Source: an uncultured Saprospiraceae bacterium (lineage in GTDB: Bacteria > Bacteroidota > Bacteroidia > Chitinophagales > Saprospiraceae). Taken from it: a DNA stretch of 64,000 bases. The position numbers and the translations under genes were made by a program. The first letter of the stretch is position 1. Each line of letters begins with the position of its first letter. Below the pieces are notes generated by a model. It had not been told where the DNA came from. It was given only the letters and a program-made list of their open reading frames with translations, and ran no database searches. The stretch covers positions 62,001 through 126,000 of the forward strand of contig CAJQRD010000016.1 in the NCBI GenBank assembly GCA_905480605.1, written 5' to 3'. Of the stretch, positions 1 through 64,000 are shown in pieces.

Positions 1-2
1 TT

Positions 3-992
3 AACAAGAATAAGAAACCAGTATTTTTTATAGTTGGAGGAAATACAGATATGAGAAAGTTCAACAATACTCAAAATGTAGTTAATATTTCTGGTGGAAC
101 GAAAAGTACAAACAATGTTACACCAATTATTAATAAAGAATTTTCATTATTCACGCTTGGAAATAACGTATCTGCCAAAATTGAAAGTTTTGTTCCTTTA
201 AAAGCACCATTTGGGGATTACAAACTTGGTGATGGTACTAAGGTTTTGTTGTCACAAAAAATTGGAAGTGTAGAAACACAATATCCACTATTGGCTTACA
301 GTGACATTAACAACCATAAGCAAACAGTTCTTTGTGGTGAAGGCTTATGGAGATGGAAATTGATTGAGTATTTAGATACTGAAGATAATATTGTCTCTAA
401 AGAAATTATTTCTAAAACGATCCAATATATTTCACAAAAAGATGACAAAAGACAGTATAGAGTATTTACCAACAAGAACAATTACAAGGAGAATGAAGCT
501 GTTTTAGTTGATGCTCAATTGTACAATGAAAATTACGAATTGGTTAATACTCCAGAAGCAAAGTTGACAATCACTAATAAAGAGGGTGAGAATTTTGATT
601 ATACTTTATCAAAAACAAATAACTATTACTTTATTGACGCTGGTCGTTTTCCAGAAGGTAACTATACCTTCAAGTCATCCACTTCTTTCAACAGTAAGAA
701 TCTGAAATCCGATGGAAAGTTTTCTGTACAATCAATTATCAAAGAACAATATGATTTGACAGCAAAGCATGATATACTTCATCAATTAAGTGATAAATTT
801 GGAGGTGAGGTTTTATATCCTAGCGAAATCAACAAACTAAATACTCTCATTGGCGACAATGCAGCGATCAAGCCCATAATGTATCAAAAAGCTGAAACTA
901 AACCGTTATTGGATTGGAGATGGATTCTAGGAGGTATATTACTCTTATTGTTTATTGAGTGGTTCCTCAGAAGGTATTTTGGGGGTTACTAA
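3..992 (+). CDS. C-terminal part of a large membrane VWA-type protein (5' cut by window edge)
   Basis: The frame is open from the first bases of the window, so the real start lies upstream; an internal ATG at 51 is probably not the start. The visible part is soluble and beta-rich (an Ig-like stretch around YRVFTNKNNYKENE and DAQLYNENYE) and ends in one hydrophobic helix (ILGGILLLLFIEWFLRR) just before the stop. This matches, from memory, the end of a widespread Bacteroidota family of roughly 700-residue inner-membrane proteins, often annotated as VWA or BatA-like, with helices at both ends and a periplasmic middle. The function is not established. The next gene overlaps its 3' end by about 34 bases if that gene uses the GTG start, suggesting co-transcription. 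Confidence 0.6.
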   Translation, partial: NKNKKPVFFIVGGNTDMRKFNNTQNVVNISGGTKSTNNVTPIINKEFSLFTLGNNVSAKIESFVPLKAPFGDYKLGDGTKVLLSQKIGSVETQYPLLAYSDINNHKQTVLCGEGLWRWKLIEYLDTEDNIVSKEIISKTIQYISQKDDKRQYRVFTNKNNYKENEAVLVDAQLYNENYELVNTPEAKLTITNKEGENFDYTLSKTNNYYFIDAGRFPEGNYTFKSSTSFNSKNLKSDGKFSVQSIIKEQYDLTAKHDILHQLSDKFGGEVLYPSEINKLNTLIGDNAAIKPIMYQKAETKPLLDWRWILGGILLLLFIEWFLRRYFGGY

Positions 993-1729
993 AATTTATC
1001 TATAAAACTATCAATAGCAAAGAAAATATAAACACCTGGATCCGCGATCTAAATTCAGATGCCAAATCTGCTGTATCTGTTGATTGCGTAATATTTGGAT
1101 ATGACGAAAAGGAATTAAACGTCTTGTCGATTGATTGTAACATGCCTCCACATATTGGTAAAAAATCTTTGATTGGAGACTTGGTAAAAGTACATGAAAC
1201 ACTTGACCAAGCTGGTCAACGCATCTTAAAACAAAGAACTGGCATTGAAGATTTGTACATGGAACAAGTCAGTGCATTTGGTAATCCGAACAGACATCCT
1301 TTAGGTCGTGTGATTTCAATTGCTTATTATTCCCTTCTTCGTATTCGCAATTATGAAATAGTTGACAATGAGGACAAACACTTAGAATGGATTCCAATTT
1401 CAAAAATAAATACGTTGGCATTTGATCACAATGAAATACTTTCTGTTTGTCTCTCCAGACTGAGAAAACGCTTAAAAGAAAGACCCATTGGGTTCTCCCT
1501 CCTTCCCAAAAAATTCACACTAATTCAATTGCAAAAACTCTATGAAATAATTCTAGGTTTTGAGTTAGACAAAAGAAATTTTAGAAGAAAATTACATTCC
1601 ACAGAATTACTCATTGACTTAAATGAATTTCAACAAGATGTATCTCACAGACCAGCTAAATTGTTTAGCTTCGATTATGAGAAATATAATGCTAAGAAGG
1701 AAAAGCAGACTTTGAAATTTGATTTGTAA
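959..1729 (+). CDS. NUDIX-related transcriptional regulator (NrtR/AraR-like)
   Basis: An N-terminal NUDIX-fold domain (VDCVIFGYDEKELNVL onward) is followed by a winged-helix-like C-terminal part (FTLIQLQKLYEIILGFELDKRNFRRKL). The NUDIX box is degenerate: where a hydrolase has REUxEExG, this protein reads QRILKQRTG, so the metal-binding glutamates are missing and it is unlikely to be an active hydrolase. This is the known state of the NrtR/AraR branch, where the domain senses a nucleotide-sugar or sugar ligand and the wHTH binds DNA. The only convenient start in frame is GTG at 959, inside the preceding gene; the true start could be slightly downstream. It sits convergent to the maltose operon, so a role in sugar control is possible but only inferred. 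Confidence 0.75.
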   Translation: MVPQKVFWGLLKFIYKTINSKENINTWIRDLNSDAKSAVSVDCVIFGYDEKELNVLSIDCNMPPHIGKKSLIGDLVKVHETLDQAGQRILKQRTGIEDLYMEQVSAFGNPNRHPLGRVISIAYYSLLRIRNYEIVDNEDKHLEWIPISKINTLAFDHNEILSVCLSRLRKRLKERPIGFSLLPKKFTLIQLQKLYEIILGFELDKRNFRRKLHSTELLIDLNEFQQDVSHRPAKLFSFDYEKYNAKKEKQTLKFDL

Positions 1730-1818
1730 AATCAATATTGTCTCCGCTATTGGTCAAAGACCTTTGCTCGGTTGTGAGTTTTATATTAAATTATTAAGTA
1801 TTTACCATTCCAGAATTA

Positions 1819-1896
1819 TCATTTACATAGGTATAGAACTTCGGTAAACAATGTTGTAGACATTTACCTAAATGTAAAACTTCGGTAAACAACGTT
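1819..1896. repeat. Two imperfect 41-base tandem units
   Basis: Two near-identical copies lie head to tail in the convergent gap between the regulator and the transporter. The best conserved part is AACTTCGGTAAACAA followed by T or C and GTT, at 1837-1855 and 1878-1896. The preceding bases (ATTTACATAGG versus ATTTACCTAAA) are also related, giving a period of 41. There is no T-run, so it is not a simple terminator. The function is unknown. Confidence 0.6.
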
Positions 1897-1900
1897 AAAT

Positions 1901-3265
1901 CTACTCTTGATATTTAATAACTTTTGGGTCTGTAATTAATAGATTGGCGAAACATGCAATTATCAAACTCACTCCAGCCAATAACATCGTGTTGATTATC
2001 GCTTCTCCAAAAAATGTTTTGTACATAAAATTAATACCACCAACTGCTGCAATAATTTGCGGGATAACGATAAACATATTGAATAGCCCCATGTAAATTC
2101 CCATTTTATTAGGATCAATTGTACTAGATAACATTGCATATGGCATTGACAATATACTTGCCCAAGAAATACCAATTAAAGCAAAGCATACATTAAGCAT
2201 CATCGCATCTTTGGTCCATAACATCAATATAAATCCAAGCCCTCCGCAAAGAAGGCTAAACATATGAACCAGTTTTCTATTTATTATAACCTTACGACTA
2301 ATAAAGGTTAAGATCAAAGCAAATGCCATAGAAGTTAAACCATAAGTACCCATTGCTGACCCTACTAAATCTGCAGCATTGTTATATGCCAGATCTGCAG
2401 CCATATAAGCAGCTTCTGGCAAATTATCAGCATTTGGCTTAGGAGCATTAAATACATGTTCTGTCAACGCTGGTGTTGCCATACTCCACATAGTAAAGAA
2501 AGCAAACCAACTGAAAAACTGAACGACACCCAATCTTACCATCGTTTTCGGCATTGAAGCAATATTGCCTAAAATTGTAACCAAGCCCTTTAGCACTCCA
2601 GCAGACTCTTCCTTTTCTTTCAAGAAAGCCTCAATATCTTCAGGTGGATATTCTTTGGTTGTCATTACCGTATAGATTATAGAAACAATAAAAACTATTC
2701 CTCCAATTAAGAAAGCCATTTTTACATTGGCTGGTACAACGTTAGCAGTAGCTTCATTGCTCACTCCCATTTGATTAAGAAACCATGGCAATTGACTGGC
2801 GACCCAAGTTCCAACACCAATAACTAAAGTTTGTACAATAAAACCATAGCTTCTTTGTGACTCAGGCAATACATCAGCAACCAAAGCCCGAAACGGCTCC
2901 ATGGATATATTTATAGAAGCATCTAAAATGAACAAACAACCGACAGCAATCCAAAGGACTGGAGAATGTGGCATATAAATCAATGCCGAAGAGGCAAGTA
3001 TGGCCCCTATTAAAAAATAAGGTTTTCTCCGTCCATACCTTTTACTCCAAGTACGATCACTCATATATCCAATAACAGGTTGTACCAATAATCCTGCTAA
3101 AGGAGCGAAGATCCATAACATTGGAATCTGGTCTTTAGAAGCATCAAGCGTCTGAAATATTCTAGACATAAACCCACCTTGCAAAGCAAAGCCAAATTGA
3201 ATTCCTAAAAATCCAAAACTCATGTTCCAAATATCCAGAAAATTTAATTGCTGCTTCTTTTCCAT
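1901..3265 (-). CDS. MFS sugar transporter, SLC45/GPH-like (probable maltose importer)
   Basis: This is a 454-residue polytopic inner-membrane protein with about twelve hydrophobic segments. After the second helix it carries a motif-A-like loop, GYMSDRTWSKRYGRRKPY (around residues 66-83), typical of the SLC45/sucrose-maltose type of proton symporters. It is the last gene of a minus-strand operon behind GH13 amylase, GH65 maltose phosphorylase and beta-phosphoglucomutase, so import of maltose or short maltodextrins across the inner membrane is the natural assignment. Substrate specificity is inferred from context. The start chosen (MEKKQQLNFLDIWNMSFGF) fits the family N-terminus. Confidence 0.85.
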   Translation of the reverse strand: MEKKQQLNFLDIWNMSFGFLGIQFGFALQGGFMSRIFQTLDASKDQIPMLWIFAPLAGLLVQPVIGYMSDRTWSKRYGRRKPYFLIGAILASSALIYMPHSPVLWIAVGCLFILDASINISMEPFRALVADVLPESQRSYGFIVQTLVIGVGTWVASQLPWFLNQMGVSNEATANVVPANVKMAFLIGGIVFIVSIIYTVMTTKEYPPEDIEAFLKEKEESAGVLKGLVTILGNIASMPKTMVRLGVVQFFSWFAFFTMWSMATPALTEHVFNAPKPNADNLPEAAYMAADLAYNNAADLVGSAMGTYGLTSMAFALILTFISRKVIINRKLVHMFSLLCGGLGFILMLWTKDAMMLNVCFALIGISWASILSMPYAMLSSTIDPNKMGIYMGLFNMFIVIPQIIAAVGGINFMYKTFFGEAIINTMLLAGVSLIIACFANLLITDPKVIKYQE

Positions 3266-3327
3266 TATGTAAAATTTATATGTCTAAAATAAACTAATAT
3301 TCTGGATTACCAGTAATAACTTCTTCA

Positions 3328-4755
3328 TTACTTATTCGACAGAACGTAATATTGCCAAGGATCCAAAGTCAATGTTTGTGCCTCATCCCAACTCATGTTT
3401 TTCTGAGATACAACCTCTTTCATCTCGTCAACCTTAGGCATTTTAACGGTCTGCTTTTTATTGGATAAATTAAAAACACCTACAACCTTATCTCCATTCT
3501 TTTCCCTTGAAAATGCGAATACATTTTCATCTTCGAACAACTTGTTCACTTCTCCCCCATACTTACCGTTCCACAATGCTTGGTTGTTTTCTTTTAAATC
3601 CAAGAAGGTTTTAAAGAAAGGCGCATAAGCATAGTCTTTCCATGCGATATTGTCTTTTGTGAAAAATGCCAATCTTCTTTTAATAGGTTCTTCCATCCCA
3701 GAATATATCAAAGGCATTCCATCAAAGGTTGCGCAAAACGCCCACAAAATTTTGTCAGCTGCACCCAATCGTTCAGAAGTTGGACCGTTCCATGTATTCT
3801 CATCATGGTTAGAAGTGAAGTGCATATGAAAACCTTCATTGTACGTTTTACGGTTTTTAGTTAAAAACGAATCAATGTGCAAAGCATTTTTATTACCTTT
3901 CGCTATATCATTTATAATATGATGAAATGCCCATCCGTAATCCATATGGAACGTCTTATTGTTTCTGTGAGAAGGAACTTCAGACTCAGCCAATAAAAAT
4001 ACATCTGATTTGGCTTTCATCAATTCTGGTGCTAACGTATCCCAAAAATCTTGAGGAATACCGTGAGCTACGTCAACTCTAAAACCGTCAATTCCAACAT
4101 CTGTCAACCAGAATTTCATGGCATCAATCATTGCTGCCCGCATTTCTTTATTGTCATAATTTAAGTCAGCAACATCAGTCCATCCCCAAGATTTTCCAGT
4201 ATTGTAATCAATAGGGTCTATTATATTTCCTAGACTGTCTTTTGTATACCATTCTGGATGTTCAGTAATCCACGCATTGTCCCAACCAGTATGGTTTGGC
4301 ACCCAGTCGATAATAATTCGAAGATCCAATGCATGTGCTTTTTCCAATAAATTTTTGAAATCAGCCATTGTTCCATACTTAGGATTTACTTTTTTATAAT
4401 CTGCAACTGCATAAGGAGAACCATGATACTTTTCACGCTCGATTGGGTCTTTTATATCCTCAACCAATAAATCACCTTTTGCCTTTCTCATTTTCATACT
4501 GATAGGATTAATTGGCATCAACCACACAATATCAATTCCCATATCTTTAATTCTGAGCAATTGATCTGACAAACCATTGAAGTCCCCTTTCTCTGACATA
4601 TGTCTTGTGTTGGCTTCATAAATGGATGCCGACTTAGCCCATTCTGGTAATTTGAATTCTAATTTTTCTGGCGTTTCAGAAACTATGTTTTTTCGACTGT
4701 CTTGTTTACAAGAAATCAATAAAACAAATAAAAGTAAGAGTGGTAAATATTTCAT
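3328..4755 (-). CDS. GH13 alpha-amylase family lipoprotein
   Basis: The protein has 475 residues. Residues 1-16 are a lipoprotein signal (LLLFVLLISC), so it is anchored in the outer membrane or on the surface. The GH13 motifs are complete: DWVPNH (150-155, region I), GFRVDVAH (224-231) with nucleophile Asp228, LLAE with acid/base Glu257, and NHDE (316-319) with the transition-state Asp318. A short C-terminal beta domain follows. It should cut starch or maltodextrins to maltose and small oligomers for the phosphorylase encoded just upstream (6-base gap). Exact product range (alpha-amylase, cyclomaltodextrinase or neopullulanase-like) cannot be read from the sequence. Confidence 0.9.
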   Translation of the reverse strand: MKYLPLLLLFVLLISCKQDSRKNIVSETPEKLEFKLPEWAKSASIYEANTRHMSEKGDFNGLSDQLLRIKDMGIDIVWLMPINPISMKMRKAKGDLLVEDIKDPIEREKYHGSPYAVADYKKVNPKYGTMADFKNLLEKAHALDLRIIIDWVPNHTGWDNAWITEHPEWYTKDSLGNIIDPIDYNTGKSWGWTDVADLNYDNKEMRAAMIDAMKFWLTDVGIDGFRVDVAHGIPQDFWDTLAPELMKAKSDVFLLAESEVPSHRNNKTFHMDYGWAFHHIINDIAKGNKNALHIDSFLTKNRKTYNEGFHMHFTSNHDENTWNGPTSERLGAADKILWAFCATFDGMPLIYSGMEEPIKRRLAFFTKDNIAWKDYAYAPFFKTFLDLKENNQALWNGKYGGEVNKLFEDENVFAFSREKNGDKVVGVFNLSNKKQTVKMPKVDEMKEVVSQKNMSWDEAQTLTLDPWQYYVLSNK

Positions 4756-4761
4756 ATGGAC

Positions 4762-7071
4762 TTAATTATTAGAAAAATATAAAATAAAGGACTTTTGATT
4801 ATTACTCAATTCTATCAATTCATCATTGATAAATAAAGATAAATTTCCATCGTTTAATTTTGCAACTTCAACATCGGACTTGCCAACTTTTATTGATAAA
4901 ATATTATCTCTAAATTTAATTTTAAAACTATAACTTTCCCAATTATCAGGGATGAATGGTGTAAAACTTAATACGTTACCCTTTATCTTCATTCCACCAA
5001 AACCCTTAACAATTGACATCCATGTACCAGCCATGCTGGTGATGTGCAATCCATCCTTTGTATCATTGTTATAATCATCAAGGTCTAATCTTGCCGTACG
5101 TAAATACATTTCATAAGCCTTGTCTTTCATGTCTAATTTAGAAGCTAAAATGGCATGAACACATGGTGACAATGATGATTCATGAACAGTAAATGGTTCA
5201 TAAAATTCGAAATGTCTCTTTATTGTATCCTTGTCAAAATTACCTTCAAAGAAGTACATGCCCTGCAATACGTCTGCTTGTTTTATATAACAAGATCTCA
5301 ATATTCTATCCCAAGACCAATTTTGATGTATCGGTTGTTCACTATCACTCAAGTCACTTACAGGAATTAAACTCTTATCCATAAACCCATCTTGTTGCAT
5401 ATAAAGTTGGTTCTCCAAGTCAAAAGGATAATACATGAAATTATTGATTTTATCCCATTCACTGAGTTCTTCATCTGATAGATTAAGTTCGACGAATTTT
5501 AAATTATAATCAGATGGGTTATTGGCCTTAATTTCATTTAGAACTTGTTGTGTATATCTCAAACACCAAGCGGCGATATAATTAGTATACCAATTGTTAT
5601 TTACATTATTTTCATATTCATTCGGGCCCGTTACGCCTAGTATTACATATGACTCTTTGTCATTTGACCAATTAACTCTTTGTTGCCAAAACCTAGAAAT
5701 AGCAACCAAGACATGAATGCCATAATTGTACAAATACTCTGTCGAATCAGTATATCTTGTATAATCAAAAATAGCATATGCGATTGCGCCATTACGATGG
5801 ATTTCTTCAAAAGTAATCTCCCATTCGTTGTGGCACTCCTCACCATTCATAGTAACCATTGGATATAATGCTGCTCCATCTTTAAAGCCTAATTTTACAG
5901 CATTTTCTATAGCCTTGCCTAAATGTTTATAGCGATACATCAATAAGTTCCTAGTAACCTTTTCAGGTGCATTGCTCAAGAAAAATGGAATGCAATACGC
6001 TTCTGTATCCCAATAGGTAGATCCTCCATACTTCTCACCAGTAAATCCTTTTGGTCCAATATTTAAACGATCATCATCACCTGAATAAGTTTGGTGCAAA
6101 TGAAAAATATTAAACCTTACACCTTGTTGTGCAGCTACATCTCCTTCTATAACAATATCACTCTCATTCCACTTATTTGCCCATGCTTCACAATGTTGCG
6201 CTTTAAGAACATCATATCCCAAATCCAAAGCATAGGTCAAAATTCTTTCAGTAGCTTTCGCTAAATCTTTTTTATCAAAATTGAAAGTAGAGCAAATCGC
6301 AACAGTCTTTTGCAAACCTATCTCTTCATTATTTTCAATTGTATACTCTAAGTATTTTAGAGCCTTCATTGGAATTGATTCATTTCTAATTTTACTTGGT
6401 TGTAGACCATAACAGACCACATCAAATTGAGCTCTTACCTCAAAGAATGTCTTTTTTGTATATGCCTGCACAAAAAATCCTGTGTCAGAAATCCCCTGAT
6501 CAACATTTTCCCAAAACTGCTCGTCATAATTTGAATCTTGATTCCTAATGTCAAAGTCCAAATAAGGAACAAGGGTTATTGGTCCAGAATAATTTATAGA
6601 TTTCACTTTATAGTCTATGGAACCTATTTCCTTTTGAGTCCAACTGCAAAATCTTTCAGAAGAAATTTTAAAGACAAATCCCTCCTTAGTCGTGACTGTC
6701 ATTTCTCGCCTCAAGAGCGAGCTTTTCATATCCAATTCACGTCTAAAGTTTGAAATCATATCAGGGCTAATTGTCATTTTCTGATCACCCAATAAAAGAT
6801 CAATTCCAATCCAATTGACAGAGTTAAGAACTTTAGCAAAATACTCAGGATAGCCATTTTTCCACCACCCTACTTTTGTTTTATCAGGATAATAAATTCC
6901 TGCCAAGTATGAACCTTGCATAGAGTCACCATCAAAGGATTCTTCGAAGTTCGCTCTTTGGCCCATATATCCATTTCCAATACTAAAAATACTTTCTGTA
7001 ATCTTATTGTAATCCTTAAAAAATCCATTTTCGATAACCTTCCAAGGATCTTTATCCAAATAATCTTTCAT
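4762..7071 (-). CDS. GH65 maltose phosphorylase
   Basis: The 769-residue length and order of elements match GH65 phosphorylases: N-terminal beta-sandwich (IGNGYMGQRANFEES at the start of the conserved part), (alpha/alpha)6 barrel and C-terminal beta sheet. The catalytic-acid segment reads GPNEYENNVNNNWYTN, the form typical of maltose phosphorylases rather than trehalose or kojibiose enzymes (from memory). WDTEAYCIPFF and IKQADVL lie in the barrel as expected. It has no signal peptide, so it is cytoplasmic. The reaction is maltose plus phosphate to beta-glucose-1-phosphate plus glucose. The adjacent upstream gene, 7 bases away, encodes the mutase that uses beta-G1P, which supports the assignment. 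Confidence 0.9.
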   Translation of the reverse strand: MKDYLDKDPWKVIENGFFKDYNKITESIFSIGNGYMGQRANFEESFDGDSMQGSYLAGIYYPDKTKVGWWKNGYPEYFAKVLNSVNWIGIDLLLGDQKMTISPDMISNFRRELDMKSSLLRREMTVTTKEGFVFKISSERFCSWTQKEIGSIDYKVKSINYSGPITLVPYLDFDIRNQDSNYDEQFWENVDQGISDTGFFVQAYTKKTFFEVRAQFDVVCYGLQPSKIRNESIPMKALKYLEYTIENNEEIGLQKTVAICSTFNFDKKDLAKATERILTYALDLGYDVLKAQHCEAWANKWNESDIVIEGDVAAQQGVRFNIFHLHQTYSGDDDRLNIGPKGFTGEKYGGSTYWDTEAYCIPFFLSNAPEKVTRNLLMYRYKHLGKAIENAVKLGFKDGAALYPMVTMNGEECHNEWEITFEEIHRNGAIAYAIFDYTRYTDSTEYLYNYGIHVLVAISRFWQQRVNWSNDKESYVILGVTGPNEYENNVNNNWYTNYIAAWCLRYTQQVLNEIKANNPSDYNLKFVELNLSDEELSEWDKINNFMYYPFDLENQLYMQQDGFMDKSLIPVSDLSDSEQPIHQNWSWDRILRSCYIKQADVLQGMYFFEGNFDKDTIKRHFEFYEPFTVHESSLSPCVHAILASKLDMKDKAYEMYLRTARLDLDDYNNDTKDGLHITSMAGTWMSIVKGFGGMKIKGNVLSFTPFIPDNWESYSFKIKFRDNILSIKVGKSDVEVAKLNDGNLSLFINDELIELSNNQKSFILYFSNN

Positions 7072-7078
7072 AAGAAAA

Positions 7079-7741
7079 TTAATTTAACAAATTGATCAAA
7101 TCCGCAAATACAAAATCTTGAAAATCTGATATGACTGCATCTGCATTAGACAAAACAGATTCATCTCCAACTCCTATAGTTTTGAAATTTCCTGTCTTTG
7201 CAGCTTCAACACCTTTTACAGCATCTTCAAAAACAACAATTGTATTTGAAGACAAACCTAGTGCTTCAGCACCTAAATTAAAAACTTGTGGATCTGGTTT
7301 TGATTTAGTTGTGTTTGTTCCATCAACAATAACATCAAAATAACCATCAATATTTAATGCTTTAAGAATTGTGCGGGCATTTTTACTCGAAGAACCTAAT
7401 GCAATTTTTACTTGCTTATCTTTTAATTCATCTAAAAATAACAAAACACCAGGTAATATCTCCTCTCTTCCAATGTTTGAGATCAATTTCTTATAATGTT
7501 CATTCTTAACGTAGGCTAACTTTTGGCGCTCACTTGCAGACTTATCAATTTCTCCCAGTTTAAGAATAAAATCTAAAGACTCCATTCTACCGACACCTTT
7601 CAATTCCTCATTGTCAGTTTCGGAAAAGTTAACACCAACGGATCGCGCCATTTCCTTCCAGGCAATGTAGTGAAACTTTGCTGTGTCAACAATAACACCA
7701 TCTAAATCAAATATACAGGCAGATATCATTCTTTGTGTCAA
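7079..7741 (-). CDS. pgmB: Beta-phosphoglucomutase (HAD superfamily)
   Basis: This 220-residue HAD-fold protein has the nucleophile motif FDLDGVIVDTAKFH near the N-terminus, a helical cap, GSSSKN (motif II), KPDPQVF (motif III) and VFEDAVKGVEAA (motif IV). The sequence after the nucleophile (VDTAKFHYIAWK) is diagnostic of beta-PGM. It turns beta-glucose-1-phosphate into glucose-6-phosphate and is the first gene of the maltose operon. The start is ambiguous: ATG at 7741 gives MTQRMISACIF, while the ATG at 7729 gives the more usual short N-terminus and would leave a more normal leader behind the -7 box at 7749-7756. Confidence 0.92.
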   Translation of the reverse strand: MTQRMISACIFDLDGVIVDTAKFHYIAWKEMARSVGVNFSETDNEELKGVGRMESLDFILKLGEIDKSASERQKLAYVKNEHYKKLISNIGREEILPGVLLFLDELKDKQVKIALGSSSKNARTILKALNIDGYFDVIVDGTNTTKSKPDPQVFNLGAEALGLSSNTIVVFEDAVKGVEAAKTGNFKTIGVGDESVLSNADAVISDFQDFVFADLINLLN

Positions 7742-7748
7742 TTTAACA

Positions 7749-7756
7749 CAAAGATA
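7749..7756 (-). promoter_or_regulatory. Bacteroidota -7 promoter box for the maltose operon
   Basis: On the minus strand this reads TATCTTTG, a perfect match to TAnnTTTG. It lies only eight bases before the first possible ATG of pgmB, so transcription would start almost on that codon. No clear TTTG -33 element was found. Confidence 0.5.
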
Positions 7757-7937
7757 ATAATTAGGGCATCATATCATAAGATTCGACCATGAATTCAGCA
7801 GCTCCAACAATTAGCGGCAATTACTAGATGACAAAAAATGAATTAAAAGTCGTTACTAAAAAACTGTTAAAAGTGTATAAAACACTAGAAGTGTGTTCTA
7901 CTTTTTAAAATAGGCAAACAACAAAAACATAATTAAT

Positions 7938-8468
7938 ATGAAAAATTTACTGTTTATCTTAAGCTTTATTGTATTGTTTTATTCCCAAGGAAATGCGCAA
8001 TTAGAAGTCAAAGGTACAGTCAAAATAAAATATTTTATCGAAGCGGGTATTTAACCTAATTTAAGTAATACAGGCCAGATATTTGTGGATGGCGGATCTG
8101 AAAGAAAATTAACAAACAAGTTATCTTGGCGAGGCTCTGCCACCTTAAAAGATAAAATATGATAATTATTCAGATTTTGATCTAGGAAAAAGACGTTCTT
8201 ATTTATTTGGACTAGTAATATGAAAAAAATAGGTTATACTAAGAATAACAAGTAGCATGGCGAAACAGGTAATCTTCTTAGACACCATTTTTGGAAATCA
8301 ACAAGGCTTATAACTACATCTGACAATAATGATTTAGGACTACAATTTGGAATTGGGTATCAAACACATTTAAAAGAAGGAAAGAAAATCACTTTTGTAG
8401 GGAATCTTAAATATTTTAATAAAAGAGAAGCAACAATAGGTGGCATAAAGTTAGTTTACTATTTCTAG
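7938..8468 (+). pseudogene. Decayed outer-membrane or secreted protein gene
   Basis: The head encodes an intact signal peptide (MKNLLFILSFIVLFYSQGNA then QLEVKGTVK) and runs into a TAA at 8052. The same frame continues after it (PNLSNTGQIFVDGGSERKLTNK) to a TGA near 8163. A +1 frame then reads YDNYSDFDLGKRRSYLFGLV, and the original frame returns for a tail DLGLQFGIGYQTH, VGNLKYFNK and ILVYYF-like ending at TAG 8466-8468. Alternating strands and the C-terminal aromatic suggest a small outer-membrane beta-barrel, but the family is not recognised. At least two stops and two frame changes make it non-functional. It is the only content of the 7742-8596 gap besides flanking AT-rich DNA. Confidence 0.7.
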
Positions 8469-8596
8469 AATTAGAAAAGAAATAGACCGTTATAAATAAT
8501 AATAGGTAAGCAACTTCTTAATGAAGAAAAATTGTAAATAGGATATTCGATTTCGTCCTTTATTATTATATTACACCATATAATTTAAATACACTT

Positions 8597-10882
8597 ATGA
8601 AAAATTGTCTACTTTTATTTTTAACATTACTTATATGTAATTTTACATATTCTCAAGTACCTGATATCTCATTAACCCTAACAGATAATTTCTGCGATGA
8701 GCCAGATATAGTGGCGATTGAGTTTGCTGCCACGAATTTAGTTGGAACATATAATTATGTTTCTACTGACTTAAACTGTATTACCGGAGAACTTACAGGT
8801 ACTGTAGAAATAACACAAGACCCTAATGATGAAACAATATTTTTTGTTGAAGATTTTAGTTTCGGTCTTTTCGGAGCATGTATTGGAATTGACCCTCCTT
8901 CTGGTAATTTAAATTGGAGGTACGAAAACTTTGTCATTACGTGGAATGGCTCTGATAACTATGGCGAGACTTACAATTTTGAAACCTTCTCTGCCAATGG
9001 AAACGATTGGACTTTTATGTATTCTAATACTTATGGGGACATGGCAACAGTTAAATTAACAAGAGTAGATGGTCAAGATCTTCCATATGCTACAACAGAT
9101 CCTGCTGGAGGAGCTAATCCAAATTTGTCCATCCTATGGAATACTGGTGATACAACCCCTTCAATTGAAATTACTGCTAATGGTAATTATTCTGTAACAG
9201 TTTCTGATAATAACGGTGGACAAAAAATAGCCGACATTGGCATTTCAGATTGGAATGAACCACATCCTGATTTAGATGCATTAAGAGATATCTATAAAAA
9301 ATCTATGGGTTCTAATTGGACAAACAATGACGGTTGGAGACAAGCTTTTGATCAAAATGACGGTTGCAATCCATGCTCTGGTGACTGGTTTGGAATTGAA
9401 TGTGAAGAAAATAGAGTTATATCTTTAGAACTTAGCGACAACAATCTAGATGGGAGAATTTCAGTCGCACTAGGCTTCATTGAAAATATTGAAATAATTA
9501 ATCTTTCAAACAATAAACTTTCTGGATCTATACCAATCCATATTACTTCAGGTTTACCATTAAAAGAATTAGATCTAAGCCGCAATTTATTATTTGGCCA
9601 ATTTCCAACTTCAGTAACTTCAATTGCGTCATTGGAAAGTCTTGATATATCTCGTAATGCATTTGTAGAAACTATCCCAACAGAAATTGGCGATTTAAAT
9701 GTTCGGTATTTAAATTTAAGTCAAAATCAATTTGTAGGCGAAATACCAAAACAACTTGGACAAATTAAACAACTGCTTAACTTTTCAGCTTCTTCAAATC
9801 AATTAACAGGTGAAATCCCGAAAGAACTTTTTGAATTACCTGCTTTGGCAGCAGTTTCATTAAGTAATAACTTTTTAACCGGTCCACTTCCAGAAAATGT
9901 TGCAAGTCCAAATCTAGAACAGATCAGCATTGCCAATAATAATTTAACAGGTATGATCCCTGACTCTTATTCGACTTTACCTATTTTTCGCTTAGATTTA
10001 GGCTACAACAATTTAGAAGGAGAGGTACCCAATTTTACAAACATAGGCACATTTATATTAGATTTCATTCTAGCAGGAAATCAATTCGAAGGTGACTTAC
10101 CAGCAATGCCGGCAGGAGTAAGAATTATTAACTTTGATTTAAGTTTCAATAATTTCTCTGGACAAATTCCAACCGAATATTCAGAGCTTACTACAAGTAG
10201 ATTTAATTTAAGTCACAATAATTTAACAGGTACAATACCTGAAGAATTACAACCATTTGATGTTATTAGATTATTTGACTTAAGTCACAACAACTTAACC
10301 GGTCAAATTCCAATGTTTCTTGGATCTATTGAAAATCCTAATTTAATTGACTTAAGTCATAACGACTTAGAAGGATGTTATCCAATGATGGATTCATTAT
10401 GTGTCTTGGGATACAGCAGCATCGACACTACAGTATCACTCAACAATGGTCAATCTTACTCTTTAGATTTTCAACAAGGATATGATTTCACCAACAATCC
10501 AAAGTTACCATGGTCTGGTGATGCAACAAACTTATGTAATGGAGATAATCAAATAGGAGCGCCATGTGATGATGGTGATGCAAATACAACAAATGATGGC
10601 ATTGTTGATGACTGTTCATGTGATCAGCGATTGAGCATACACGAAATAAATGGACAAATATTGACAGTCTACCCTAATCCAGCTACCCATGTTTTGAATA
10701 TTGAAATTGCTGAAAACACAAATCTAAAAGCCCAGCTATTCAATTCCACAGGGCAAGTAATTAAGCAATTGGGTTTCAACGTATCAAATAATATTTCTGA
10801 ATTAAGCAGTGGGATTTATATCTTAGAGATTGTTGATAAAGTAAAAAACATCTCAATTATTGAAAGAATAGTTGTTGAATAA
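8597..10882 (+). CDS. Secreted leucine-rich-repeat protein with T9SS sorting domain
   Basis: The 761-residue protein starts with a signal peptide (CLLLFLTLLICNFTYS). The N-terminal region (about 20-215) is of unknown fold. Residues about 225-620 are plant-type LRRs with units such as LDLSRNLLFGQFP, LNLSQNQFVGEIP and FNLSHNNLTGTIP, preceded by an LRRNT-like cap with paired cysteines (CNPCSGDWFGIECEE). A DG-rich linker (DDGDANTTNDGIVDD) leads into a type A T9SS domain (LTVYPNPATHVLNIEI to the C-terminus). It is exported through the outer membrane by T9SS and probably attached to the surface; LRRs suggest protein or glycan binding. It is a single-gene unit closed by a strong terminator. Confidence 0.9.
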   Translation: MKNCLLLFLTLLICNFTYSQVPDISLTLTDNFCDEPDIVAIEFAATNLVGTYNYVSTDLNCITGELTGTVEITQDPNDETIFFVEDFSFGLFGACIGIDPPSGNLNWRYENFVITWNGSDNYGETYNFETFSANGNDWTFMYSNTYGDMATVKLTRVDGQDLPYATTDPAGGANPNLSILWNTGDTTPSIEITANGNYSVTVSDNNGGQKIADIGISDWNEPHPDLDALRDIYKKSMGSNWTNNDGWRQAFDQNDGCNPCSGDWFGIECEENRVISLELSDNNLDGRISVALGFIENIEIINLSNNKLSGSIPIHITSGLPLKELDLSRNLLFGQFPTSVTSIASLESLDISRNAFVETIPTEIGDLNVRYLNLSQNQFVGEIPKQLGQIKQLLNFSASSNQLTGEIPKELFELPALAAVSLSNNFLTGPLPENVASPNLEQISIANNNLTGMIPDSYSTLPIFRLDLGYNNLEGEVPNFTNIGTFILDFILAGNQFEGDLPAMPAGVRIINFDLSFNNFSGQIPTEYSELTTSRFNLSHNNLTGTIPEELQPFDVIRLFDLSHNNLTGQIPMFLGSIENPNLIDLSHNDLEGCYPMMDSLCVLGYSSIDTTVSLNNGQSYSLDFQQGYDFTNNPKLPWSGDATNLCNGDNQIGAPCDDGDANTTNDGIVDDCSCDQRLSIHEINGQILTVYPNPATHVLNIEIAENTNLKAQLFNSTGQVIKQLGFNVSNNISELSSGIYILEIVDKVKNISIIERIVVE

Positions 10883-10911
10883 AATTTAGCTCCCTTCTCA
10901 TTAAAAATTTA

Positions 10912-10949
10912 AAATAGGATTACATAATTATATGTAATCCTATTTTTTA
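10912..10949 (+). terminator. Rho-independent terminator of the LRR gene
   Basis: A perfect 15-bp stem (AAATAGGATTACATA, 10912-10926, with 10931-10945), a 4-base loop and a T-run that overlaps the end of the right arm. It lies 30 bases after the stop codon. Confidence 0.85.
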
Positions 10950-10975
10950 TATGTCGAATACTTGATGAAGTTATG

Positions 10976-10983
10976 TACCTTTG
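10976..10983 (+). promoter_or_regulatory. -7 promoter box for rarA
   Basis: TACCTTTG matches TAnnTTTG exactly, 19 bases before the rarA ATG. No -33 element is obvious. Confidence 0.5.
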
Positions 10984-11002
10984 CTCATTCAAATAGACCT
11001 GT

Positions 11003-12277
11003 ATGCAGCCACTCGCTGAAAGAATGAGACCCAAAATATTAGAAGATTATATAGGCCAAACAGACCTGCTTGGTCCTAATGGTTCATTAACTAGGGTTAT
11101 CAAAAATGGGAATATCCCATCAATGATATTGTGGGGTCCTCCAGGTGTAGGTAAAACAACATTGGCTAATATAATTGCAAATACTTCTGAAAGACCCTTC
11201 TATCAACTAAGTGCTATAAACGCAGGTGTTAAAGACGTAAGAGAGGCTATTAAAAATGCTGAAAGCCAAAGGTTTTTCAATACCAATTCACCAATTCTAT
11301 TCATTGACGAAATACATCGATTTAGCAAGTCACAACAGGATGCACTTTTAGGCGCTGTAGAAAAAGGTGTCGTCACATTAATTGGCGCTACAACAGAAAA
11401 TCCATCTTTTGAAGTTATACCCGCTCTGCGTTCAAGATCCCAAGTCTATGTACTCAAACATTTAGATAAAGATGACTTGATAAAAATGGTCGATAACGCA
11501 ATCAAAAATGATGAAATATTATCCAAGAGGAATATCATTATTTCTGATTATGAAGCCATTCTAAAATACAGTTCAGGTGATGGTCGAAAACTATATAATG
11601 TCATTGAATTATTGATCAACAGTTTTCCTCCAGGAGACATCATCATCGACAACAAAAAGGTTGAAGATCTAATTCAATCCAACATAGCCAACTATGATAA
11701 ATCTGGCGAATACCATTATGATATCATTTCTGCTTTTATTAAATCAATTAGAGGCAGTGATCCAAATGCTGCCGTCTACTATCTTGCAAGAATGATTGAA
11801 GGAGGTGAGGACCATAAATTTATTTGCCGAAGAATGATAATTTCTGCTTCCGAAGATATAGGAATGGCAAATCCTAACGCATTGCTGTTAGCCAATAACT
11901 GCTTTCAGGCTTTGCACCACATTGGAATGCCAGAAGGCAGAATAATAATGTCGCAGTGTGCAGTTTATCTTGCGCAATCTCCCAAGAGCAATGCCAGTTA
12001 TATGGCTATTGGAAAAGCACAACAAGTTGTAAGACAAACAGGTGACCTTAGCATTCCTCTCCACCTAAGAAATGCTCCAACTCAGCTGATGAAAGATCTT
12101 AACTATGGTAAAGATTATGGCTACGCCCACGACTATGAAAACAACTTTGTGCAGCAGGAGTATTTACCTGAAGAAATAAGTGGCACACCATTTTACGAAC
12201 CAGGAAACAATCCACAAGAAAACAAAATCAAAGAATGGTTGAAGAAGCTGTGGAAAGGGAAATATGAGGGATATTGA
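11003..12277 (+). CDS. rarA: Replication-associated recombination protein A (AAA+ ATPase)
   Basis: This 424-residue protein belongs to the RarA/MgsA/WRNIP1 family of clamp-loader-like ATPases that act at stalled replication forks. The N-terminus MQPLAERMRP, Walker A GPPGVGKT (45-52), Walker B IDEIHRF (101-107), sensor 1 GATTENPSF and the C-terminal tetramerisation part (AFIKSIRGSDPNAAVYYLARM) are all present, and length is normal. It has its own terminator upstream and -7 box. An IS256-like remnant sits only 12 bases after its stop codon, so the gene is intact but has lost its original downstream flank. Confidence 0.95.
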   Translation: MQPLAERMRPKILEDYIGQTDLLGPNGSLTRVIKNGNIPSMILWGPPGVGKTTLANIIANTSERPFYQLSAINAGVKDVREAIKNAESQRFFNTNSPILFIDEIHRFSKSQQDALLGAVEKGVVTLIGATTENPSFEVIPALRSRSQVYVLKHLDKDDLIKMVDNAIKNDEILSKRNIIISDYEAILKYSSGDGRKLYNVIELLINSFPPGDIIIDNKKVEDLIQSNIANYDKSGEYHYDIISAFIKSIRGSDPNAAVYYLARMIEGGEDHKFICRRMIISASEDIGMANPNALLLANNCFQALHHIGMPEGRIIMSQCAVYLAQSPKSNASYMAIGKAQQVVRQTGDLSIPLHLRNAPTQLMKDLNYGKDYGYAHDYENNFVQQEYLPEEISGTPFYEPGNNPQENKIKEWLKKLWKGKYEGY

Positions 12278-12288
12278 TTAATAATTAA

Positions 12289-12308
12289 GTCCCAGAGTTA
12301 GTTAAAAT
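12289..12308 (+). repeat. Left terminal inverted repeat of the IS256-like element
   Basis: Starts GTCCCAGAG and ends TTAAAAT. It matches the inverted right end in 16 of 20 bases, including the first six. Confidence 0.75.
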
Positions 12309-12478
12309 AAAAATTATGTAAAAAAAAGCGGGTTTATTAAATTAAATAAGCAAAAAAATAATACCCCTCTCCACAACAAATTAAAGAAAAAAAATAGAGA
12401 ACTGTTATCATCTTTACAAACTGAAAGTCGAGAAACACGAATAAGTTTAGTTCAATATCATTTGAGCGTGTGTAAATA

Positions 12479-13582
12479 AAGCTAAATGAGATATTTGAAG
12501 AAGAATGTATTGAAAAGTCTTGTGAAAGGTAAGATCACAATAAGCCAGACCAAATGATTATAGTCGCTGGGGATATAATCCAGGAAATCTTCAAATTGGA
12601 GATCAGAGGATAAAAGTTGAAGTTTCACGAATCAGAGATACAGATTCTAGGAAATTTGAAAAGCTAGAGAGTTATGAGAAAGCAAAGAAAATAGAAACTC
12701 CCTCAGATCAGTTAATAAAAGGAGTTTTATCAAGTCTTAGAATGAGAGATTACGATAGTGTAATCGATCACTTAGGGGAGGCTTTTTGGCTATAAAAAGT
12801 AGTGTAAGTAGATCATTTATTGATTGAACAACTGAAAAACTTGAGGAATTTAAAAACAGAGACCTATCTAATCATGATTTTATATCGGTTTTTATAGACG
12901 GTAAATATCTAGCAAAGGAACAAATTATGATAGTACTAGGAGTAACGATGCAAGAAGATAAAATACCAATTGGATTTTTGTAAACACATAGTGAAAATTC
13001 AATACCAATTAAGCCACTAATTAAAAATCTGATAAGCAGAGGGTTCAAGTATGATCAAGGCTTATTGTTCGTAATTGATGGTGCAAAAGGCATAAAAAAG
13101 CAATAGAAGATATTTTCAAAAACAAAACAGTTATACAAAGATGTACTTGGCACAATAGAAAAAATGTAAAAAAGTATCTAAAGGAAGAGAATCAAAAATG
13201 GTTTGAATCAGAATATCATTCAGCTCTAGATAGAGCGAAATACGCAGATGCAAAAAAAGATTTAATAAGTCTCAGAAAAGAATTAGAAAAAATAAACATA
13301 TCTGCGGCAAGAAGTTAAAATGAAGTGTTAGAAGAAATATTAACGCCTCATAAACTAAAAATGAACGATAAGATCTGGCGAAGTTTTAATACAATAAATC
13401 CTGTTGAAAATTTAAATTCTCAATTAGAAAAATACTTGCATAAAGTCAAGTATTGGAAAAATTCAAACATGAGGTATAGATGGATTGCTGTCGGACTCCT
13501 TGAAATCAAACAGAAAATGAATAAAATATTTAGCTATAAAAAAAATACTACTTTTAAGAAAAGCAATAATAAGTTATATTAG
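12479..13582 (+). pseudogene. IS256/mutator-family transposase, multiply broken
   Basis: Fragments in shifting frames follow the order of an IS256-type transposase: RWGYNPGNLQIGDQRIKVEV and SRIRDTDSRKFEKLESYEKA, then GVLSSLRMRDYDSVIDHL, the DDE-core segment ISVFIDGKYLAKEQIMIVLG, GVTMQEDKIPIGFL, GLLFVIDGAKGIKK, and the C-terminal part INPVENLNSQLEKYLHKVKY (13325-13582 is still an open frame). There are in-frame stops (for example after GFL and after the KGIKKQ segment) and several frame changes. Only fragments remain, so no active transposase is made. Confidence 0.85.
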
Positions 13583-13608
13583 CAACCCCACTGAATTACT
13601 TAGATGAA

Positions 13609-13628
13609 ATTTCAACTAGGTTTGGGAC
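13609..13628 (-). repeat. Right terminal inverted repeat of the IS256-like element
   Basis: Read on the minus strand it starts GTCCCAAAC and mirrors the left end. The stretch 13629-13855 that follows shows no gene. Confidence 0.75.
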
Positions 13629-13855
13629 AATATCAAAAAGAATATAAATTTATACTGGTATAAAGTGTAAATCCAATACATTCATTTATCAATAATAATC
13701 ACCAAGAATTGTCATTTCAAAGCTGAACATTGCAATTGATAAAGAAAAAAATGGTAAGTACTATTATAACAACATCAAATTATAAAAGAGTAATTATAAT
13801 TAAAAGTTAGCTTAGTTACTTTTTTATAGAATAAGTATTGTAATAAAAATGGAAT

Positions 13856-14611
13856 ATGAAAATTCAGATATGCTCTGATTTACATCTAGAATTCGCCAAT
13901 AATAAAAACTGGCTCAAACGTCATCCTTTGATTCCTAAAGGGGAAATACTAATTATTGCAGGTGATACTTACCACTTGGATAAAGATTATAAGAACTTAG
14001 ACTTTATTACTAAAGTTTCTGAAGATTTTGAATGTGTCTATATTATTCCTGGCAATCACGAATATTATGGAGGCTTTGATGTTTCTTCTGCATTAGGACC
14101 AACTTATAGAACAATAAAAGAAAATGTTTTTATTGTAAATAATCATGCACTTGTAATTGATGGCATTAGATTTATTTTTTCTACAATGTGGTCTGAAATT
14201 AAAAGGAACATTCTGGCCATAAATCAAGGCTTGTTAGATTTTCGAAGAATCAAATATAATAAAGAAAGGTTTACAATAAATCATTTCAATAAAATCCATG
14301 AATATGCTTTTAATTTTTTATCAAATGAGATACAAAAGGAAGGGCGTAAAGTTGTGATAACACATCACCTACCAAGTAATGAGTGCAACCATGGAGAGTT
14401 TAATGAAAGTATTTTAAATGATGGTTTTTGTGTTGACAAAACAAATTTTATTTTAAATAATAAAATTGATTATTGGATATATGGACATAGCCACCGTAAT
14501 CTGAATGACTTCAAAATTGGTCAAACAAAAATGATCACAAATCAATTTGGGTATGTTGACTGGAACGAACATCATTCATTTAACTATGAAAAAGTTATTG
14601 ACTTAAATTAA
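13856..14611 (+). CDS. Calcineurin-like metallophosphoesterase
   Basis: The 251-residue protein shows all metal-binding motifs of the family in order: SDLHLEF (DxH, residues 8-14), AGDTYH (GD), PGNHEYYG (GNHE), THHLPS and GHSHRN (GHxH). It has no signal peptide, so a cytoplasmic enzyme is expected. The substrate (phosphomonoester, phosphodiester or nucleotide) cannot be told. It follows the IS remnant, and its gene runs convergently into the Lrp-type regulator with only 23 bases between stops. Confidence 0.9.
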   Translation: MKIQICSDLHLEFANNKNWLKRHPLIPKGEILIIAGDTYHLDKDYKNLDFITKVSEDFECVYIIPGNHEYYGGFDVSSALGPTYRTIKENVFIVNNHALVIDGIRFIFSTMWSEIKRNILAINQGLLDFRRIKYNKERFTINHFNKIHEYAFNFLSNEIQKEGRKVVITHHLPSNECNHGEFNESILNDGFCVDKTNFILNNKIDYWIYGHSHRNLNDFKIGQTKMITNQFGYVDWNEHHSFNYEKVIDLN

Positions 14612-14634
14612 TAAAACAGTCACATTTAATACTA

Positions 14635-15087
14635 TCAAAGCTCATATGCATTGGACGATTTGACAGAATCCATTACAAATGAGCTGTGTATTGTTGATAT
14701 TTCTTCCACTACTGATAACTTTCCATTTACAAATTGATGAAATTCATTGATATTATTAGTCACAACTTTAAGCAGAAAGTCAAAATTTCCAGATACATGA
14801 TGACATTCCATTATCTCAGGAAATGAAAGTATCTTTTCTTTAAAATTGTCGATTAACTTTTTTTGATGTTTAGATAGCGTTACTTGACAATATGCAATTA
14901 TTTGTTTGCCTATTTTTTCTCTATCTAGAATTGCCACATATCCTATAATTATTTTCTGATGCTCTAATTTCTTAATTCGCTCATAAGTTGGCGTAGCACT
15001 CAATCCAACATTACCAGCTATTTCTTTGGTATTTCGTTTAGCGTTTTCTTGTAGCTGCATCAAAATGCTCCGATCAATTTTATCCAT
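14635..15087 (-). CDS. Lrp/AsnC family transcriptional regulator
   Basis: This 150-residue protein has the standard N-terminal helix-turn-helix (MDKIDRSILMQLQENAKRNTKEIAGNVGLS, helices then PTYERIKKLE) and the C-terminal RAM ligand-binding/oligomerisation domain (IIAYCQVTLSKH to SFVMDSVKSS). It is transcribed away from the histidine decarboxylase gene with a 173-base shared control region. Lrp-type proteins sense amino acids, so sensing histidine or a related amino acid to control the decarboxylase is a reasonable but unproven inference. Confidence 0.9.
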   Translation of the reverse strand: MDKIDRSILMQLQENAKRNTKEIAGNVGLSATPTYERIKKLEHQKIIIGYVAILDREKIGKQIIAYCQVTLSKHQKKLIDNFKEKILSFPEIMECHHVSGNFDFLLKVVTNNINEFHQFVNGKLSVVEEISTIHSSFVMDSVKSSNAYEL

Positions 15088-15144
15088 AACAGATTATTTT
15101 TCTATAAACCTATTAACAAATCGCTTAAAACAGAAACTTGGTAT

Positions 15145-15167
15145 ATCTATTTTATATAAATTTAGAT
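15145..15167. promoter_or_regulatory. Candidate operator between the Lrp-type regulator and the decarboxylase
   Basis: An imperfect AT-rich palindrome with outer arms ATCTA and TAGAT separated by 13 bases. Its size and position fit an Lrp/AsnC site, but in such AT-rich DNA chance is a real alternative. Confidence 0.3.
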
Positions 15168-15215
15168 AAATCATCTAAAATAATTCATATTACAGTAAAA
15201 TAGTATCATATTCTA

Positions 15216-15223
15216 TACTTTTG
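15216..15223 (+). promoter_or_regulatory. -7 promoter box for histidine decarboxylase
   Basis: TACTTTTG matches TAnnTTTG exactly, 37 bases before the ATG at 15261. Confidence 0.55.
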
Positions 15224-15260
15224 TAGAGTGTTCAACTTACAAAAAAGTTAAATACTTACA

Positions 15261-16403
15261 ATGAAAACAAGCAAAAATCAAGAATCACGCATAGAAAATC
15301 TTTTAGAAAAACTAAAAGAAGCTAGAGATTTATTTTTAGGATATCCAGTATCTAAGGATTTTGATTATTCTAGATTGTATGAATTCTTTAAGTATCCAAT
15401 AAATAACTTAGGCGATCCATATGAACCAAGTACCTATAGAGTACAGACACATGAAATGGAAAGAGAAGTTGTTGACTTTTTTGCCGAAATGTTTAGAGCA
15501 AACCCAAAAGATTACTGGGGCTATGTTACCAATGGAGGATCTGAAAGTAATCTTTATGGTTTATATATTGCAAGAGAATTATTTCCAAAAGCCATGGTTT
15601 ATTTCTCAGAATCTACACACTACAGCGTTAAGAAAACAATACACTTATTAAACATTCCTAGCATAGTCATTCGTTCTCAAGAAAATGGTGAAATTGATTA
15701 TGCAGATCTAGAAAACACACTTCAGTTCAATAGGCACAAACCAGCTATAATTCTTACAACTTTTGGTACAACAATGAAGGAAGCCAAGGATGATGTTTCC
15801 AAGGTTAAATCTATTTTGAAAAAGTTAGCAATTCAGGATCACTATATTCATTGCGATGCAGCGTTATCAGGATCGTATGGTGCATTTATTGAGCCACGCA
15901 TTCCTTTTGATTTTCAAGATGGAGCAGATAGTATTTCAATAAGTGGTCACAAGTTTATTGGCTCTCCAATTCCTACAGGTGTAATTATTACACGTCGATC
16001 TTCCAAAGACAGAATTGCAAAAGGGATTTCCTACATTGGTTCATCTGACACAACTATCACCGGTTCACGTAATGGCCACAGTCCTTTGTTTTTATGGTAT
16101 GCACTTAAAAACATGGGAATGGAAGGATTAAAAAAGCGCTATCTAAAGAGTTTAGAAATAGCTAATTATTGTAAAAGTGAGCTCATTAAAAATGGAGTAG
16201 ATGCATGGTCAAATGAAGGAGCCATCACGGTTGTTTTTCCTAAAGTCTCTGATAAAATAAAAACAAAATGGCAATTGGCAACTGAAGAAGTTACGCATGT
16301 AATTTGTATGCCAAATGTTACAAAAGACCAAATAGATGAGTTTATAACAGATTTTGTAAAAGAAAGAGAATCTGTTATCGAAACTGAACTACTCGCCATT
16401 TAG
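15261..16403 (+). CDS. hdc: PLP-dependent histidine decarboxylase
   Basis: This 380-residue group II decarboxylase has the length and motifs of bacterial PLP-type histidine decarboxylases: YPVSKDFDYS, NNLGDPYEPSTYRV (49-61), TNGGSESNLYG (90-100), FSESTHYSVKK with His120 stacking on PLP, CDAALSG (198-204, Asp199 holding the pyridine nitrogen) and SISGHKFIGSP with the Schiff-base Lys231. It converts histidine to histamine plus CO2 in the cytoplasm. No histidine/histamine antiporter gene is adjacent, which is unlike fermentative acid-resistance loci. The divergent Lrp/AsnC gene is the likely regulator. A related aromatic or acidic amino-acid decarboxylase is less likely given how closely the motifs match. 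Confidence 0.85.
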   Translation: MKTSKNQESRIENLLEKLKEARDLFLGYPVSKDFDYSRLYEFFKYPINNLGDPYEPSTYRVQTHEMEREVVDFFAEMFRANPKDYWGYVTNGGSESNLYGLYIARELFPKAMVYFSESTHYSVKKTIHLLNIPSIVIRSQENGEIDYADLENTLQFNRHKPAIILTTFGTTMKEAKDDVSKVKSILKKLAIQDHYIHCDAALSGSYGAFIEPRIPFDFQDGADSISISGHKFIGSPIPTGVIITRRSSKDRIAKGISYIGSSDTTITGSRNGHSPLFLWYALKNMGMEGLKKRYLKSLEIANYCKSELIKNGVDAWSNEGAITVVFPKVSDKIKTKWQLATEEVTHVICMPNVTKDQIDEFITDFVKERESVIETELLAI

Positions 16404-16737
16404 ATTCAAGTTACTCAAATATAATATGATTTCTTAGAATGTATTTGCTGTCTTCAAGTTTGAAAACGGTTTGAGAGATGAGCATTTGGATAATTTGATC
16501 CAGATAATATTTGCAAATCTAAGTGCCAATAAACAGCTTGATGGGATTGCCGATATTAAGGAAGACTTTAGTTAAGGATTCAAATAACAGGAAAATTTAT
16601 AAGCATATCAAAATTGCTGATTAAAAGAATTTCCTTAAAAGAGCGGTCTTTCAAATTCTGTAGACATTTACAAATCCTCGAAATAAATAATTTATTTCCA
16701 ATAACTTAAAATAGTGCAATTGCTATGAGATGAATTA
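16404..16737. other. Gene-poor stretch with a possible coding remnant
   Basis: No intact gene is seen. A start-less open stretch at 16438-16575 reads FAVFKFENGLRDEHLDN and ends ADIKEDFS, which looks protein-like but is not recognised and lacks an ATG, so it may be a fragment of a lost gene. Confidence 0.35.
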
Positions 16738-16911
16738 TTAAAAACTATCATCATACTCAACCACCCTCGTATTAAAAAATACAGCAGCCAATACACCAGG
16801 TACCCAAGCACATAAAGTTAACAAAAAGACTATTAAGATTGGACCACAGCCTCTATCTATTACTGATAAAGGAGGAAAAAGAACACATAGGATTGATCGG
16901 AGTAGTGACAT
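16738..16911 (-). CDS. Pmp3/YqaE-family small membrane protein
   Basis: A 57-residue protein starting MSLLRSILCVLFPPLSV, with two hydrophobic helices joined by a short loop containing DRGCGP. The PP-x-V, RGCG and WVPGVLAAVF signatures are those of the Pmp3/YqaE/stress-response membrane peptide family. A longer reading frame begins at 16959, but the ATG at 16911 gives the family's usual length and N-terminus. It probably sits in the inner membrane; precise function is unclear in bacteria. Confidence 0.8.
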   Translation of the reverse strand: MSLLRSILCVLFPPLSVIDRGCGPILIVFLLTLCAWVPGVLAAVFFNTRVVEYDDSF

Positions 16912-17059
16912 AATTAATTTATTAAGTGAATGTATACTCTCTAAACACCAATAAATCAATTTTGAGTTTCAAATGTTTATCACTTATAGATAAGTATGGA
17001 TGAGAATCAGACGAAATGAATTAATAGCTGTTGTTAAAGAATTCATTCTATGGAAAAAG

Positions 17060-17260
17060 TTACTTCTTCCCCATACTTTTCTTAATAAAATCTAGACTTC
17101 CTATGATAGCACCAATTAATACACCCGCTATCAACCCTTCAACAAGCGTATTAAAACCAACTTCTCTACCTATTACAAAATCTACAATAGGAAATAATAC
17201 AACAGCTCCAACAGTAAATATAAAAATAGTACCCAAGAATGTTTTTAAATTTTCATCCAT
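17060..17260 (-). CDS. Small two-helix membrane protein, unknown
   Basis: The 66-residue product has a short charged start (MDENLKTFLG), two hydrophobic segments (TIFIFTVGAVVLFPIVDFVI and LIAGVLIGAIIGSLDFI) and a basic end (KKSMGKK), so an inner-membrane hairpin is likely. It resembles anonymous Bacteroidota small membrane proteins and no function can be given. The same family-like glycine pattern and the absence of a competing frame support it as real. Confidence 0.6.
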   Translation of the reverse strand: MDENLKTFLGTIFIFTVGAVVLFPIVDFVIGREVGFNTLVEGLIAGVLIGAIIGSLDFIKKSMGKK

Positions 17261-17320
17261 TTAAATCTTCATTTATTTCCTAATTAAAACCCAATATATT
17301 AAAATTAGTAGACATTAGAC

Positions 17321-18508
17321 TTATACAAACAACTTCTCCAGTTCTACTTTCCATTTGCCAAAATGATCAATAATTGGATCATCTGATCTTTGGTGTTGTA
17401 CAATATTGAAAAATATGTCAGTAGTATTTCTAACATTATTACGATAATGAGAACGGCCATGTTGAGACAAAAGAGCAAACTCAGCTTCAAGTATTTTCAA
17501 TTGTTTCGGACCAAATTTACTGGCTGCAAAACTCCAAACATATGTTCCATGACTGTTTACCAATTCCCACACACAATGCACCATTTCTCTGCCTTGTACG
17601 ACAAAGACAAATCCAAATTGTGGTTCAACTGTCAACATCAATTTTTGAGAGTCCAACAAAATATTGGCTAAAAATTCAAGTTGCGCTTTGTTACGTATGT
17701 TTTCATCTTCCAAAATATGAAAGAGAATTTCGCGTTCAAACTCATCTATGTTTCCAAAATCTTGCAATACCCCTTCCTCTTTAGTGGAGTCAAAAAGTAA
17801 AGCGCCATTAATAGAATCCTTAGCAATACGTTTCCAGTTGTCTATCTTATATGATTTCAAAACATAAATTGCATCACTGTCAATTTGAGCCAAGTCTTCA
17901 GAACTGCATTCTACTACCTCGACAATCTTATTTGTAATCTTCAATGAGATATTAACATCAATTGTATTCTTCTTTAAAATTTTAGAAAAATAAGGTTTGA
18001 TATATTCATAATCAGGAATCATATTTACTTGTGGAATTTCCAGAATTTGATCTTTATCTGACCATTTAAATTTCTTAATGAAGGAAATTTTTCCGTGACC
18101 AATATTGAGTTTCTTGATGGGCACAGTAATTACCATATCATGAAACTTAGAATGCGAATTAGAATCAGAATTAGAATCATATGGCATCATGTCTTTGGCA
18201 TCGGATTGGTAATAACTCAAACAAGCACAAAATGCTCCCCAATCTAAATGGATAAAATATAAGTTTAAAACTTCTGCCTTTGGCTTCTGTTGTGCCCACG
18301 ACTCATTGTACGGTGCTTTAAAATCTAAAACGTTGACACTTAGAGTTGAAGAATTCTTATCATAAGTTTTCATTTCAAGCAACCAAAATATGGGTCTCTG
18401 TGAAAATTTAAAAAATTTAAATGGCAAATTGGTTTGCCTCAATGATAAACCCAATCCTGGATTAAACCATATCTTATCTTGAAATATTTTTACTGCGACT
18501 GTCTTCAC
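17321..18508 (-). CDS. Hypothetical protein, 395 residues
   Basis: I do not recognise this protein. It has no signal peptide or membrane helix and is mixed alpha/beta. The N-terminal half is rich in aromatic residues (WFNPGLGLSLRQTNLPFKFF, LYFIHLDWGAFCACLSYY); a serine/asparagine-rich linker (DSNSDSNSHSK) follows. The C-terminal third (EFEREILFHILEDENIRN to the end) is helical and contains CVWELVNSHGTYVWSF. It starts 10 bases after the dehydratase gene and so probably shares its transcript with the nucleoid-associated protein and dehydratase genes. Confidence 0.7.
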   Translation of the reverse strand: MKTVAVKIFQDKIWFNPGLGLSLRQTNLPFKFFKFSQRPIFWLLEMKTYDKNSSTLSVNVLDFKAPYNESWAQQKPKAEVLNLYFIHLDWGAFCACLSYYQSDAKDMMPYDSNSDSNSHSKFHDMVITVPIKKLNIGHGKISFIKKFKWSDKDQILEIPQVNMIPDYEYIKPYFSKILKKNTIDVNISLKITNKIVEVVECSSEDLAQIDSDAIYVLKSYKIDNWKRIAKDSINGALLFDSTKEEGVLQDFGNIDEFEREILFHILEDENIRNKAQLEFLANILLDSQKLMLTVEPQFGFVFVVQGREMVHCVWELVNSHGTYVWSFAASKFGPKQLKILEAEFALLSQHGRSHYRNNVRNTTDIFFNIVQHQRSDDPIIDHFGKWKVELEKLFV

Positions 18509-18518
18509 TAAATTAAGA

Positions 18519-19460
18519 TTAAAATGGAAGTTTACCTAAATCAACATTTCCCCCTGTGATTATTATTCCTACTTTCTTTCCTCTGAAGCTTTCTTTCTCC
18601 TTCAAGAGCGCAGCAAATGGAACGGCACATGATGGTTCGATAATTATTTTCATACGCTCCCAAATCAATCTTAGGGCGGCAATTATTTCATCTTCATCAA
18701 CTAGGATTATCCTCTCAACATTCTTTTGAATGATCGGAAAATTAATATCTCCCAAATGTGTTCGTAACCCATCAGCTATTGTATTGGCTTTCTCATTTAT
18801 CTCTATCCGTCCACTTTTCATAGATCTAAACGCATCATCAACATTTGATGGCTCACCTCCAATAGTTATGCATGATTTTCCAAAGGCTTGAACTGCCATG
18901 GATGTTCCTGCTAACAATCCACCTCCACCCACTGGTGTCATAACAACATTTAAGTCTGGATAGTCTTCCAGTAATTCTTTAGCAGCTGTTCCTTGTCCTA
19001 ATATAACATTAAAGTCATTTGATGGATGCAAAAAAGCAGCACCTAGCCTGTTCGAAATTTCATCAGCTGCATCTTGTCTATCTCCAATTGTTGGAAACAC
19101 TTCTGTGATTTTTCCTCCATAACCTTTTACAGCATCTTTTTTTACCTGTGGAGCATTTTCTGGCATAACAATGTAAGCAGGAATATTCAACAATTGTGCA
19201 CCAAGAGCAACTGCCTGCGCCATATTTCCTGAGGAGTGCGTAACTACACCTTTTGACTTTTGATCATCTGACAAATTCAAGATAGCATGCATCGCACCTC
19301 TCATTTTAAACGCCCCCATTTTCTGGAAATTCTCACATTTAAAATAAACCTCAGCACCTGATAATTTATTCAAATAATTTGATGTCAAAACTGGTGTTCT
19401 GTGAATGAAAGGTTGGATCTTTTCAGCACATTCACTTAATATTTTCTTGTAATCATTCAT
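18519..19460 (-). CDS. Threonine/serine dehydratase (PLP fold type II)
   Basis: The 313-residue protein carries PLP Lys52 in FKMRGA, the substrate-binding SSGNMAQA loop (around 76-83), the glycine-rich phosphate cup GGGGLLAG (around 177-184) and GGNVDLG at the C-terminus. It lacks the C-terminal ACT regulatory domain of biosynthetic IlvA, so it is of the short catabolic/serine-racemase-like type that deaminates L-threonine or L-serine to the 2-oxo acid. Racemase activity cannot be excluded. It is the middle gene of a three-gene minus-strand unit (24 bases after the nucleoid protein gene, 10 bases before the hypothetical gene). Confidence 0.88.
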   Translation of the reverse strand: MNDYKKILSECAEKIQPFIHRTPVLTSNYLNKLSGAEVYFKCENFQKMGAFKMRGAMHAILNLSDDQKSKGVVTHSSGNMAQAVALGAQLLNIPAYIVMPENAPQVKKDAVKGYGGKITEVFPTIGDRQDAADEISNRLGAAFLHPSNDFNVILGQGTAAKELLEDYPDLNVVMTPVGGGGLLAGTSMAVQAFGKSCITIGGEPSNVDDAFRSMKSGRIEINEKANTIADGLRTHLGDINFPIIQKNVERIILVDEDEIIAALRLIWERMKIIIEPSCAVPFAALLKEKESFRGKKVGIIITGGNVDLGKLPF

Positions 19461-19483
19461 GGAGGTTTCTTAATTAAAATATC

Positions 19484-20536
19484 CTAGGCTTCATTATCAT
19501 AAAACAACTTGTAAAATTTTCGACCATTATCATCAACACCTTTTTCAACCATATTCCTGTTTCCATGAATATAAACACTAAAATTCTTATCCAATTTAAG
19601 CACGGATTTGAAAATCTTGGATTGATTTTTTACAGCAGCTTGAGACACATCAAAACTGTCATGCAACTCAACATTATTTTCTTCTTGATAATCCTTTTTA
19701 TATGATTTAAATTCTTTTTTAACTTCTTCCTCTTCCCCAAACAAACTGTCAAGATATGATGACTCATTAAAACTTTCTTCTTGCTTTAAATATGATTGTG
19801 ACGCATTGAGTATATACGCTTCGTCACTCTTATCCGTATCATATAAGGGTTTCAATCGTTCATTGACAAATGCCTTTGTGGCTTGGATATACACTTTAGT
19901 TTTATAGTAATCGTCTGACCGACTTTCAATATTTAAAAAATCTTGTCTCCAATAAATCGCATCTTTATTTCTGTTCGACTTATCAACAACACATAGTTTA
20001 TATCCATCTTCTTTTTCTGTATTGAAAATAACACAAGCCTTATCCAGTTTTGAAATACTGATTCCATCGGCATGTCCCATGGCGTATTGCCCATTTAGCT
20101 TATCGAGTTTTAAATAACTGTCCTTTGCTTCAGACTTAAAAATAACAATTGCAGATACCAATTCATCATCAATCACAAGATCTTCAACATAACTCATCAT
20201 CAAGTCTCCTGATTTGATATTTGGATGCGTAGATTGATTGTATAAGTATTTGGCAATCACCTTAGACTGCTCATGAATAATAGTAGGGTTTTCAAAGATC
20301 TCGGACACATATTTATAAACCGGATTCATCTCCACATCACCTTCTAGAAATGTAAAGGAGAAAAATTCTGGTTCTTTGAAGTTGTCAAAAAAGTACTTCA
20401 ATAACAATGATCTTAAATAGTCATCTTCTCGGATTCTTATTGGATCAGGAGAGGTTTTAATGCCTTCAGAATCTGCGTGATCACCAATATAGTGTACAGA
20501 TACTGCCTTAAATTGGGCATTTATATAATTTATCAT
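19484..20536 (-). CDS. 37-kDa nucleoid-associated protein (NdpA/YejK family)
   Basis: The protein has 350 residues and matches the NdpA family over its length: INYINAQFKAVSVHYIGDH at the N-terminus, a central YVEDLVIDDELVSAIVIFKSE segment, GISISKLDKACVIFN, and YWRQDFLNIESRSDDYYKT. The protein is acidic toward the end of the middle part (FGEEEEVKKEFKS) and lacks secretion signals. Family members bind the nucleoid; molecular role is not known. A perfect -7 box sits 20 bases before the start. Confidence 0.88.
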   Translation of the reverse strand: MINYINAQFKAVSVHYIGDHADSEGIKTSPDPIRIREDDYLRSLLLKYFFDNFKEPEFFSFTFLEGDVEMNPVYKYVSEIFENPTIIHEQSKVIAKYLYNQSTHPNIKSGDLMMSYVEDLVIDDELVSAIVIFKSEAKDSYLKLDKLNGQYAMGHADGISISKLDKACVIFNTEKEDGYKLCVVDKSNRNKDAIYWRQDFLNIESRSDDYYKTKVYIQATKAFVNERLKPLYDTDKSDEAYILNASQSYLKQEESFNESSYLDSLFGEEEEVKKEFKSYKKDYQEENNVELHDSFDVSQAAVKNQSKIFKSVLKLDKNFSVYIHGNRNMVEKGVDDNGRKFYKLFYDNEA

Positions 20537-20555
20537 TCTTTCTAAATTTCTGTGC

Positions 20556-20563
20556 CAAAGATA
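20556..20563 (-). promoter_or_regulatory. -7 promoter box for the nucleoid-protein/dehydratase operon
   Basis: Minus strand reads TATCTTTG, an exact TAnnTTTG match, 20 bases upstream of the start codon at 20536. Confidence 0.55.
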
Positions 20564-20639
20564 AGGAGTTGCAGTTAATGCGCTTAATAATTACTAATGA
20601 GTTTCTCAACAGTTCTGAAATTTTAAAAAAAAATAACTG

Positions 20640-21035
20640 CTATTTTTCAGGAAGATTTTCCATAACCCATAAATTCAAATCTATTAGCTTCTTAGAAAAC
20701 TTGTAGCCGAATTCAGTCAGTTTATACTCAACTCTAGGTGGCACTTCGGCAAATACCTTCCTGCTGACAATTTTAGATTCCTCCAGCCTTTTTAATGTTA
20801 AAGAAAGCATGCGTGAAGAAATATTTGGAATATATTTTTTCAACTTGTTAAATCGCGTATCACTATTGTAAGCCAAGTTGTATATTACAAACAAACTCCA
20901 CTTATCAACGCTTGGTGCAAATACATCTCTGACTGGACACATTTGCTTTCCATCACAAACCTTTACATAATCATAAAATCTTTTGATTTTTTCTTTGTAC
21001 TTAACTTCCTGATTATCAGCTATAGTTACCTCCAT
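20640..21035 (-). CDS. HxlR-family winged-helix regulator
   Basis: This 131-residue protein has a single HxlR-type winged helix: CPVRDVFAPSVDKWSLFVIYNL, then RFNKLKKYIPNISSRMLSLTLKRLEES and the wing REVEY-like segment RVEYKLTEFGYKF. The cysteine just before the domain (MCPVRD) is at the position used for redox or electrophile sensing in YodB/HypR-type members, although this is only suggestive. It is divergent from a DinB-family gene with a 94-base spacer full of TTACTAA repeats, so auto- and cross-regulation is likely. Confidence 0.9.
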   Translation of the reverse strand: MEVTIADNQEVKYKEKIKRFYDYVKVCDGKQMCPVRDVFAPSVDKWSLFVIYNLAYNSDTRFNKLKKYIPNISSRMLSLTLKRLEESKIVSRKVFAEVPPRVEYKLTEFGYKFSKKLIDLNLWVMENLPEK

Positions 21036-21089
21036 GTTACTTAGTTATGTATATGATACTTCTAGTTTTACTGTAAATAATAATCTACA

Positions 21090-21110
21090 TTAGTAATTAA
21101 TTATTACTAA
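21090..21110. promoter_or_regulatory. Palindromic operator candidate between HxlR and DinB genes
   Basis: TTAGTAA, seven bases, then TTACTAA: perfect 7-bp arms. Two further TTACTAA copies follow directly (starting at 21112 and 21122), the last overlapping the DinB ribosome-binding region. This clustering in the divergent spacer is typical of a regulator's binding sites. Confidence 0.6.
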
Positions 21111-21129
21111 GTTACTAAAAATTACTAAA

Positions 21130-21654
21130 ATGAAAAAGGCAGAAATAATAAAAGAATTGAATATCAGTTTTGACCAGTTGCTGCATCTCATGAAAAAACA
21201 TGAAAATCACAAGTTTTCTGAAGTTCTTATCGAAGGTAAATGGACAGCAGGTCAACATGTTGAACATTTGAGGATGTCAACCTCACCTATCAATACCCTA
21301 ATGAAACTTCCAAAATTTATATTAAGATACAAATGGGGCGTATGCAACAGACCCGAAAGAAATTTTGAAGAACTGGTAAACAAATACGAAGCAAAATTGC
21401 AAAACTTGGTCGGCACTGCACCTTCCAAATTTATGCCCAAATTTGTGAGTGCTTCTGAAAAAGATGTCATTCTAGAAAAGTTAGACAAAGAACGCCATAA
21501 AATGATCAAGTTGATTGAAAAATGGGATGAAAAATCATTGTCAAAATACGTAATCCCCCATCCTCTTCTTGGAAAACTAAGTGTTAGAGAGATGCTTTAT
21601 TTTACAATTTTGCATACAGATCATCATAGACAAATATTGAAGGATAGGTATTAA
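21130..21654 (+). CDS. DinB-family (DinB_2) protein
   Basis: A 174-residue four-helix-bundle protein with the DinB metal ligands: WTAGQHVEHL in helix 2 and FTILHTDHHRQ in the last helix, i.e. three well-placed histidines. These proteins resemble bacillithiol or mycothiol transferases and often act in stress or detoxification; the substrate here is unknown. Its divergent partner is an HxlR-type sensor with a conserved cysteine, which fits an electrophile-response pair (inference). Confidence 0.88.
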   Translation: MKKAEIIKELNISFDQLLHLMKKHENHKFSEVLIEGKWTAGQHVEHLRMSTSPINTLMKLPKFILRYKWGVCNRPERNFEELVNKYEAKLQNLVGTAPSKFMPKFVSASEKDVILEKLDKERHKMIKLIEKWDEKSLSKYVIPHPLLGKLSVREMLYFTILHTDHHRQILKDRY

Positions 21655-21686
21655 GATTTGATTGCTTAAAACATAGGCTATAAAAA

Positions 21687-21716
21687 AACAGATTGCTTTT
21701 CACAAAACAATCTGTT
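21687..21716. terminator. Shared terminator between converging DinB and pdhB genes
   Basis: Arms AACAGATTG (21687-21695) and CAATCTGTT (21708-21716), extended by TTTT/AAAA toward the loop. An A-run lies on the left and T-rich DNA on the right, so it can work in both directions. Confidence 0.65.
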
Positions 21717-21743
21717 CAATATTTTTAATATTTCTTTGGTTTA

Positions 21744-22730
21744 TTAAGCCTTAGAATACATAACTTCTTTTACAGCTCTAATCACCTTTTCCGGATTGGG
21801 CATATACTCTTCAACAAAAGTTGGGGCATAAGACAAAGATGTATCAGCTGCATTGATTCTAGTTACTGGGGCATCTAAATAATCGAAAGCATACTTTTGG
21901 ATCTCATATGCAATCTCAGCAGAAACCCCTGCAAACGGCCATGATTCATCCACAACCACAATCCTGTTCGTTTTCTTTACTGATTCAACCAAAGTATGAT
22001 GATCCAAAGGTCTGATTGTTCTCAAGTCAATAACTTCGGCTGAAATTCCTTCTTTTGCCAATTCTTCTGCAGCCTTTTCAGCAACCAACATCATTTTATT
22101 AAAAGATACTATAGTTACATCAGTTCCTTCTCTTCTTATAGCTGCTTTTCCAATTGGAGTCAAATACTCTCCTTCTGGCACTTCACCTTTATATCCATAT
22201 AGAGATTCAGACTCCATAAAACAGATTGGATCTTCATCTCTAATCGCTGATTTCAATAATCCTTTTGCATCTTTAGGATCAACTATTGAAATTACTTTTA
22301 GCCCTGGTACATTCGCCATCCAACTTTCAAATGTTTGTGAATGCTGTTGTGCCAATTGACCCGCTGCCCCAGATGGACCTCTAAATACAATTGGACATGT
22401 AAACTCTCCAGCAGACTGAGACAATGTCTTTGCCGCGTTGTTTACGATTTGATCAAATGCTAAGACTGCAAAGTTCCAAGTCATGAATTCAACGATTGGT
22501 CTCAATCCATTGATTGCGGCTCCAACACCAATTCCAGCGAAACCCAATTCTGCAATTGGTGTATCAATAACACGTCTGGGACCAAACTCTTCGAGCATAC
22601 CTTTACTCACTTTGTAAGCACCATTGTATTCAGCAACTTCTTCGCCCATTAAAAAGACACTTTCGTCTCTTCTCATTTCTTCTGACATCGCTTCATTCAG
22701 CGCATCCCTTAATGTTATAATTCTTGACAT
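21744..22730 (-). CDS. pdhB: Pyruvate dehydrogenase E1 component, beta subunit
   Basis: The 328-residue length and sequence are those of an E1-beta transketolase-like subunit: LRDALNEAMSEEMRRDESVFLMGEEV at the start, TPIAELGFAGIGVGAA (thiamin diphosphate domain), RGPSGAAGQLAQQHSQ, and the C-terminal domain VIDLRTIRPLD. It forms an alpha2beta2 enzyme that decarboxylates pyruvate for acetyl-CoA. The E1-alpha and E2 genes are not in the window, so pdhB stands alone here, as is common in this phylum. A branched-chain 2-oxoacid E1-beta is the main alternative. Confidence 0.92.
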   Translation of the reverse strand: MSRIITLRDALNEAMSEEMRRDESVFLMGEEVAEYNGAYKVSKGMLEEFGPRRVIDTPIAELGFAGIGVGAAINGLRPIVEFMTWNFAVLAFDQIVNNAAKTLSQSAGEFTCPIVFRGPSGAAGQLAQQHSQTFESWMANVPGLKVISIVDPKDAKGLLKSAIRDEDPICFMESESLYGYKGEVPEGEYLTPIGKAAIRREGTDVTIVSFNKMMLVAEKAAEELAKEGISAEVIDLRTIRPLDHHTLVESVKKTNRIVVVDESWPFAGVSAEIAYEIQKYAFDYLDAPVTRINAADTSLSYAPTFVEEYMPNPEKVIRAVKEVMYSKA

Positions 22731-22845
22731 ATCGTAATTTTATTAAAACGAGGACAAAAATAGGTATATCTGCTGAAATCAATAGCAAAATCATTAATAG
22801 AGTTTTAAATCTATACTAGATTGTTAAGTAATACCCCATTAAACT

Positions 22846-24201
22846 TTAATTTTTCTTGATTTTAAATGACTCTTCTAAATTAAGACCTCCCAAACCTCCT
22901 GAACTCATAACCAATAAAACCTCGGTACCATCATGTTTTGATGCCAAAATCTCATCTTTAAACATATCCTTATTGTCAAACACCAGCATATCTTTATGAT
23001 TAAAGTGTTTGCATACTTCCTCAGTATCAAGTAACGGCATGTTCTTCATTTGCATAGCATGCGGATCAAAGAAAACAAATGCTTTATCTGCTTCATCCAT
23101 AGTGTCTTTATATTGAGGTATAAATGCTGTATCTAAGCTAGAAAAAGTATGTAATTCCAATAATGCCTTTACCTTCTTAGCCGGGAACCTACTCCTTATT
23201 GCCTCAACTGTAGCCTTACATTTTGATGGCGCATGGGCAAAATCTTTATAAACAATCAAGTTTTCATTTTCAGAAACCAATTCCAATCTTTTCGCAGCAC
23301 CAGTAAATGAGGCAATACATTTAAAAAACTGCTCTGTTGGAACGCCAAGCTCCTTACATACATTAAATGCGGCCTTTAAGTTGAGCATATTGTGGTTTCC
23401 AAAAATCTTAACTGGGTACTTTTCATCACCGAACTCGATTTCACCCTTTTTATTAAGATCAAGTGCTTTATAAGAGATCCTTTTGGGAGGAAAACTTTCA
23501 TTCAAAACCATGTGGTTCAACTCAACATCAGATTGATCGTAGTAACAAACAGAGTCTGTATTAAGGCCATTTAAAAAGGATCTGAATATATCCTTATAGG
23601 CATCATATGTTTTATAGATATTGACATGATCCCAGGCCATGCCAGTAATTACAGCAATATTAGGTTTGTAATGTAACATTTTAGCTTTATCATCAAGACA
23701 AGAGCTTGGGTACTCATCGCCTTCAACAATCAAAATATCTGAATGAGAAAGTTTGACCATTTTATCAAATCCTTCCAAATTAGCGCCTACCAAGTAGTCA
23801 AAATCATAACCCAACAATCTCAAAACATGCATTATCATCGCCGTCGTCGATGTTTTTCCATGAGATCCAGAAATACAAACACGTTTTTGTGCATTAGAAC
23901 GTGAGGTGACAAATTCAGGAAAAGAGTAAATCGGTAGACCCAATTCTTGAGCCTTTAACAACTCAGGATTATCCTTTTTAGCATGTTTTCCTAAAATTAT
24001 GGCATCAATATCGCTGTTAATACGACTTGAATCCCATCCCATTTTGTCAGGTAATAGACCTTTGGCTAATAAACGAGATTTAGATGGTTCGTATATTTCA
24101 TCGTCAGAACCTGTTATTTCATTGGACATTTCGGCCAAATCGATAGCCACATTGTGCATCACACTTCCTCCAATTGCAATTAAGTGGTATTTATTTTGCA
24201 T
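22846..24201 (-). CDS. mpl: UDP-N-acetylmuramate:L-Ala-gamma-D-Glu-meso-DAP ligase
   Basis: This is a Mur-ligase-family enzyme for murein peptide recycling. The N-terminal dinucleotide-like fold reads YHLIAIGGSVMHNVA, the ATP loop GSHGKTSTT, and the central domain has VEGDEYPSS and GMAWDHVNIYKT; FGNHNMLNLKAA and DFAHAPSKCKATVEA mark the C-terminal domain. These residues separate Mpl from MurC. The frame extends to an ATG at 24222, but the ATG at 24201 gives the family start MQNKYHLIAIGG. It joins recovered tripeptide to UDP-MurNAc in the cytoplasm. It is transcribed away from a tiny lipoprotein and mnmD. Confidence 0.92.
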   Translation of the reverse strand: MQNKYHLIAIGGSVMHNVAIDLAEMSNEITGSDDEIYEPSKSRLLAKGLLPDKMGWDSSRINSDIDAIILGKHAKKDNPELLKAQELGLPIYSFPEFVTSRSNAQKRVCISGSHGKTSTTAMIMHVLRLLGYDFDYLVGANLEGFDKMVKLSHSDILIVEGDEYPSSCLDDKAKMLHYKPNIAVITGMAWDHVNIYKTYDAYKDIFRSFLNGLNTDSVCYYDQSDVELNHMVLNESFPPKRISYKALDLNKKGEIEFGDEKYPVKIFGNHNMLNLKAAFNVCKELGVPTEQFFKCIASFTGAAKRLELVSENENLIVYKDFAHAPSKCKATVEAIRSRFPAKKVKALLELHTFSSLDTAFIPQYKDTMDEADKAFVFFDPHAMQMKNMPLLDTEEVCKHFNHKDMLVFDNKDMFKDEILASKHDGTEVLLVMSSGGLGGLNLEESFKIKKN

Positions 24202-24244
24202 AGTACTTATTAAGAAATTCAAAACTAATAAGAATTATTAATAA

Positions 24245-24252
24245 TATATTTG
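24245..24252 (+). promoter_or_regulatory. -7 promoter box for the small lipoprotein and mnmD
   Basis: TATATTTG is an exact TAnnTTTG match, 41 bases before the lipoprotein ATG at 24293. Confidence 0.5.
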
Positions 24253-24292
24253 CAAACGTTACGTTCAGATAGATATAAAGGGATATAATATA

Positions 24293-24436
24293 ATGAGAAG
24301 AAATAAGTTAAAATTCGCTGCCAAAGTTTTTGCATTGTTAATCATGCTATCAACTTTTTCATCATGTTCAAAAAAAGGTGTAGGATGTCCTAATAACTTT
24401 AAGGTGTTGCCAACAATCAACATCAACATTTTTTAA
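24293..24436 (+). CDS. Tiny lipoprotein, 47 residues
   Basis: The short open frame reads a basic start (MRRNKLKFAAK), a hydrophobic helix (VFALLIMLSTFSSC) ending in a lipobox cysteine, then only about 22 mature residues (SKKGVGCPNNFKVLPTI and a short tail). A -7 box precedes it and mnmD begins 26 bases after its stop. A lipidated peptide of this size with a second cysteine is plausible in Bacteroidota, where such mini-lipoproteins are common and poorly studied. No function is known. Confidence 0.65.
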   Translation: MRRNKLKFAAKVFALLIMLSTFSSCSKKGVGCPNNFKVLPTININIF

Positions 24437-24461
24437 GAACATTTTCATCCACATAGACTAA

Positions 24462-25133
24462 ATGTCACAAAGCATTCATCCATCTCATGATGGTTCTGAC
24501 ACTGTATTTTCAGAAAAGTATAATGCTCACTACCATTCCGTATTTGGAGCGATAGAAGAGGCTATTCATGTCTTTATTGCTGCTGGTCTTTTCCATTACC
24601 ATAAAAAGGGATATACCTCATTAAGGATATTTGAAATGGGGCTTGGAACAGGTTTAAACGCCTTTCTCTCCTATCTAGAAGCCAATAGATTCAATATTAA
24701 GATTGATTATCAGGCTATTGAGTCTGATCCAGTCGATAATAAAATTTATGACGCTATAAATTATCCTGAGCAACTCAGCAGAAATGAGAAACCAGCATTT
24801 TTAAAACTGCACTCATCTTCTTGGGGAAATCCACACCACTTCAATGAGAACTTCACTTTAACGAAGTACCACAATAGTATTGAAAATCAAGTAATTGAGG
24901 GTAACCTTGATTTGATTTTCTACGATGCATTTGCACCTACATGTCAAGCTCATTTGTGGGAAGAACCCATTCATAAAAAGCTGTATGATCTTCTAAATCC
25001 AGGTGGCGCTCTGGTCACCTATTGCACTAAAGGAACCTTCCGAAGAATGCTTGAAAGTCTTGGCTACAAAATCGAAAAATTGAATGGCCCAGCCAAGAAA
25101 AGGGAAATGATGCGGGCCACTAAACTCAAATAG
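24462..25133 (+). CDS. mnmD: tRNA 5-methylaminomethyl-2-thiouridine methyltransferase
   Basis: The 223-residue product is a class I SAM methyltransferase of the MnmD type, i.e. MnmC without the oxidase half. Motif I is FEMGLGTGLNAF, and the DUF752 signature LIFYDAFAPTCQAHLWEE is followed by PGGALVTYCTKGTFRRMLESLG and GPAKKREMMRAT. It methylates nm5s2U34 in the wobble position of tRNAs for Lys, Glu and Gln. Length is normal for the stand-alone enzyme. It lies just behind a tiny lipoprotein gene and probably shares its promoter. Confidence 0.92.
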   Translation: MSQSIHPSHDGSDTVFSEKYNAHYHSVFGAIEEAIHVFIAAGLFHYHKKGYTSLRIFEMGLGTGLNAFLSYLEANRFNIKIDYQAIESDPVDNKIYDAINYPEQLSRNEKPAFLKLHSSSWGNPHHFNENFTLTKYHNSIENQVIEGNLDLIFYDAFAPTCQAHLWEEPIHKKLYDLLNPGGALVTYCTKGTFRRMLESLGYKIEKLNGPAKKREMMRATKLK

Positions 25134-25378
25134 TCAATAATAATCCAAAATGAGAGGACCTCGCATGTCTACAGGACATAACATGTCGTTTTCTTAAGGG
25201 TTTACCCTAAGTAAATCATTATCAGACATAAGGTAGACGCTTTAATTTTTCGTTAATCCGAAGCTATTAGGTTTAAAAAAATGTATATTTATTTAGCAAT
25301 TTGGAGAAACTACATCTCTTCGTCGTTCCTAGTTGATGACTTAAAGGTCATAAACTCATTTTATGTAATATGAAAGTG

Positions 25379-25402
25379 TTATTTTGTACCAATACAAAAT
25401 AA
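25379..25402. promoter_or_regulatory. Perfect 10-bp inverted repeat directly before the symporter start
   Basis: TTATTTTGTA, four bases (CCAA), TACAAAATAA. It ends 13 bases before the ATG at 25416, so it can be an operator or form a hairpin in the 5' leader over the ribosome-binding region. The rest of the 25134-25415 gap shows no gene. Confidence 0.55.
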
Positions 25403-25415
25403 ACAATCAACTGAT

Positions 25416-26741
25416 ATGAAAAAATTAGGTCTTCACTGGAAGATACTCATAGGTATGGTATTAGGCTTAATCGCAGGACTTGCATTCAGCAGTATGGGAG
25501 CCTCTCAATTCGTTTTGGACTGGATTAAGCCTTTTGGTACAGTTTTTATAAAATTGCTAAAACTAATTGCAATTCCACTTATTATAGCAAGTCTAATCAA
25601 AGGTATTTCTGACCTTAAAGACATTTCAAAATTTTCAAAAATTGGATTAAGAACTGTTGCTATCTATATTTTTACAACAATTATTGCTATTTCTATTGGA
25701 TTGGTCTTGGTAAATATTGTTCAACCAGGCGAAAGCATATCAGCAGAAACTGTTGAACAATTAAGTCAAGCCTATAACACTGATGCAGTCAAAAGAGTGG
25801 ATTCCGCTATTTCACAAAAATCTAAGGGACCTTTACAATTCTTTGAAGATATGATTCCGGACAACATCTTTGCAGCAGCGAGTGATAACAGGAATATGCT
25901 CCAAGTTATATTCTTTACTATTTTACTGGGAATTAGTCTTTTGCTTGTAAAGGAAGCCGAAGCAAAGCCTTTGAAGTCATTTTTTGACAGTCTTAACGAG
26001 GTGATTATGAAAATGATCGACCTCATCATGCTGATGGCTCCATATGCAGTTTTTGCATTACTGGCCTCCTTGATTGTAAGTACAACAAGCCCAGATATTT
26101 TCGTGGCCCTAGCACAATACGCAGGAACGGTCGCTGCAGGTTTATTAATCATGCTGGGTGTATACACCTCTGTGGTATACTTTTATATAAAAATGAAGCC
26201 TGGAAAGTTTTTCAAAGGCATCAGTCCTGCACAATTATTGGCTTTTTCAACAAGTTCATCTGCTGCTACGCTTCCAGTTACAATGGAGCGTGTAGAAGAA
26301 CATTTAGGCGTTGACAAAGAAGTGACAAGTTTTGTATGTCCTGTCGGTGCGACAATCAATATGGATGGAACAAGTTTATACCAAGCAGTGGCAGCGGTTT
26401 TCATCTGCCAAGCGTTAAACTTTGAGTTGACACTTACTGACCAATTGTCTATTGTATTAACAGCGTTGCTGGCTTCAATCGGATCAGCTGCCGTACCAGG
26501 AGCAGGAATGGTGATGTTGGTTATTGTTTTAGACACAATTGGTGTACCAAAGGAAACATTAATGGTGGGATTAGCTTTAATTTTTGCTGTTGACAGACCA
26601 TTAGACATGCTACGTACCGTTATTAATGTAACAGGAGATGCGACAGTAGCTATGATGGTAGGAAAATCAATAGGTAAGATTTCTGATCCTAATGTTAAAA
26701 ATTGGGACGATAACTATAAACAAACGACAACCAGCAATTAA
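25416..26741 (+). CDS. Dicarboxylate/glutamate:cation symporter (DAACS family)
   Basis: This 441-residue inner-membrane transporter has the GltP/DctA fold: N-terminal helices (WKILIGMVLGLIAGLAF), LLKLIAIPLIIASLI, the serine-rich re-entrant loop STSSSAATLPVT, the NMDGTSLYQ motif of helix 7 and a final ALIFAVDRPLDMLRT segment with the Asp that binds the amino group in glutamate or aspartate transporters. Transport of glutamate/aspartate or C4-dicarboxylates with Na+ or H+ is expected. A perfect inverted repeat lies in its leader. The next gene overlaps its end by 50 bases. Confidence 0.92.
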   Translation: MKKLGLHWKILIGMVLGLIAGLAFSSMGASQFVLDWIKPFGTVFIKLLKLIAIPLIIASLIKGISDLKDISKFSKIGLRTVAIYIFTTIIAISIGLVLVNIVQPGESISAETVEQLSQAYNTDAVKRVDSAISQKSKGPLQFFEDMIPDNIFAAASDNRNMLQVIFFTILLGISLLLVKEAEAKPLKSFFDSLNEVIMKMIDLIMLMAPYAVFALLASLIVSTTSPDIFVALAQYAGTVAAGLLIMLGVYTSVVYFYIKMKPGKFFKGISPAQLLAFSTSSSAATLPVTMERVEEHLGVDKEVTSFVCPVGATINMDGTSLYQAVAAVFICQALNFELTLTDQLSIVLTALLASIGSAAVPGAGMVMLVIVLDTIGVPKETLMVGLALIFAVDRPLDMLRTVINVTGDATVAMMVGKSIGKISDPNVKNWDDNYKQTTTSN

Positions 26742-29265
26742 AGCCAATTATTACATATCACTATTTATATTGATTTTTACTGGCATCGCTGTCATTAGTT
26801 TTTTTGATGTCCCATATTATAAATGTGGTTTATCTCCAACAGATACCTTCGTCAAAACTGACATGGAGGATGTTAAACATAAGCTTGACAAAAAAGCTTG
26901 GTTGGACATGGTCCATTCATCTTCTGAAACTACCAATTGGCAAGTTGTAGAAGCAAAAAATAGATTCAATAAATATCAACGAGAAAACAATTCTTCTCCC
27001 TATAAATTCAATGGCAATATAAGTGTAGCTGGAGGTAAATTAACTGGTCAATGGCTCGAACGAGGAAGTAACAATCAGGCAGGTAGTGTTACACATACTG
27101 CTTATGATTCTTACAATAAAAAACTTTACGTTCTTTCTGCTGGGGGCTCATTATGGAAAGGAGATATTAATGGTTTAAACTGGGAGGTATTTAACGACCA
27201 ACTAAGATTTGATGACAGTTTTTTGTCGGTTATAAATCGCAATGATACTCCTTCGATTATTTTAGCCAGTATAAATGGCATTCCGCACATCTATAAAAAT
27301 GAAGCTTGGTCAAAAGCCAATGGATTCCATGATATTAATTACTTAGAAACGAAAGACCTTTGTGTAATAAATCAAGGACAAGAAATATTCTTCTTAGCTC
27401 AAGAGTCAAAAACTTCTCCAGTTGGTATTTATTATTCCGATAATTATGGAAGTTCATTTTCAAAACTAAGAAATTTCAATACAACCCAGTTACATAAAGT
27501 GGGATTAGCGGGCAACCAATCAAGATCTGAACTTTTCATCATAGAGCAGGCTACAAATATCAGGTCAAAAATATATAAATGGAAATCCAGCTTGAGTAAA
27601 TTGGATTTGGTAAATGCTAATTCATCAATCGATTTTGGACCATTGGGAAATGCAAATATCCAGCTGGGTAATCAACCAGGGGAATTATATTTACACGATT
27701 CCAAAGATGCATTTTTAAGAACATTAGACTTTGGACAAAATTGGCAAACTTTAACCCAATTGCCAGTAACTCCATGGTCAACTGGGGTTTTTATTTCTCC
27801 TTCAAATCCCAATAAATTTCTTCTTCCAAATGTTGAAGCATACAGAAGCTCTAACAGAGGAGAATCATGGGAAAAGGTCAATGATTGGATGGAGTATTAT
27901 GAAAACCCATCAGTAAAGTTACATGCTGACATTATGCATATTGCCGAATATAAGGAAGGAAGTCAAAACTTTATAATCGTTGCAAACCATGGAGGATTAA
28001 GTATTTCATACAATAATGGACAAAACTTCAGTAATATTGGATTTAATCACTTAAATATAGGCCAATATTATAGTGCAAAAACATATCCAAAGGACAATAG
28101 ATACGTATTTGGAGGCTCACAAGATCAAGGACTTCAAAGAACACTGCTCTTTGAAGAAGGTACAGGTAACTTCACCCAAATGTTTAGTGGTGATTTTGGA
28201 CATATCCAATTTACCAATAACGATAGAAGTTTGTGGACTGTCTTTCCTGGTGGCTTGGTATTATATTACGAAAATCCTTTAACAGGTAACTTTCCATCAA
28301 GCAGTTACTTCTTAGAATCAATCAATCAAGATGTATGGCTTCCGCCAATCATTAAATCACCTTATCACAGCAACAGCGTATTACTGGCTGGTGGAGGCAA
28401 ACAAGGATCGAGTGGTTCACGAATAATAGAGTTACAAATATCTGACTTGGGCTTCTTAGAGGAATCAGTATGGCCATTTGACTTTTCAGTAAGTGGTGGT
28501 ACATTATCACATATCGCAGTTAACAATCTGGATAACAAAGATGTATATGCTATCACATCAAATGGTAAGTTTTACAAATCAATCAATGCGGGGCAAAGTT
28601 TTGTTCAAAAATTAAATGGATTAAGTGATGCCAATCACCTTTATGGTAGTAAAATCCTATGTTCATCACTAAATAAAGGTTTAATATTTATAGGAGGATC
28701 TGGATATGACAACTCGCCTATTTTCATGTCTACCAATAGTGGAGAGAGTTTCTTTTCAATTCAAAACAATTTGCCATCAACTACAATCCATGACTTAGTA
28801 TTAAATGAGGACGAAACTTTTTTATTTGCTGCTACTGAATCAGGGCCTTATGTCTATATTTTTAATGAATCAAAATGGTATGAATTAGGACAAGGCGAAG
28901 CACCTGATCAAACGTTCTGGAGCGTTGAATATTTAAAACAATCACATCGTTTGCGTTTTGCTACATTTGGAAGAGGTATATGGGATTTGCAAATCAATTA
29001 CCTGAACGATAATAAAAATTTAGCAGATGAAATTGCTGTCAACATCTATCCAAATCCAACTTCTGACTTCATTCACTTAGACCTACAAAATAATGATGTT
29101 AAGTCAATAAAGATCATTGACAATAATGGTTCTGTACACACCACAATTTATAAAAGTTCTGTACAAAAAAACAAAATTGATGTTTCTGGTTTCTCAAATG
29201 GTGTTTACTATATTATATTTGAGTCAGAAAACAATTCTGTAATTAAGAACTTCATTAAAATATGA
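26692..29265 (+). CDS. Secreted Asp-box beta-propeller protein with T9SS domain
   Basis: This 857-residue protein begins with a basic N-terminus and one hydrophobic segment (YYISLFILIFTGIAVISFF). At least six Asp-box motifs follow (YSDNYGSSF, TLDFGQNW, SSNRGESW, SYNNGQNF, SINAGQSF, STNSGESFF), indicating a sialidase/VPS10-like propeller of about 600 residues. No sialidase catalytic arginine triad was recognised, so a binding or other hydrolase role is open. The end is a type A T9SS sorting domain (VNIYPNPTSDFIHLDL). The ATG at 26692 lies inside the symporter gene; no better start is available upstream of the hydrophobic segment, so translation coupling is possible. Confidence 0.8.
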   Translation: MLKIGTITINKRQPAIKANYYISLFILIFTGIAVISFFDVPYYKCGLSPTDTFVKTDMEDVKHKLDKKAWLDMVHSSSETTNWQVVEAKNRFNKYQRENNSSPYKFNGNISVAGGKLTGQWLERGSNNQAGSVTHTAYDSYNKKLYVLSAGGSLWKGDINGLNWEVFNDQLRFDDSFLSVINRNDTPSIILASINGIPHIYKNEAWSKANGFHDINYLETKDLCVINQGQEIFFLAQESKTSPVGIYYSDNYGSSFSKLRNFNTTQLHKVGLAGNQSRSELFIIEQATNIRSKIYKWKSSLSKLDLVNANSSIDFGPLGNANIQLGNQPGELYLHDSKDAFLRTLDFGQNWQTLTQLPVTPWSTGVFISPSNPNKFLLPNVEAYRSSNRGESWEKVNDWMEYYENPSVKLHADIMHIAEYKEGSQNFIIVANHGGLSISYNNGQNFSNIGFNHLNIGQYYSAKTYPKDNRYVFGGSQDQGLQRTLLFEEGTGNFTQMFSGDFGHIQFTNNDRSLWTVFPGGLVLYYENPLTGNFPSSSYFLESINQDVWLPPIIKSPYHSNSVLLAGGGKQGSSGSRIIELQISDLGFLEESVWPFDFSVSGGTLSHIAVNNLDNKDVYAITSNGKFYKSINAGQSFVQKLNGLSDANHLYGSKILCSSLNKGLIFIGGSGYDNSPIFMSTNSGESFFSIQNNLPSTTIHDLVLNEDETFLFAATESGPYVYIFNESKWYELGQGEAPDQTFWSVEYLKQSHRLRFATFGRGIWDLQINYLNDNKNLADEIAVNIYPNPTSDFIHLDLQNNDVKSIKIIDNNGSVHTTIYKSSVQKNKIDVSGFSNGVYYIIFESENNSVIKNFIKI

Positions 29266-29795
29266 GTGAAACAAATAATCTTTTAGGCGTAGGATCACGT
29301 GTTAAGCATCCAGCATATGGGGAGGGCGTGGTTATCGGTTTAGATGTGGCTGCATACAAAGTTGTATTTATGACTTACGGTGCGAAATTGGTAGGAAAAG
29401 AATACGAAAGTTGGGAAATAATTGAAAAAATAGAAGCAGAAAATGACATCAGCTTTAATGAAGCCGAGAAGTCACTAATCAGAATACTAAAAACCTATAA
29501 CGGTATTGACACAAAAGTAGAACTTGGAGACAAGTGGGATAACGGTACTTTGATTTTAAAACCCGCAGACGATGGCCTCAAAGGCAAAGAAATGCCTATC
29601 GATACTTTCTTTCATAAGATTGTAATGATTAGAGATCGCGTCAGAGTTATGGAGCAACGAATTAACAGCAGTAAATTAACTGACGAAGAAAAAGTTAATT
29701 TGGAACAATACATCACTAGAATTTATGGCAGTTTAACAAGCTTCAATGTTTTGTTCAAATATAAAGATGATCACTTTAAAGGTGATAAGAAATAA
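29262..29795 (+). CDS. Hypothetical protein with N-terminal Tudor-like (UvrD C-terminal/CarD-like) segment
   Basis: This 177-residue cytoplasmic protein overlaps the preceding gene by four bases (ATGA), so it is translationally coupled to it. Its first 60 residues (LGVGSRVKHPAYGEGVVIGL, YKVVFMTYGAKLVGKEY) have the GxxVxHxxxGxGxV pattern seen in the small beta-barrel at the C-terminus of UvrD/PcrA-type helicases and CarD-like proteins. The remainder is helical (FFHKIVMIRDRVRVMEQRI, EEKVNLEQYITRIYGSL). No catalytic motif was found. It might bind RNA polymerase or DNA, but that is only inferred from the fold. Confidence 0.7.
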   Translation: MSETNNLLGVGSRVKHPAYGEGVVIGLDVAAYKVVFMTYGAKLVGKEYESWEIIEKIEAENDISFNEAEKSLIRILKTYNGIDTKVELGDKWDNGTLILKPADDGLKGKEMPIDTFFHKIVMIRDRVRVMEQRINSSKLTDEEKVNLEQYITRIYGSLTSFNVLFKYKDDHFKGDKK

Positions 29796-29820
29796 ATTCC
29801 CGAACGAAAATTTATTATTT

Positions 29821-29868
29821 TCTATTTCTATAAGGTCTTTTCAATGCAATGGACCTTATAGAAATAGA
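29821..29868. repeat. Perfect 17-bp inverted repeat with 14-base loop
   Basis: Left arm 29821-29837 (TCTATTTCTATAAGGTC), right arm 29852-29868. It lies 26 bases after the preceding stop codon, but no T-run follows on either strand, so it is not a typical rho-independent terminator. Confidence 0.7.
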
Positions 29869-30043
29869 ACCAATTATTAATTTCTTGAGCTCAAATACTT
29901 TTGGTAACAATAGGATTTATCGTGAACTTGACCTTCCCATCGATTAGCTATTAAGAAACTCATAGATAAATGGCTTGGGATATGTGTATGGTTTAACCTA
30001 CCAGATTGAGGAAAAAATTGAACAAAAAATTAAAAGAACTTAG
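29849..30043 (+). pseudogene. Possible remnant of a small gene
   Basis: One frame starting with ATG at 29849 reads IEIEPIINFLSSNTFGNNRI and LGYVYGLTYQIEEKIEQKIK but is cut by TAG at 29945 and 29963. The amino-acid make-up looks protein-like. The family is not recognised, and chance cannot be excluded. Confidence 0.3.
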
Positions 30044-30045
30044 TG

Positions 30046-30741
30046 CTAACTCTTGAAGGGGTTTAGTAATTTGCCTAGCATACTGAATCCACTAAATATG
30101 TTTTGACCTTTATCCATCGTTTCTTTTGTATATGAGACGTCGATAGGATATTCGTAGACGTTGCTTTTGTTAATTTTTGCATTCTTAATTATCTCAATGC
30201 AGAATTCAAAGCCGTTATATGTAATCGTCAGATTCTCAGCAAATCTTCGAGACATTATTTTCATTCCTGATTGACTATCGGAAATTACAAGACCAGTCAC
30301 AAAAAAATTGATAATATTTCCTACAATATTGAACAGAATTCTTGAAATTGGAATTCTGTTTCTTTTAAGAAACCTAGAACCTATAACAAGATCAACATCT
30401 TGCTCTTCAATGCATTTGATAAGTGGAATTAAATCCTCCGGATTGTGTTGGAAGTCAGCGTCCATGGTGGCAATAAATTTTGCACCATTGTTAACTGCGT
30501 AGTCTATACCAGTTTTTGTAGCAGCTCCAACTCCAAGGTTGATTATATGGTCAATGACCACAACTTCATCAGAAAGTGACTTAACAATAGATTTGGTATT
30601 ATCGCTACTGTTGTCGTTAACTATGATAAGGTTTTTAAACCCCAACTCTAATGTTGTTTTTACAACCTTACCAATAAATCTCTCCTCATCCTTTGCAGGA
30701 ATGATGATGAAAATTTCCGATAATGGTGTTTTAAAATCCAT
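30046..30741 (-). CDS. GT2 glycosyltransferase (dolichyl/polyprenyl-phosphate type)
   Basis: The 231-residue GT-A domain is IFIIIPAKDEERFIGKVV at the start, VNDNSSDNTKSIV for the nucleotide-binding loop, and MDADFQHNPEDL with the DxD metal site; SDSQSGMKIMSRRFAENL is the acceptor-side motif of DPM-like enzymes. No membrane anchor is present, so it belongs to the soluble group that charges polyprenyl phosphate with a sugar from a nucleotide donor. The two membrane proteins encoded upstream (31.6-34.7 kb) would then use lipid-linked sugars as GT-C enzymes, an idea based on neighbourhood. Confidence 0.88.
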   Translation of the reverse strand: MDFKTPLSEIFIIIPAKDEERFIGKVVKTTLELGFKNLIIVNDNSSDNTKSIVKSLSDEVVVIDHIINLGVGAATKTGIDYAVNNGAKFIATMDADFQHNPEDLIPLIKCIEEQDVDLVIGSRFLKRNRIPISRILFNIVGNIINFFVTGLVISDSQSGMKIMSRRFAENLTITYNGFEFCIEIIKNAKINKSNVYEYPIDVSYTKETMDKGQNIFSGFSMLGKLLNPFKS

Positions 30742-30793
30742 AGATATACAAAGTTACAAAAAAACTACTGAAATTCAATAGGTTATATTCATT

Positions 30794-31645
30794 TTAAGAT
30801 ACATCAATATTACCTTTATATTTCTTGATTAAGGCTATTTTATTATAAATAACAAACAAGATGATCAAAATTACAAGCCCTTCTAGAGGTTGAATTACAT
30901 GAAATAAAGTCTTTGGGGGTACTTCACGCCAAAATCCAGGCTGAAAATCCCTAATAAATTCAAAAAATACATTTTCACCATTTGGGAAAAATGTCAATTG
31001 TCCAACACTCCATAAGGAGAAGATCAATATAAAAATAATAGCAACTCCCCAAAACCAAGAAGATTTCAATATTGGCTTAACTGGTTTTAATTGAAACACT
31101 CCTTGTGATCTTAAAAGAATTAATCCCATCGCGGCACCCACCATATTGATAACAACATCATTCATATCATAGTAATCTGTCCTATTAGGTGCCAAATATA
31201 CATACTGATATAACTCGTCTAATGCTCCAAAAAATGTTGTCCAGAATAAAACATCATAATATCTTTGAAGTATTGGAAACAAAAGAATAGCAAAAATCGC
31301 ATATTGTAACACGTGAATAAGCTCGATATTGATAATTATAATAACATTAATTGAGCAAACTATTAATAGCAATGTTATTATAAGATATGTCAGTGTGATT
31401 TTCCTTTCTGAAAGTGGAAGTCGTTTAAGCCCCTTAAAGAACCAAATCAAAAAGGCAAAACAAAGGAAGAATGCCATACCCAAAACAATCATATTGTAGG
31501 TGTCACGTCCAAATGGAATATCCAATGTCCTTGCTACAAACTTACCAAAATGCAAATGCATTGTGACAACTAATACATAATATACAGTAATCAGGAATCC
31601 GGCAAGTAATTTATATTTTTCTAAAAAATTTAGTAAGCTATTCAA
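30794..31645 (-). CDS. VanZ-like integral membrane protein
   Basis: This 283-residue protein has about eight hydrophobic helices. The middle part holds the VanZ-like signature: HVLQYAIFAILL, FGALDELYQ and DMNDVVINMVGAAMGL, i.e. conserved acidic and asparagine residues in facing helices. The C-terminus adds two more helices. Its role is unknown; VanZ relatives are linked to cell-envelope glycans. It starts two bases after the stop of the larger membrane gene and is followed by the GT2 gene, pointing to one operon. Confidence 0.75.
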   Translation of the reverse strand: MNSLLNFLEKYKLLAGFLITVYYVLVVTMHLHFGKFVARTLDIPFGRDTYNMIVLGMAFFLCFAFLIWFFKGLKRLPLSERKITLTYLIITLLLIVCSINVIIIINIELIHVLQYAIFAILLFPILQRYYDVLFWTTFFGALDELYQYVYLAPNRTDYYDMNDVVINMVGAAMGLILLRSQGVFQLKPVKPILKSSWFWGVAIIFILIFSLWSVGQLTFFPNGENVFFEFIRDFQPGFWREVPPKTLFHVIQPLEGLVILIILFVIYNKIALIKKYKGNIDVS

Positions 31646-31647
31646 TC

Positions 31648-33051
31648 TTATAAAATTTCATAAATGGCAAAGCGTCCAAATGTTTGAATAATTTCTCCAT
31701 TAATATTTCTGGTATAAATTGTTTCGCCTTTGAGGTTTTTATTTCCTACTACCCTATCCGTTGCTATCAAATTCATATTTGGATTATTGTACACGAAATA
31801 TACTAAGTCAGCAAATTTCTTGGTCAAGGTTTTATTAGGAGTATTATCCAATCTATGTGTATTCAAATCCACCATTATATATTTAATATTATTGGCTCTG
31901 AAAAAATTAACCAAGTCTATATTTTCAGGGAATCGCTTACGAAGTATTTTAAAAGCACCAAGCTGATTGTCAGAAATAATACGTTTGTTATTTTTATTAA
32001 TAAAATATGAAAAAGTTGTTCCAACTTTCCATATTTTACTTTTAGACTCGTTATTTATTTTAGCAATAGCTTTATCAATATCGTTATATATTACGCCTAC
32101 AGATTCACTCTTATTTAGTTTCCCTGTGGCATATTCATAAAAAATAGGATTGTATAGTCCAGTTCCAAGATCTTCTGCCTTTTGGTAAGGCATTATATTA
32201 GAAACTCTAACAACTGTACCCAATAATAACCAAATAATACAAAATCCAACAAAGCTATTCTTTAATACCTTTCGACTTTTTGGAGATATTTTAGACTCAT
32301 TATTTATGAAGATAGAAATTGCAAAAAGTCCCATCAACAATAAAATATTCCCATACCAAACTATACCTCCAGAAAATACCAACCAAAAGAATGAATAAAC
32401 CCAAAAAAGAGTTAAAAAGTATTTTTGATCATGATTTACTCTTGAAAAATATGATAGTAATTTAAGCGAAATCAAAATAAAAATAGCGAAAAACAAAGGA
32501 TATGTTATATAATCGCTGTTACCCGAAATTGCTTTACCAATTATAAGGAATGGTTGATATATTGCAAGACTAATTTTATACATATAACACACCAAATGTG
32601 CTAAAGGCTCATGGCCAAATGTCACTTGAGATAAATAAGCATCAATCTCGGAAACACCAGAATTTATTTTCTGTTTTGAAGGGGAAAATATAAATGAATT
32701 AGAGGTCGAAATGATCCATGTAAAAAAAAGATAAAATGAACTCATTATCAAGCTCAACTTGTTTCTACTTGCACCTATGAGCAATAGCAATGGAAAGAAC
32801 ACTATAAAAACCAATCCTATATCAACAAAATTTCCAGATTGATTAACATTAATTGACGCATCATAAGGTAAACTTAAATACCTATAAAGCAACAATTCAT
32901 AGCCAAAATATCTTTGAACTTCTTCTCTCTTGGTACTATTAATACTTTCCTCTGGATTTGGATTGCCTTGACCAACTAGATCAACACTTAAAAAGGAAGT
33001 GAATAATAAAAAGACACTTAAGTATGCTATTATTTTAATAGGACTTTTCAT
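31648..33051 (-). CDS. Polytopic membrane protein, likely C-terminal part or partner of a GT-C glycosyltransferase
   Basis: A protein of about 467 residues with an N-terminal hydrophobic segment (KIIAYLSVFLLFTSFLS), a soluble loop (REEVQRYFGYELLLYRYLSL), then about eight helices and a soluble tail (NNIKYIMVDLNTHRL to FGRFAIYEIL). A frame start at 33075 overlaps the gene upstream by 23 bases; the ATG at 33051 avoids this. The ORF directly upstream carries a typical GT-C-like N-terminal half and stops where this one begins, in another frame, so the two may be halves of one ancestral protein. No separate known family was recognised. Confidence 0.6.
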   Translation of the reverse strand: MKSPIKIIAYLSVFLLFTSFLSVDLVGQGNPNPEESINSTKREEVQRYFGYELLLYRYLSLPYDASINVNQSGNFVDIGLVFIVFFPLLLLIGASRNKLSLIMSSFYLFFTWIISTSNSFIFSPSKQKINSGVSEIDAYLSQVTFGHEPLAHLVCYMYKISLAIYQPFLIIGKAISGNSDYITYPLFFAIFILISLKLLSYFSRVNHDQKYFLTLFWVYSFFWLVFSGGIVWYGNILLLMGLFAISIFINNESKISPKSRKVLKNSFVGFCIIWLLLGTVVRVSNIMPYQKAEDLGTGLYNPIFYEYATGKLNKSESVGVIYNDIDKAIAKINNESKSKIWKVGTTFSYFINKNNKRIISDNQLGAFKILRKRFPENIDLVNFFRANNIKYIMVDLNTHRLDNTPNKTLTKKFADLVYFVYNNPNMNLIATDRVVGNKNLKGETIYTRNINGEIIQTFGRFAIYEIL

Positions 33052-33052
33052 A

Positions 33053-34663
33053 TTACTTACCATAAGTCCTCTCATATTTCTTTATCATCTGGTTTATTGT
33101 AATATTAGGACCTGGCTCTTTACCCATTAACAAATTCTTAGAATTGACAGTTTTAGCCTCCGTGTAATTCTTAATCATCCATGGAACAATCATTAAGCCC
33201 GTAAAAAATAAGAATATGGAAGAAATCACAACTCTGACAGAAGTCATTTTCTTGTGTTTTATAAAACTAAAAATCAAGGCCATTATTGAAAGCAATCCCA
33301 ATCCATATTTTATATAATTGGCACTTAAATGGTATTTATTTAATCCACTGACTGCATCTATGCCTGCAAATAAAAATGCTGAAATAGCAAAACAAAGTAT
33401 TCCAAAAACAGCAATTTTATTGTTGAAGTCCCACCATAGTAATATTAATATAGCGAAGACCATAAACATGTTGATCATCTTTATACCTAATGCAAATCCA
33501 GATAATATTCCAATAAGTATTATATAGGGCAAGACAGATTTCAAAATACTTGAAAATTTTAAATTAAAATCTAATATTTCAATCTTTCGAAGTAATTCAA
33601 TTGTATAATAGAGAATTAGAAATTGGTAAAATAACATTCCAAAATCAACTTTTAACTCAACGGTTAATTGATTCATTATTGCTGGTGTTGCCACAAACAA
33701 GGCTAAAATCAATAATATCATATTGACATCAATCTTTAGTAAATTCTTAGCCAATTGAAAAGCTGACATTAAAACCAAGATAACTCCCAAGTAAGATATG
33801 CCTAAGGCCAGTTCCACTTTATTAAACAACAAGAAGCCCATTCCCATAAAAATGGACCAATTATAAGGAGGGTAACCCTCAACCAAAGAACCACTTTCAG
33901 CCATTAACTTAGAAATATTGACATAAACATTTCTAGAATCAAATCCAGTTGGGAATGGCCCAATAGAGCTTTGAAAATTCATTATCAAGTAAAACAACAG
34001 GAAACAAAACGAGAAGATTCCAAGTACAGAGTATTTTGAAATATCAATTGAATCAAGTAAAAAGCTCTTAAAAGATCTTACAAGATCAAATAAATTCAAC
34101 AATGCAAAAACGAATAAAACCGCCAAGACAGAATTAGGTGATAATACTTTGAGAATACCTAAAATAAATAATACAAAAACTAATAAAATAATTCCTATTG
34201 CAATTTCTAGTAAAGCATTCTCTTTTATATAATTAGCAAGCGTTTTTCTAAACATATATTGACCAATACTCTTCAAGACCATAACAATAATGAAAATTAT
34301 CAGAACAACTTCCCACGTCCATTTAATAGCATAAAAGGCTTGAGTTAAAGTAGTAGGCGTATAAGAATAATCTTTGTGCGCAAATATGATGGCTATAGAA
34401 AACAAAAAAGTTAAAAAAGAAATGGTCAATCCATTAACGATTAACTTATTTGACATAATCTTATCATATTTATAATGCCAAATAATAATTAGCATAGTCG
34501 ATACAACAAATATCAAAAGCTTCGTATATCTGAAATACCTTATTGATACCATATAATTTGGATGCTTGTTAAAGTAGTCCAAACCAACAACCAAAACCCA
34601 TAATATTGAGAAAATTATAGTTAGAACCTTTAGAGCAGGCACAGTAGAAAGCTTTTTATCCAA
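33053..34663 (-). CDS. GT-C-like (GT39-type) polytopic membrane protein, N-terminal half
   Basis: The 536-residue product has about twelve hydrophobic helices and one conserved extracytoplasmic loop after the fifth helix or so: SSIGPFPTGFDSRNVYVNIS, with GYPPYNWSIF following. An Asp in such a first loop is the usual catalytic base of GT-C enzymes (known for the fold, inferred here). The end (PWMIKNYTEAKTVNSKNLLMG) looks like the start of the periplasmic domain that should follow, but the frame stops at 33053. Together with the next gene it forms a full-length GT-C layout. Likely substrate is a polyprenyl-phosphate sugar made by the GT2. Confidence 0.65.
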   Translation of the reverse strand: MDKKLSTVPALKVLTIIFSILWVLVVGLDYFNKHPNYMVSIRYFRYTKLLIFVVSTMLIIIWHYKYDKIMSNKLIVNGLTISFLTFLFSIAIIFAHKDYSYTPTTLTQAFYAIKWTWEVVLIIFIIVMVLKSIGQYMFRKTLANYIKENALLEIAIGIILLVFVLFILGILKVLSPNSVLAVLFVFALLNLFDLVRSFKSFLLDSIDISKYSVLGIFSFCFLLFYLIMNFQSSIGPFPTGFDSRNVYVNISKLMAESGSLVEGYPPYNWSIFMGMGFLLFNKVELALGISYLGVILVLMSAFQLAKNLLKIDVNMILLILALFVATPAIMNQLTVELKVDFGMLFYQFLILYYTIELLRKIEILDFNLKFSSILKSVLPYIILIGILSGFALGIKMINMFMVFAILILLWWDFNNKIAVFGILCFAISAFLFAGIDAVSGLNKYHLSANYIKYGLGLLSIMALIFSFIKHKKMTSVRVVISSIFLFFTGLMIVPWMIKNYTEAKTVNSKNLLMGKEPGPNITINQMIKKYERTYGK

Positions 34664-34961
34664 TATTTTAGTTTTTATAAAGAATGATCTATATGATATG
34701 CAAATTAACTCTAATTTTACAAATTATAAAAATTAATAATATTATTAATAATACAATTTGAGCAAAATTTATGCTCAATTGTTGATTTGATTTGTGATCA
34801 AATTGTTGATTTGAGCACATAAGCAGCTTAACTAGCTATTACTCAAATAAATATTCAGCTTAATTGCAATATTATCCATCGAAAATCAATTTATTTACAT
34901 AATGGTTATAAAGATTGAAAACTCGATCACAACCAATTAAATTTTTAATATAAAAATCGAT
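34664..34961. other. AT-rich divergent spacer with inverted and direct repeats
   Basis: No gene is seen. It holds a perfect inverted repeat TTGAGCA, seven bases, TGCTCAA (34758-34778) and two direct copies of AATTGTTGATTTGA (34777-34790 and 34801-34814; period 24). Being the spacer between divergent envelope operons it probably contains promoters and binding sites for both. Confidence 0.5.
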
Positions 34962-36092
34962 ATGCAGAAAATCCAAATGGTGGATCTAAAAAAGCAATAT
35001 TCAGAAATAAAACCTGAAATTGATCAAGCAATTCAGGAAGTAATTGACAGCTGTGCATTTGTCAGAGGACCAAAGGTTTTTGAATTTGAGGCCAATTTAG
35101 CTAAGTATCTAAATGTAAAACACGTAGTCTCTTGTGCCAATGGAACAGATGCCTTGCAAGTTGCAGTTATGGCATTGGGATTAGAGCCTGGAGATGAAGT
35201 AATTGTACCTAGCTTCACCTATGCTGCCACTGCGGAAATTATAGCTTTACTAAGATTGAAGCCTATAATGGTAGATGTTACGTTAGACACCTTTGAGATC
35301 GACATATCTGATCTTGAAACTCAAGTAACATCAAAAACTAAGGCTATTATTCCAGTTCACCTTTTTGGGCAATGTACAAACATGGATGCAGTGATGACAT
35401 TTGCAGATAAGCATAGTCTTTTCGTAATAGAAGACAATGCACAAGCAATTGGAGCAGATTATAATGGTACACAACACAAGGGCAAATCAGGAACCATTGG
35501 TCATATTGGATGTACATCTTTTTTTCCTTCAAAAAATCTTGGTTGCTACGGGGATGGTGGTGCTATCTGTACCAATGATGACAAGCTAGAAGAAAGCATT
35601 CGACAGATATGCAACCATGGAGAAAAAATAAAATATCATCATGACATTATTGGCTGTAATTCCAGATTGGATGGAATACAAGGTGCAGTTCTTGATATAA
35701 AACTGCCATTACTTGATGCTTACAATGCAAATAGGTATAAATCAGCACAAGTATACAATTCACTGCTTCGCAATATGGATATGATAATAACACCCGTTGA
35801 AGCCACATATTCTACTCATGTTTATCATCAATATACTTTACGAATCACTAATGGTAAAAGAGATGAACTTGCTGAATATTTAAAGGAAAATGAAATACCC
35901 TTTGGCATATACTACCCTATTCCTTTGTACAAACAAAAGGCTTATTCCTCCTATGTTAAAGAAGGATTTAAATTAAAAAACACTGAGCTATTATGTAATG
36001 AAGTTATCTCACTACCAATGCACAGTCATTTGGATATAGAAACACAAGAAATTATTTGTTCACATATCATTTCATTTTTCAATGGGGAATAA
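34962..36092 (+). CDS. wbpE: DegT/DnrJ aminotransferase, UDP-2-acetamido-2-deoxy-3-oxo-glucuronate type
   Basis: The 376-residue protein is a PLP sugar aminotransferase: [44 protein letters not shown], and [15 protein letters not shown] with PLP Lys191. The [19 protein letters not shown] segment is typical of WbpE/WlbC/DegT branch. It transfers an amino group to the 3-keto uronate made by the dehydrogenase gene two positions downstream, which together with the acetyltransferase between them makes UDP-2,3-diacetamido-2,3-dideoxy-glucuronic acid. The next gene overlaps by 11 bases. Specificity rests on the neighbours. Confidence 0.88.
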
Positions 36093-36669
36093 GTCGAAAT
36101 ACGAGGATGTTTTTATACATAAAAGTGCATTTGTTGATGATGGAGCGAAAATAGGAGCTGGCAGTAAAATCTGGCACTTTTCTCATGTCATGAATAAGGC
36201 TACAATAGGACAAAATTGTAATCTTGGTCAGAATGTCTTTGTCGCAAATGGTGTAACTCTTGGCAATAATGTTAAAGTTCAAAATAATGTATCAATATAT
36301 GATGGTGTAATTGTAGAAGATGATGTTTTTCTTGGACCATCAATGGTATTTACAAATGTAATTAACCCAAGAAGTCATGTCAACAGGAAGCAGGAATATA
36401 TGAAAACATTAGTAAGAAAGGGTGCAACAATCGGAGCTAACGCAACGATAGTATGTGGTCATACGATTGGAGAATATGCATTTATTGGAGCAGGGGCTGT
36501 TGTTACCAAAAACATTCCTGATTATGCTCTAGTGACAGGTGTCCCAGCAATACAATCTGGATGGATCAGTAAAAGAGGTCAAAAGTTAAAATTTGAAAAC
36601 AACATTGCGATTTGCCCAGAATCACAACAAAAATATACGCTGCAAGATCAAATTGTTACAGCCGAATAA
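36082..36669 (+). CDS. wbpD: Hexapeptide-repeat N-acetyltransferase (WbpD/WlbB type)
   Basis: This 195-residue left-handed beta-helix enzyme begins with [20 protein letters not shown], then [20 protein letters not shown], hexapeptide turns throughout, and [19 protein letters not shown], the WbpD/WlbB-specific segment. It acetylates the 3-amino group of UDP-2-acetamido-3-amino-2,3-dideoxy-glucuronate from acetyl-CoA. It is encoded between the matching aminotransferase (overlap of 11 bases) and dehydrogenase. A short cysteine-containing tail ([12 protein letters not shown]) follows the helix. Confidence 0.9.
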
Positions 36670-36679
36670 AAGCTATAAA

Positions 36680-37624
36680 ATGGATCAAAAAACCAAAAAT
36701 TTTGCATTAATTGGAGCTGCCGGATATATTGCTCCCAAGCATTTAGATGCAATAAAAAAAACTGGAAATCAACTTATTGCAGCATTGGACCCAAATGACA
36801 GCGTTGGTATATTGGACAGCTATTTCCCAAACACTCATTTTTTTACAAGCTTTGAAAGGTTTGTTGTGAAACAAAAATTAGAATCACCAATAGATTATTT
36901 TTCTATTTGTTCCCCTAACCATCACCATGATACGCATTGTAGATTTGCATTGATTAATAATGCTGACGCCATCTGTGAAAAACCATTGGTTTTAAATCCT
37001 TGGAACCTTGAAGCCTTAAAACGAACTGAAGAGGAAACATCGAAAAGCATTTTCAACATCTTGCAATTAAGAATACATCCAGAAATTATAGCCCTTAAGA
37101 AGTTTGTCAAAGAAAATAATGATAGGGTATTCGACATTGACTTGACTTACATTACCTCAAGAGGACCTTGGTATAATATATCTTGGAAAGGTGATACACA
37201 AAAATCTGGAGGTATTACCACCAACATTGGAATTCATTTTTTTGACGTTCTACTTTGGGTTTTCGGGGATGTCGAATCCCAATCAGTGTATGCACTCAAC
37301 GATAAGTTTGCATCTGGTATTTTACAATTGAAAAAAGCAAACGTAAGATGGTTCCTAAGCGTAGACAGCAATCATTTATCTAACGAATTGAAGGAGAAAG
37401 GTATTACTGTTGAACGTTCATTAACAATTGACAACAAGTCTTTTGATTTTTCTAAAGGATTTGAGAATTTACATGTAAAGAGTTATCAAAATATACTAGA
37501 TGGTAAGGGTTATACTACTGCTAATGTATCCGATGTTATTCAATTGGGATATGACATTCGAGAATCTAAAACTGTAGGGCTAAAAGATGATTATCACCCA
37601 CGCTTAAAAAAAATATCCTTCTAG
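36680..37624 (+). CDS. wbpB: Gfo/Idh/MocA sugar dehydrogenase (WbpB/WlbA type)
   Basis: A Rossmann N-terminal domain (NFALIGAAGYIAPKHLDAIK) is followed by CEKPLVLNPWNLEAL with the family's EKP motif, and GGITTNIGIHFFDVLLWVFG for the substrate domain. The GAAGYIAPKHLDAI start and QLRIHPEIIAL segment are those of UDP-N-acetyl-glucosaminuronate 3-dehydrogenases. I chose the ATG at 36680: a longer frame from 36593 overlaps the acetyltransferase gene. With the two previous genes it makes a complete C3 amino-acetyl module; the UDP-GlcNAc 6-dehydrogenase must be elsewhere. Confidence 0.9.
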   Translation: MDQKTKNFALIGAAGYIAPKHLDAIKKTGNQLIAALDPNDSVGILDSYFPNTHFFTSFERFVVKQKLESPIDYFSICSPNHHHDTHCRFALINNADAICEKPLVLNPWNLEALKRTEEETSKSIFNILQLRIHPEIIALKKFVKENNDRVFDIDLTYITSRGPWYNISWKGDTQKSGGITTNIGIHFFDVLLWVFGDVESQSVYALNDKFASGILQLKKANVRWFLSVDSNHLSNELKEKGITVERSLTIDNKSFDFSKGFENLHVKSYQNILDGKGYTTANVSDVIQLGYDIRESKTVGLKDDYHPRLKKISF

Positions 37625-37719
37625 TTTTCTAGTGAAATTAGATTTACTGAATAGTACATTAAAATGGATTATTTTATCAAAATGATTTTTACAATCAATT
37701 GCAAACCAAATACTTATAC

Positions 37720-37901
37720 TTTGCCTCGCCCTTCATCGCCATAGGCTTTGTCAAACGGGGACGGCAGGGTTATCCACATCTGAAACTGGTGGTTCAGTTC
37801 TCTCTTTTTAAAGCAGGATCTACTTGCTTTCATCTACTGAAGGTAGAGCACTCATTCATTCCTAGAATCATAAACAAAACAATTCCGATAGCGATCGGAA
37901 T
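37720..37901. repeat. GC-richer repeat-like island with hairpin
   Basis: Base composition changes abruptly from AT-rich to a richer stretch (CAAACGGGGACGGCAGGG, then GAAACTGGTGGTTCAG), ending in a perfect hairpin ATTCCGAT-AGCG-ATCGGAAT (37882-37901). I recall similar CCGATAGC/ATCGG hairpins and sequences as dispersed elements in other Bacteroidota genomes, but cannot check this. An apparent frame over it at 37699-37923 is low-complexity, unlike a protein, and I leave it out. Confidence 0.5.
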
Positions 37902-38052
37902 CAAGGCTATATATATTTCTTAAAGGTGCTAAAAAAATAAATTATTTAAAATTGAAAGTAAAACCTTCATGTATGAGGACAACAAACTGATATAAATTCC
38001 TGCAATAAAAAATCCTAATTCTAACTTCAACAAAAGTCAAGAACAAAACTAA

Positions 38053-38596
38053 ATTTATGACTATTCTGAAAATTTGATTTTGAAAAACCATATTGGTAAT
38101 GAACAAGTTGTGAGAAAAGACCTATTGTCTTATTATGATAAAAAGCAGTTGGCAGAAATCGCTCATCAAGTCCTTGACACTACATTCTCAGATAGCACTA
38201 GAGTTGTTTATTCTCATTATTCAAATGATGAAATAAACAAAATTAGCCAATACAATCCATCAACTGAAAAATTAGCAAGTTTACAAAAATTAGAATACCA
38301 AAATGGGAACATTATCAAACGTCAATACGAAGTTACAAACAGTGATGTTAAACATTTAGAAACTTTTACCTTTGATGACAATCCATCATTTAAGTATTGT
38401 AATCCGCATTTTATGCATAATGGTGAAAACCTTTCATTAAATAATATAACAAGAAAACAAATAGAGGTTCTTGTTTTTTAATCCTTTTGATAATTCCCAT
38501 GGAGACTTTAAAATATTTTATGAATACGAGAATAAACCTCCTATCTCACTTCAATATGTAAACTATTCAGTAAAAGCTATAGAGTACATTAATTAG
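38053..38596 (+). pseudogene. C-terminal remnant of a DUF4595-like lipoprotein gene
   Basis: The frame opens at 38053 right after a stop and has no ATG near its start (only TTG at 38074). It reads FIYDYSENLILKNHIGNEQV and SHYSNDEINKISQYN, then LQKLEYQNGNIIKRQYEV and HLETFTFDDNPSFKY, ending in a stop at 38479-38481. A neighbouring frame continues the same protein: NPFDNSHGDFKIFYEYENK then PISLQYVNYSVKAIEYIN to a stop at 38594. The repeated Y/F-x-Y/F strands resemble YD-repeat lipoproteins (weak). It lacks its 5' part and is frameshifted, so it is broken. Its 3' end overlaps the DUF3810 gene on the other strand. Confidence 0.6.
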
Positions 38597-39626
38597 CATC
38601 AAAGTCATCTTCACGATAAGCAGCTATCAACAATATCATTTGACTGTAAGACCGTATACCTGCTTTAACACCATGTGATTTTAAGTAATTATCATAGATA
38701 ATGTCTCGATATTTAGGCATCCAATCTTTGTATTGGTCAGCGTGTTCCGAAATCTGATTCAAATGATAAATGATTTTTGGACTTAGATTATCATATTCTT
38801 CTTTCCAGCTTTCACTATGAAAATATCTATAATAACCAGCCAAATACCTCCAATAAGCTAACTCCGCACTAAAAATAACTTCAGGTCTACTTGATTGGAT
38901 GCACGTTATATATGAAATAAAATTACAAACGCTTTCATCCGTAAATCCATAACCATGAGCCATTTCATGTGCCATTGTAAATGGATACTGCAATTCATAC
39001 AAACCACTATCAAGATGTCCCTCGAAAGCATGTGGAATATAAACTCCTGAGGTTCGGATGTGCAGCAAACTGCCTTTAAACATCGGGCGAACTCTTACAC
39101 GTCCAAAAGTTGGTATACCCCACTTACTAATTATACCTTCTTGATTAATTCTCAATTGCGATTCCAGTTTATCAAGAGGTCCTTTGACACTTAAGTTTAG
39201 ATGCATATTTAAAAGAGAGTCCAACAAGTCTGTTTGTTTTCTAAATGTTTTTGTAATGTAGGCACTGTCTAATATGACAGGATTTAGTTTTGTAAGAGAA
39301 TAAATTGATGGCTGCTGATAATTAAAACCCCAAGTCAAATAAAATGCTATGATAATCCAAATCAAGCAAGATATGACAGATTCTAACCACCAAAATCGAC
39401 TCTTTTGCTTAAAAAGAAAAAAATAACCAATAAAAAACGGTGCGATGATATAAATAGACGGTAAAGGCAAAAGACCCAAAGTATAGTCATGAAGGACTCT
39501 AAGTACTTGAAAAACACTCTTAAAGTACAAAACATTGTATAAAACCGATGATAGACTAAAAATCCAATTGATTAATAAAACAAAAATCAATGTTATCACC
39601 CCGACTTTTATCCTATTCCAATTCAC
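38589..39626 (-). CDS. DUF3810 membrane-anchored putative metalloprotease
   Basis: The 345-residue protein has three N-terminal hydrophobic helices and a large extracytoplasmic domain. The conserved core reads IRTSGVYIPHAFEGHLDSGL and ends YPFTMAHEMAHGYGFTDES: a zincin-type HExxH (His220-Glu221...His224) with Glu231 as likely third ligand. This is the DUF3810 family of Bacteroidota and Firmicutes. Peptidase activity is inferred from the motif only. Single gene with no clear operon partner. Confidence 0.85.
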   Translation of the reverse strand: MNWNRIKVGVITLIFVLLINWIFSLSSVLYNVLYFKSVFQVLRVLHDYTLGLLPLPSIYIIAPFFIGYFFLFKQKSRFWWLESVISCLIWIIIAFYLTWGFNYQQPSIYSLTKLNPVILDSAYITKTFRKQTDLLDSLLNMHLNLSVKGPLDKLESQLRINQEGIISKWGIPTFGRVRVRPMFKGSLLHIRTSGVYIPHAFEGHLDSGLYELQYPFTMAHEMAHGYGFTDESVCNFISYITCIQSSRPEVIFSAELAYWRYLAGYYRYFHSESWKEEYDNLSPKIIYHLNQISEHADQYKDWMPKYRDIIYDNYLKSHGVKAGIRSYSQMILLIAAYREDDFDAN

Positions 39627-39731
39627 ATTTGTATTTTTGAGAGAACTTTTTAATATTGTGTTCTGTTAGCAAGATATACAACATAATGATAAGTATCATT
39701 TATTTAAAATTAGAAATTAAAACAATACAAA

Positions 39732-40049
39732 ATGGCATTTGAATTCACTGATGCAAACTTTCAAGAATCTGCGTTAGATTCTGACAAATTAGTAGTCGTA
39801 GACTTTTGGGCAGAATGGTGTGGACCATGTAGAATGGTTTCTCCAATTATCGATGAGCTATCTAAAGAATATGAAGGTAAAGCTATAATCGGAAAAGTAA
39901 ATGTAGACCACCACTCAGGTGTTTCTATGAAATATGGTGTTAGAAGCATCCCTACAATTCTTTTGATTAAGAATGGAGAAGTTGTTGAAAAGCATGTAGG
40001 AGCAGCTACAAAAGCTGTTTTAGAGCAAAAAATGGCAGCTCACATGTAA
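39732..40049 (+). CDS. trxA: Thioredoxin
   Basis: This 105-residue protein has the whole thioredoxin fold: VVVDFWAEWCGPCRMVSPI with the CGPC active site, KVNVDHHSGVSMKYGVRSIP with cis-Pro, and LLIKNGEVVEKHVGA. It reduces cytoplasmic disulfides with NADPH via thioredoxin reductase. It is a single-gene unit followed by a textbook terminator. Confidence 0.97.
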   Translation: MAFEFTDANFQESALDSDKLVVVDFWAEWCGPCRMVSPIIDELSKEYEGKAIIGKVNVDHHSGVSMKYGVRSIPTILLIKNGEVVEKHVGAATKAVLEQKMAAHM

Positions 40050-40078
40050 TAAAACACCTAAAAAATAAGATATTACAG

Positions 40079-40110
40079 GCTCTTAGTCGTTATGATTAAG
40101 AGCTTTTTTT
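40079..40110 (+). terminator. Rho-independent terminator of trxA
   Basis: 10-bp stem (GCTCTTAGTC/GATTAAGAGC, one G-T pair), 5-base loop and seven T residues, 30 bases after the stop codon. Confidence 0.9.
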
Positions 40111-40223
40111 ATGTAATTGGGCAAATCTATTCCAGATATAAAAGGTAATATATTAGTAAAGCATAACTTTATAGCAATCTAAGACTTTGATCTTCGAGAT
40201 CATGAACAGTAAATTGAAATGAT

Positions 40224-41150
40224 ATGAGTGGTTTTTTTGACAATTATGATTTAAAGAAAATAGAAAACATTGAATTGCTTGCCAAGCAAGTGGTAGAAGG
40301 TTTTATTATAGGTTTGCATAAAAGTCCATTTCACGGATTTTCAGTTGAATTTGCTGAGCATCGTATTTACAATCAAGGTGAAGCCACAAAAAATATAGAT
40401 TGGAAAGTTTACGCGAGAACCGATAAGTTGTTTGTCAAAAAATTTGAAGAAGAAACCAATTTACGTGCTCAAATAGTTATCGACACTTCATCTTCAATGT
40501 ATTTCCCTAAAGATAGAAAAGACAATGAACTCAATAAGTTACAGTTTAGTGCATTGGCTGCAGCTTCTCTTATGAATCTATTAAAGAGACAAAGAGATGC
40601 TTACGGCTTAAGTTTATTTGATGATAAACTACATGTCCATACCAAAGTTAAAGCCAGCACCACACATTACCGATTATTGCTTTCTTATTTAGAGACACTT
40701 ATCAAAGATGAGGTTGACAATAAAAAAACGAGTGTTGTTGACACATTGCATCAAATAGCAGATAGTATTCACAAAAGGTCATTGGTTATAATCTTCAGTG
40801 ATATGTTTGGTCAAACTGAAGATAACAATAAACTTTTTTCGGCACTCCAACATTTAAAATATAACAAACATGAGGTTATCTTATTCCATGTTACAGATCA
40901 CAAATTAGAGGAAAATTTTGAGTTTGAAAATAGACCTCATGAGTTTATTGATATGGAATCTGGCGAACGTATTAAGTTGCAATCAAATCAAGTTAGGGAA
41001 TTTTATACAGAGAAGGTAGCAAGCTTCAAAGCTGATCTTAAAATGAAGTGCTTGCAGTATAAAATTGACTTTATAGATACTGATATAAGAAAAGGTTTTG
41101 CTCCTATATTAGAAACGTACTTGGTCAAAAGAAAGAAAATGAATATTTAA
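40224..41150 (+). CDS. DUF58 domain protein
   Basis: The 308-residue protein is a soluble DUF58 member: GEATKNIDWKVYARTDKLFV is the family signature (NIDWxxYAR), preceded by FHGFSVEFAEHRIYNQGE. A VWA-like core follows with IDTSSSMYF, a DxSxS metal site, and LVIIFSDMFGQTEDN. DUF58 proteins usually act with MoxR AAA+ ATPases and VWA/BatA membrane proteins; that partner is not adjacent here, though the partial VWA-type gene at the window start could belong to such a system. It is likely the first gene of a unit with PPK2 and the S4 protein. Confidence 0.9.
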   Translation: MSGFFDNYDLKKIENIELLAKQVVEGFIIGLHKSPFHGFSVEFAEHRIYNQGEATKNIDWKVYARTDKLFVKKFEEETNLRAQIVIDTSSSMYFPKDRKDNELNKLQFSALAAASLMNLLKRQRDAYGLSLFDDKLHVHTKVKASTTHYRLLLSYLETLIKDEVDNKKTSVVDTLHQIADSIHKRSLVIIFSDMFGQTEDNNKLFSALQHLKYNKHEVILFHVTDHKLEENFEFENRPHEFIDMESGERIKLQSNQVREFYTEKVASFKADLKMKCLQYKIDFIDTDIRKGFAPILETYLVKRKKMNI

Positions 41151-41165
41151 TTTGAAGTTAATACT

Positions 41166-41936
41166 ATGCCTAATATAAAAATTAGTGATCTCAATACTAA
41201 AGCACCCAAGTTACTTGAAAAATACAAGATAAAGAAGGAAACTTCTAAGCTGGCTAAAAAGATCCAAGTACAAGTATCAAAAATGTATGCTGAAAAAAAA
41301 TACAGCTTACTGGTCGTACTTCAAGGAATGGATTCGAGTGGAAAAGATGGTGTATCAAGAGAAGTCTTTTCAGAAGTTAGTCCAACAATGGTGAGCGCTT
41401 ATTCGTTTAAAAAGCCATCAGACATAGAATTTGCCCACGATTTTTTATGGAGAGTCCACAAACAAACACCAGAAAAAGGAGAGGTTAAATTATTTGTAAG
41501 ATCACACTATGAAGATGTGCTAATTCAACGTGTGCATTCATGGATTGATGAAGATCGTGTTGATATGAGAATCAATGCTATAAATGCATTTGAAGAACTT
41601 TTAGAAAAAGACAACAATACAGTTGTAATGAAGTTCTTTTTGAACCTTTCTAAAGAAAAACAAAAGGAAAAATTACTAGAACGCATAGAAAATCCTGATA
41701 AAAATTATAAACACAATGACGGGGATTGGAATGAGCGTAAACTGTGGGATAAATATATGGATGCTTATGAGAATATGCTTAACAAAAGTAAGATTCCTTG
41801 GATTCCAGTTCCTGCAGATCAAAGGTGGTATAGAAATTATTTTGTAGCAAAATCCGTATTAGAAAAATTAGAATCACTTAATCTTGAATTTCCAGCATTG
41901 CAAGAAAAACCAAATATCGATATAGAGAATGCCTAA
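41166..41936 (+). CDS. Polyphosphate kinase 2 family protein
   Basis: The 256-residue enzyme shows the P-loop GMDSSGKDG (54-62), SFKKPSDIEFAHDFLWRVHK, VRSHYEDVL (Walker B region; the RSHYEDVLV form is typical of class III PPK2) and KHNDGDWNERKLWDKYMDAY (lid and end). It moves phosphate between polyphosphate and nucleotides, and class III members can phosphorylate AMP and ADP. It lies 15 bases after the DUF58 gene and overlaps the S4 gene by 8 bases, giving a probable operon. Confidence 0.9.
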   Translation: MPNIKISDLNTKAPKLLEKYKIKKETSKLAKKIQVQVSKMYAEKKYSLLVVLQGMDSSGKDGVSREVFSEVSPTMVSAYSFKKPSDIEFAHDFLWRVHKQTPEKGEVKLFVRSHYEDVLIQRVHSWIDEDRVDMRINAINAFEELLEKDNNTVVMKFFLNLSKEKQKEKLLERIENPDKNYKHNDGDWNERKLWDKYMDAYENMLNKSKIPWIPVPADQRWYRNYFVAKSVLEKLESLNLEFPALQEKPNIDIENA

Positions 41937-42342
41937 TGATAAAATGAGAATTGACAAGTGGCTATGGAATGTTAGGATTTTTAAATCAAGAACAAAAGCC
42001 ACAAACGCCTGTAAAAAAGGGGCTATAAAAATTGGAGAATCACGCCTTAAGCCTTCATCATTAATTACTGTTAACAGCAAAATAGAGGTAAGAAAAGATG
42101 GTTTTATTTTAGAATTTCTAATTAAAGAGCTTATTCCCAAAAGAGTAAGTGCAACATTAGCAGAACCATGTTATGACAACATAACACCGTTAGAAGAACT
42201 TAACAAATTTAAAAATTGGTTTATGGGCAAAGCTCCAGCCGAAAGACGTGACAAAGGACTAGGACGACCTACTAAAAGGGAACGTCGAGATATTGATGAA
42301 TTTAAAGATGAGATCTTCTTGGATGATTGGTTTGATGATTAG
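41929..42342 (+). CDS. S4-domain RNA-binding protein (Hsp15/HslR-like)
   Basis: A 137-residue protein: MRIDKWLWNVRIFKSRTKAT is the start of an S4 domain (residues about 6-65) followed by a basic and acidic tail (GRPTKRERRDIDEFKDEIF and LDDWFDD). This is the HslR/Hsp15 layout, a ribosome-associated protein that binds free 50S subunits carrying stalled peptidyl-tRNA. The ATG at 41929 overlaps ppk2 by eight bases. A second ATG lies at 41944 in the same frame, so the exact start is uncertain by five residues. Confidence 0.88.
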   Translation: MPNDKMRIDKWLWNVRIFKSRTKATNACKKGAIKIGESRLKPSSLITVNSKIEVRKDGFILEFLIKELIPKRVSATLAEPCYDNITPLEELNKFKNWFMGKAPAERRDKGLGRPTKRERRDIDEFKDEIFLDDWFDD

Positions 42343-42431
42343 TTCTTAATCTGCTCCGCTTACCTTTTACGTAACGTTTCGCTTACCTATTAAAAACGAT
42401 TCGCTCTGTATTATAGGAGATTTTACTTTTG

Positions 42432-43319
42432 TTAAGCAAATGATTTACTTACAACTATGTCTCTAGAACCTTTCTCGTATTTGTAAAAACCTTCCCCTGA
42501 TTTACGTCCTAGACTTTTGGCTGTAACCATATTTACAAGAAGAGGACAAGGTGCATATTTAGGATTTCCCATTCCATCATGTAATACATTTAGAATTGCC
42601 AGGCACACATCAAGGCCAATAAAGTCAGCTAACTGTAACGGTCCCATAGGATGAGCCATTCCCAGTTTCATAACAGTATCAATTTCTTCAACACCTGCTA
42701 CACCTTCAAATAGAGTATAGATTGCTTCATTGATCATTGGCATTAATACTCTGTTGGCAACAAATCCAGGAAAATCATTGACTTCAACAGGTACCTTACC
42801 TAACGTTTTAGACAATTCCATGATTTTACTGGTCACATTATCACTTGTGTGATATCCTTTAATGACTTCGACCAATTTCATCACAGGAACCGGATTCATA
42901 AAATGCATTCCAATTACATTTTGAGGAAAATCAGTAACACTTGCAATTTTCGTAATTGAAATTGAGGAAGTATTACTTGCCAAAATACAATCATCGGGAC
43001 TGTATTTATCAATTTCCTTGAAGATTGAAAGCTTTAAATCTAAATTTTCGGTTGCTGCTTCAACAATAAGATCACAATCCCCTACAGCTTCTTCAATAGA
43101 GGTGAAAGTTTCGATATTTTCGATCGTCTCAGTTTTTCTAGCTTCATCAATTTTTTCTTTAGCGACCATTCGCCATAAATTTTTATCAATTGTTTCAAGT
43201 GCTTGAGCCAATCTTTCAGATGACACATCCACCAAATTTACCTTAAAACCATTCATAGCAAATACATGAGCAATGCCATTTCCCATAGTCCCAGCACCAA
43301 TAATCGCAACTTTATTCAT
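42432..43319 (-). CDS. 3-hydroxybutyryl-CoA dehydrogenase
   Basis: A 295-residue 3-hydroxyacyl-CoA dehydrogenase with NAD-binding GAGTMGNGIAHVFAMNG at the N-terminus, NTSSISITKIA, the catalytic GMHFMNPVPVMKLVEVI and the C-terminal helical domain (NEAIYTLFEGVAGVEEIDTVM and GPLQLADFIGLD). Stand-alone length matches Hbd/PaaH rather than the FadB fusion. It oxidises 3-hydroxyacyl-CoA in fatty acid breakdown or works in butyrate/PHB-like routes; which one cannot be read from the neighbours. It is divergent from pfkA with a 112-base spacer. Confidence 0.9.
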   Translation of the reverse strand: MNKVAIIGAGTMGNGIAHVFAMNGFKVNLVDVSSERLAQALETIDKNLWRMVAKEKIDEARKTETIENIETFTSIEEAVGDCDLIVEAATENLDLKLSIFKEIDKYSPDDCILASNTSSISITKIASVTDFPQNVIGMHFMNPVPVMKLVEVIKGYHTSDNVTSKIMELSKTLGKVPVEVNDFPGFVANRVLMPMINEAIYTLFEGVAGVEEIDTVMKLGMAHPMGPLQLADFIGLDVCLAILNVLHDGMGNPKYAPCPLLVNMVTAKSLGRKSGEGFYKYEKGSRDIVVSKSFA

Positions 43320-43431
43320 TGAATTAGATTTTGGGTGAAATTATGAATTTTCAATTAGTCAAGCAGTAAATTTTATTAATAAATATTATAACTGTAAATT
43401 TATCTCTTGCTTTAAGCTATAAAACAATTAA

Positions 43432-44415
43432 ATGTCTGAAAAAATCAAAAGAATAGGCGTTTTGACTTCGGGAGGAGATGCTCCGGGGATGAATGCGGCA
43501 GTAAGAGCCGTTGTCAGAACAGCAGGATATCATGATATTAAAGTATTTGGTATCAACAGAGGATACGATGGTTTGATAAATGGAGATATTATCCCACTTA
43601 ACAGGGGTAATGTTGCCAATATTATCCATAGAGGTGGGACTTTTTTAAAAACAGCCAGAAGTGATGATTTTAGAACTATCGAGGGAAGGAAAAAGGCTTT
43701 TGAAACATTAAATGCTTACGATATTGAAGGATTGGTTGTCGTTGGAGGCAATGGTACTTATACTGGAGCCAATTTGCTATGTAAAGAGTACGATATTAAA
43801 GTTGTTGGGATTCCAGGAACAATTGACAATGACATCTACGGTACTGATTTTACTATTGGTTTTGATACAGCAATCAACACAGCAGTAGAAGCCGTCGATA
43901 AAATCCGTGACACTGCAGATTCTCACAATAGATTGTTTTTCATTGAAGTCATGGGACGTCATAGTGGATATATAGCATTACATACTGCAATTGGCAGTGG
44001 TGCCAGTGCTGTTTTTATTCCAGAGCATGATGTTGACTTAGGAAAATTTGTTGAAAACCTAAAAAAGGCAGGAAGACGAAATAAGTTATTTAACTTAGTG
44101 ATCATTGCTGAAGGAAATAAAAATGGCGGGGCATATGAATTATCCAAAAAGGTTAAAGATATGTATCCAGAAATAGACGCCAAAGCAACAATAATTGGAC
44201 ACTTGCAAAGAGGTGGCTCACCTACCGCAAATGATCGCGTATTGGCAAGTCAACTTGGGTATGAAGCAGTCAATGCTTTGCTTAAAAATATTAGTAATCA
44301 CGCACTTGGTCTTGTAAGTAACGAATTGAAATTAACATCATTTGAAGATGCCATAAGTTTGAGGAAAGATCCTGAGAAAAATATGATTGAGATGGCTGAA
44401 ATTTTATCAATGTAA
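43432..44415 (+). CDS. pfkA: 6-phosphofructokinase
   Basis: The 327-residue protein is a group A phosphofructokinase: LTSGGDAPGMNAAVRAVVR at the N-terminus, PGTIDNDIYGTDFTIGFDTA with catalytic Asp132, MGRHSGYIAL and IIGHLQRGGSPTANDRVLA (fructose-6-P and effector sites). The residue that separates ATP from PPi enzymes is Gly108 (ATP type), but the neighbour that normally is the Mg-binding Asp (GGDG) is Asn107 (VGGNGT). It catalyses the committed step of glycolysis. A cutA gene follows 11 bases later. Confidence 0.93.
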   Translation: MSEKIKRIGVLTSGGDAPGMNAAVRAVVRTAGYHDIKVFGINRGYDGLINGDIIPLNRGNVANIIHRGGTFLKTARSDDFRTIEGRKKAFETLNAYDIEGLVVVGGNGTYTGANLLCKEYDIKVVGIPGTIDNDIYGTDFTIGFDTAINTAVEAVDKIRDTADSHNRLFFIEVMGRHSGYIALHTAIGSGASAVFIPEHDVDLGKFVENLKKAGRRNKLFNLVIIAEGNKNGGAYELSKKVKDMYPEIDAKATIIGHLQRGGSPTANDRVLASQLGYEAVNALLKNISNHALGLVSNELKLTSFEDAISLRKDPEKNMIEMAEILSM

Positions 44416-44426
44416 TAAAACAGAAT

Positions 44427-44732
44427 ATGATTTGTGTAATTTATTCATCATTCCCTTCAAAAGACTCAGCATTAAGAATAGGCAAATTGATGCTCGATTC
44501 TAAGCTGATCGCTTGTTCTAATGTTTTTAAAATTGAAAGCCAATACATCTGGAAAGGAAAGTTTCATGAAGAAGATGAATATGGTGCTTACTTTAAAACA
44601 AGCATTCATAAACAAAATCAAGCTATAAAATTTATCAACAGCAATCATCCATATGAGATTCCCATGATAACAAATCAAGAAGTTGTTGTTAACAATGCAT
44701 ATAAAGCTTGGATGGATTCATTCCTAACTTAA
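44427..44732 (+). CDS. cutA: CutA1 family protein
   Basis: A 101-residue ferredoxin-like trimer protein with family motifs: VIYSSFPSKDSALRIGKLML, LIACSNVFKIESQYIWKG and HPYEIPMIT. CutA has been linked to divalent metal tolerance, but its biochemical role is unclear. It follows pfkA closely and likely shares its transcript; there is no functional tie to glycolysis. Confidence 0.93.
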   Translation: MICVIYSSFPSKDSALRIGKLMLDSKLIACSNVFKIESQYIWKGKFHEEDEYGAYFKTSIHKQNQAIKFINSNHPYEIPMITNQEVVVNNAYKAWMDSFLT

Positions 44733-44788
44733 TTATCCTTATTTTGTAAAATACTAAAAACTGACATTTGCACATACTCTTCCAACAT

Positions 44789-45952
44789 ATGAAACATTTT
44801 TTCATTGTTATTTTTACAATAGTGAGTTTTATCAATGTGCAAGCAACAGATAAAATAAAGTTTTCAAAGTCATTTGCCAAAACTTTAAAAAAATCGCAGA
44901 AATTTGATAAGTTTATTTTTGCTTATGTCTACACTAAATGGTCTATTCCATGTGAACAAATGGAAGCTACAACTTTTCAAGACAGCTTACTTATAAATGA
45001 ACTAAATCAGGATTATGTTAGTGTAGCAATAAATGCAAGTAGGAACAAGGAATTTGCTAAAAAATACGAAGTACATATTTTTCCAACATTCATGATAATG
45101 GACAAATGGGGAAATGCAATTATTCGCGGATCAGGATTTAAATCCACAGAAAAATTGTTGGAACTGATCTATAAAACAAGATCTCAAAATCGTTTCTTAA
45201 GACAAAATATTGATTCCTTGGCTACAGAGTTAGATGAATCAAATATCCTTTCAGCACTTGACTCAATTAAATTATACAGAGATGATTATACTGCTAAAAA
45301 TTTAGCAAACCAATATTTAAAAAGAAACAAAAAAGATTGGGGAACCAAGGTAGGAATGACTATTCTCAATGAATACTTTACCCTAAACAAAAAATACATC
45401 AAGTACGTTTCAAAAAACCATAAAGCTTTTTTTATTCTTTTTGACAGCATAAAGCTCAAGGAGAATATTTCATTTCATGTATTTTTAAAATCCTTAAAAA
45501 CAGACAGACGAGGCCGTTCCAAATCATTAAAAAGGTGGTTTAAACGCTATCAGATCAGTGACTATGATAAAATGGAAAACTTTGTCAAAATAAAGTACTT
45601 GCTATGGGGTCGTGGACCTTCAATTCGTTCATCTATTAAATTGATTGAAAACTACCCTGAGACAAGTAATGAAAGTGTGCTCTACTCCTCGGTAATTAGG
45701 ATTCTACTCAAAGACAATTATTATAGGAAAGAAATTGACTACCGTGGTCTAAAAAACAACATTGAAGCCAACATTGATGAAGGTTCATATTGGAGGTATG
45801 ACGTTCTAGCTCTTTTGTATTATAAAATGGGAAATCGAGAAAAGACAAATGAATGCATTGAAACGGCTCGTAATATTGCAAATATTCTTGGAGAAGAATA
45901 TACACCTATTTTGGAGTACTTGAAAGAAGCTATTGACAAAGCAAATGGCTGA
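44789..45952 (+). CDS. Secreted thioredoxin-like protein with degenerate active site
   Basis: The product from the ATG at 44789 has a signal peptide (MKHFFIVIFTIVSFINVQAT). A longer frame from 44768 exists but adds MHILFQH before the signal, so 44789 is preferred. Residues about 25-135 form a thioredoxin-like domain; where DsbA/TlpA-type proteins have WCxxC this reads WSIPC (Ser52, Cys55), so it keeps only the second cysteine. The remaining 260 residues are helical with repeat-like pairs (YLKRNKKDWG, YYKMGNREKTNECIETA). Redox activity is unlikely in the classical sense; a chaperone or binding role is possible. Confidence 0.75.
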   Translation: MKHFFIVIFTIVSFINVQATDKIKFSKSFAKTLKKSQKFDKFIFAYVYTKWSIPCEQMEATTFQDSLLINELNQDYVSVAINASRNKEFAKKYEVHIFPTFMIMDKWGNAIIRGSGFKSTEKLLELIYKTRSQNRFLRQNIDSLATELDESNILSALDSIKLYRDDYTAKNLANQYLKRNKKDWGTKVGMTILNEYFTLNKKYIKYVSKNHKAFFILFDSIKLKENISFHVFLKSLKTDRRGRSKSLKRWFKRYQISDYDKMENFVKIKYLLWGRGPSIRSSIKLIENYPETSNESVLYSSVIRILLKDNYYRKEIDYRGLKNNIEANIDEGSYWRYDVLALLYYKMGNREKTNECIETARNIANILGEEYTPILEYLKEAIDKANG

Positions 45953-45978
45953 TCGGTTTAACATATTCCAATAAAACC

Positions 45979-46968
45979 TTACTGAGAATTACTTGTCTCA
46001 AATGGATAAACCAATCCAATTTTTTCACGAATTTCATCTAAAATAGAAATCAAATTTAACGTGTCGTTGTGAGACCACATATCTGATTCAATATGACCTT
46101 CTTCTATTTGAATCTGACATTCCATTATCTCATGTGTATAACCTTTTCCCTGTTTAGGGACACTGATCATTTCTCTATGGCCATCTTTCTCAATAACGAA
46201 ACCTTCAGCTTCATGCCACCTGCTATTAATAAATATTTTTCCTTCTGTACCAAAAACCTTTGCTACCATATCTGAGTGAGATTCAAAACTACTCAGTACC
46301 AGTGATATTGCTTCTTCATATTTCAATATGGCACTCGTTTGCACATCAGCACCTGTTTGATGAAAACGTGCAGTTGCTAGTATTTCTTTAGGCATCCCCA
46401 GTAAGAGGTATGATAAAAAGATAGGATAAATACCCATATCAAGAAGTGAACCACCTGCCAAGTCCAGATTATAAAGGCGAGAACTGACATTGGCATTTAT
46501 CATTTGATGAGAGAAATCAACATTGATATAATTGACATCCCCAATTGCACCATCTGAGACCAGTTTATTGACTTGGCGAATAGCTGGATTGAATCTTGAC
46601 CATAGTGCCTCCATCAAGAAAACATTATACTCTTTTGAGGCCTCAATCATTTCTTTTGCGTCTGCAGCGTTGACGGCCATCGGCTTTTCACACAATACAT
46701 GTTTACCAAAAGACATTGCCTCAATACTTAATTGCTTATGGGAATCGTGTGGAGTAGCAATATAAACGATATCTATCATTGGATCTAAAAACAGCTCAGA
46801 ATAGCTTCCATAAGTAGAAGCAGACAACTTAAATTCATTCTTAAAGTCAATAGCTTTTGATTCAGATCTAGAAGCCAAACCTTTTACCTCATTCCCATCA
46901 ACCAATAATAAGTCCTTAACAAATGAATGCGCAATTTTTCCTAGACCTAGTATTCCCCACTTCAACAT
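45979..46968 (-). CDS. Gfo/Idh/MocA family oxidoreductase
   Basis: This 329-residue NAD(P)-dependent enzyme has the GILGLGKIAHSFVKDL Rossmann start, IATPHDSHKQLSIEAM and CEKPMAVN with the EKP lysine, and GGSLLDMGIYPIFLS in the substrate domain, the form found in dihydrodiol-dehydrogenase/1,5-anhydrofructose-reductase-like members. The sugar or diol it acts on is not clear. It lies convergent with the thioredoxin-like gene (26 bases apart) and seems to be a single-gene unit. Confidence 0.85.
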   Translation of the reverse strand: MLKWGILGLGKIAHSFVKDLLLVDGNEVKGLASRSESKAIDFKNEFKLSASTYGSYSELFLDPMIDIVYIATPHDSHKQLSIEAMSFGKHVLCEKPMAVNAADAKEMIEASKEYNVFLMEALWSRFNPAIRQVNKLVSDGAIGDVNYINVDFSHQMINANVSSRLYNLDLAGGSLLDMGIYPIFLSYLLLGMPKEILATARFHQTGADVQTSAILKYEEAISLVLSSFESHSDMVAKVFGTEGKIFINSRWHEAEGFVIEKDGHREMISVPKQGKGYTHEIMECQIQIEEGHIESDMWSHNDTLNLISILDEIREKIGLVYPFETSNSQ

Positions 46969-47578
46969 AATTTACATTTAAGATTATTAGACAACTAACT
47001 ACCGCCTTTTATATATAACGTAACTCAAGCATAAAACTAATAAAATAAAAAAAAGCCGTGAAAGTAAATCTAACATTCACTGCTTTCGAAAAGTATATAA
47101 TTAAAATATTAATTCAAAGATGCGCTGTGAATGACAAAACCTTTCCACCCATTCGGGTGAAATTATAGGAAATGAGATATTTACATAGAAACAATAATAA
47201 GTTCTAGACAAATCAATTAGTACTATATGGATAAAAAAGTAAAATAAGTAATGTTTGAAATTGTGAATAGTGAGTTAGGAACAATATAAAATTAATGACA
47301 ATTTTAAGAGTAAGTTGATTTGAGATAAACATACTAACGGTTTGTTAAAGGAGATTAATGATTATAGAAGCTTATCATGAATTGATTAAGTAAGTGATTT
47401 GCTAAGACGAGTAAATTATAATTGATTAAAATAATCGAAACTTTGAAGCCATAGATTCACAGTTTTAATATTTATTAAGTTTTTTTTTGTAATTATTGCG
47501 TCATTGTAATGAAGAAACTACAAATAATTTTAGGTCCATAAACAGAAAAAGACCACACAAAAGTGTAGCCTTTAAAAG
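46969..47578. other. Gene-free stretch before tRNA-Ser
   Basis: No coding signal was seen on either strand: only short unrelated frames. A short hairpin CCCATTCGGG occurs near 47147. The composition looks like ordinary AT-rich spacer or long-decayed DNA. The apparent frame at 47496-47696 is the antisense of the tRNA gene. Confidence 0.5.
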
Positions 47579-47664
47579 CGGAAGAAGAGGGATTCGAACC
47601 CCCGGTACGTTGCCGCACGCTGGTTTTCAAGACCAGTGCATTAAACCAGCTCTGCCATTCTTCC
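47579..47664 (-). tRNA. tRNA-Ser (UGA anticodon)
   Basis: On the minus strand the 86-nt gene has a GGAAGAA/TTCTTCC acceptor stem, GGTTCGAATCC T-arm, an anticodon stem CTGGT/ACCAG with loop CTTGAAA (anticodon TGA), and the long variable arm typical of serine tRNA. Discriminator G; CCA is not encoded. Confidence 0.95.
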
Positions 47665-47750
47665 AGTTTATTTTTAGATTAAAATTCTATTCTTAATTGA
47701 CGCCTTTACTTCCAAAGCGGCTGCAAATGTAAACGCAATTTTTAACAAAT

Positions 47751-47785
47751 AAAAGAGAATGAGGTCAAAAAATGACCTCATTCTC
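47751..47785 (-). terminator. Terminator of the Crp/Fnr gene
   Basis: Perfect 13-bp stem (GAGAATGAGGTCA, 47755-47767, with 47773-47785) and 5-base loop. The minus strand continues with TTTTATTTG, giving a rho-independent terminator 29 bases after the stop codon. Confidence 0.85.
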
Positions 47786-47813
47786 AAAATATATTATTTA
47801 GTGGTATTTCTTA

Positions 47814-48494
47814 CTAGGATAAACTTGCTATATCTCTTATCAAAATGCTCTTACGTTTGAAGTAAATTTGGTTTTGACGCTTAAGGTCATTCAGAACGTA
47901 AGTCACTGTTTGTCTTGAAGTTCCAGTAAAATTAGCGATGTCTTGCTGTGTCAAACTGTGCTTCACTAACATCTCAAGACCAACTTGTCTTCCATTGATC
48001 TTAGCATTGTCTTTTAAGAAGTCTATTATACGTTCTCTGGCGTCTTTGAATACAAGTGATTCAAATCTACGTTCAACATACATCAATCTTCTGCCCAACA
48101 TTTGCATAAATTTCTGAGTTAATATCCAGTTGTCCCTTAAGTAATCCTTTAAGTCTTCAGAGTTGATTTCAAGACAGATTACATTTTTATCAACAGATTT
48201 AGCTGTATTAGATCTTACACCATCAGAAGAAAGGTATTCAGCCCCAAATAGAGATTTAGGATGGATGATTGTTTTAATCACTTCTCTTCCTTCATGAGAT
48301 TTTGCAATAATTTTAACCACACCGTTAACAAGAATTTGAACAGTATCAGCAGGATCATCTACTCTGTAAATAATCTGATGTTTCGTGTAATTTTTAACAG
48401 TTGTTAGTTCTGCCAATTCAATAAGATGTTGCTCGGAAAGATCTTCAAATAAAGATACATCTCTAAGATACTCAGTTTTAATACTTAAATCCAT
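47814..48494 (-). CDS. Crp/Fnr family transcriptional regulator
   Basis: The 226-residue protein has a cyclic-nucleotide-binding-like beta-roll (EDLSEQHLIELAEL onward; GVVKIIAKSHEGREVIKTI, PKSLFGAEYLS) and a C-terminal Crp helix-turn-helix (HSLTQQDIANFTGTSRQTVTYVLNDL). No Fnr-type N-terminal cysteine cluster is present, so it is not an oxygen sensor of the classical kind; its ligand is unknown. It sits alone between a terminator and an inverted repeat that may be its own operator. Confidence 0.9.
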   Translation of the reverse strand: MDLSIKTEYLRDVSLFEDLSEQHLIELAELTTVKNYTKHQIIYRVDDPADTVQILVNGVVKIIAKSHEGREVIKTIIHPKSLFGAEYLSSDGVRSNTAKSVDKNVICLEINSEDLKDYLRDNWILTQKFMQMLGRRLMYVERRFESLVFKDARERIIDFLKDNAKINGRQVGLEMLVKHSLTQQDIANFTGTSRQTVTYVLNDLKRQNQIYFKRKSILIRDIASLS

Positions 48495-48533
48495 TCTCCA
48501 GGTTAATTTTAAAAATTAAAATGACCAGAAAAC

Positions 48534-48551
48534 ATTGTAGGGTTATACAAT
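48534..48551. promoter_or_regulatory. Possible autoregulatory site upstream of Crp/Fnr gene
   Basis: ATTGTA, six bases, TACAAT: a perfect palindrome 40 bases upstream of the start codon. The half-site plus 6-base spacer geometry resembles Crp/Fnr operators, whose cores are about TGTGA-N6-TCACA in other groups. Confidence 0.45.
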
Positions 48552-48613
48552 ATTTTCCTAGTTAAAACCAGGATGTGTTAAAAGGTAAAATGGATATTAT
48601 AAAAGGTAGTATG

Positions 48614-49519
48614 CTAATTAATAGCTATTGAATCCAACGTTATAGCATAAGTGGCAAATAAGCCATACCCACTAGTAAAATTAGTGTGTGTAACTGTTGG
48701 CAAGTTAAAAGGACTTGCTCCTGCATCAACATTTTGAGAAATCGATCTATGATAAAGGAAATAATCCTTAGGCACGGTTTTTAATTCGAAATGCATAAAC
48801 ATTGAGCTAAGACCAAGATTTTCAAAATCATGAGGAACACTCATGTACAATGAAACATCGTTAGTTTCATCTACTAGTGAATTATCAATAAGTATGCCAT
48901 GTCGATGACTTAGATCTATAATAGCATTTTTACTGTATAAAATTTCTTCAATGTCTAAAAATAACTTACTACCGTCATTTAAAATTAAATAAGGTGATAT
49001 ATGGTAGTATTTTGATATTTCATCGTTATCGGTAATGGTAAACTCAAGTTTAAATTGAGATTTTGTTTCATTCTGGGTGTTAATTATATTGGGTGAACTC
49101 AAATCTTGAACTTCTAGTACTCCGGAAACTGGAACTCTCGAAGAAGCTTCAATCACTGAAAATCCTTTTTCACTTCCATCAATTAACAATCTGTATTCAC
49201 TACCCTCTTCAATTTTGAGTTCTGCACCAGATATCCAATCTGACTTATCATCAGTTAACTCATCCGGTCTGAAACTTTTTGGTTCTAATTCATCATTTAC
49301 ATAAACATCAACAATACTTCTTCTTGATAAATATACTGGTCCGTCAGCATTACTAAATGTTGATTGCAGAGAAATCTTTGGTTGATTTTGACCCACTTCG
49401 ATTTCAGCCAAAACCACCAGTCTCTGAGCAGAATCCTCACCAACAAATTCTACTGTCTTCGTACAAGACGAAGCCACTAAAATGGTTAAGAAAGTAAAAA
49501 TAAAAGCTTTTTTCATCAA
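48614..49519 (-). CDS. DUF4249 lipoprotein (partner of TonB receptor)
   Basis: This 301-residue lipoprotein has signal and lipobox FLTILVASSC, then the DUF4249 core (RLVVLAEIEVGQNQPKISLQ, RRSIVDVYVNDEL, IEEGSEYRLLIDG). DUF4249 proteins are encoded next to TonB-dependent receptors with STN or carboxypeptidase-regulatory domains in Bacteroidota; they are thought to act as SusD-like surface partners. The match here to its neighbour upstream supports this. The 266-base gap after the receptor gene is larger than normal for an operon and may contain a promoter. Confidence 0.88.
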   Translation of the reverse strand: MMKKAFIFTFLTILVASSCTKTVEFVGEDSAQRLVVLAEIEVGQNQPKISLQSTFSNADGPVYLSRRSIVDVYVNDELEPKSFRPDELTDDKSDWISGAELKIEEGSEYRLLIDGSEKGFSVIEASSRVPVSGVLEVQDLSSPNIINTQNETKSQFKLEFTITDNDEISKYYHISPYLILNDGSKLFLDIEEILYSKNAIIDLSHRHGILIDNSLVDETNDVSLYMSVPHDFENLGLSSMFMHFELKTVPKDYFLYHRSISQNVDAGASPFNLPTVTHTNFTSGYGLFATYAITLDSIAIN

Positions 49520-49785
49520 ATATTAAATCTCACAATATTTAGACGCGGCTATTTTCCAAACGTCACTTTAACAACCCAAATTTACAGTTTTTAAAGCAGA
49601 TATAATACAAATCCATAAATTAAAACGTCAAGAACTAAGCATTTAGGCTGCAAAAATTACAAATAACTTGCTAAATTATATTTTAATAAAAAATGTACTT
49701 CAAAATCAGTTGCTAACCCCCAAATACATGAAAAATACATATATATTAATTAACATTTTGAAATATATAAAACAGTTATATTTTC

Positions 49786-52437
49786 CTAAAAACTGATTGA
49801 ATAACTGAAAGTTGGAAGTATTGGTAAGATAGTCACATCTTCATAGGAAATCGTCTTATTCTCGAAATCAACATTAATATCTCTGTAGAATGGATTTTGT
49901 TTGTTGTATACATTATATAGCCCTAAAGTTAAGACTGACTTTCCCCATGGGTATTCCGTATGCATATTAAACCCAAAATCTAATCTGTGATAATCGGGCA
50001 ATAATGAGTTACTCAATTTATCATAAATTAAAATTACAAAAGGATTTCCCGTTGTCTGATTTACTTCGAAGATAAATTGATCAGATGGAACTGTTATAGG
50101 CGTTCCCGATCCATATTCCCAATTTGCTGAAAGCTCAATATTAGAGCCCAACTTATGAATCAAACCAACATTGGCAACATGTCTTCTATCGTATCTAAAT
50201 CTAAAAGGATTACCGTTGTTTAAATCTTCAAAAGTTCTATTGCTAAAAGAAAGTGTGTAGCCCAAATTAACTTGAGTTCTTCCCTTAGATTTTTCTACAC
50301 TAAATTCAAGACCATATGATTCTCCCTTCCCTACTGGCACCAATTCCTCCCAATTTGAAGTTGGGGAAATATCTATCACACCATTTGAGCCGTATCGTGT
50401 CAATCCATCATAAACCTTATAAAATGCTTCCACCCCAAATTGTCCAAAATTATCTCTCTGTATAAAATTACCAATTGAGGCAGTCCAGGAAGTTTCTGGT
50501 GCAATCTTCTCAGTAGAAGGTAACCAAACATCAATAGGAATTCCCAATCCAGTATTGTTGAGAGAATGAAGGAATTGTCCCATTCTTCCAATGGATGTTT
50601 TGAAAGTATAATTTTCAGACCCAGTGGAAAATAAAAATCTAGGTTGAGGAATATGGTAGGTCTTATTACCTGCTGATACCATCATGTGATTGTAGCCAAT
50701 ATTAAGATTGGTGTATTTCCCTAACCTCATATGGTCTTCAATAAAAACTTCCAACTCATTTCCATCTAAAACTATCTCATCTAACCCATTTTCAATATCA
50801 GCGGATATTACGGGAGCATTATTCATAGAAAAAGAACTAGTCTCATCTACAATTAATAACCCAGGTGAGAAATTATGTTTTATATATCCTGCACCAAATT
50901 TAAATCGATGTCTGGCATTGGGTAAGTAATCAAACTCAGCTTTAACACCTAGGTCTTCAATTTTTGATTGGTAAAACCCTGCCGTATAGCTTATTGAGGA
51001 ATCTACTGAAGATGACAATAAAACTAACCTGTCATGATCAAAAGCATCAAAATTATTTACAGAAGAATAGGCCGTCAAATTCAAGTATATTTTTTGAGAC
51101 AACCTAGAATTAATTCTGACAGATCCTAAATTACTTCCTGTGCTCCAACTGTCTTGATTTCTTGATCTTGAAGTAGCTTCATTTATTTCCTTTATTGTAG
51201 TCACATCTTTCTCAAAAAAGTCATCACCCGTGTAATATGAAAAATAAATTTTACTGTGTTTTCCTAAATTAAAATTCACTTTACCATTAATATCATAAAA
51301 GTACAATTGTGTCTTCCCTTCTTTCCCTTGTCCTTTATTGATTTCTCTAGACAAGGTTTTTAACCATGGGTCAACAATTGTGCGTCTTGCAGAAAATAAA
51401 AAAGAAGCTTTTTCTCTGACTATTGGACCTTCAAAAGCCACACTTCCTGTTAGCAATCCCAAAGAGACTTCACCAGCAAATTTTCGATAATTCCCTTCTC
51501 TTGTTCTAATATCTAAAACTGAAGAGAGGCGCCCTGAGTAATGCGCTGGAAAAGCACCCTTATACAACTTAGCACTTTTGATAACACGAGAATTGAATAT
51601 TGAAAAAAGGCCAAATGCATGTTCTGAATTATATACTGGGATACCATCAAAAAGTACCAAATTTTGATTGGTTGCGCCCCCCCTTACACTCATTCCTCCA
51701 AATCCATCTGCACCCGAAGTAACTCCATGCATTGTCATTGCCAATCTAATTACATCAGGTTCTCCAGCTAATGGCAACTTAGACTTTATTTGACCTATTG
51801 GCAAAACGTTAGCACTGGATATATCGAGATCACTTAATGGTATCGGTGTCAACTTTGTTTCAGTAATTACAATTTCTTTTAAAAAATTACTTGGCTTCAA
51901 CTCAACATTAAATTCCATATCCTTATCTGCTGAGATTTCATTTATACCACTGTCATATCCCAGATAAGAAAAATAAATTCGATATTGACCTTTTGGAATT
52001 GTAAAACTATAAAAGCCATATTCATTGGTAACTGTTCCTAATGATTTGTCTTGCACATAAATATTAGCACTGACCAAGGCTTCTCCTGATTCTGCATCTT
52101 TGAGATATCCAGAGATGGTCACATTTTCTTTAGTAGTATTGTATTGATCTCTGACAATCGAGATTTGATTGCCAACAATTTTGTATTTGAGAGAGTGGTC
52201 TAAAATTAGAAAATCAATAACTTTTCCAAGTCTTTGTTTTCTTATAGATAAATCGACAATTGAATCACTAGGAATAATTTGGTCTTGCCAAGCGATTGTG
52301 ACATTAGCCAATTCACTTAAATCAAATAGTACATCTCGCAAAGCTTTATTTTCGCAAGAGTAGTCTATGATTTTTTCATCTGGAATTATACGTTGCCCTG
52401 CAAGTTGTAAACTTATTGCGAGAAAGCAAAAAATAAC
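49786..52437 (-). CDS. STN-domain TonB-dependent receptor, start unresolved
   Basis: Domain order: signal-like segment (VIFCFLAISLQLAGQ), STN domain (ALRDVLFDLSELANVTIAW to KYKIVGNQISIVRD), carboxypeptidase-regulatory beta-sandwich (SGYLKDAESGEALVSANIYV), plug (GADGFGGMSVRGGATNQNLVL) and 22-strand barrel ending SYSISF. It would import an unknown large ligand and, via the STN domain, signal to the FecR protein encoded just upstream. The start is odd: an in-frame TAA at 52438-52440 precedes the signal peptide with no ATG, GTG or TTG before residue 33. Either the gene begins upstream with TTG-AGG-GTT and has a nonsense mutation, or a rare start is used. Confidence 0.8.
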   Translation of the reverse strand, partial: VIFCFLAISLQLAGQRIIPDEKIIDYSCENKALRDVLFDLSELANVTIAWQDQIIPSDSIVDLSIRKQRLGKVIDFLILDHSLKYKIVGNQISIVRDQYNTTKENVTISGYLKDAESGEALVSANIYVQDKSLGTVTNEYGFYSFTIPKGQYRIYFSYLGYDSGINEISADKDMEFNVELKPSNFLKEIVITETKLTPIPLSDLDISSANVLPIGQIKSKLPLAGEPDVIRLAMTMHGVTSGADGFGGMSVRGGATNQNLVLFDGIPVYNSEHAFGLFSIFNSRVIKSAKLYKGAFPAHYSGRLSSVLDIRTREGNYRKFAGEVSLGLLTGSVAFEGPIVREKASFLFSARRTIVDPWLKTLSREINKGQGKEGKTQLYFYDINGKVNFNLGKHSKIYFSYYTGDDFFEKDVTTIKEINEATSRSRNQDSWSTGSNLGSVRINSRLSQKIYLNLTAYSSVNNFDAFDHDRLVLLSSSVDSSISYTAGFYQSKIEDLGVKAEFDYLPNARHRFKFGAGYIKHNFSPGLLIVDETSSFSMNNAPVISADIENGLDEIVLDGNELEVFIEDHMRLGKYTNLNIGYNHMMVSAGNKTYHIPQPRFLFSTGSENYTFKTSIGRMGQFLHSLNNTGLGIPIDVWLPSTEKIAPETSWTASIGNFIQRDNFGQFGVEAFYKVYDGLTRYGSNGVIDISPTSNWEELVPVGKGESYGLEFSVEKSKGRTQVNLGYTLSFSNRTFEDLNNGNPFRFRYDRRHVANVGLIHKLGSNIELSANWEYGSGTPITVPSDQFIFEVNQTTGNPFVILIYDKLSNSLLPDYHRLDFGFNMHTEYPWGKSVLTLGLYNVYNKQNPFYRDINVDFENKTISYEDVTILPILPTFSYSISF

Positions 52438-52528
52438 TTAAACCCTCAATTTATAGGTATCACTTAAGTGAAATAATGCTATAAAACTAAGAAAATAAGT
52501 CTACAATATTGGAAAATAAAACGAGTGA

Positions 52529-53629
52529 TTACTCGCCTTGAACATTTGAAATCTTAATTGTCCTAGTATTTAAACGCTCAATATCCATTTTGAATGAAGT
52601 ATTGATTAATTGTAAACAATCATCAAGGTCACTCGAAATTGGGAATGTTGCTGTAAAGTTCTTGTTTTCAAGACTTGAAACATGGTCGATATCAATATTT
52701 ACACCATAGAACCTCTCTAACAATAAGAAAGCTTCATTAAGTGGAGTATCATTAAATACCAAAATTCCTTTATGCCATTTGAATGGGTTGACAGTTGGGT
52801 TTTCAGCTTTTAATAATTTCCCAGTCGTTTTATCATAAATCGCACGTTGACCTTCATTTATAACGAAAGCTTCTCCATTATTGTCGAAAAACATAACTTT
52901 TCCAGATTGTACATCCACAACTGTCATATTATCGTCTGCATAATTTTGAATATTGAAAGATGCGTTTTGTGCGCCTAACGAACGACCACCATCTAACCCT
53001 ATAAACTTGAATTCATCATCATTTAAATCAACAAAAGCTTGACCTTCCATTGATTCTACTGTTAAGTTTTGAGCAAATTCCTTAGAATTTACTTTATGAC
53101 CATAAAATAGTGCTTTGTCTGAATTCTGTGTCTTGCTGTTTAGAATAGAAGTTAACTCCCCCTCTGTAGATGTTGTAATAGCGGATTTATTCCCTAATTT
53201 ATAAGTAGAATTAGGGCTTAAGGTAATTTCTGTGTTAGAATCTGCGAAAGTTTGCAAAGCCTCATGCTTATCATTAACTATGTTGTCTGATGTTATACTA
53301 TTATATATTGCCCCCATTGACAATAACAACAATAATAATAAGGCAAGTAGTAAATTTCTTTTAAGATTTGATGGCTTAGCTGGTAAAACAGTAGTTTGAG
53401 AGGTCGGTATATTAAATTTATTCTTGAATGAAGCAAAAGAAGAATCTACATCTATAGCGAGAGTCTGCTTATAAGAAGCAGTAGCGTCCCACGTTTGTTT
53501 GAACTCGCTAAGTAAATTGGCATTGTCTTTGCTTTTAGATAACCAAGAGTTCAAGTTCTGTAGCTGAGAAGTGTTTAATTCACTGCTGAGCTGACGAGAT
53601 ATTAGTGATATGTATAATTCTTTGTTCAT
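52529..53629 (-). CDS. FecR-family anti-sigma factor
   Basis: The 366-residue protein has a cytoplasmic N-terminal part (about 90 residues, QLSSELNTSQLQNLNSWLS), one transmembrane helix (NLLLALLLLLLLSMGAI), a periplasmic FecR domain (GHKVNSKEFAQNLTVESM, QSGKVMFFDNNGEAF) and a C-terminal DUF4974 domain (FNDTPLNEAFLLLERFYGV) that receives the receptor's signal. It holds or releases the ECF sigma factor encoded upstream. Gene order sigma-FecR-receptor with small gaps is the textbook arrangement. Confidence 0.92.
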   Translation of the reverse strand: MNKELYISLISRQLSSELNTSQLQNLNSWLSKSKDNANLLSEFKQTWDATASYKQTLAIDVDSSFASFKNKFNIPTSQTTVLPAKPSNLKRNLLLALLLLLLLSMGAIYNSITSDNIVNDKHEALQTFADSNTEITLSPNSTYKLGNKSAITTSTEGELTSILNSKTQNSDKALFYGHKVNSKEFAQNLTVESMEGQAFVDLNDDEFKFIGLDGGRSLGAQNASFNIQNYADDNMTVVDVQSGKVMFFDNNGEAFVINEGQRAIYDKTTGKLLKAENPTVNPFKWHKGILVFNDTPLNEAFLLLERFYGVNIDIDHVSSLENKNFTATFPISSDLDDCLQLINTSFKMDIERLNTRTIKISNVQGE

Positions 53630-53678
53630 AACTTACTCCTTATAGACATTTGTAATTCCGATTACCCCTACTCCATTT

Positions 53679-54269
53679 CTACATTTCTTCAAAATTTCTG
53701 TATTCCTGCATTTCAGCTCTCAAGAATTTTAAAGCCTTTGACATTTGATTTTCGACTGTCTTGACCGAAATATCTAACTTTTTTGCCACTTCTTTATATG
53801 ATAACTGTTCAAATCTATTCAAAACGAAAACTAGACGGCACTTTTCTGGCAATTTATCAATGGATGCATTAATAAAAGATTCTAATTCCATGTATTCCAA
53901 ATTATCCTGAGAGCTTGATGTATTGTCAGTAAGTTCATAACTAACTTCATCAGCATCCACAAAATTGCGGTTGGATTTGATTTTATTCAGTGATCTATTA
54001 TAAACAGATCTCCTCAAATACCCTATCAAAGATTCAATTTTGACTTTATCACTCTTTTTATACAATTCAAAGAGTACTTCTTGTACAATGTCCTCAGCCA
54101 AATTTTGCTCTTTAGTAATTCTTACAGCTGTCCTGCACAGTACTTCGTAATACTGTTTAAATACAAGTTCAATGCCTTTTGAACTATCTTCAATAAAAAC
54201 TTTTAGCAATTCAGTGTCAGTATATACCAATAATCTCAGGTATTTAATGAGTTTCTTAAACAAACTCAC
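53679..54269 (-). CDS. ECF RNA polymerase sigma factor
   Basis: A 196-residue sigma-70 family protein with region 2 (LAEDIVQEVLFELYKKSDKV, promoter -10 binding) and region 4 (EQLSYKEVAKKLDISVKTVENQMSKALKFLR, HTH for the -35 region). The basic N-terminus (FKKLIKYLRLL) precedes region 1.2/2. It is the FecI-like partner of the FecR protein and probably drives transcription of the operon itself in response to the receptor ligand. Confidence 0.92.
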   Translation of the reverse strand: MSLFKKLIKYLRLLVYTDTELLKVFIEDSSKGIELVFKQYYEVLCRTAVRITKEQNLAEDIVQEVLFELYKKSDKVKIESLIGYLRRSVYNRSLNKIKSNRNFVDADEVSYELTDNTSSSQDNLEYMELESFINASIDKLPEKCRLVFVLNRFEQLSYKEVAKKLDISVKTVENQMSKALKFLRAEMQEYRNFEEM

Positions 54270-54478
54270 TTCAAAATTAATTAAATAATTACATATAAAC
54301 TATTTCTATCATGTGTAATGTCCACCTTTACATAGAATTAGCTAAGGAATCATACATTAAACGATAAATTGAAAGGGTTAGATCAATTAAATCTTTCAGA
54401 ACAGCCGTTATAACATTAATATAAATACTAACTATATCGTACAGATTTACTTAATTTGGACTCAAATTTAAAAAAACT

Positions 54479-55282
54479 ATGAAATACTTTAATACAATTG
54501 TTCTTTTAGTTGTCTTATTATTTGCTTCATGCAAATCTGATGCTCCTAAAAAAGATGTGAAAGAGCAAGATGATGTTGCAAAGCAAGAGACATCAGCTAA
54601 GGCCCAAAAATATACACTAACGCCTTTTACGCCTTCTGCAGCATATCCAGATGCTAATCTCACAAATATGAATTACAAGGCTGGCAAGTTTTCATTTGAT
54701 GTCACAAGTGAAACATATAATCTTGGAACTCAAACGCCTGATGCTGGTGCTAAAATGTGTGCAAATTCAGGAAAGGGGCAACATATTCATCTAATTGTTG
54801 ACAACAGTCCTTATGCGGCGAAGTACACGGACACATTCGATCATGATGTTGCAGATGGTGACCATACGATTTTGGCTTTCTTAAGCAGATCTTACCATGA
54901 AAGTATTAAAACATCAACTGCTCATATCTTGAAAAATGTAACTGTAAAAGATAAAGCGATCGTTTCTAGCAGTGATGTCACAGTACCAATGGTTACGTAT
55001 AGTAGACCAAAAGGTAAATATGTTGGAGATGATGCTAAGAAAGTTATGTTGGACTTTTACTTATCTAACCTTGACATGAAAGATGGATATTCAGTAACAG
55101 CGAGCATAAATGGGGAAAATCATAACATTGTTAAGTGGCAACCCTATTATATTGAAGGTTTACCAATGGGTAAAAACAAAATTACATTGACTTTGATGAG
55201 GGATGGACAAGCTGTAGATACGCCATTAAATCCTGTAACTAGAGAGTTTGAATTGTTGTCAGATCCTGCTCCAAATAAATAA
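54479..55282 (+). CDS. Lipoprotein of unknown function
   Basis: The 267-residue protein has a lipoprotein signal (IVLLVVLLFASC) and a charged linker of lysines and aspartates (KSDAPKKDVKEQDDV). The middle part contains GKGQHIHLIVDNSPYAAKY and DGDHTILAFLSRSYHESIK, with histidines placed like metal ligands, as in DUF4399-like domains (weak similarity from memory). A second beta-domain follows (NKITLTLMRDGQAV). It is probably on the periplasmic side of the outer membrane or on the surface. It is a separate transcription unit that ends just before tRNA-His. Confidence 0.8.
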   Translation: MKYFNTIVLLVVLLFASCKSDAPKKDVKEQDDVAKQETSAKAQKYTLTPFTPSAAYPDANLTNMNYKAGKFSFDVTSETYNLGTQTPDAGAKMCANSGKGQHIHLIVDNSPYAAKYTDTFDHDVADGDHTILAFLSRSYHESIKTSTAHILKNVTVKDKAIVSSSDVTVPMVTYSRPKGKYVGDDAKKVMLDFYLSNLDMKDGYSVTASINGENHNIVKWQPYYIEGLPMGKNKITLTLMRDGQAVDTPLNPVTREFELLSDPAPNK

Positions 55283-55325
55283 TAAAAAAACTTGTAAAAG
55301 TGTTTCAATATTTAGATAGAATACA

Positions 55326-55333
55326 TACTTTTG
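55326..55333 (+). promoter_or_regulatory. -7 promoter box of tRNA-His
   Basis: TACTTTTG fits TAnnTTTG exactly and lies 15 bases before the tRNA. Confidence 0.6.
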
Positions 55334-55347
55334 CAATTCTTAAAAAC

Positions 55348-55422
55348 GGTAGTTGTAGCTCAGTTGGTTAGAGCATCGGTTTGTGGTACCGAGGGTCGTG
55401 GGTTCGATTCCCATCAATTACC
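55348..55422 (+). tRNA. tRNA-His (GUG anticodon)
   Basis: A complete cloverleaf: acceptor GTAGTTG/CAATTAC with the histidine-specific extra G(-1) at 55348 opposite C73, D-arm GTAGCTCAGTTGGTTAGAGC, anticodon loop TTGTGGT (anticodon GTG) and T-arm GGGTTCGATTCCC. Confidence 0.96.
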
Positions 55423-55433
55423 CTAAAAGATTG

Positions 55434-55462
55434 AACCTCGTCAGAATTGGCGAGGTTTTTTT
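55434..55462 (+). terminator. Rho-independent terminator after tRNA-His
   Basis: 10-bp stem (AACCTCGTCA/TGGCGAGGTT, one G-T pair), 4-base loop and T-run, 12 bases after the tRNA. Confidence 0.9.
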
Positions 55463-55555
55463 ATGGGTTTTACTGAGCCTGTCCTATTCAAAATGGGTAA
55501 TCTTGTCTAAAGTGTATTTATTCTAAATGGATCACAGTTTCACTCTAACTTAAAA

Positions 55556-58243
55556 TTACTGTTTCAAAAAATTAACAATTATCGCACCTCCAAGTTGATT
55601 CTCAACTCTTACATAATACAACCCGGGTGCAAAATGATCTACATTTAAAGAAATCCGATTAGAGCCTACTGAAGCAGGTTGGTGGCCTCCATCACATCTT
55701 CTTCCTATCGAATCATAGATTGTCCAATCAATATATGTTTGTCGCCAAGATGAAATTTCAAGTGTGGTAGATTCACTTACTGATGTTGGGTAAACGCGAA
55801 CAACCATACCATTATCTTTTTCATTCAAAAGATCTGGGTAAAGCTGTGAAGTTGGAATAATTGTTCTGGGTATAAGAAAATTTGCATATTCTAATTTGAC
55901 AGAAGCTGCACCTCCATCTTCATAATATTCCATGCGTATTTTATATTTCACACCACCCTCCATATAGAATGTTCCTGAAGATTCAGTAGCACCTTGATTT
56001 TTCCACTGATCTATAATAGGGCGACCGTTGATCCACAGTCGAATACCATCATCTGATGTCACAATAAAGGTATAGTTTTCAGTTACGGGAGCTAAGACCT
56101 CCCCTCTCCATCTTATCATAAATTGGTCGTTCCCAACTTGAGGTATTGGCTCTCCCACTCCAAAATCAAAATCAACTATTGGATCAATACGGGAAAAAAT
56201 AGGAGTATTGGTGTCTAAATCATTTTCGTCAATACCATCAAAAAAATCTGCAGTCAATCCCGTACCATTACCAATAAAAACTTCCTCTTCTTTATATTCG
56301 GCTTTTAAGTTGTTTTGCTCGCCAGCGATAAACTTTAAAATACGACTATTGTCAGATGAAGATTGCCAATTATCAAATTTATAAATAGTAGTACCTCTCA
56401 CTTGATAAAGTGGCGCAGCTAAGGTTCTTTCGATGCCATCAACACTGAGTACTTCGATAGGAGCAATCTTGGATTGACCATCAACGTTGATATTCAAACC
56501 TGCAGGTTCAGTATCTACCTTAAAAACTGATTTACTAGGAAAAATTTCTACAAATTCATTTGAAGAGAGGCCGCCTACATCTTTCGCACTTAAATAAATT
56601 TTATACCACACATTATTATCAACCTCTCCTATTCTTGGAATAATATATTGCCCTGAACCAAAACCAGCATAATTTACCAAGGCAGGATGTGCATGGTCGT
56701 CATGTTGAAAATCGATTCGCCATATTTTATTTGAATCATTTATTTCACCATCCTCATTATCAAAAGAAGTACCCGAAAAAAATATAGTATCTCCCGCTTG
56801 ATAGCTTGAACCATCAATTGGAAATTCAATATTGACTGTAGGCCGCGTATTATCCGTTACCTCAAGTAAAGCAGATTCAGATTCTATGGTATCAAATATA
56901 TTGTTGACAACGCAAGACACAAGATTGTTATTATTACTGAGTTGTACATTTTCAAAGGTGAACGTAGGGTTTGTTTCTCCAACAATCCCATTTCCATTTA
57001 GCAACCACTGATAGGTAATTGGCTTATCACCAAAAACTTTAATTTCAAATTCAGCATCCTCTCCTACAGGTAAAAATACATCTTCAGGTTGCTGAGCAAT
57101 AAACGGAACACCTGATCCAGTATAGCTAATCTTCCACAAAGAACCATTTGAAGAACTGGTGTTGTCTTGCATAGACCCACCACCAATACCTGATCTTTCA
57201 ATATAGTACATATCCCCATTGTCAGAAACCAATAAACTTATAGGACGATCTATTTGAGTAGCGAACGTTTCTTCAATTTCACCACTTTCGGGATTTAAAA
57301 CCTTTATATACCCTTTACAATAATCACCAAAGAAAAACTTATCATGGTATTTTTCAGGAAATGTTTTGTTTAGCGGCGCATAAAAAGTAGCCCCAATTAC
57401 AGCGCAACCTTCTCCATGACCATATGTATATAAAGGATCTCTATAATTGTTTGGAAGAACTTGATTCGTTCTATTTCCTTCCAATTCTGGCCATCCAAAA
57501 TAACCACCTTTTGTTATATCATTGACCTCTTCAAAATCTTCAGCGCCTACATCACAGGCCAGTAATTGTCCTGTCTCTGGATGAATATCTGTAGAATAAG
57601 AATTCCTAAGTCCAAGTGCCCAAATAGCACGATTATTTCCTTGTGTTGTATCGAAGAATGGATTATCATGAGGAATGTGACCATCTTCATCAATTCTAAT
57701 CATTTTACCCAAAAGACTATCATATTGATTTGGAGCAACTCCATTCGTACCGTCACCAATGCTAACATACAATTTACCATCAGGACCAAAATGCATATCG
57801 CCACCCATGTGAATAGAACCATTCAATTTATCAATCATAAAAATGATTTCCTCACTACCTGGGATAGCAAAGTTTCCATTGGCAATGACTCTAACAATAA
57901 CATTTCTATTTTCAGATGGATGTGTATAATAAAAATAGACATAACCATTCTCTTCGAAATCAGGATGAAACTCAATACCACCCAGACCTCTTTCATTAAA
58001 ATTATCCACTTCAAATGTAATAAATGGATCCTCAAGCAATTCTCCATTTTCAACAATTCTTACGCGACCATTTTTTTCAGTAATAAACAATCTTCCATCT
58101 GGAGCAATCCTCATTGCCGTTGGATCAAGACCAGTCACAATCCTCTCTTCAATGAAACCATCAGGTAATTTGGACGATGCCAATTCCGTTGAAAAAAGGA
58201 CGAAAGCACTTATAGAAATAAAAACCTTAGAAACTGTACACAT
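55556..58243 (-). CDS. Secreted PQQ-type sugar dehydrogenase with Ig, PA14 and T9SS domains
   Basis: This 895-residue mosaic protein has a signal peptide (KVFISISAFVLFSTELAS); a glucose/sorbosone-dehydrogenase six-bladed propeller (residues about 30-370: PTAMRIAPDGRLFITEKNGR, RGLGGIEFHPDFEENG, GNNRAIWALGLRN, GAEDFEEVND); an Ig-like domain (about 380-465); a second beta domain; a PA14 carbohydrate-binding domain (about 660-800: YTFIVTSDDGIRLWING); and a C-terminal sorting domain ending in IVNFLKQ. The propeller probably oxidises sugars using pyrroloquinoline quinone, which the organism may have to acquire. It is delivered by T9SS. It is alone in its transcript. Confidence 0.88.
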   Translation of the reverse strand: MCTVSKVFISISAFVLFSTELASSKLPDGFIEERIVTGLDPTAMRIAPDGRLFITEKNGRVRIVENGELLEDPFITFEVDNFNERGLGGIEFHPDFEENGYVYFYYTHPSENRNVIVRVIANGNFAIPGSEEIIFMIDKLNGSIHMGGDMHFGPDGKLYVSIGDGTNGVAPNQYDSLLGKMIRIDEDGHIPHDNPFFDTTQGNNRAIWALGLRNSYSTDIHPETGQLLACDVGAEDFEEVNDITKGGYFGWPELEGNRTNQVLPNNYRDPLYTYGHGEGCAVIGATFYAPLNKTFPEKYHDKFFFGDYCKGYIKVLNPESGEIEETFATQIDRPISLLVSDNGDMYYIERSGIGGGSMQDNTSSSNGSLWKISYTGSGVPFIAQQPEDVFLPVGEDAEFEIKVFGDKPITYQWLLNGNGIVGETNPTFTFENVQLSNNNNLVSCVVNNIFDTIESESALLEVTDNTRPTVNIEFPIDGSSYQAGDTIFFSGTSFDNEDGEINDSNKIWRIDFQHDDHAHPALVNYAGFGSGQYIIPRIGEVDNNVWYKIYLSAKDVGGLSSNEFVEIFPSKSVFKVDTEPAGLNINVDGQSKIAPIEVLSVDGIERTLAAPLYQVRGTTIYKFDNWQSSSDNSRILKFIAGEQNNLKAEYKEEEVFIGNGTGLTADFFDGIDENDLDTNTPIFSRIDPIVDFDFGVGEPIPQVGNDQFMIRWRGEVLAPVTENYTFIVTSDDGIRLWINGRPIIDQWKNQGATESSGTFYMEGGVKYKIRMEYYEDGGAASVKLEYANFLIPRTIIPTSQLYPDLLNEKDNGMVVRVYPTSVSESTTLEISSWRQTYIDWTIYDSIGRRCDGGHQPASVGSNRISLNVDHFAPGLYYVRVENQLGGAIIVNFLKQ

Positions 58244-58708
58244 GATTTAACAATTAATTCCCTAAAGTAACAATTAATAAGAACCTGAAATGGTAATTTA
58301 GTGAAAATCGATATGGAATGTCCCAACAAAGAATTTTATAAAAAAGGACCATACATACATTTACTAAAACCCCAAATCTGCGGACAAATTATGCTATTTA
58401 GACCTGCTGTAATTAAGCAGTACATTTTTGAATATTTCTAGCCAATTTATGTCCAAATTCTTTAAATATTATTTTAATAGATAATTATTACTAAAAGAAC
58501 ATCTATTCTCAATTTATTGATTAATTTTACGTAACAACAGAGTGTTATATCAATATTCTGTCCCAATTTTATTCTAGTTGAAGCACTCTTACATTATGTT
58601 AGGTGCTTTTTTTTATGTCTTGTATTTTCATTTGGGCACCATAAATTACCAAGGACTTTACTACTGTTTCAAACATTTTATCTTTGCTATTATAAAAAAT
58701 AATCTCCA
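58244..58708. other. Spacer with an unassigned transcript end
   Basis: No gene is seen between the divergent sugar dehydrogenase and arsenite methyltransferase genes. It contains a plus-strand terminator (58581-58614) with no gene before it on that strand, and a small hairpin CTGCTGTAATTAAGCAG near 58404. Confidence 0.5.
58581..58614 (+). terminator. Orphan plus-strand terminator
   Basis: Outer stem AAGCAC/GTGCTT with a partly paired inner part and an 8-T run. No plus-strand gene lies between it and tRNA-His 3 kb away, so it likely ends an unseen RNA or attenuates transcription into the arsM-like gene. Confidence 0.6.
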
Positions 58709-59761
58709 ATGAGTCAAAAACATACTGAAGTACAGCAATATTATAGTGAATCACTAACATCAACAGAAGATTTACAGACCAATGCTTGCTGTACGATGAG
58801 TCCTCCACCAAAACACATTAGAGATACTATATCAATGATACATGACGAAGTATTGGATAAGTACTATGGTTGTGGACTTACAATTCCATATCAACTTGAA
58901 GGCTTGAAGATTCTTGACTTAGGTTCAGGGAGTGGAAGAGACTGTTTTATCGCATCTAAACTTGTAGGTCAAGATGGTGAAGTTGTTGGAATTGATATGA
59001 CTGATGAGCAATTATCTGTTGCCAACAAATACATAGATTACCACACAGAAAAATTTGGTTATAAGTACGCCAACACCAAATTTATAAAAGGAAATATCGA
59101 AGAATTAGATGCGCTAGATCTTGAAGAGGGAAGCTTCGATCTTATCATTTCAAATTGTGTTATCAATTTGGCAGAAGATAAATTGAAAGTATTAAAAGAT
59201 GCATACCGTTTATTAAAGCCAGGAGGTGAAATGTACTTTAGTGATGTTTATTCAGACCGTAGAATCAGCAAAGAATTGCAGGCTGATCCTGTATTATGGG
59301 GAGAATGCTTGAGTGGTGCTTTGTATTGGAATGATTTTCTTAATGTTGCCAAAAAAGCTGGATTTATAGATCCGCGAAATGTTGAAAGCAAGCCCATAGA
59401 TGTTGGCAATGATGAGTTGTCAGAAAAGTTGGGCTTAATTAATTTCTTCAGTGTTACTTATAGATTATTTAAGTTGGATACCTTAGAAAGTGACTGCGAA
59501 GATTATGGCCAAGCTGTTGTCTACAATGGGACAATCCATGGGCTTAAAGAAGCATACACTTTAGATGATCATCATGTTTTTCCTAAAGGTAAAATGATTA
59601 CTGTTTGTGGCAACACTTACATGATGCTTAACGCTACAAGATTTAAGAAACATTTTAACTTTTATGGAAATTTCGAAACCCACTATGGAATATTTGAAGG
59701 TTGTGGAGGGAAAATGCCTTTTTCAGAAACTGCCAACGGAAATGATATAAAGTGTTGCTAA
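58709..59761 (+). CDS. Arsenite methyltransferase (ArsM-type)
   Basis: The 350-residue protein carries SAM motif I ILDLGSGSGRDCF (68-80), GIDMTDEQLSVA, and the ArsM family segment ISNCVINLAEDKLKVL, PGGEMYFSDVYSDRR and WGECLSGALYWNDF. Cys27/28 (NACC), Cys55, Cys150 and Cys200 are in the positions expected for As(III) binding, and a C-terminal domain of about 110 residues ends KCC. It would methylate arsenite to mono- and dimethyl forms. There is no ars operon here (no arsR, arsB or arsC in sight), so it seems to work as a stand-alone detoxifier. Confidence 0.87.
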   Translation: MSQKHTEVQQYYSESLTSTEDLQTNACCTMSPPPKHIRDTISMIHDEVLDKYYGCGLTIPYQLEGLKILDLGSGSGRDCFIASKLVGQDGEVVGIDMTDEQLSVANKYIDYHTEKFGYKYANTKFIKGNIEELDALDLEEGSFDLIISNCVINLAEDKLKVLKDAYRLLKPGGEMYFSDVYSDRRISKELQADPVLWGECLSGALYWNDFLNVAKKAGFIDPRNVESKPIDVGNDELSEKLGLINFFSVTYRLFKLDTLESDCEDYGQAVVYNGTIHGLKEAYTLDDHHVFPKGKMITVCGNTYMMLNATRFKKHFNFYGNFETHYGIFEGCGGKMPFSETANGNDIKCC

Positions 59762-59918
59762 CCATTAGTAACAATTTTATATTTTAAAACTTATAGATTC
59801 TAAGCATCCTGCATTAAAGATAAGGACAGACCAACTAATCAATTACAATCCATATTCATATTTTATTTATTCTAAAAATGCAATTCTCTGGTTTTCAGTT
59901 GTGCCTTATCATGAACAT

Positions 59919-59947
59919 AAAAAAGCCCATGAAGTGGTTTCATGGGC
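59919..59947 (-). terminator. Minus-strand terminator of the structured RNA
   Basis: Perfect 9-bp arms GCCCATGAA/TTCATGGGC with U6 on the minus strand and no T-run on the plus strand. It therefore ends transcription coming from the noncoding block, not from arsM. Confidence 0.75.
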
Positions 59948-60073
59948 CAGCCCTTAAGTAAACTATCTCTGTCGCTTTAAAACATTCTATCATTAAAGGG
60001 TAAAACAGATCCGCAACCTGTTTGGTGTTTATAAACGCGACATTATCTTAAGTAAAACAAATTAGATAGTTTA
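59919..60073 (-). ncRNA. Candidate structured RNA, rod-shaped and 6S-like
   Basis: The minus-strand transcript can fold into one long rod. An outer 10-bp stem pairs TAAACTATCT (60064-60073) with AGATAGTTTA (59959-59968). After a 21-base one-sided internal loop, a 15-bp stem with two single-base bulges pairs TGTCGC-G-TTTA-T-AAACA with TGTTTTAAAGCGACA (starting at 59970-59984 on the minus strand). An apical hairpin AAACAG/CTGTTT caps it. The terminator at 59919-59947 follows directly. The overall shape and size resemble 6S RNA (Bacteroidota have a 6S-Flavo class); sequence identity was not checked, and another class is possible. Confidence 0.55.
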
Positions 60074-60296
60074 AAATATTCTTTGATTCAGTTGAAATTC
60101 GGGGCGAAATTAATATAAAATTCTAATTTTACTAACTCAAATTAGCTAATATATCTGTTTTACCCTTCTAAAAGTGGGATAGAAACATATTGTTTTTATT
60201 CATAATGCATGTCCTCATTAAAAAAAATTGTTATATATATATTTATGTAATATAAGTAAGTTTGAATTCCATCATCCAAAGAATTAATTAAATTTC

Positions 60297-60327
60297 AACT
60301 ATCGCTGAATAGCTGATAGTTTTTTTT
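60297..60327 (+). terminator. Orphan plus-strand terminator A
   Basis: Arms AACTATCGCT and AGCTGATAGTT (one bulge) with a T8 run. The nearest plus-strand gene ends 536 bases upstream, and the structured RNA is encoded on the other strand. Confidence 0.7.
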
Positions 60328-60414
60328 GGTTAATATTCACCCGTTAAAATAACCGGAATTTAAACCTAGACAGTTTAATAAAGATTTATTAAAGGGTGTT
60401 TATAATCAAGGGCT

Positions 60415-60441
60415 GCAGCCTCTTCTGAGGCTGCTTTTTTT
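60415..60441 (+). terminator. Orphan plus-strand terminator B
   Basis: Perfect GC-rich 8-bp stem GCAGCCTC/GAGGCTGC, four-base loop, T7. It has no coding sequence before it, so it may end a small RNA of about 100 bases starting after terminator A, or act as a barrier to transcription into the FG-GAP gene that ends next to it. Confidence 0.8.
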
Positions 60442-60451
60442 ATGAAGTGCT

Positions 60452-63283
60452 TTATAGTTTACCAAATTTCTTAACTACTATTTTCCCTCCTTCTGTGAAA
60501 CGAAGGAAATATAAACCTTTTGATAGGTGACCTACATATAATACATATAAATTAACATCTGTCAACGCATATTCTCTATTATACAAAACTTCACCAGATA
60601 CATTGATCAGCTCTACCCGATCCCAAGTTTTATCTGAATCCCAATATATATTATGGTTTGTTGGATTTGGATATAGCGTCATATTTGATTCTACAAGGTT
60701 ATAATTTGACACCGTAGTATCAATTACGATATTGTAAGAAATAAAATCAGAAATGCATTCTTCAAAAAATGGTTCTATATCCCAATTAAAAAATTGACTA
60801 AAATCTCCGAGTCCTGATAAGCTAAACTCTAAATCAATATATGCATTAACAGATATTGGAAAAGAAACCTGGCTTCTATCGGCAGAGCTTAGTCTCGGAC
60901 TGTTATGTCCGAAAGACACTTGATTTAATGACTTATCAGTTGTTATTTTATAGTCTCCTTGATCAAGAACTATATCCAAGAACAATTTATTTTGCCCTAA
61001 ATCTAAATCAACAACATGGCGAAAAATGGTGTCATTGTTTGAATTGATAATTAAAAACGTTCTTTCACCTACCTTATCAGTTTCTACCATCAGGGCCTTT
61101 AACCTACATTTACCATTCACTCGAAATCCTAAGCCCCCTACCAATTGGTTGCTAACATAACTTCTTGCAAAGGAATCAATATCTGGAAAACTATTGAAAG
61201 CAACTGCAGTTGGGTAGCTTATTGCTTTGAAATAAAAGAGAGTGTCACTTTCAATACCATGCAATTGTAAATCTCTTTGATCAGACAAAAATAATTGATC
61301 TGAATCATACCACTCAATTAAATCACCTTCAGAAATACTTAAGACAACATCAGAGACTTCGCTTATAGTATCTGCTCGTTGAGAAATACCTAAAGGATAA
61401 TAATCAACAAACAACGGCTCAGAACTTATAGTATCACAATTGTTTGATGTAGATGCGAGATATGTACCTGATTCACTAATTATTATTTCATTAGCGAAAT
61501 CAAAATCTGACCCATCTTTAGTCCAATTCCAATTCTGATGACCAAGGGTTGAACATATAAAATCATCATTTTCACAGAGGCTTAGATCACCATCAAAAGT
61601 CAAAACAGGCTTGATCAATGCTTCAAGAGTATCAATATAAAAAACACTTGAGATACTGGAACATGAAGAAATACCCTCAGCAGAATAATAACCTGGCTGA
61701 TTAATAATTATATCGGCGCCCAATAAACTATCATTGACTACTATCTCTTCAGTTGATAAACTTGAAAGTATTATTTCTTCATTTTTACAATCAATAAAGT
61801 CATTTGATGTTTCCATAATCAATACAGGTTCTATGCATTGACCTTCAAAAATAATGTAGTGTGTATTAACGCTCACACCATAATGTTTATCAATGTTCCC
61901 AGACGGCCAATAGCAGATCAAGGAATCAATAATTTCTGCGTCATTTAAACCGAAATGCAAATTCAACGAATTTGTAATACCATAAGAAACACCTGAGTTA
62001 AGCCATCGGACTTGCTTCATTGCTTTATGGTATATTTCAACTTTTGACCCAATACCATTTGCATTAGATTCAATCCCTTCCAAAGATAAGGTCACTGAGT
62101 TATTTGTTCCTCCAATATTTGCATGTAGTCGATCTGCCAAATCAGATCCAGCCTCTCCATAAACTCCAATCAAGTCCAACCATCCGTCTTCATTTAAATC
62201 ACCAGTAGCCATAGATGTCATATTACCAAATCCAAAAGCATTGGTAAAGGCTTCGAATTGTAGATTACCTTTATTTAACAGAATTTGTGATTTTGTACCT
62301 GCTATACAAATATCAATCAACCCATCATTGTTGTAATCAGCAAGAGTAACTTGTAAGTCCTCTGATATTATCATTCCGTTGGAAGAAAACACATCATGAG
62401 TTAGAAAACTATCTTGCCCATTATTTTCTAAAATCATCGAAGGTGCGCCATGATTAATAATAACCAAGTCTATATCACCATCATTATCAAGGTCGCCTGA
62501 ATCTGCACACCAAGTTTGCTCTCCATGAGCCAATCCAAATTCTTTAGCTTTCTCGATATATTCTCCATCTTCGTTTATAAACAATTGATTAATTCGTCTC
62601 AAATCCGTTACAGTTGTCGCTGTAACAAAACACTTAGATATAAAAAGATCCAAATCATTGTCTTGATCTGCATCGAACCAGATACTGTTGTAATTCCCCT
62701 TAGACTCCTCTTCCGTATTTAATTTAAAATCAATAATATCTTCATCAAGTATAAGTTGACCTTGTCCATCATTTACAAATGCTTGATTAAATCCAATATC
62801 ATTCGTAACCAGCACATCTAGTTTACCATCTAGATTGATATCATTTATACTTGAGCCTTGAGCATAATAAGAACCCGATGATTCTTGAATAATTCTATAA
62901 TTTTCAAAACCAGTGTCCATCTCTATTGACACGAAACCTTTTTTAAATCCTGATATGAAAATATCATTCGCACCTAGGGCATTGATGTTACCAACATTGA
63001 TCGTTGTCACATCAAAAGGCAATGCAAATCGGTATTGTTCTTTAATTAATCTTCCTTGGTTTAATTGAGCATGAACTATCAATTCCAATTCAGATATACG
63101 GATCAAGTCATCGCGATAGTCATTATTGACATCCGCGACAGCAACTGCAATCCCTGAAGAAAGGTTATTTTCAATAAGATGAGATTCATTTGTAAAAAAT
63201 ACTGGTGTTTGAGCGACAGATGCTAAACAAAACCCATTTGTGAGTAAAATCAATATTAAACTTAAACGATCTTTCAATTCCAT
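60452..63283 (-). CDS. Secreted FG-GAP/VCBS and ASPIC-UnbV protein with T9SS domain
   Basis: This 943-residue protein has a signal peptide (LSLILILLTNGFCLASVAQ); several FG-GAP/VCBS calcium-binding repeats in a propeller (DINLDGKLDVLV, DADQDNDLDLFI, DLDNDGDIDLVI, DYNNDGLIDICI, DLNEDGWLDLIG); an ASPIC/UnbV domain (SNANGIGSKVEIYHKAMKQV and LHFGLNDAEIIDSL); Ig/PKD-like domains; and a T9SS type A sorting domain (MTLYPNPTNHNIYWD). It is an exported, calcium-binding surface protein; ligands are unknown, but ASPIC/UnbV proteins often bind glycans or cell partners. It stands alone. Confidence 0.9.
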   Translation of the reverse strand: MELKDRLSLILILLTNGFCLASVAQTPVFFTNESHLIENNLSSGIAVAVADVNNDYRDDLIRISELELIVHAQLNQGRLIKEQYRFALPFDVTTINVGNINALGANDIFISGFKKGFVSIEMDTGFENYRIIQESSGSYYAQGSSINDINLDGKLDVLVTNDIGFNQAFVNDGQGQLILDEDIIDFKLNTEEESKGNYNSIWFDADQDNDLDLFISKCFVTATTVTDLRRINQLFINEDGEYIEKAKEFGLAHGEQTWCADSGDLDNDGDIDLVIINHGAPSMILENNGQDSFLTHDVFSSNGMIISEDLQVTLADYNNDGLIDICIAGTKSQILLNKGNLQFEAFTNAFGFGNMTSMATGDLNEDGWLDLIGVYGEAGSDLADRLHANIGGTNNSVTLSLEGIESNANGIGSKVEIYHKAMKQVRWLNSGVSYGITNSLNLHFGLNDAEIIDSLICYWPSGNIDKHYGVSVNTHYIIFEGQCIEPVLIMETSNDFIDCKNEEIILSSLSTEEIVVNDSLLGADIIINQPGYYSAEGISSCSSISSVFYIDTLEALIKPVLTFDGDLSLCENDDFICSTLGHQNWNWTKDGSDFDFANEIIISESGTYLASTSNNCDTISSEPLFVDYYPLGISQRADTISEVSDVVLSISEGDLIEWYDSDQLFLSDQRDLQLHGIESDTLFYFKAISYPTAVAFNSFPDIDSFARSYVSNQLVGGLGFRVNGKCRLKALMVETDKVGERTFLIINSNNDTIFRHVVDLDLGQNKLFLDIVLDQGDYKITTDKSLNQVSFGHNSPRLSSADRSQVSFPISVNAYIDLEFSLSGLGDFSQFFNWDIEPFFEECISDFISYNIVIDTTVSNYNLVESNMTLYPNPTNHNIYWDSDKTWDRVELINVSGEVLYNREYALTDVNLYVLYVGHLSKGLYFLRFTEGGKIVVKKFGKL

Positions 63284-63454
63284 AATTACTGATAACCAAT
63301 ATTTTATAAATGTAATAAATTTATAATATTATATGTATATTTTCTTAATAATTAGTATAACTATCTATCATTTTTTTCTGAAGGAACAGTATCTTGAATT
63401 GTCTTAACAACAAAATGAATGCTATCTTCGCGGACACAATTACAGGGTTTGGAT

Positions 63455-64000
63455 ATGGGCACTTTTAGACATTTTAAAAAATACAAACATCAACTGGTCT
63501 CAGCCTTGCAATTCTATTATGGTGCTAAAACCATGTACAACATTCATTCACCTTTTCTTTTTAAATTTATTCCAACACTCTTTGATTATTCAGCAGCGGC
63601 TCAAGAACACTTTAACAGCATCATTTCGTTGACAGATAAACTAATCATAGATAAGGAAGAATTTGTGCATACTGATTTTGGAGAAGGCTCTCGATCGATA
63701 AAAAGAAATTCAAAAAAAAGAGTCAAAAATATTTTAAAAACAAGCAGCAGCAATTCAAAAAAAGGAAAATTCCTATACAAAACCATTCAGTATTTTAAGC
63801 CAGCTGATACTTTGGAATTGGGTACTAATTTAGGTATTGGATCTGCTTATATGGCACTAGCGTTTAGAGACAATAAGATCATAAGTGTAGAAGGAGATAA
63901 ATTCCTTGGCGAAAAAAGCAGACAAAATTTTGAGAGCTTAAAAATTAAAAATGTTGAAGTTATAATTGAGCAATTTGACAACTTCCTATTTGATCAAAAT
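63455..64000 (+). CDS. Class I SAM-dependent methyltransferase (3' cut by window edge)
   Basis: The ATG at 63455 gives GTFRHFKKYKHQLVSALQFY, then NIHSPFLFKFIPTLF, which is a common N-terminus of a Bacteroidota methyltransferase family. The SAM-binding motif I reads TLELGTNLGIGSAYMALAF, and the next strand is ISVEGDKFL. The frame is open to the last base of the window, so about the last third is missing. Catechol-O-methyltransferase-like or macrocin-like substrates are possible; no function is known. Confidence 0.82.
   Translation, partial: MGTFRHFKKYKHQLVSALQFYYGAKTMYNIHSPFLFKFIPTLFDYSAAAQEHFNSIISLTDKLIIDKEEFVHTDFGEGSRSIKRNSKKRVKNILKTSSSNSKKGKFLYKTIQYFKPADTLELGTNLGIGSAYMALAFRDNKIISVEGDKFLGEKSRQNFESLKIKNVEVIIEQFDNFLFDQN

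Follow-up and report, generated by a model that had tools for sequence, protein, structure and literature searches.

The window analyzed here is a 64,000-nucleotide stretch of an uncultured Saprospiraceae genome (contig CAJQRD010000016.1; genome G000 in the comparisons below). Two convergent genes in this window are separated by a spacer of 690 bases, 59762–60451. The initial annotation described these bases as gene-free, and this is borne out by the list of open reading frames, in which the spacer holds none of at least 60 aa. Rfam returns no match inside the spacer at gathering thresholds; when the search is extended to E 10 across 59500–60700, eight matches appear, all far under their own cut-offs, and 6S RNA is not among them. 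The flanking genes are as follows:

58709–59761, plus strand: SAM methyltransferase gene, left flank (Pfam Methyltransf_31; given as a putative arsM in the initial annotation)
60452–63283, minus strand: FG-GAP/ASPIC-UnbV gene, right flank, its product with a secretion-tail domain

Matches to the FG-GAP/ASPIC-UnbV protein are found in 13 of the 14 genus genomes, at two per genome, some of these being fragments of a single gene. The gene that follows it downstream appears, in several loci and judged by eye, to encode a putative peptidase-like lipoprotein.

Predicted fold and terminator of RNA A

Three minus-strand stems and a terminator hairpin had been proposed for the spacer, and all of them can be located in the predicted fold of 59762–60451. 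The corresponding RNA, referred to here as RNA A, comprises the following parts, several of which are defined by comparison with a same-genus genome, G006:

60064–60072 with 59960–59968, minus strand: outer stem P1 (AAACUAUCU/AGAUAGUUU), present in the fold; its conservation is unsupported
60026–60042 (5′ arm) and 59970–59984 (3′ arm), minus strand: bulged middle stem P2/P3 (UGUCGC-UUUA-AAACA), from the fold and from three two-sided pair changes, with no pair broken
60004–60022, minus strand: hairpin P4, its loop UUGCGGA the same in the window and G006, one stem pair changing from G-U to G-C
59986–60003, minus strand: 18-nt strand UUACCCUUUAAUGAUAGA beside P4, identical in the window and G006 and mostly unpaired in the folds; a proposed pairing surface
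59947–60049, minus strand: core of RNA A (model R1), from comparison with G006 (82% identity across 129 aligned columns)
59924–59948, minus strand: RNA A terminator, a 10-pair stem followed by a T run to 59919

Terminator-like sites are in excess in this region: two are seen in 59700–60500, against 0.3 expected from shuffles. RNA A ends in such an intrinsic terminator, as an autonomous small RNA would, and the terminator has a counterpart in G006 (L024 2679–2658, minus strand) with a partly different stem.

The whole 690 nt fold with an energy z of −5.6 (20 shuffles), and the 158 nt of stems plus terminator with a z of −3.9, none of 300 shuffles being as good. Without the terminator, the 124 nt of stems give a z of −1.6, a value reached by 7.3% of shuffles; read from the plus strand, this piece behaves about the same (z −1.5, 7.7%). 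The G006 copy has z values of −3.2 with its terminator, −2.0 (3.7%) without it, and −1.8 (4.7%) on the other strand. The improbability claimed for such nesting is therefore mostly the terminator's, the fold that remains without it in the window being ordinary. Folding energy by itself does not establish a rod, and comparison with a relative is the better support.

An inverted counterpart in the same genus

A DNA search of 40 relatives gave a single strong match, in G006 (E 8e-26); 37 of the 40 genomes were counted at E up to 1, and beyond G000 and G006 the best match (E 0.0015) extends across about 40 bases. A scan of public sequences indicates that the G006 contig is JABDKX010000083.1, from a Saprospiraceae MAG. 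The copy sits between the same two genes as in the window, and the core of RNA A is more similar between the two genomes than the neighboring methyltransferase gene is (82% versus 73% identity). Two further features are defined by these comparisons:

59912–60440, no strand assigned: inverted block, whose orientation in G006 is reversed relative to both flanking genes
60207–60214, minus strand: motif GGACATGC, also at L024 2923–2930 (G006) and L048 4415–4422 (G009), between RNA A and a putative RNA B described below, upstream of the candidate RNA B promoter

The inversion is visible in the alignment with G006. The methyltransferase gene aligns reversed (window 58709–59722 with L024 4330–3317) and the ends of the block align forward (59912–60034 with 2645–2768; 60383–60440 with 3130–3191), a middle piece agreeing in orientation with the ends. 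Identity along the block is 80% at 59945–59981, 93% at 59982–60020, 68% at 60221–60260, 78% at 60391–60426, and 25–53% in the remaining pieces; this alignment is visibly off near 60021–60050, where a separate core alignment places the letters better.

In a third genome, G009, the right-hand end of the block (the RNA B terminator region and the GGACATGC motif) adjoins the FG-GAP gene of that genome. RNA A was not found in G009 by comparison or by searches with model R1, and the methyltransferase homolog is on that contig too, at a distance of more than 130 kb. Because this right-hand end is oriented as in the window, the window orientation of the block is probably the older one. The G006 orientation may also be a product of assembly, one of two orientations in the population having been chosen, since the block there lies on a 6.3-kb contig.

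The GGACATGC motif is common to the three genomes, in surroundings that have otherwise diverged, and may be a regulator's site. An extra hairpin lies between the two RNAs, perfect in G006 (ATCCCCC/GGGGGAT, L024 2880–2897) and with an imperfect CCC...GGG counterpart in the window (60163–60178). G009 carries an inverted repeat, GGCATTTGCATGTAAATGCC (L048 4543–4562), about 70 bases upstream of the gene that follows its B element.

Paired changes in the middle stem

In a hand-placed core alignment of the window and G006, 41 of 41 counted cells are paired (three cells with N being left out of the count) and three changes are two-sided. Infernal's own alignment has 40 of 41 cells paired, the outermost pair of P4 being the one not kept, and likewise three two-sided changes, partly at other pairs; only pairs 10-84 and 17-78 are two-sided in both alignments, and the others depend partly on gap placement. 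When partners are slid by 1–3 columns, 0 or 1 two-sided changes remain and 28–61% of cells are paired. A letter-shuffle control equals the score in 69 of 500 (hand-placed) and 54 of 500 (Infernal) trials, the alignment having two rows only.

Within each genome, the two arms of the middle stem pair at −9.3 and −11.4 kcal/mol; when arms are swapped between genomes, the energies are −5.0 and −2.0. With both arms shuffled, 0.6% and 0.1% are as good as the real ones. For the outer 10-bp stem P1, shuffled 5′ arms are as good in 6.6% (window) and 18.6% (G006), which is not above chance, and the positions of its 5′ arms are not homologous between the two genomes; P1 is ruled out as a conserved element on both counts. 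The covariation by which the fold was to be judged is found, then, in the middle stem but not in the outer one, and between two sequences only.

A putative second RNA and its complementarity to RNA A

The terminators at both ends of the block point outwards, in the window as in G006. This suggests either two divergent small RNAs, RNA A on the minus strand and RNA B on the plus strand, or long overlapping 3′ ends of the convergent genes. Two divergent transcripts are favored, because the parts of the block persist through the inversion and RNA A then goes with neither gene. The features of the putative RNA B and the candidate promoters are as follows:

60415–60434, plus strand: RNA B terminator stem, with a T run to 60441; counterparts in G006 and, by alignment, in G009
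60383–60406, plus strand: conserved 24-nt segment of RNA B, without a difference between the window and G006
60257–60264, plus strand: candidate −7 element of RNA B, TAAGTTTG, where the surrounding sequence is partly shared with G006 (which has TAAGTTTA); no good −33 element
60105–60135, minus strand: candidate Bacteroidetes-type promoter of RNA A (TTAG, 19 nt, TAATTTCG); similarly placed in G006 (TTTG, 19 nt, TACTTTCG)

The candidate sites are judged against the Bacteroidetes promoter consensus. Sites of this type are not clearly above chance, with 14 in the window block versus 8.3 in shuffles and 4 versus 7.3 in G006; sigma-70-type sites show no excess in either (5 versus 4.7 and 0 versus 4.5, respectively).

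An 18-nt segment of RNA B, AUUAAAGGGUGUUUAUAA (60388–60405), is complementary to RNA A at 59992–60001 and 60024–60034, on the two sides of the RNA A hairpin. This split complementarity amounts to 11+10 nt in the window and 12+10 nt in G006, the two runs abutting on RNA B. Two abutting runs of at least 9 nt occur in 5 of 1500 Markov-simulated pairs, the thresholds having been chosen after the case was seen; a lone stretch of 11 complementary nucleotides is no rarity in such AT-rich sequence, where the longest run in 200 shuffles reaches up to 13. Co-folding of the two RNAs brings a small gain in the window (−3.3 kcal/mol) and a moderate one in G006 (−11.3), with minimum-energy structures that are not made of the proposed duplex. 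On DNA, the complementarity is equivalent to a direct repeat with one copy split by the hairpin, and it may have another cause.

Other roles for RNA A were considered and rejected. The complement of the invariant strand UUACCCUUUAAUGAUAGA is not enriched in either genome, with 13 matches in G000 (the block included) versus 12 in the control and 5 versus 12 in G006; mRNAs as its targets are unsupported, there being no excess over the control. A protein-coding RNA A is contradicted by gaps of 2 and 1 nt in the core alignment, which break any shared reading frame, and a 72-aa ATG frame that crosses RNA A in G006 has no counterpart in the window (ATG frames of at least 18 aa).

Distribution of RNA A and of the B end

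Model R1, on which the window and G006 sequences score high by construction, recovers only G000 and G006 among 398 family genomes at E up to 0.01; such large runs use stricter filters that lose weak matches. Seven of 120 relatives match at E up to 1, two convincingly (G000 and G006) and five weakly, and the best three of the weak matches (L105–L107) fall within long open frames. Within the genus, RNA A is found in 2 of 14 genomes, several of which are incomplete (53–98%). It may therefore be narrow in distribution, or fast-evolving, or missed.

A pattern search locates one copy of the block in G000 and one in G006, the other G000 matches being short and weak. Of the four stretches returned by the public scan for RNA A, one is the G006 contig; the other three, from an uncultured Saprospiraceae MAG, a Cocleimonas MAG, and a Bacillus, have no further similarity to the block. 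Three viral contigs match the RNA A pattern through one shared G+C-rich sequence, with no further similarity, and are unconvincing. Viral contigs hold no match to the RNA B pattern, and no match was seen in phages. A single 41-base match on a Morganella plasmid, where no gene is annotated, is taken as chance in AT-rich DNA.

The B end is distributed somewhat differently. Among the 14 genus genomes, it is found in G009 (E 1e-6) besides G000 and G006, all others being at E 0.002 or weaker; in a sample of 396 order genomes that does not contain G006, three match (G000, G009, and G353, the last with 3 mismatches).

Comparison with 6S RNA

RNAs of the 6S family are independent small RNAs of about 150–190 nt with a long-range stem, and are defined by a conserved closing stem and a large central bubble that mimics an open promoter. 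RNA A is like 6S and 6S-Flavo RNA in size, in its long-range stem, and as a putative independent small RNA. It differs from them in having no model match, a very narrow distribution, and an outer stem that is not conserved; its unpaired region lies on the 3′ strand only, in place of a symmetric central bubble. By the fold and the shuffled-arm test, RNA A has neither the closing stem nor the central bubble of the family, and it lacks broad conservation in the lineage, being convincing in 2 of 120 relatives and 2 of 398 family genomes. Its presence in few genus genomes speaks against 6S RNA, which should be widespread.

Direct searches agree. The Rfam 6S and 6S-Flavo models have no match in the region up to E 10. 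Across 40 genomes (the window's and 39 others of its order), RF00013 (6S RNA) matches none at E up to 1 and RF01685 (6S-Flavo) none over its cut-off; sub-threshold RF01685 matches occur in three of the 40 relatives (best E 0.16), and the window's genome is not among these. In 14 control genomes, RF00013 exceeds its cut-off in four and RF01685 in none, so that the sensitivity of the latter model is unproven here. The 6S identity suggested by the initial annotation was not upheld by these searches, by the narrow distribution, or by an outer stem neither above chance nor homologous in position. Since neither model exceeds its cut-off in the 40 genomes, the lineage's 6S RNA is unaccounted for: it either does not exist or has diverged beyond what the Rfam models can detect. 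A passage in Weinberg and colleagues (PMC2864571) lists 6S-Flavo (RF01685) for Bacteroidetes, and another notes that extensively diverged RNAs often escape homology searches.

Discussion

The conserved core and the two-sided pair changes, seen in one relative, support the proposal of an RNA not previously annotated here that carries its own terminator; on this sequence evidence, RNA A is likely to be a real structured RNA, so far unnamed. It would run on the minus strand from roughly 60100 to 59920, about 150–190 nt, and would end in its own terminator, with a core made of the bulged stem, the hairpin with the UUGCGGA loop, and the invariant strand UUACCCUUUAAUGAUAGA. There is a reasonable probability that RNA A forms its own transcription unit, read from a promoter of its own within the block; the parts of the block stay together whichever way it faces its neighbors, and this argues for such independent transcription. 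RNA B would probably be made divergently from the same block, on the plus strand from roughly 60265 to 60440. The core of RNA A would then display UUACCCUUUAAUGAUAGA and the stretch around AACACC, and these together could pair with the 18-nt conserved segment of RNA B. RNA A would most likely be a base-pairing regulator, though both the pairing in the cell and a regulatory outcome are what we infer; that pairing with RNA B is its function is a tentative suggestion. Taken as a whole, an autonomous, narrowly distributed small RNA that acts through base pairing stands at about even chances, and it has against it that RNA A is carried by two sequences only and that G009 has the B end without RNA A. 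A more elaborate form, rather improbable, is a self-contained, flippable two-RNA module in which RNA A, holding the complement of RNA B in two parts around its conserved hairpin, would form a three-way RNA junction with RNA B, own promoters and insulating terminators allowing it to work in either orientation.

It is also possible, at perhaps the weight of a serious minority view, that both terminators merely end the convergent genes, with the FG-GAP mRNA extending leftward to 59924, the methyltransferase mRNA extending rightward to 60441, and the fold being an element of the overlapping 3′ UTRs or an RNA derived from them. Each terminator is directed to end the far gene, in the G006 inversion as well; 59700–60500 holds no further terminator-like site, and the candidate promoters within the block are weak. 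However, the core is better conserved than the neighboring gene and has paired changes, and in G006 RNA A would fall to the mRNA of the other gene, and so is tied to neither. The inversion of the entire block between two relatives, its similar inverted ends (ATAAAAAA, hairpin, CAGCCCTT), its narrow distribution, and the minus-strand direct repeat TTATAAACACC...CCCTTTAAT would suit a site-specific or mobile DNA element, in which the terminal hairpins and the repeat serve as recombinase or transposase sites and the folding acts in DNA. Such an element is unlikely, given that neither of the two flanking genes checked is a recombinase or transposase and that G000 and G006 each hold a single copy, where a mobile element would be expected in several; it has no match in phages, no convincing one in viral contigs, and one of 41 bases among plasmids, and the T runs that follow both hairpins are in keeping with transcription.

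A chance fold, in a spacer conserved for some other cause, would accord with the ordinary energy of the stems without the terminator and with the small number of sequences, two being few for a claim of covariation; the conservation in G006 and the paired changes speak against it, and we consider it decidedly unlikely. Least credible is a divergent 6S RNA. The length, rod-like fold, and own terminator of RNA A would fit, as would a lineage whose 6S RNA is unaccounted for in 40 genomes, but the absence of an Rfam 6S match, the restriction to 2 of 14 genus and 2 of 398 family genomes, the unconserved outer stem, and the asymmetric open 3′ strand in place of a symmetric central bubble make this identity very improbable.

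The block invites comparison with two kinds of known system. Bacteria are known to have small RNA pairs that are divergent or cis-encoded antisense, and the block is like them in its two putative terminator-ended RNAs, its single short noncoding segment, and the mutual complementarity. Here, however, the complementarity comes from a split repeat and not from overlapping transcription, a hairpin separates its halves in one partner, and no small ORF is common to the genomes (ATG frames of at least 18 aa). A literature search on divergent antisense pairs in Bacteroides found no paper. Invertible DNA segments (invertons) are also known, and the block shares with them similar inverted hairpins at its flanks and the occurrence of opposite orientations. 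In this case, though, the orientations come from two species and not from one population, the flanking genes are not invertases, and a promoter aimed at a flanking gene is not among the findings.

For small RNAs of Saprospiria, a narrow literature search likewise found no paper. A structured RNA of such narrow distribution, possibly accompanied by a partner RNA and inverted in a relative, offers a testable starting point in this group, and the 6S RNA of the order is left unaccounted for by both Rfam models across the 40 genomes.
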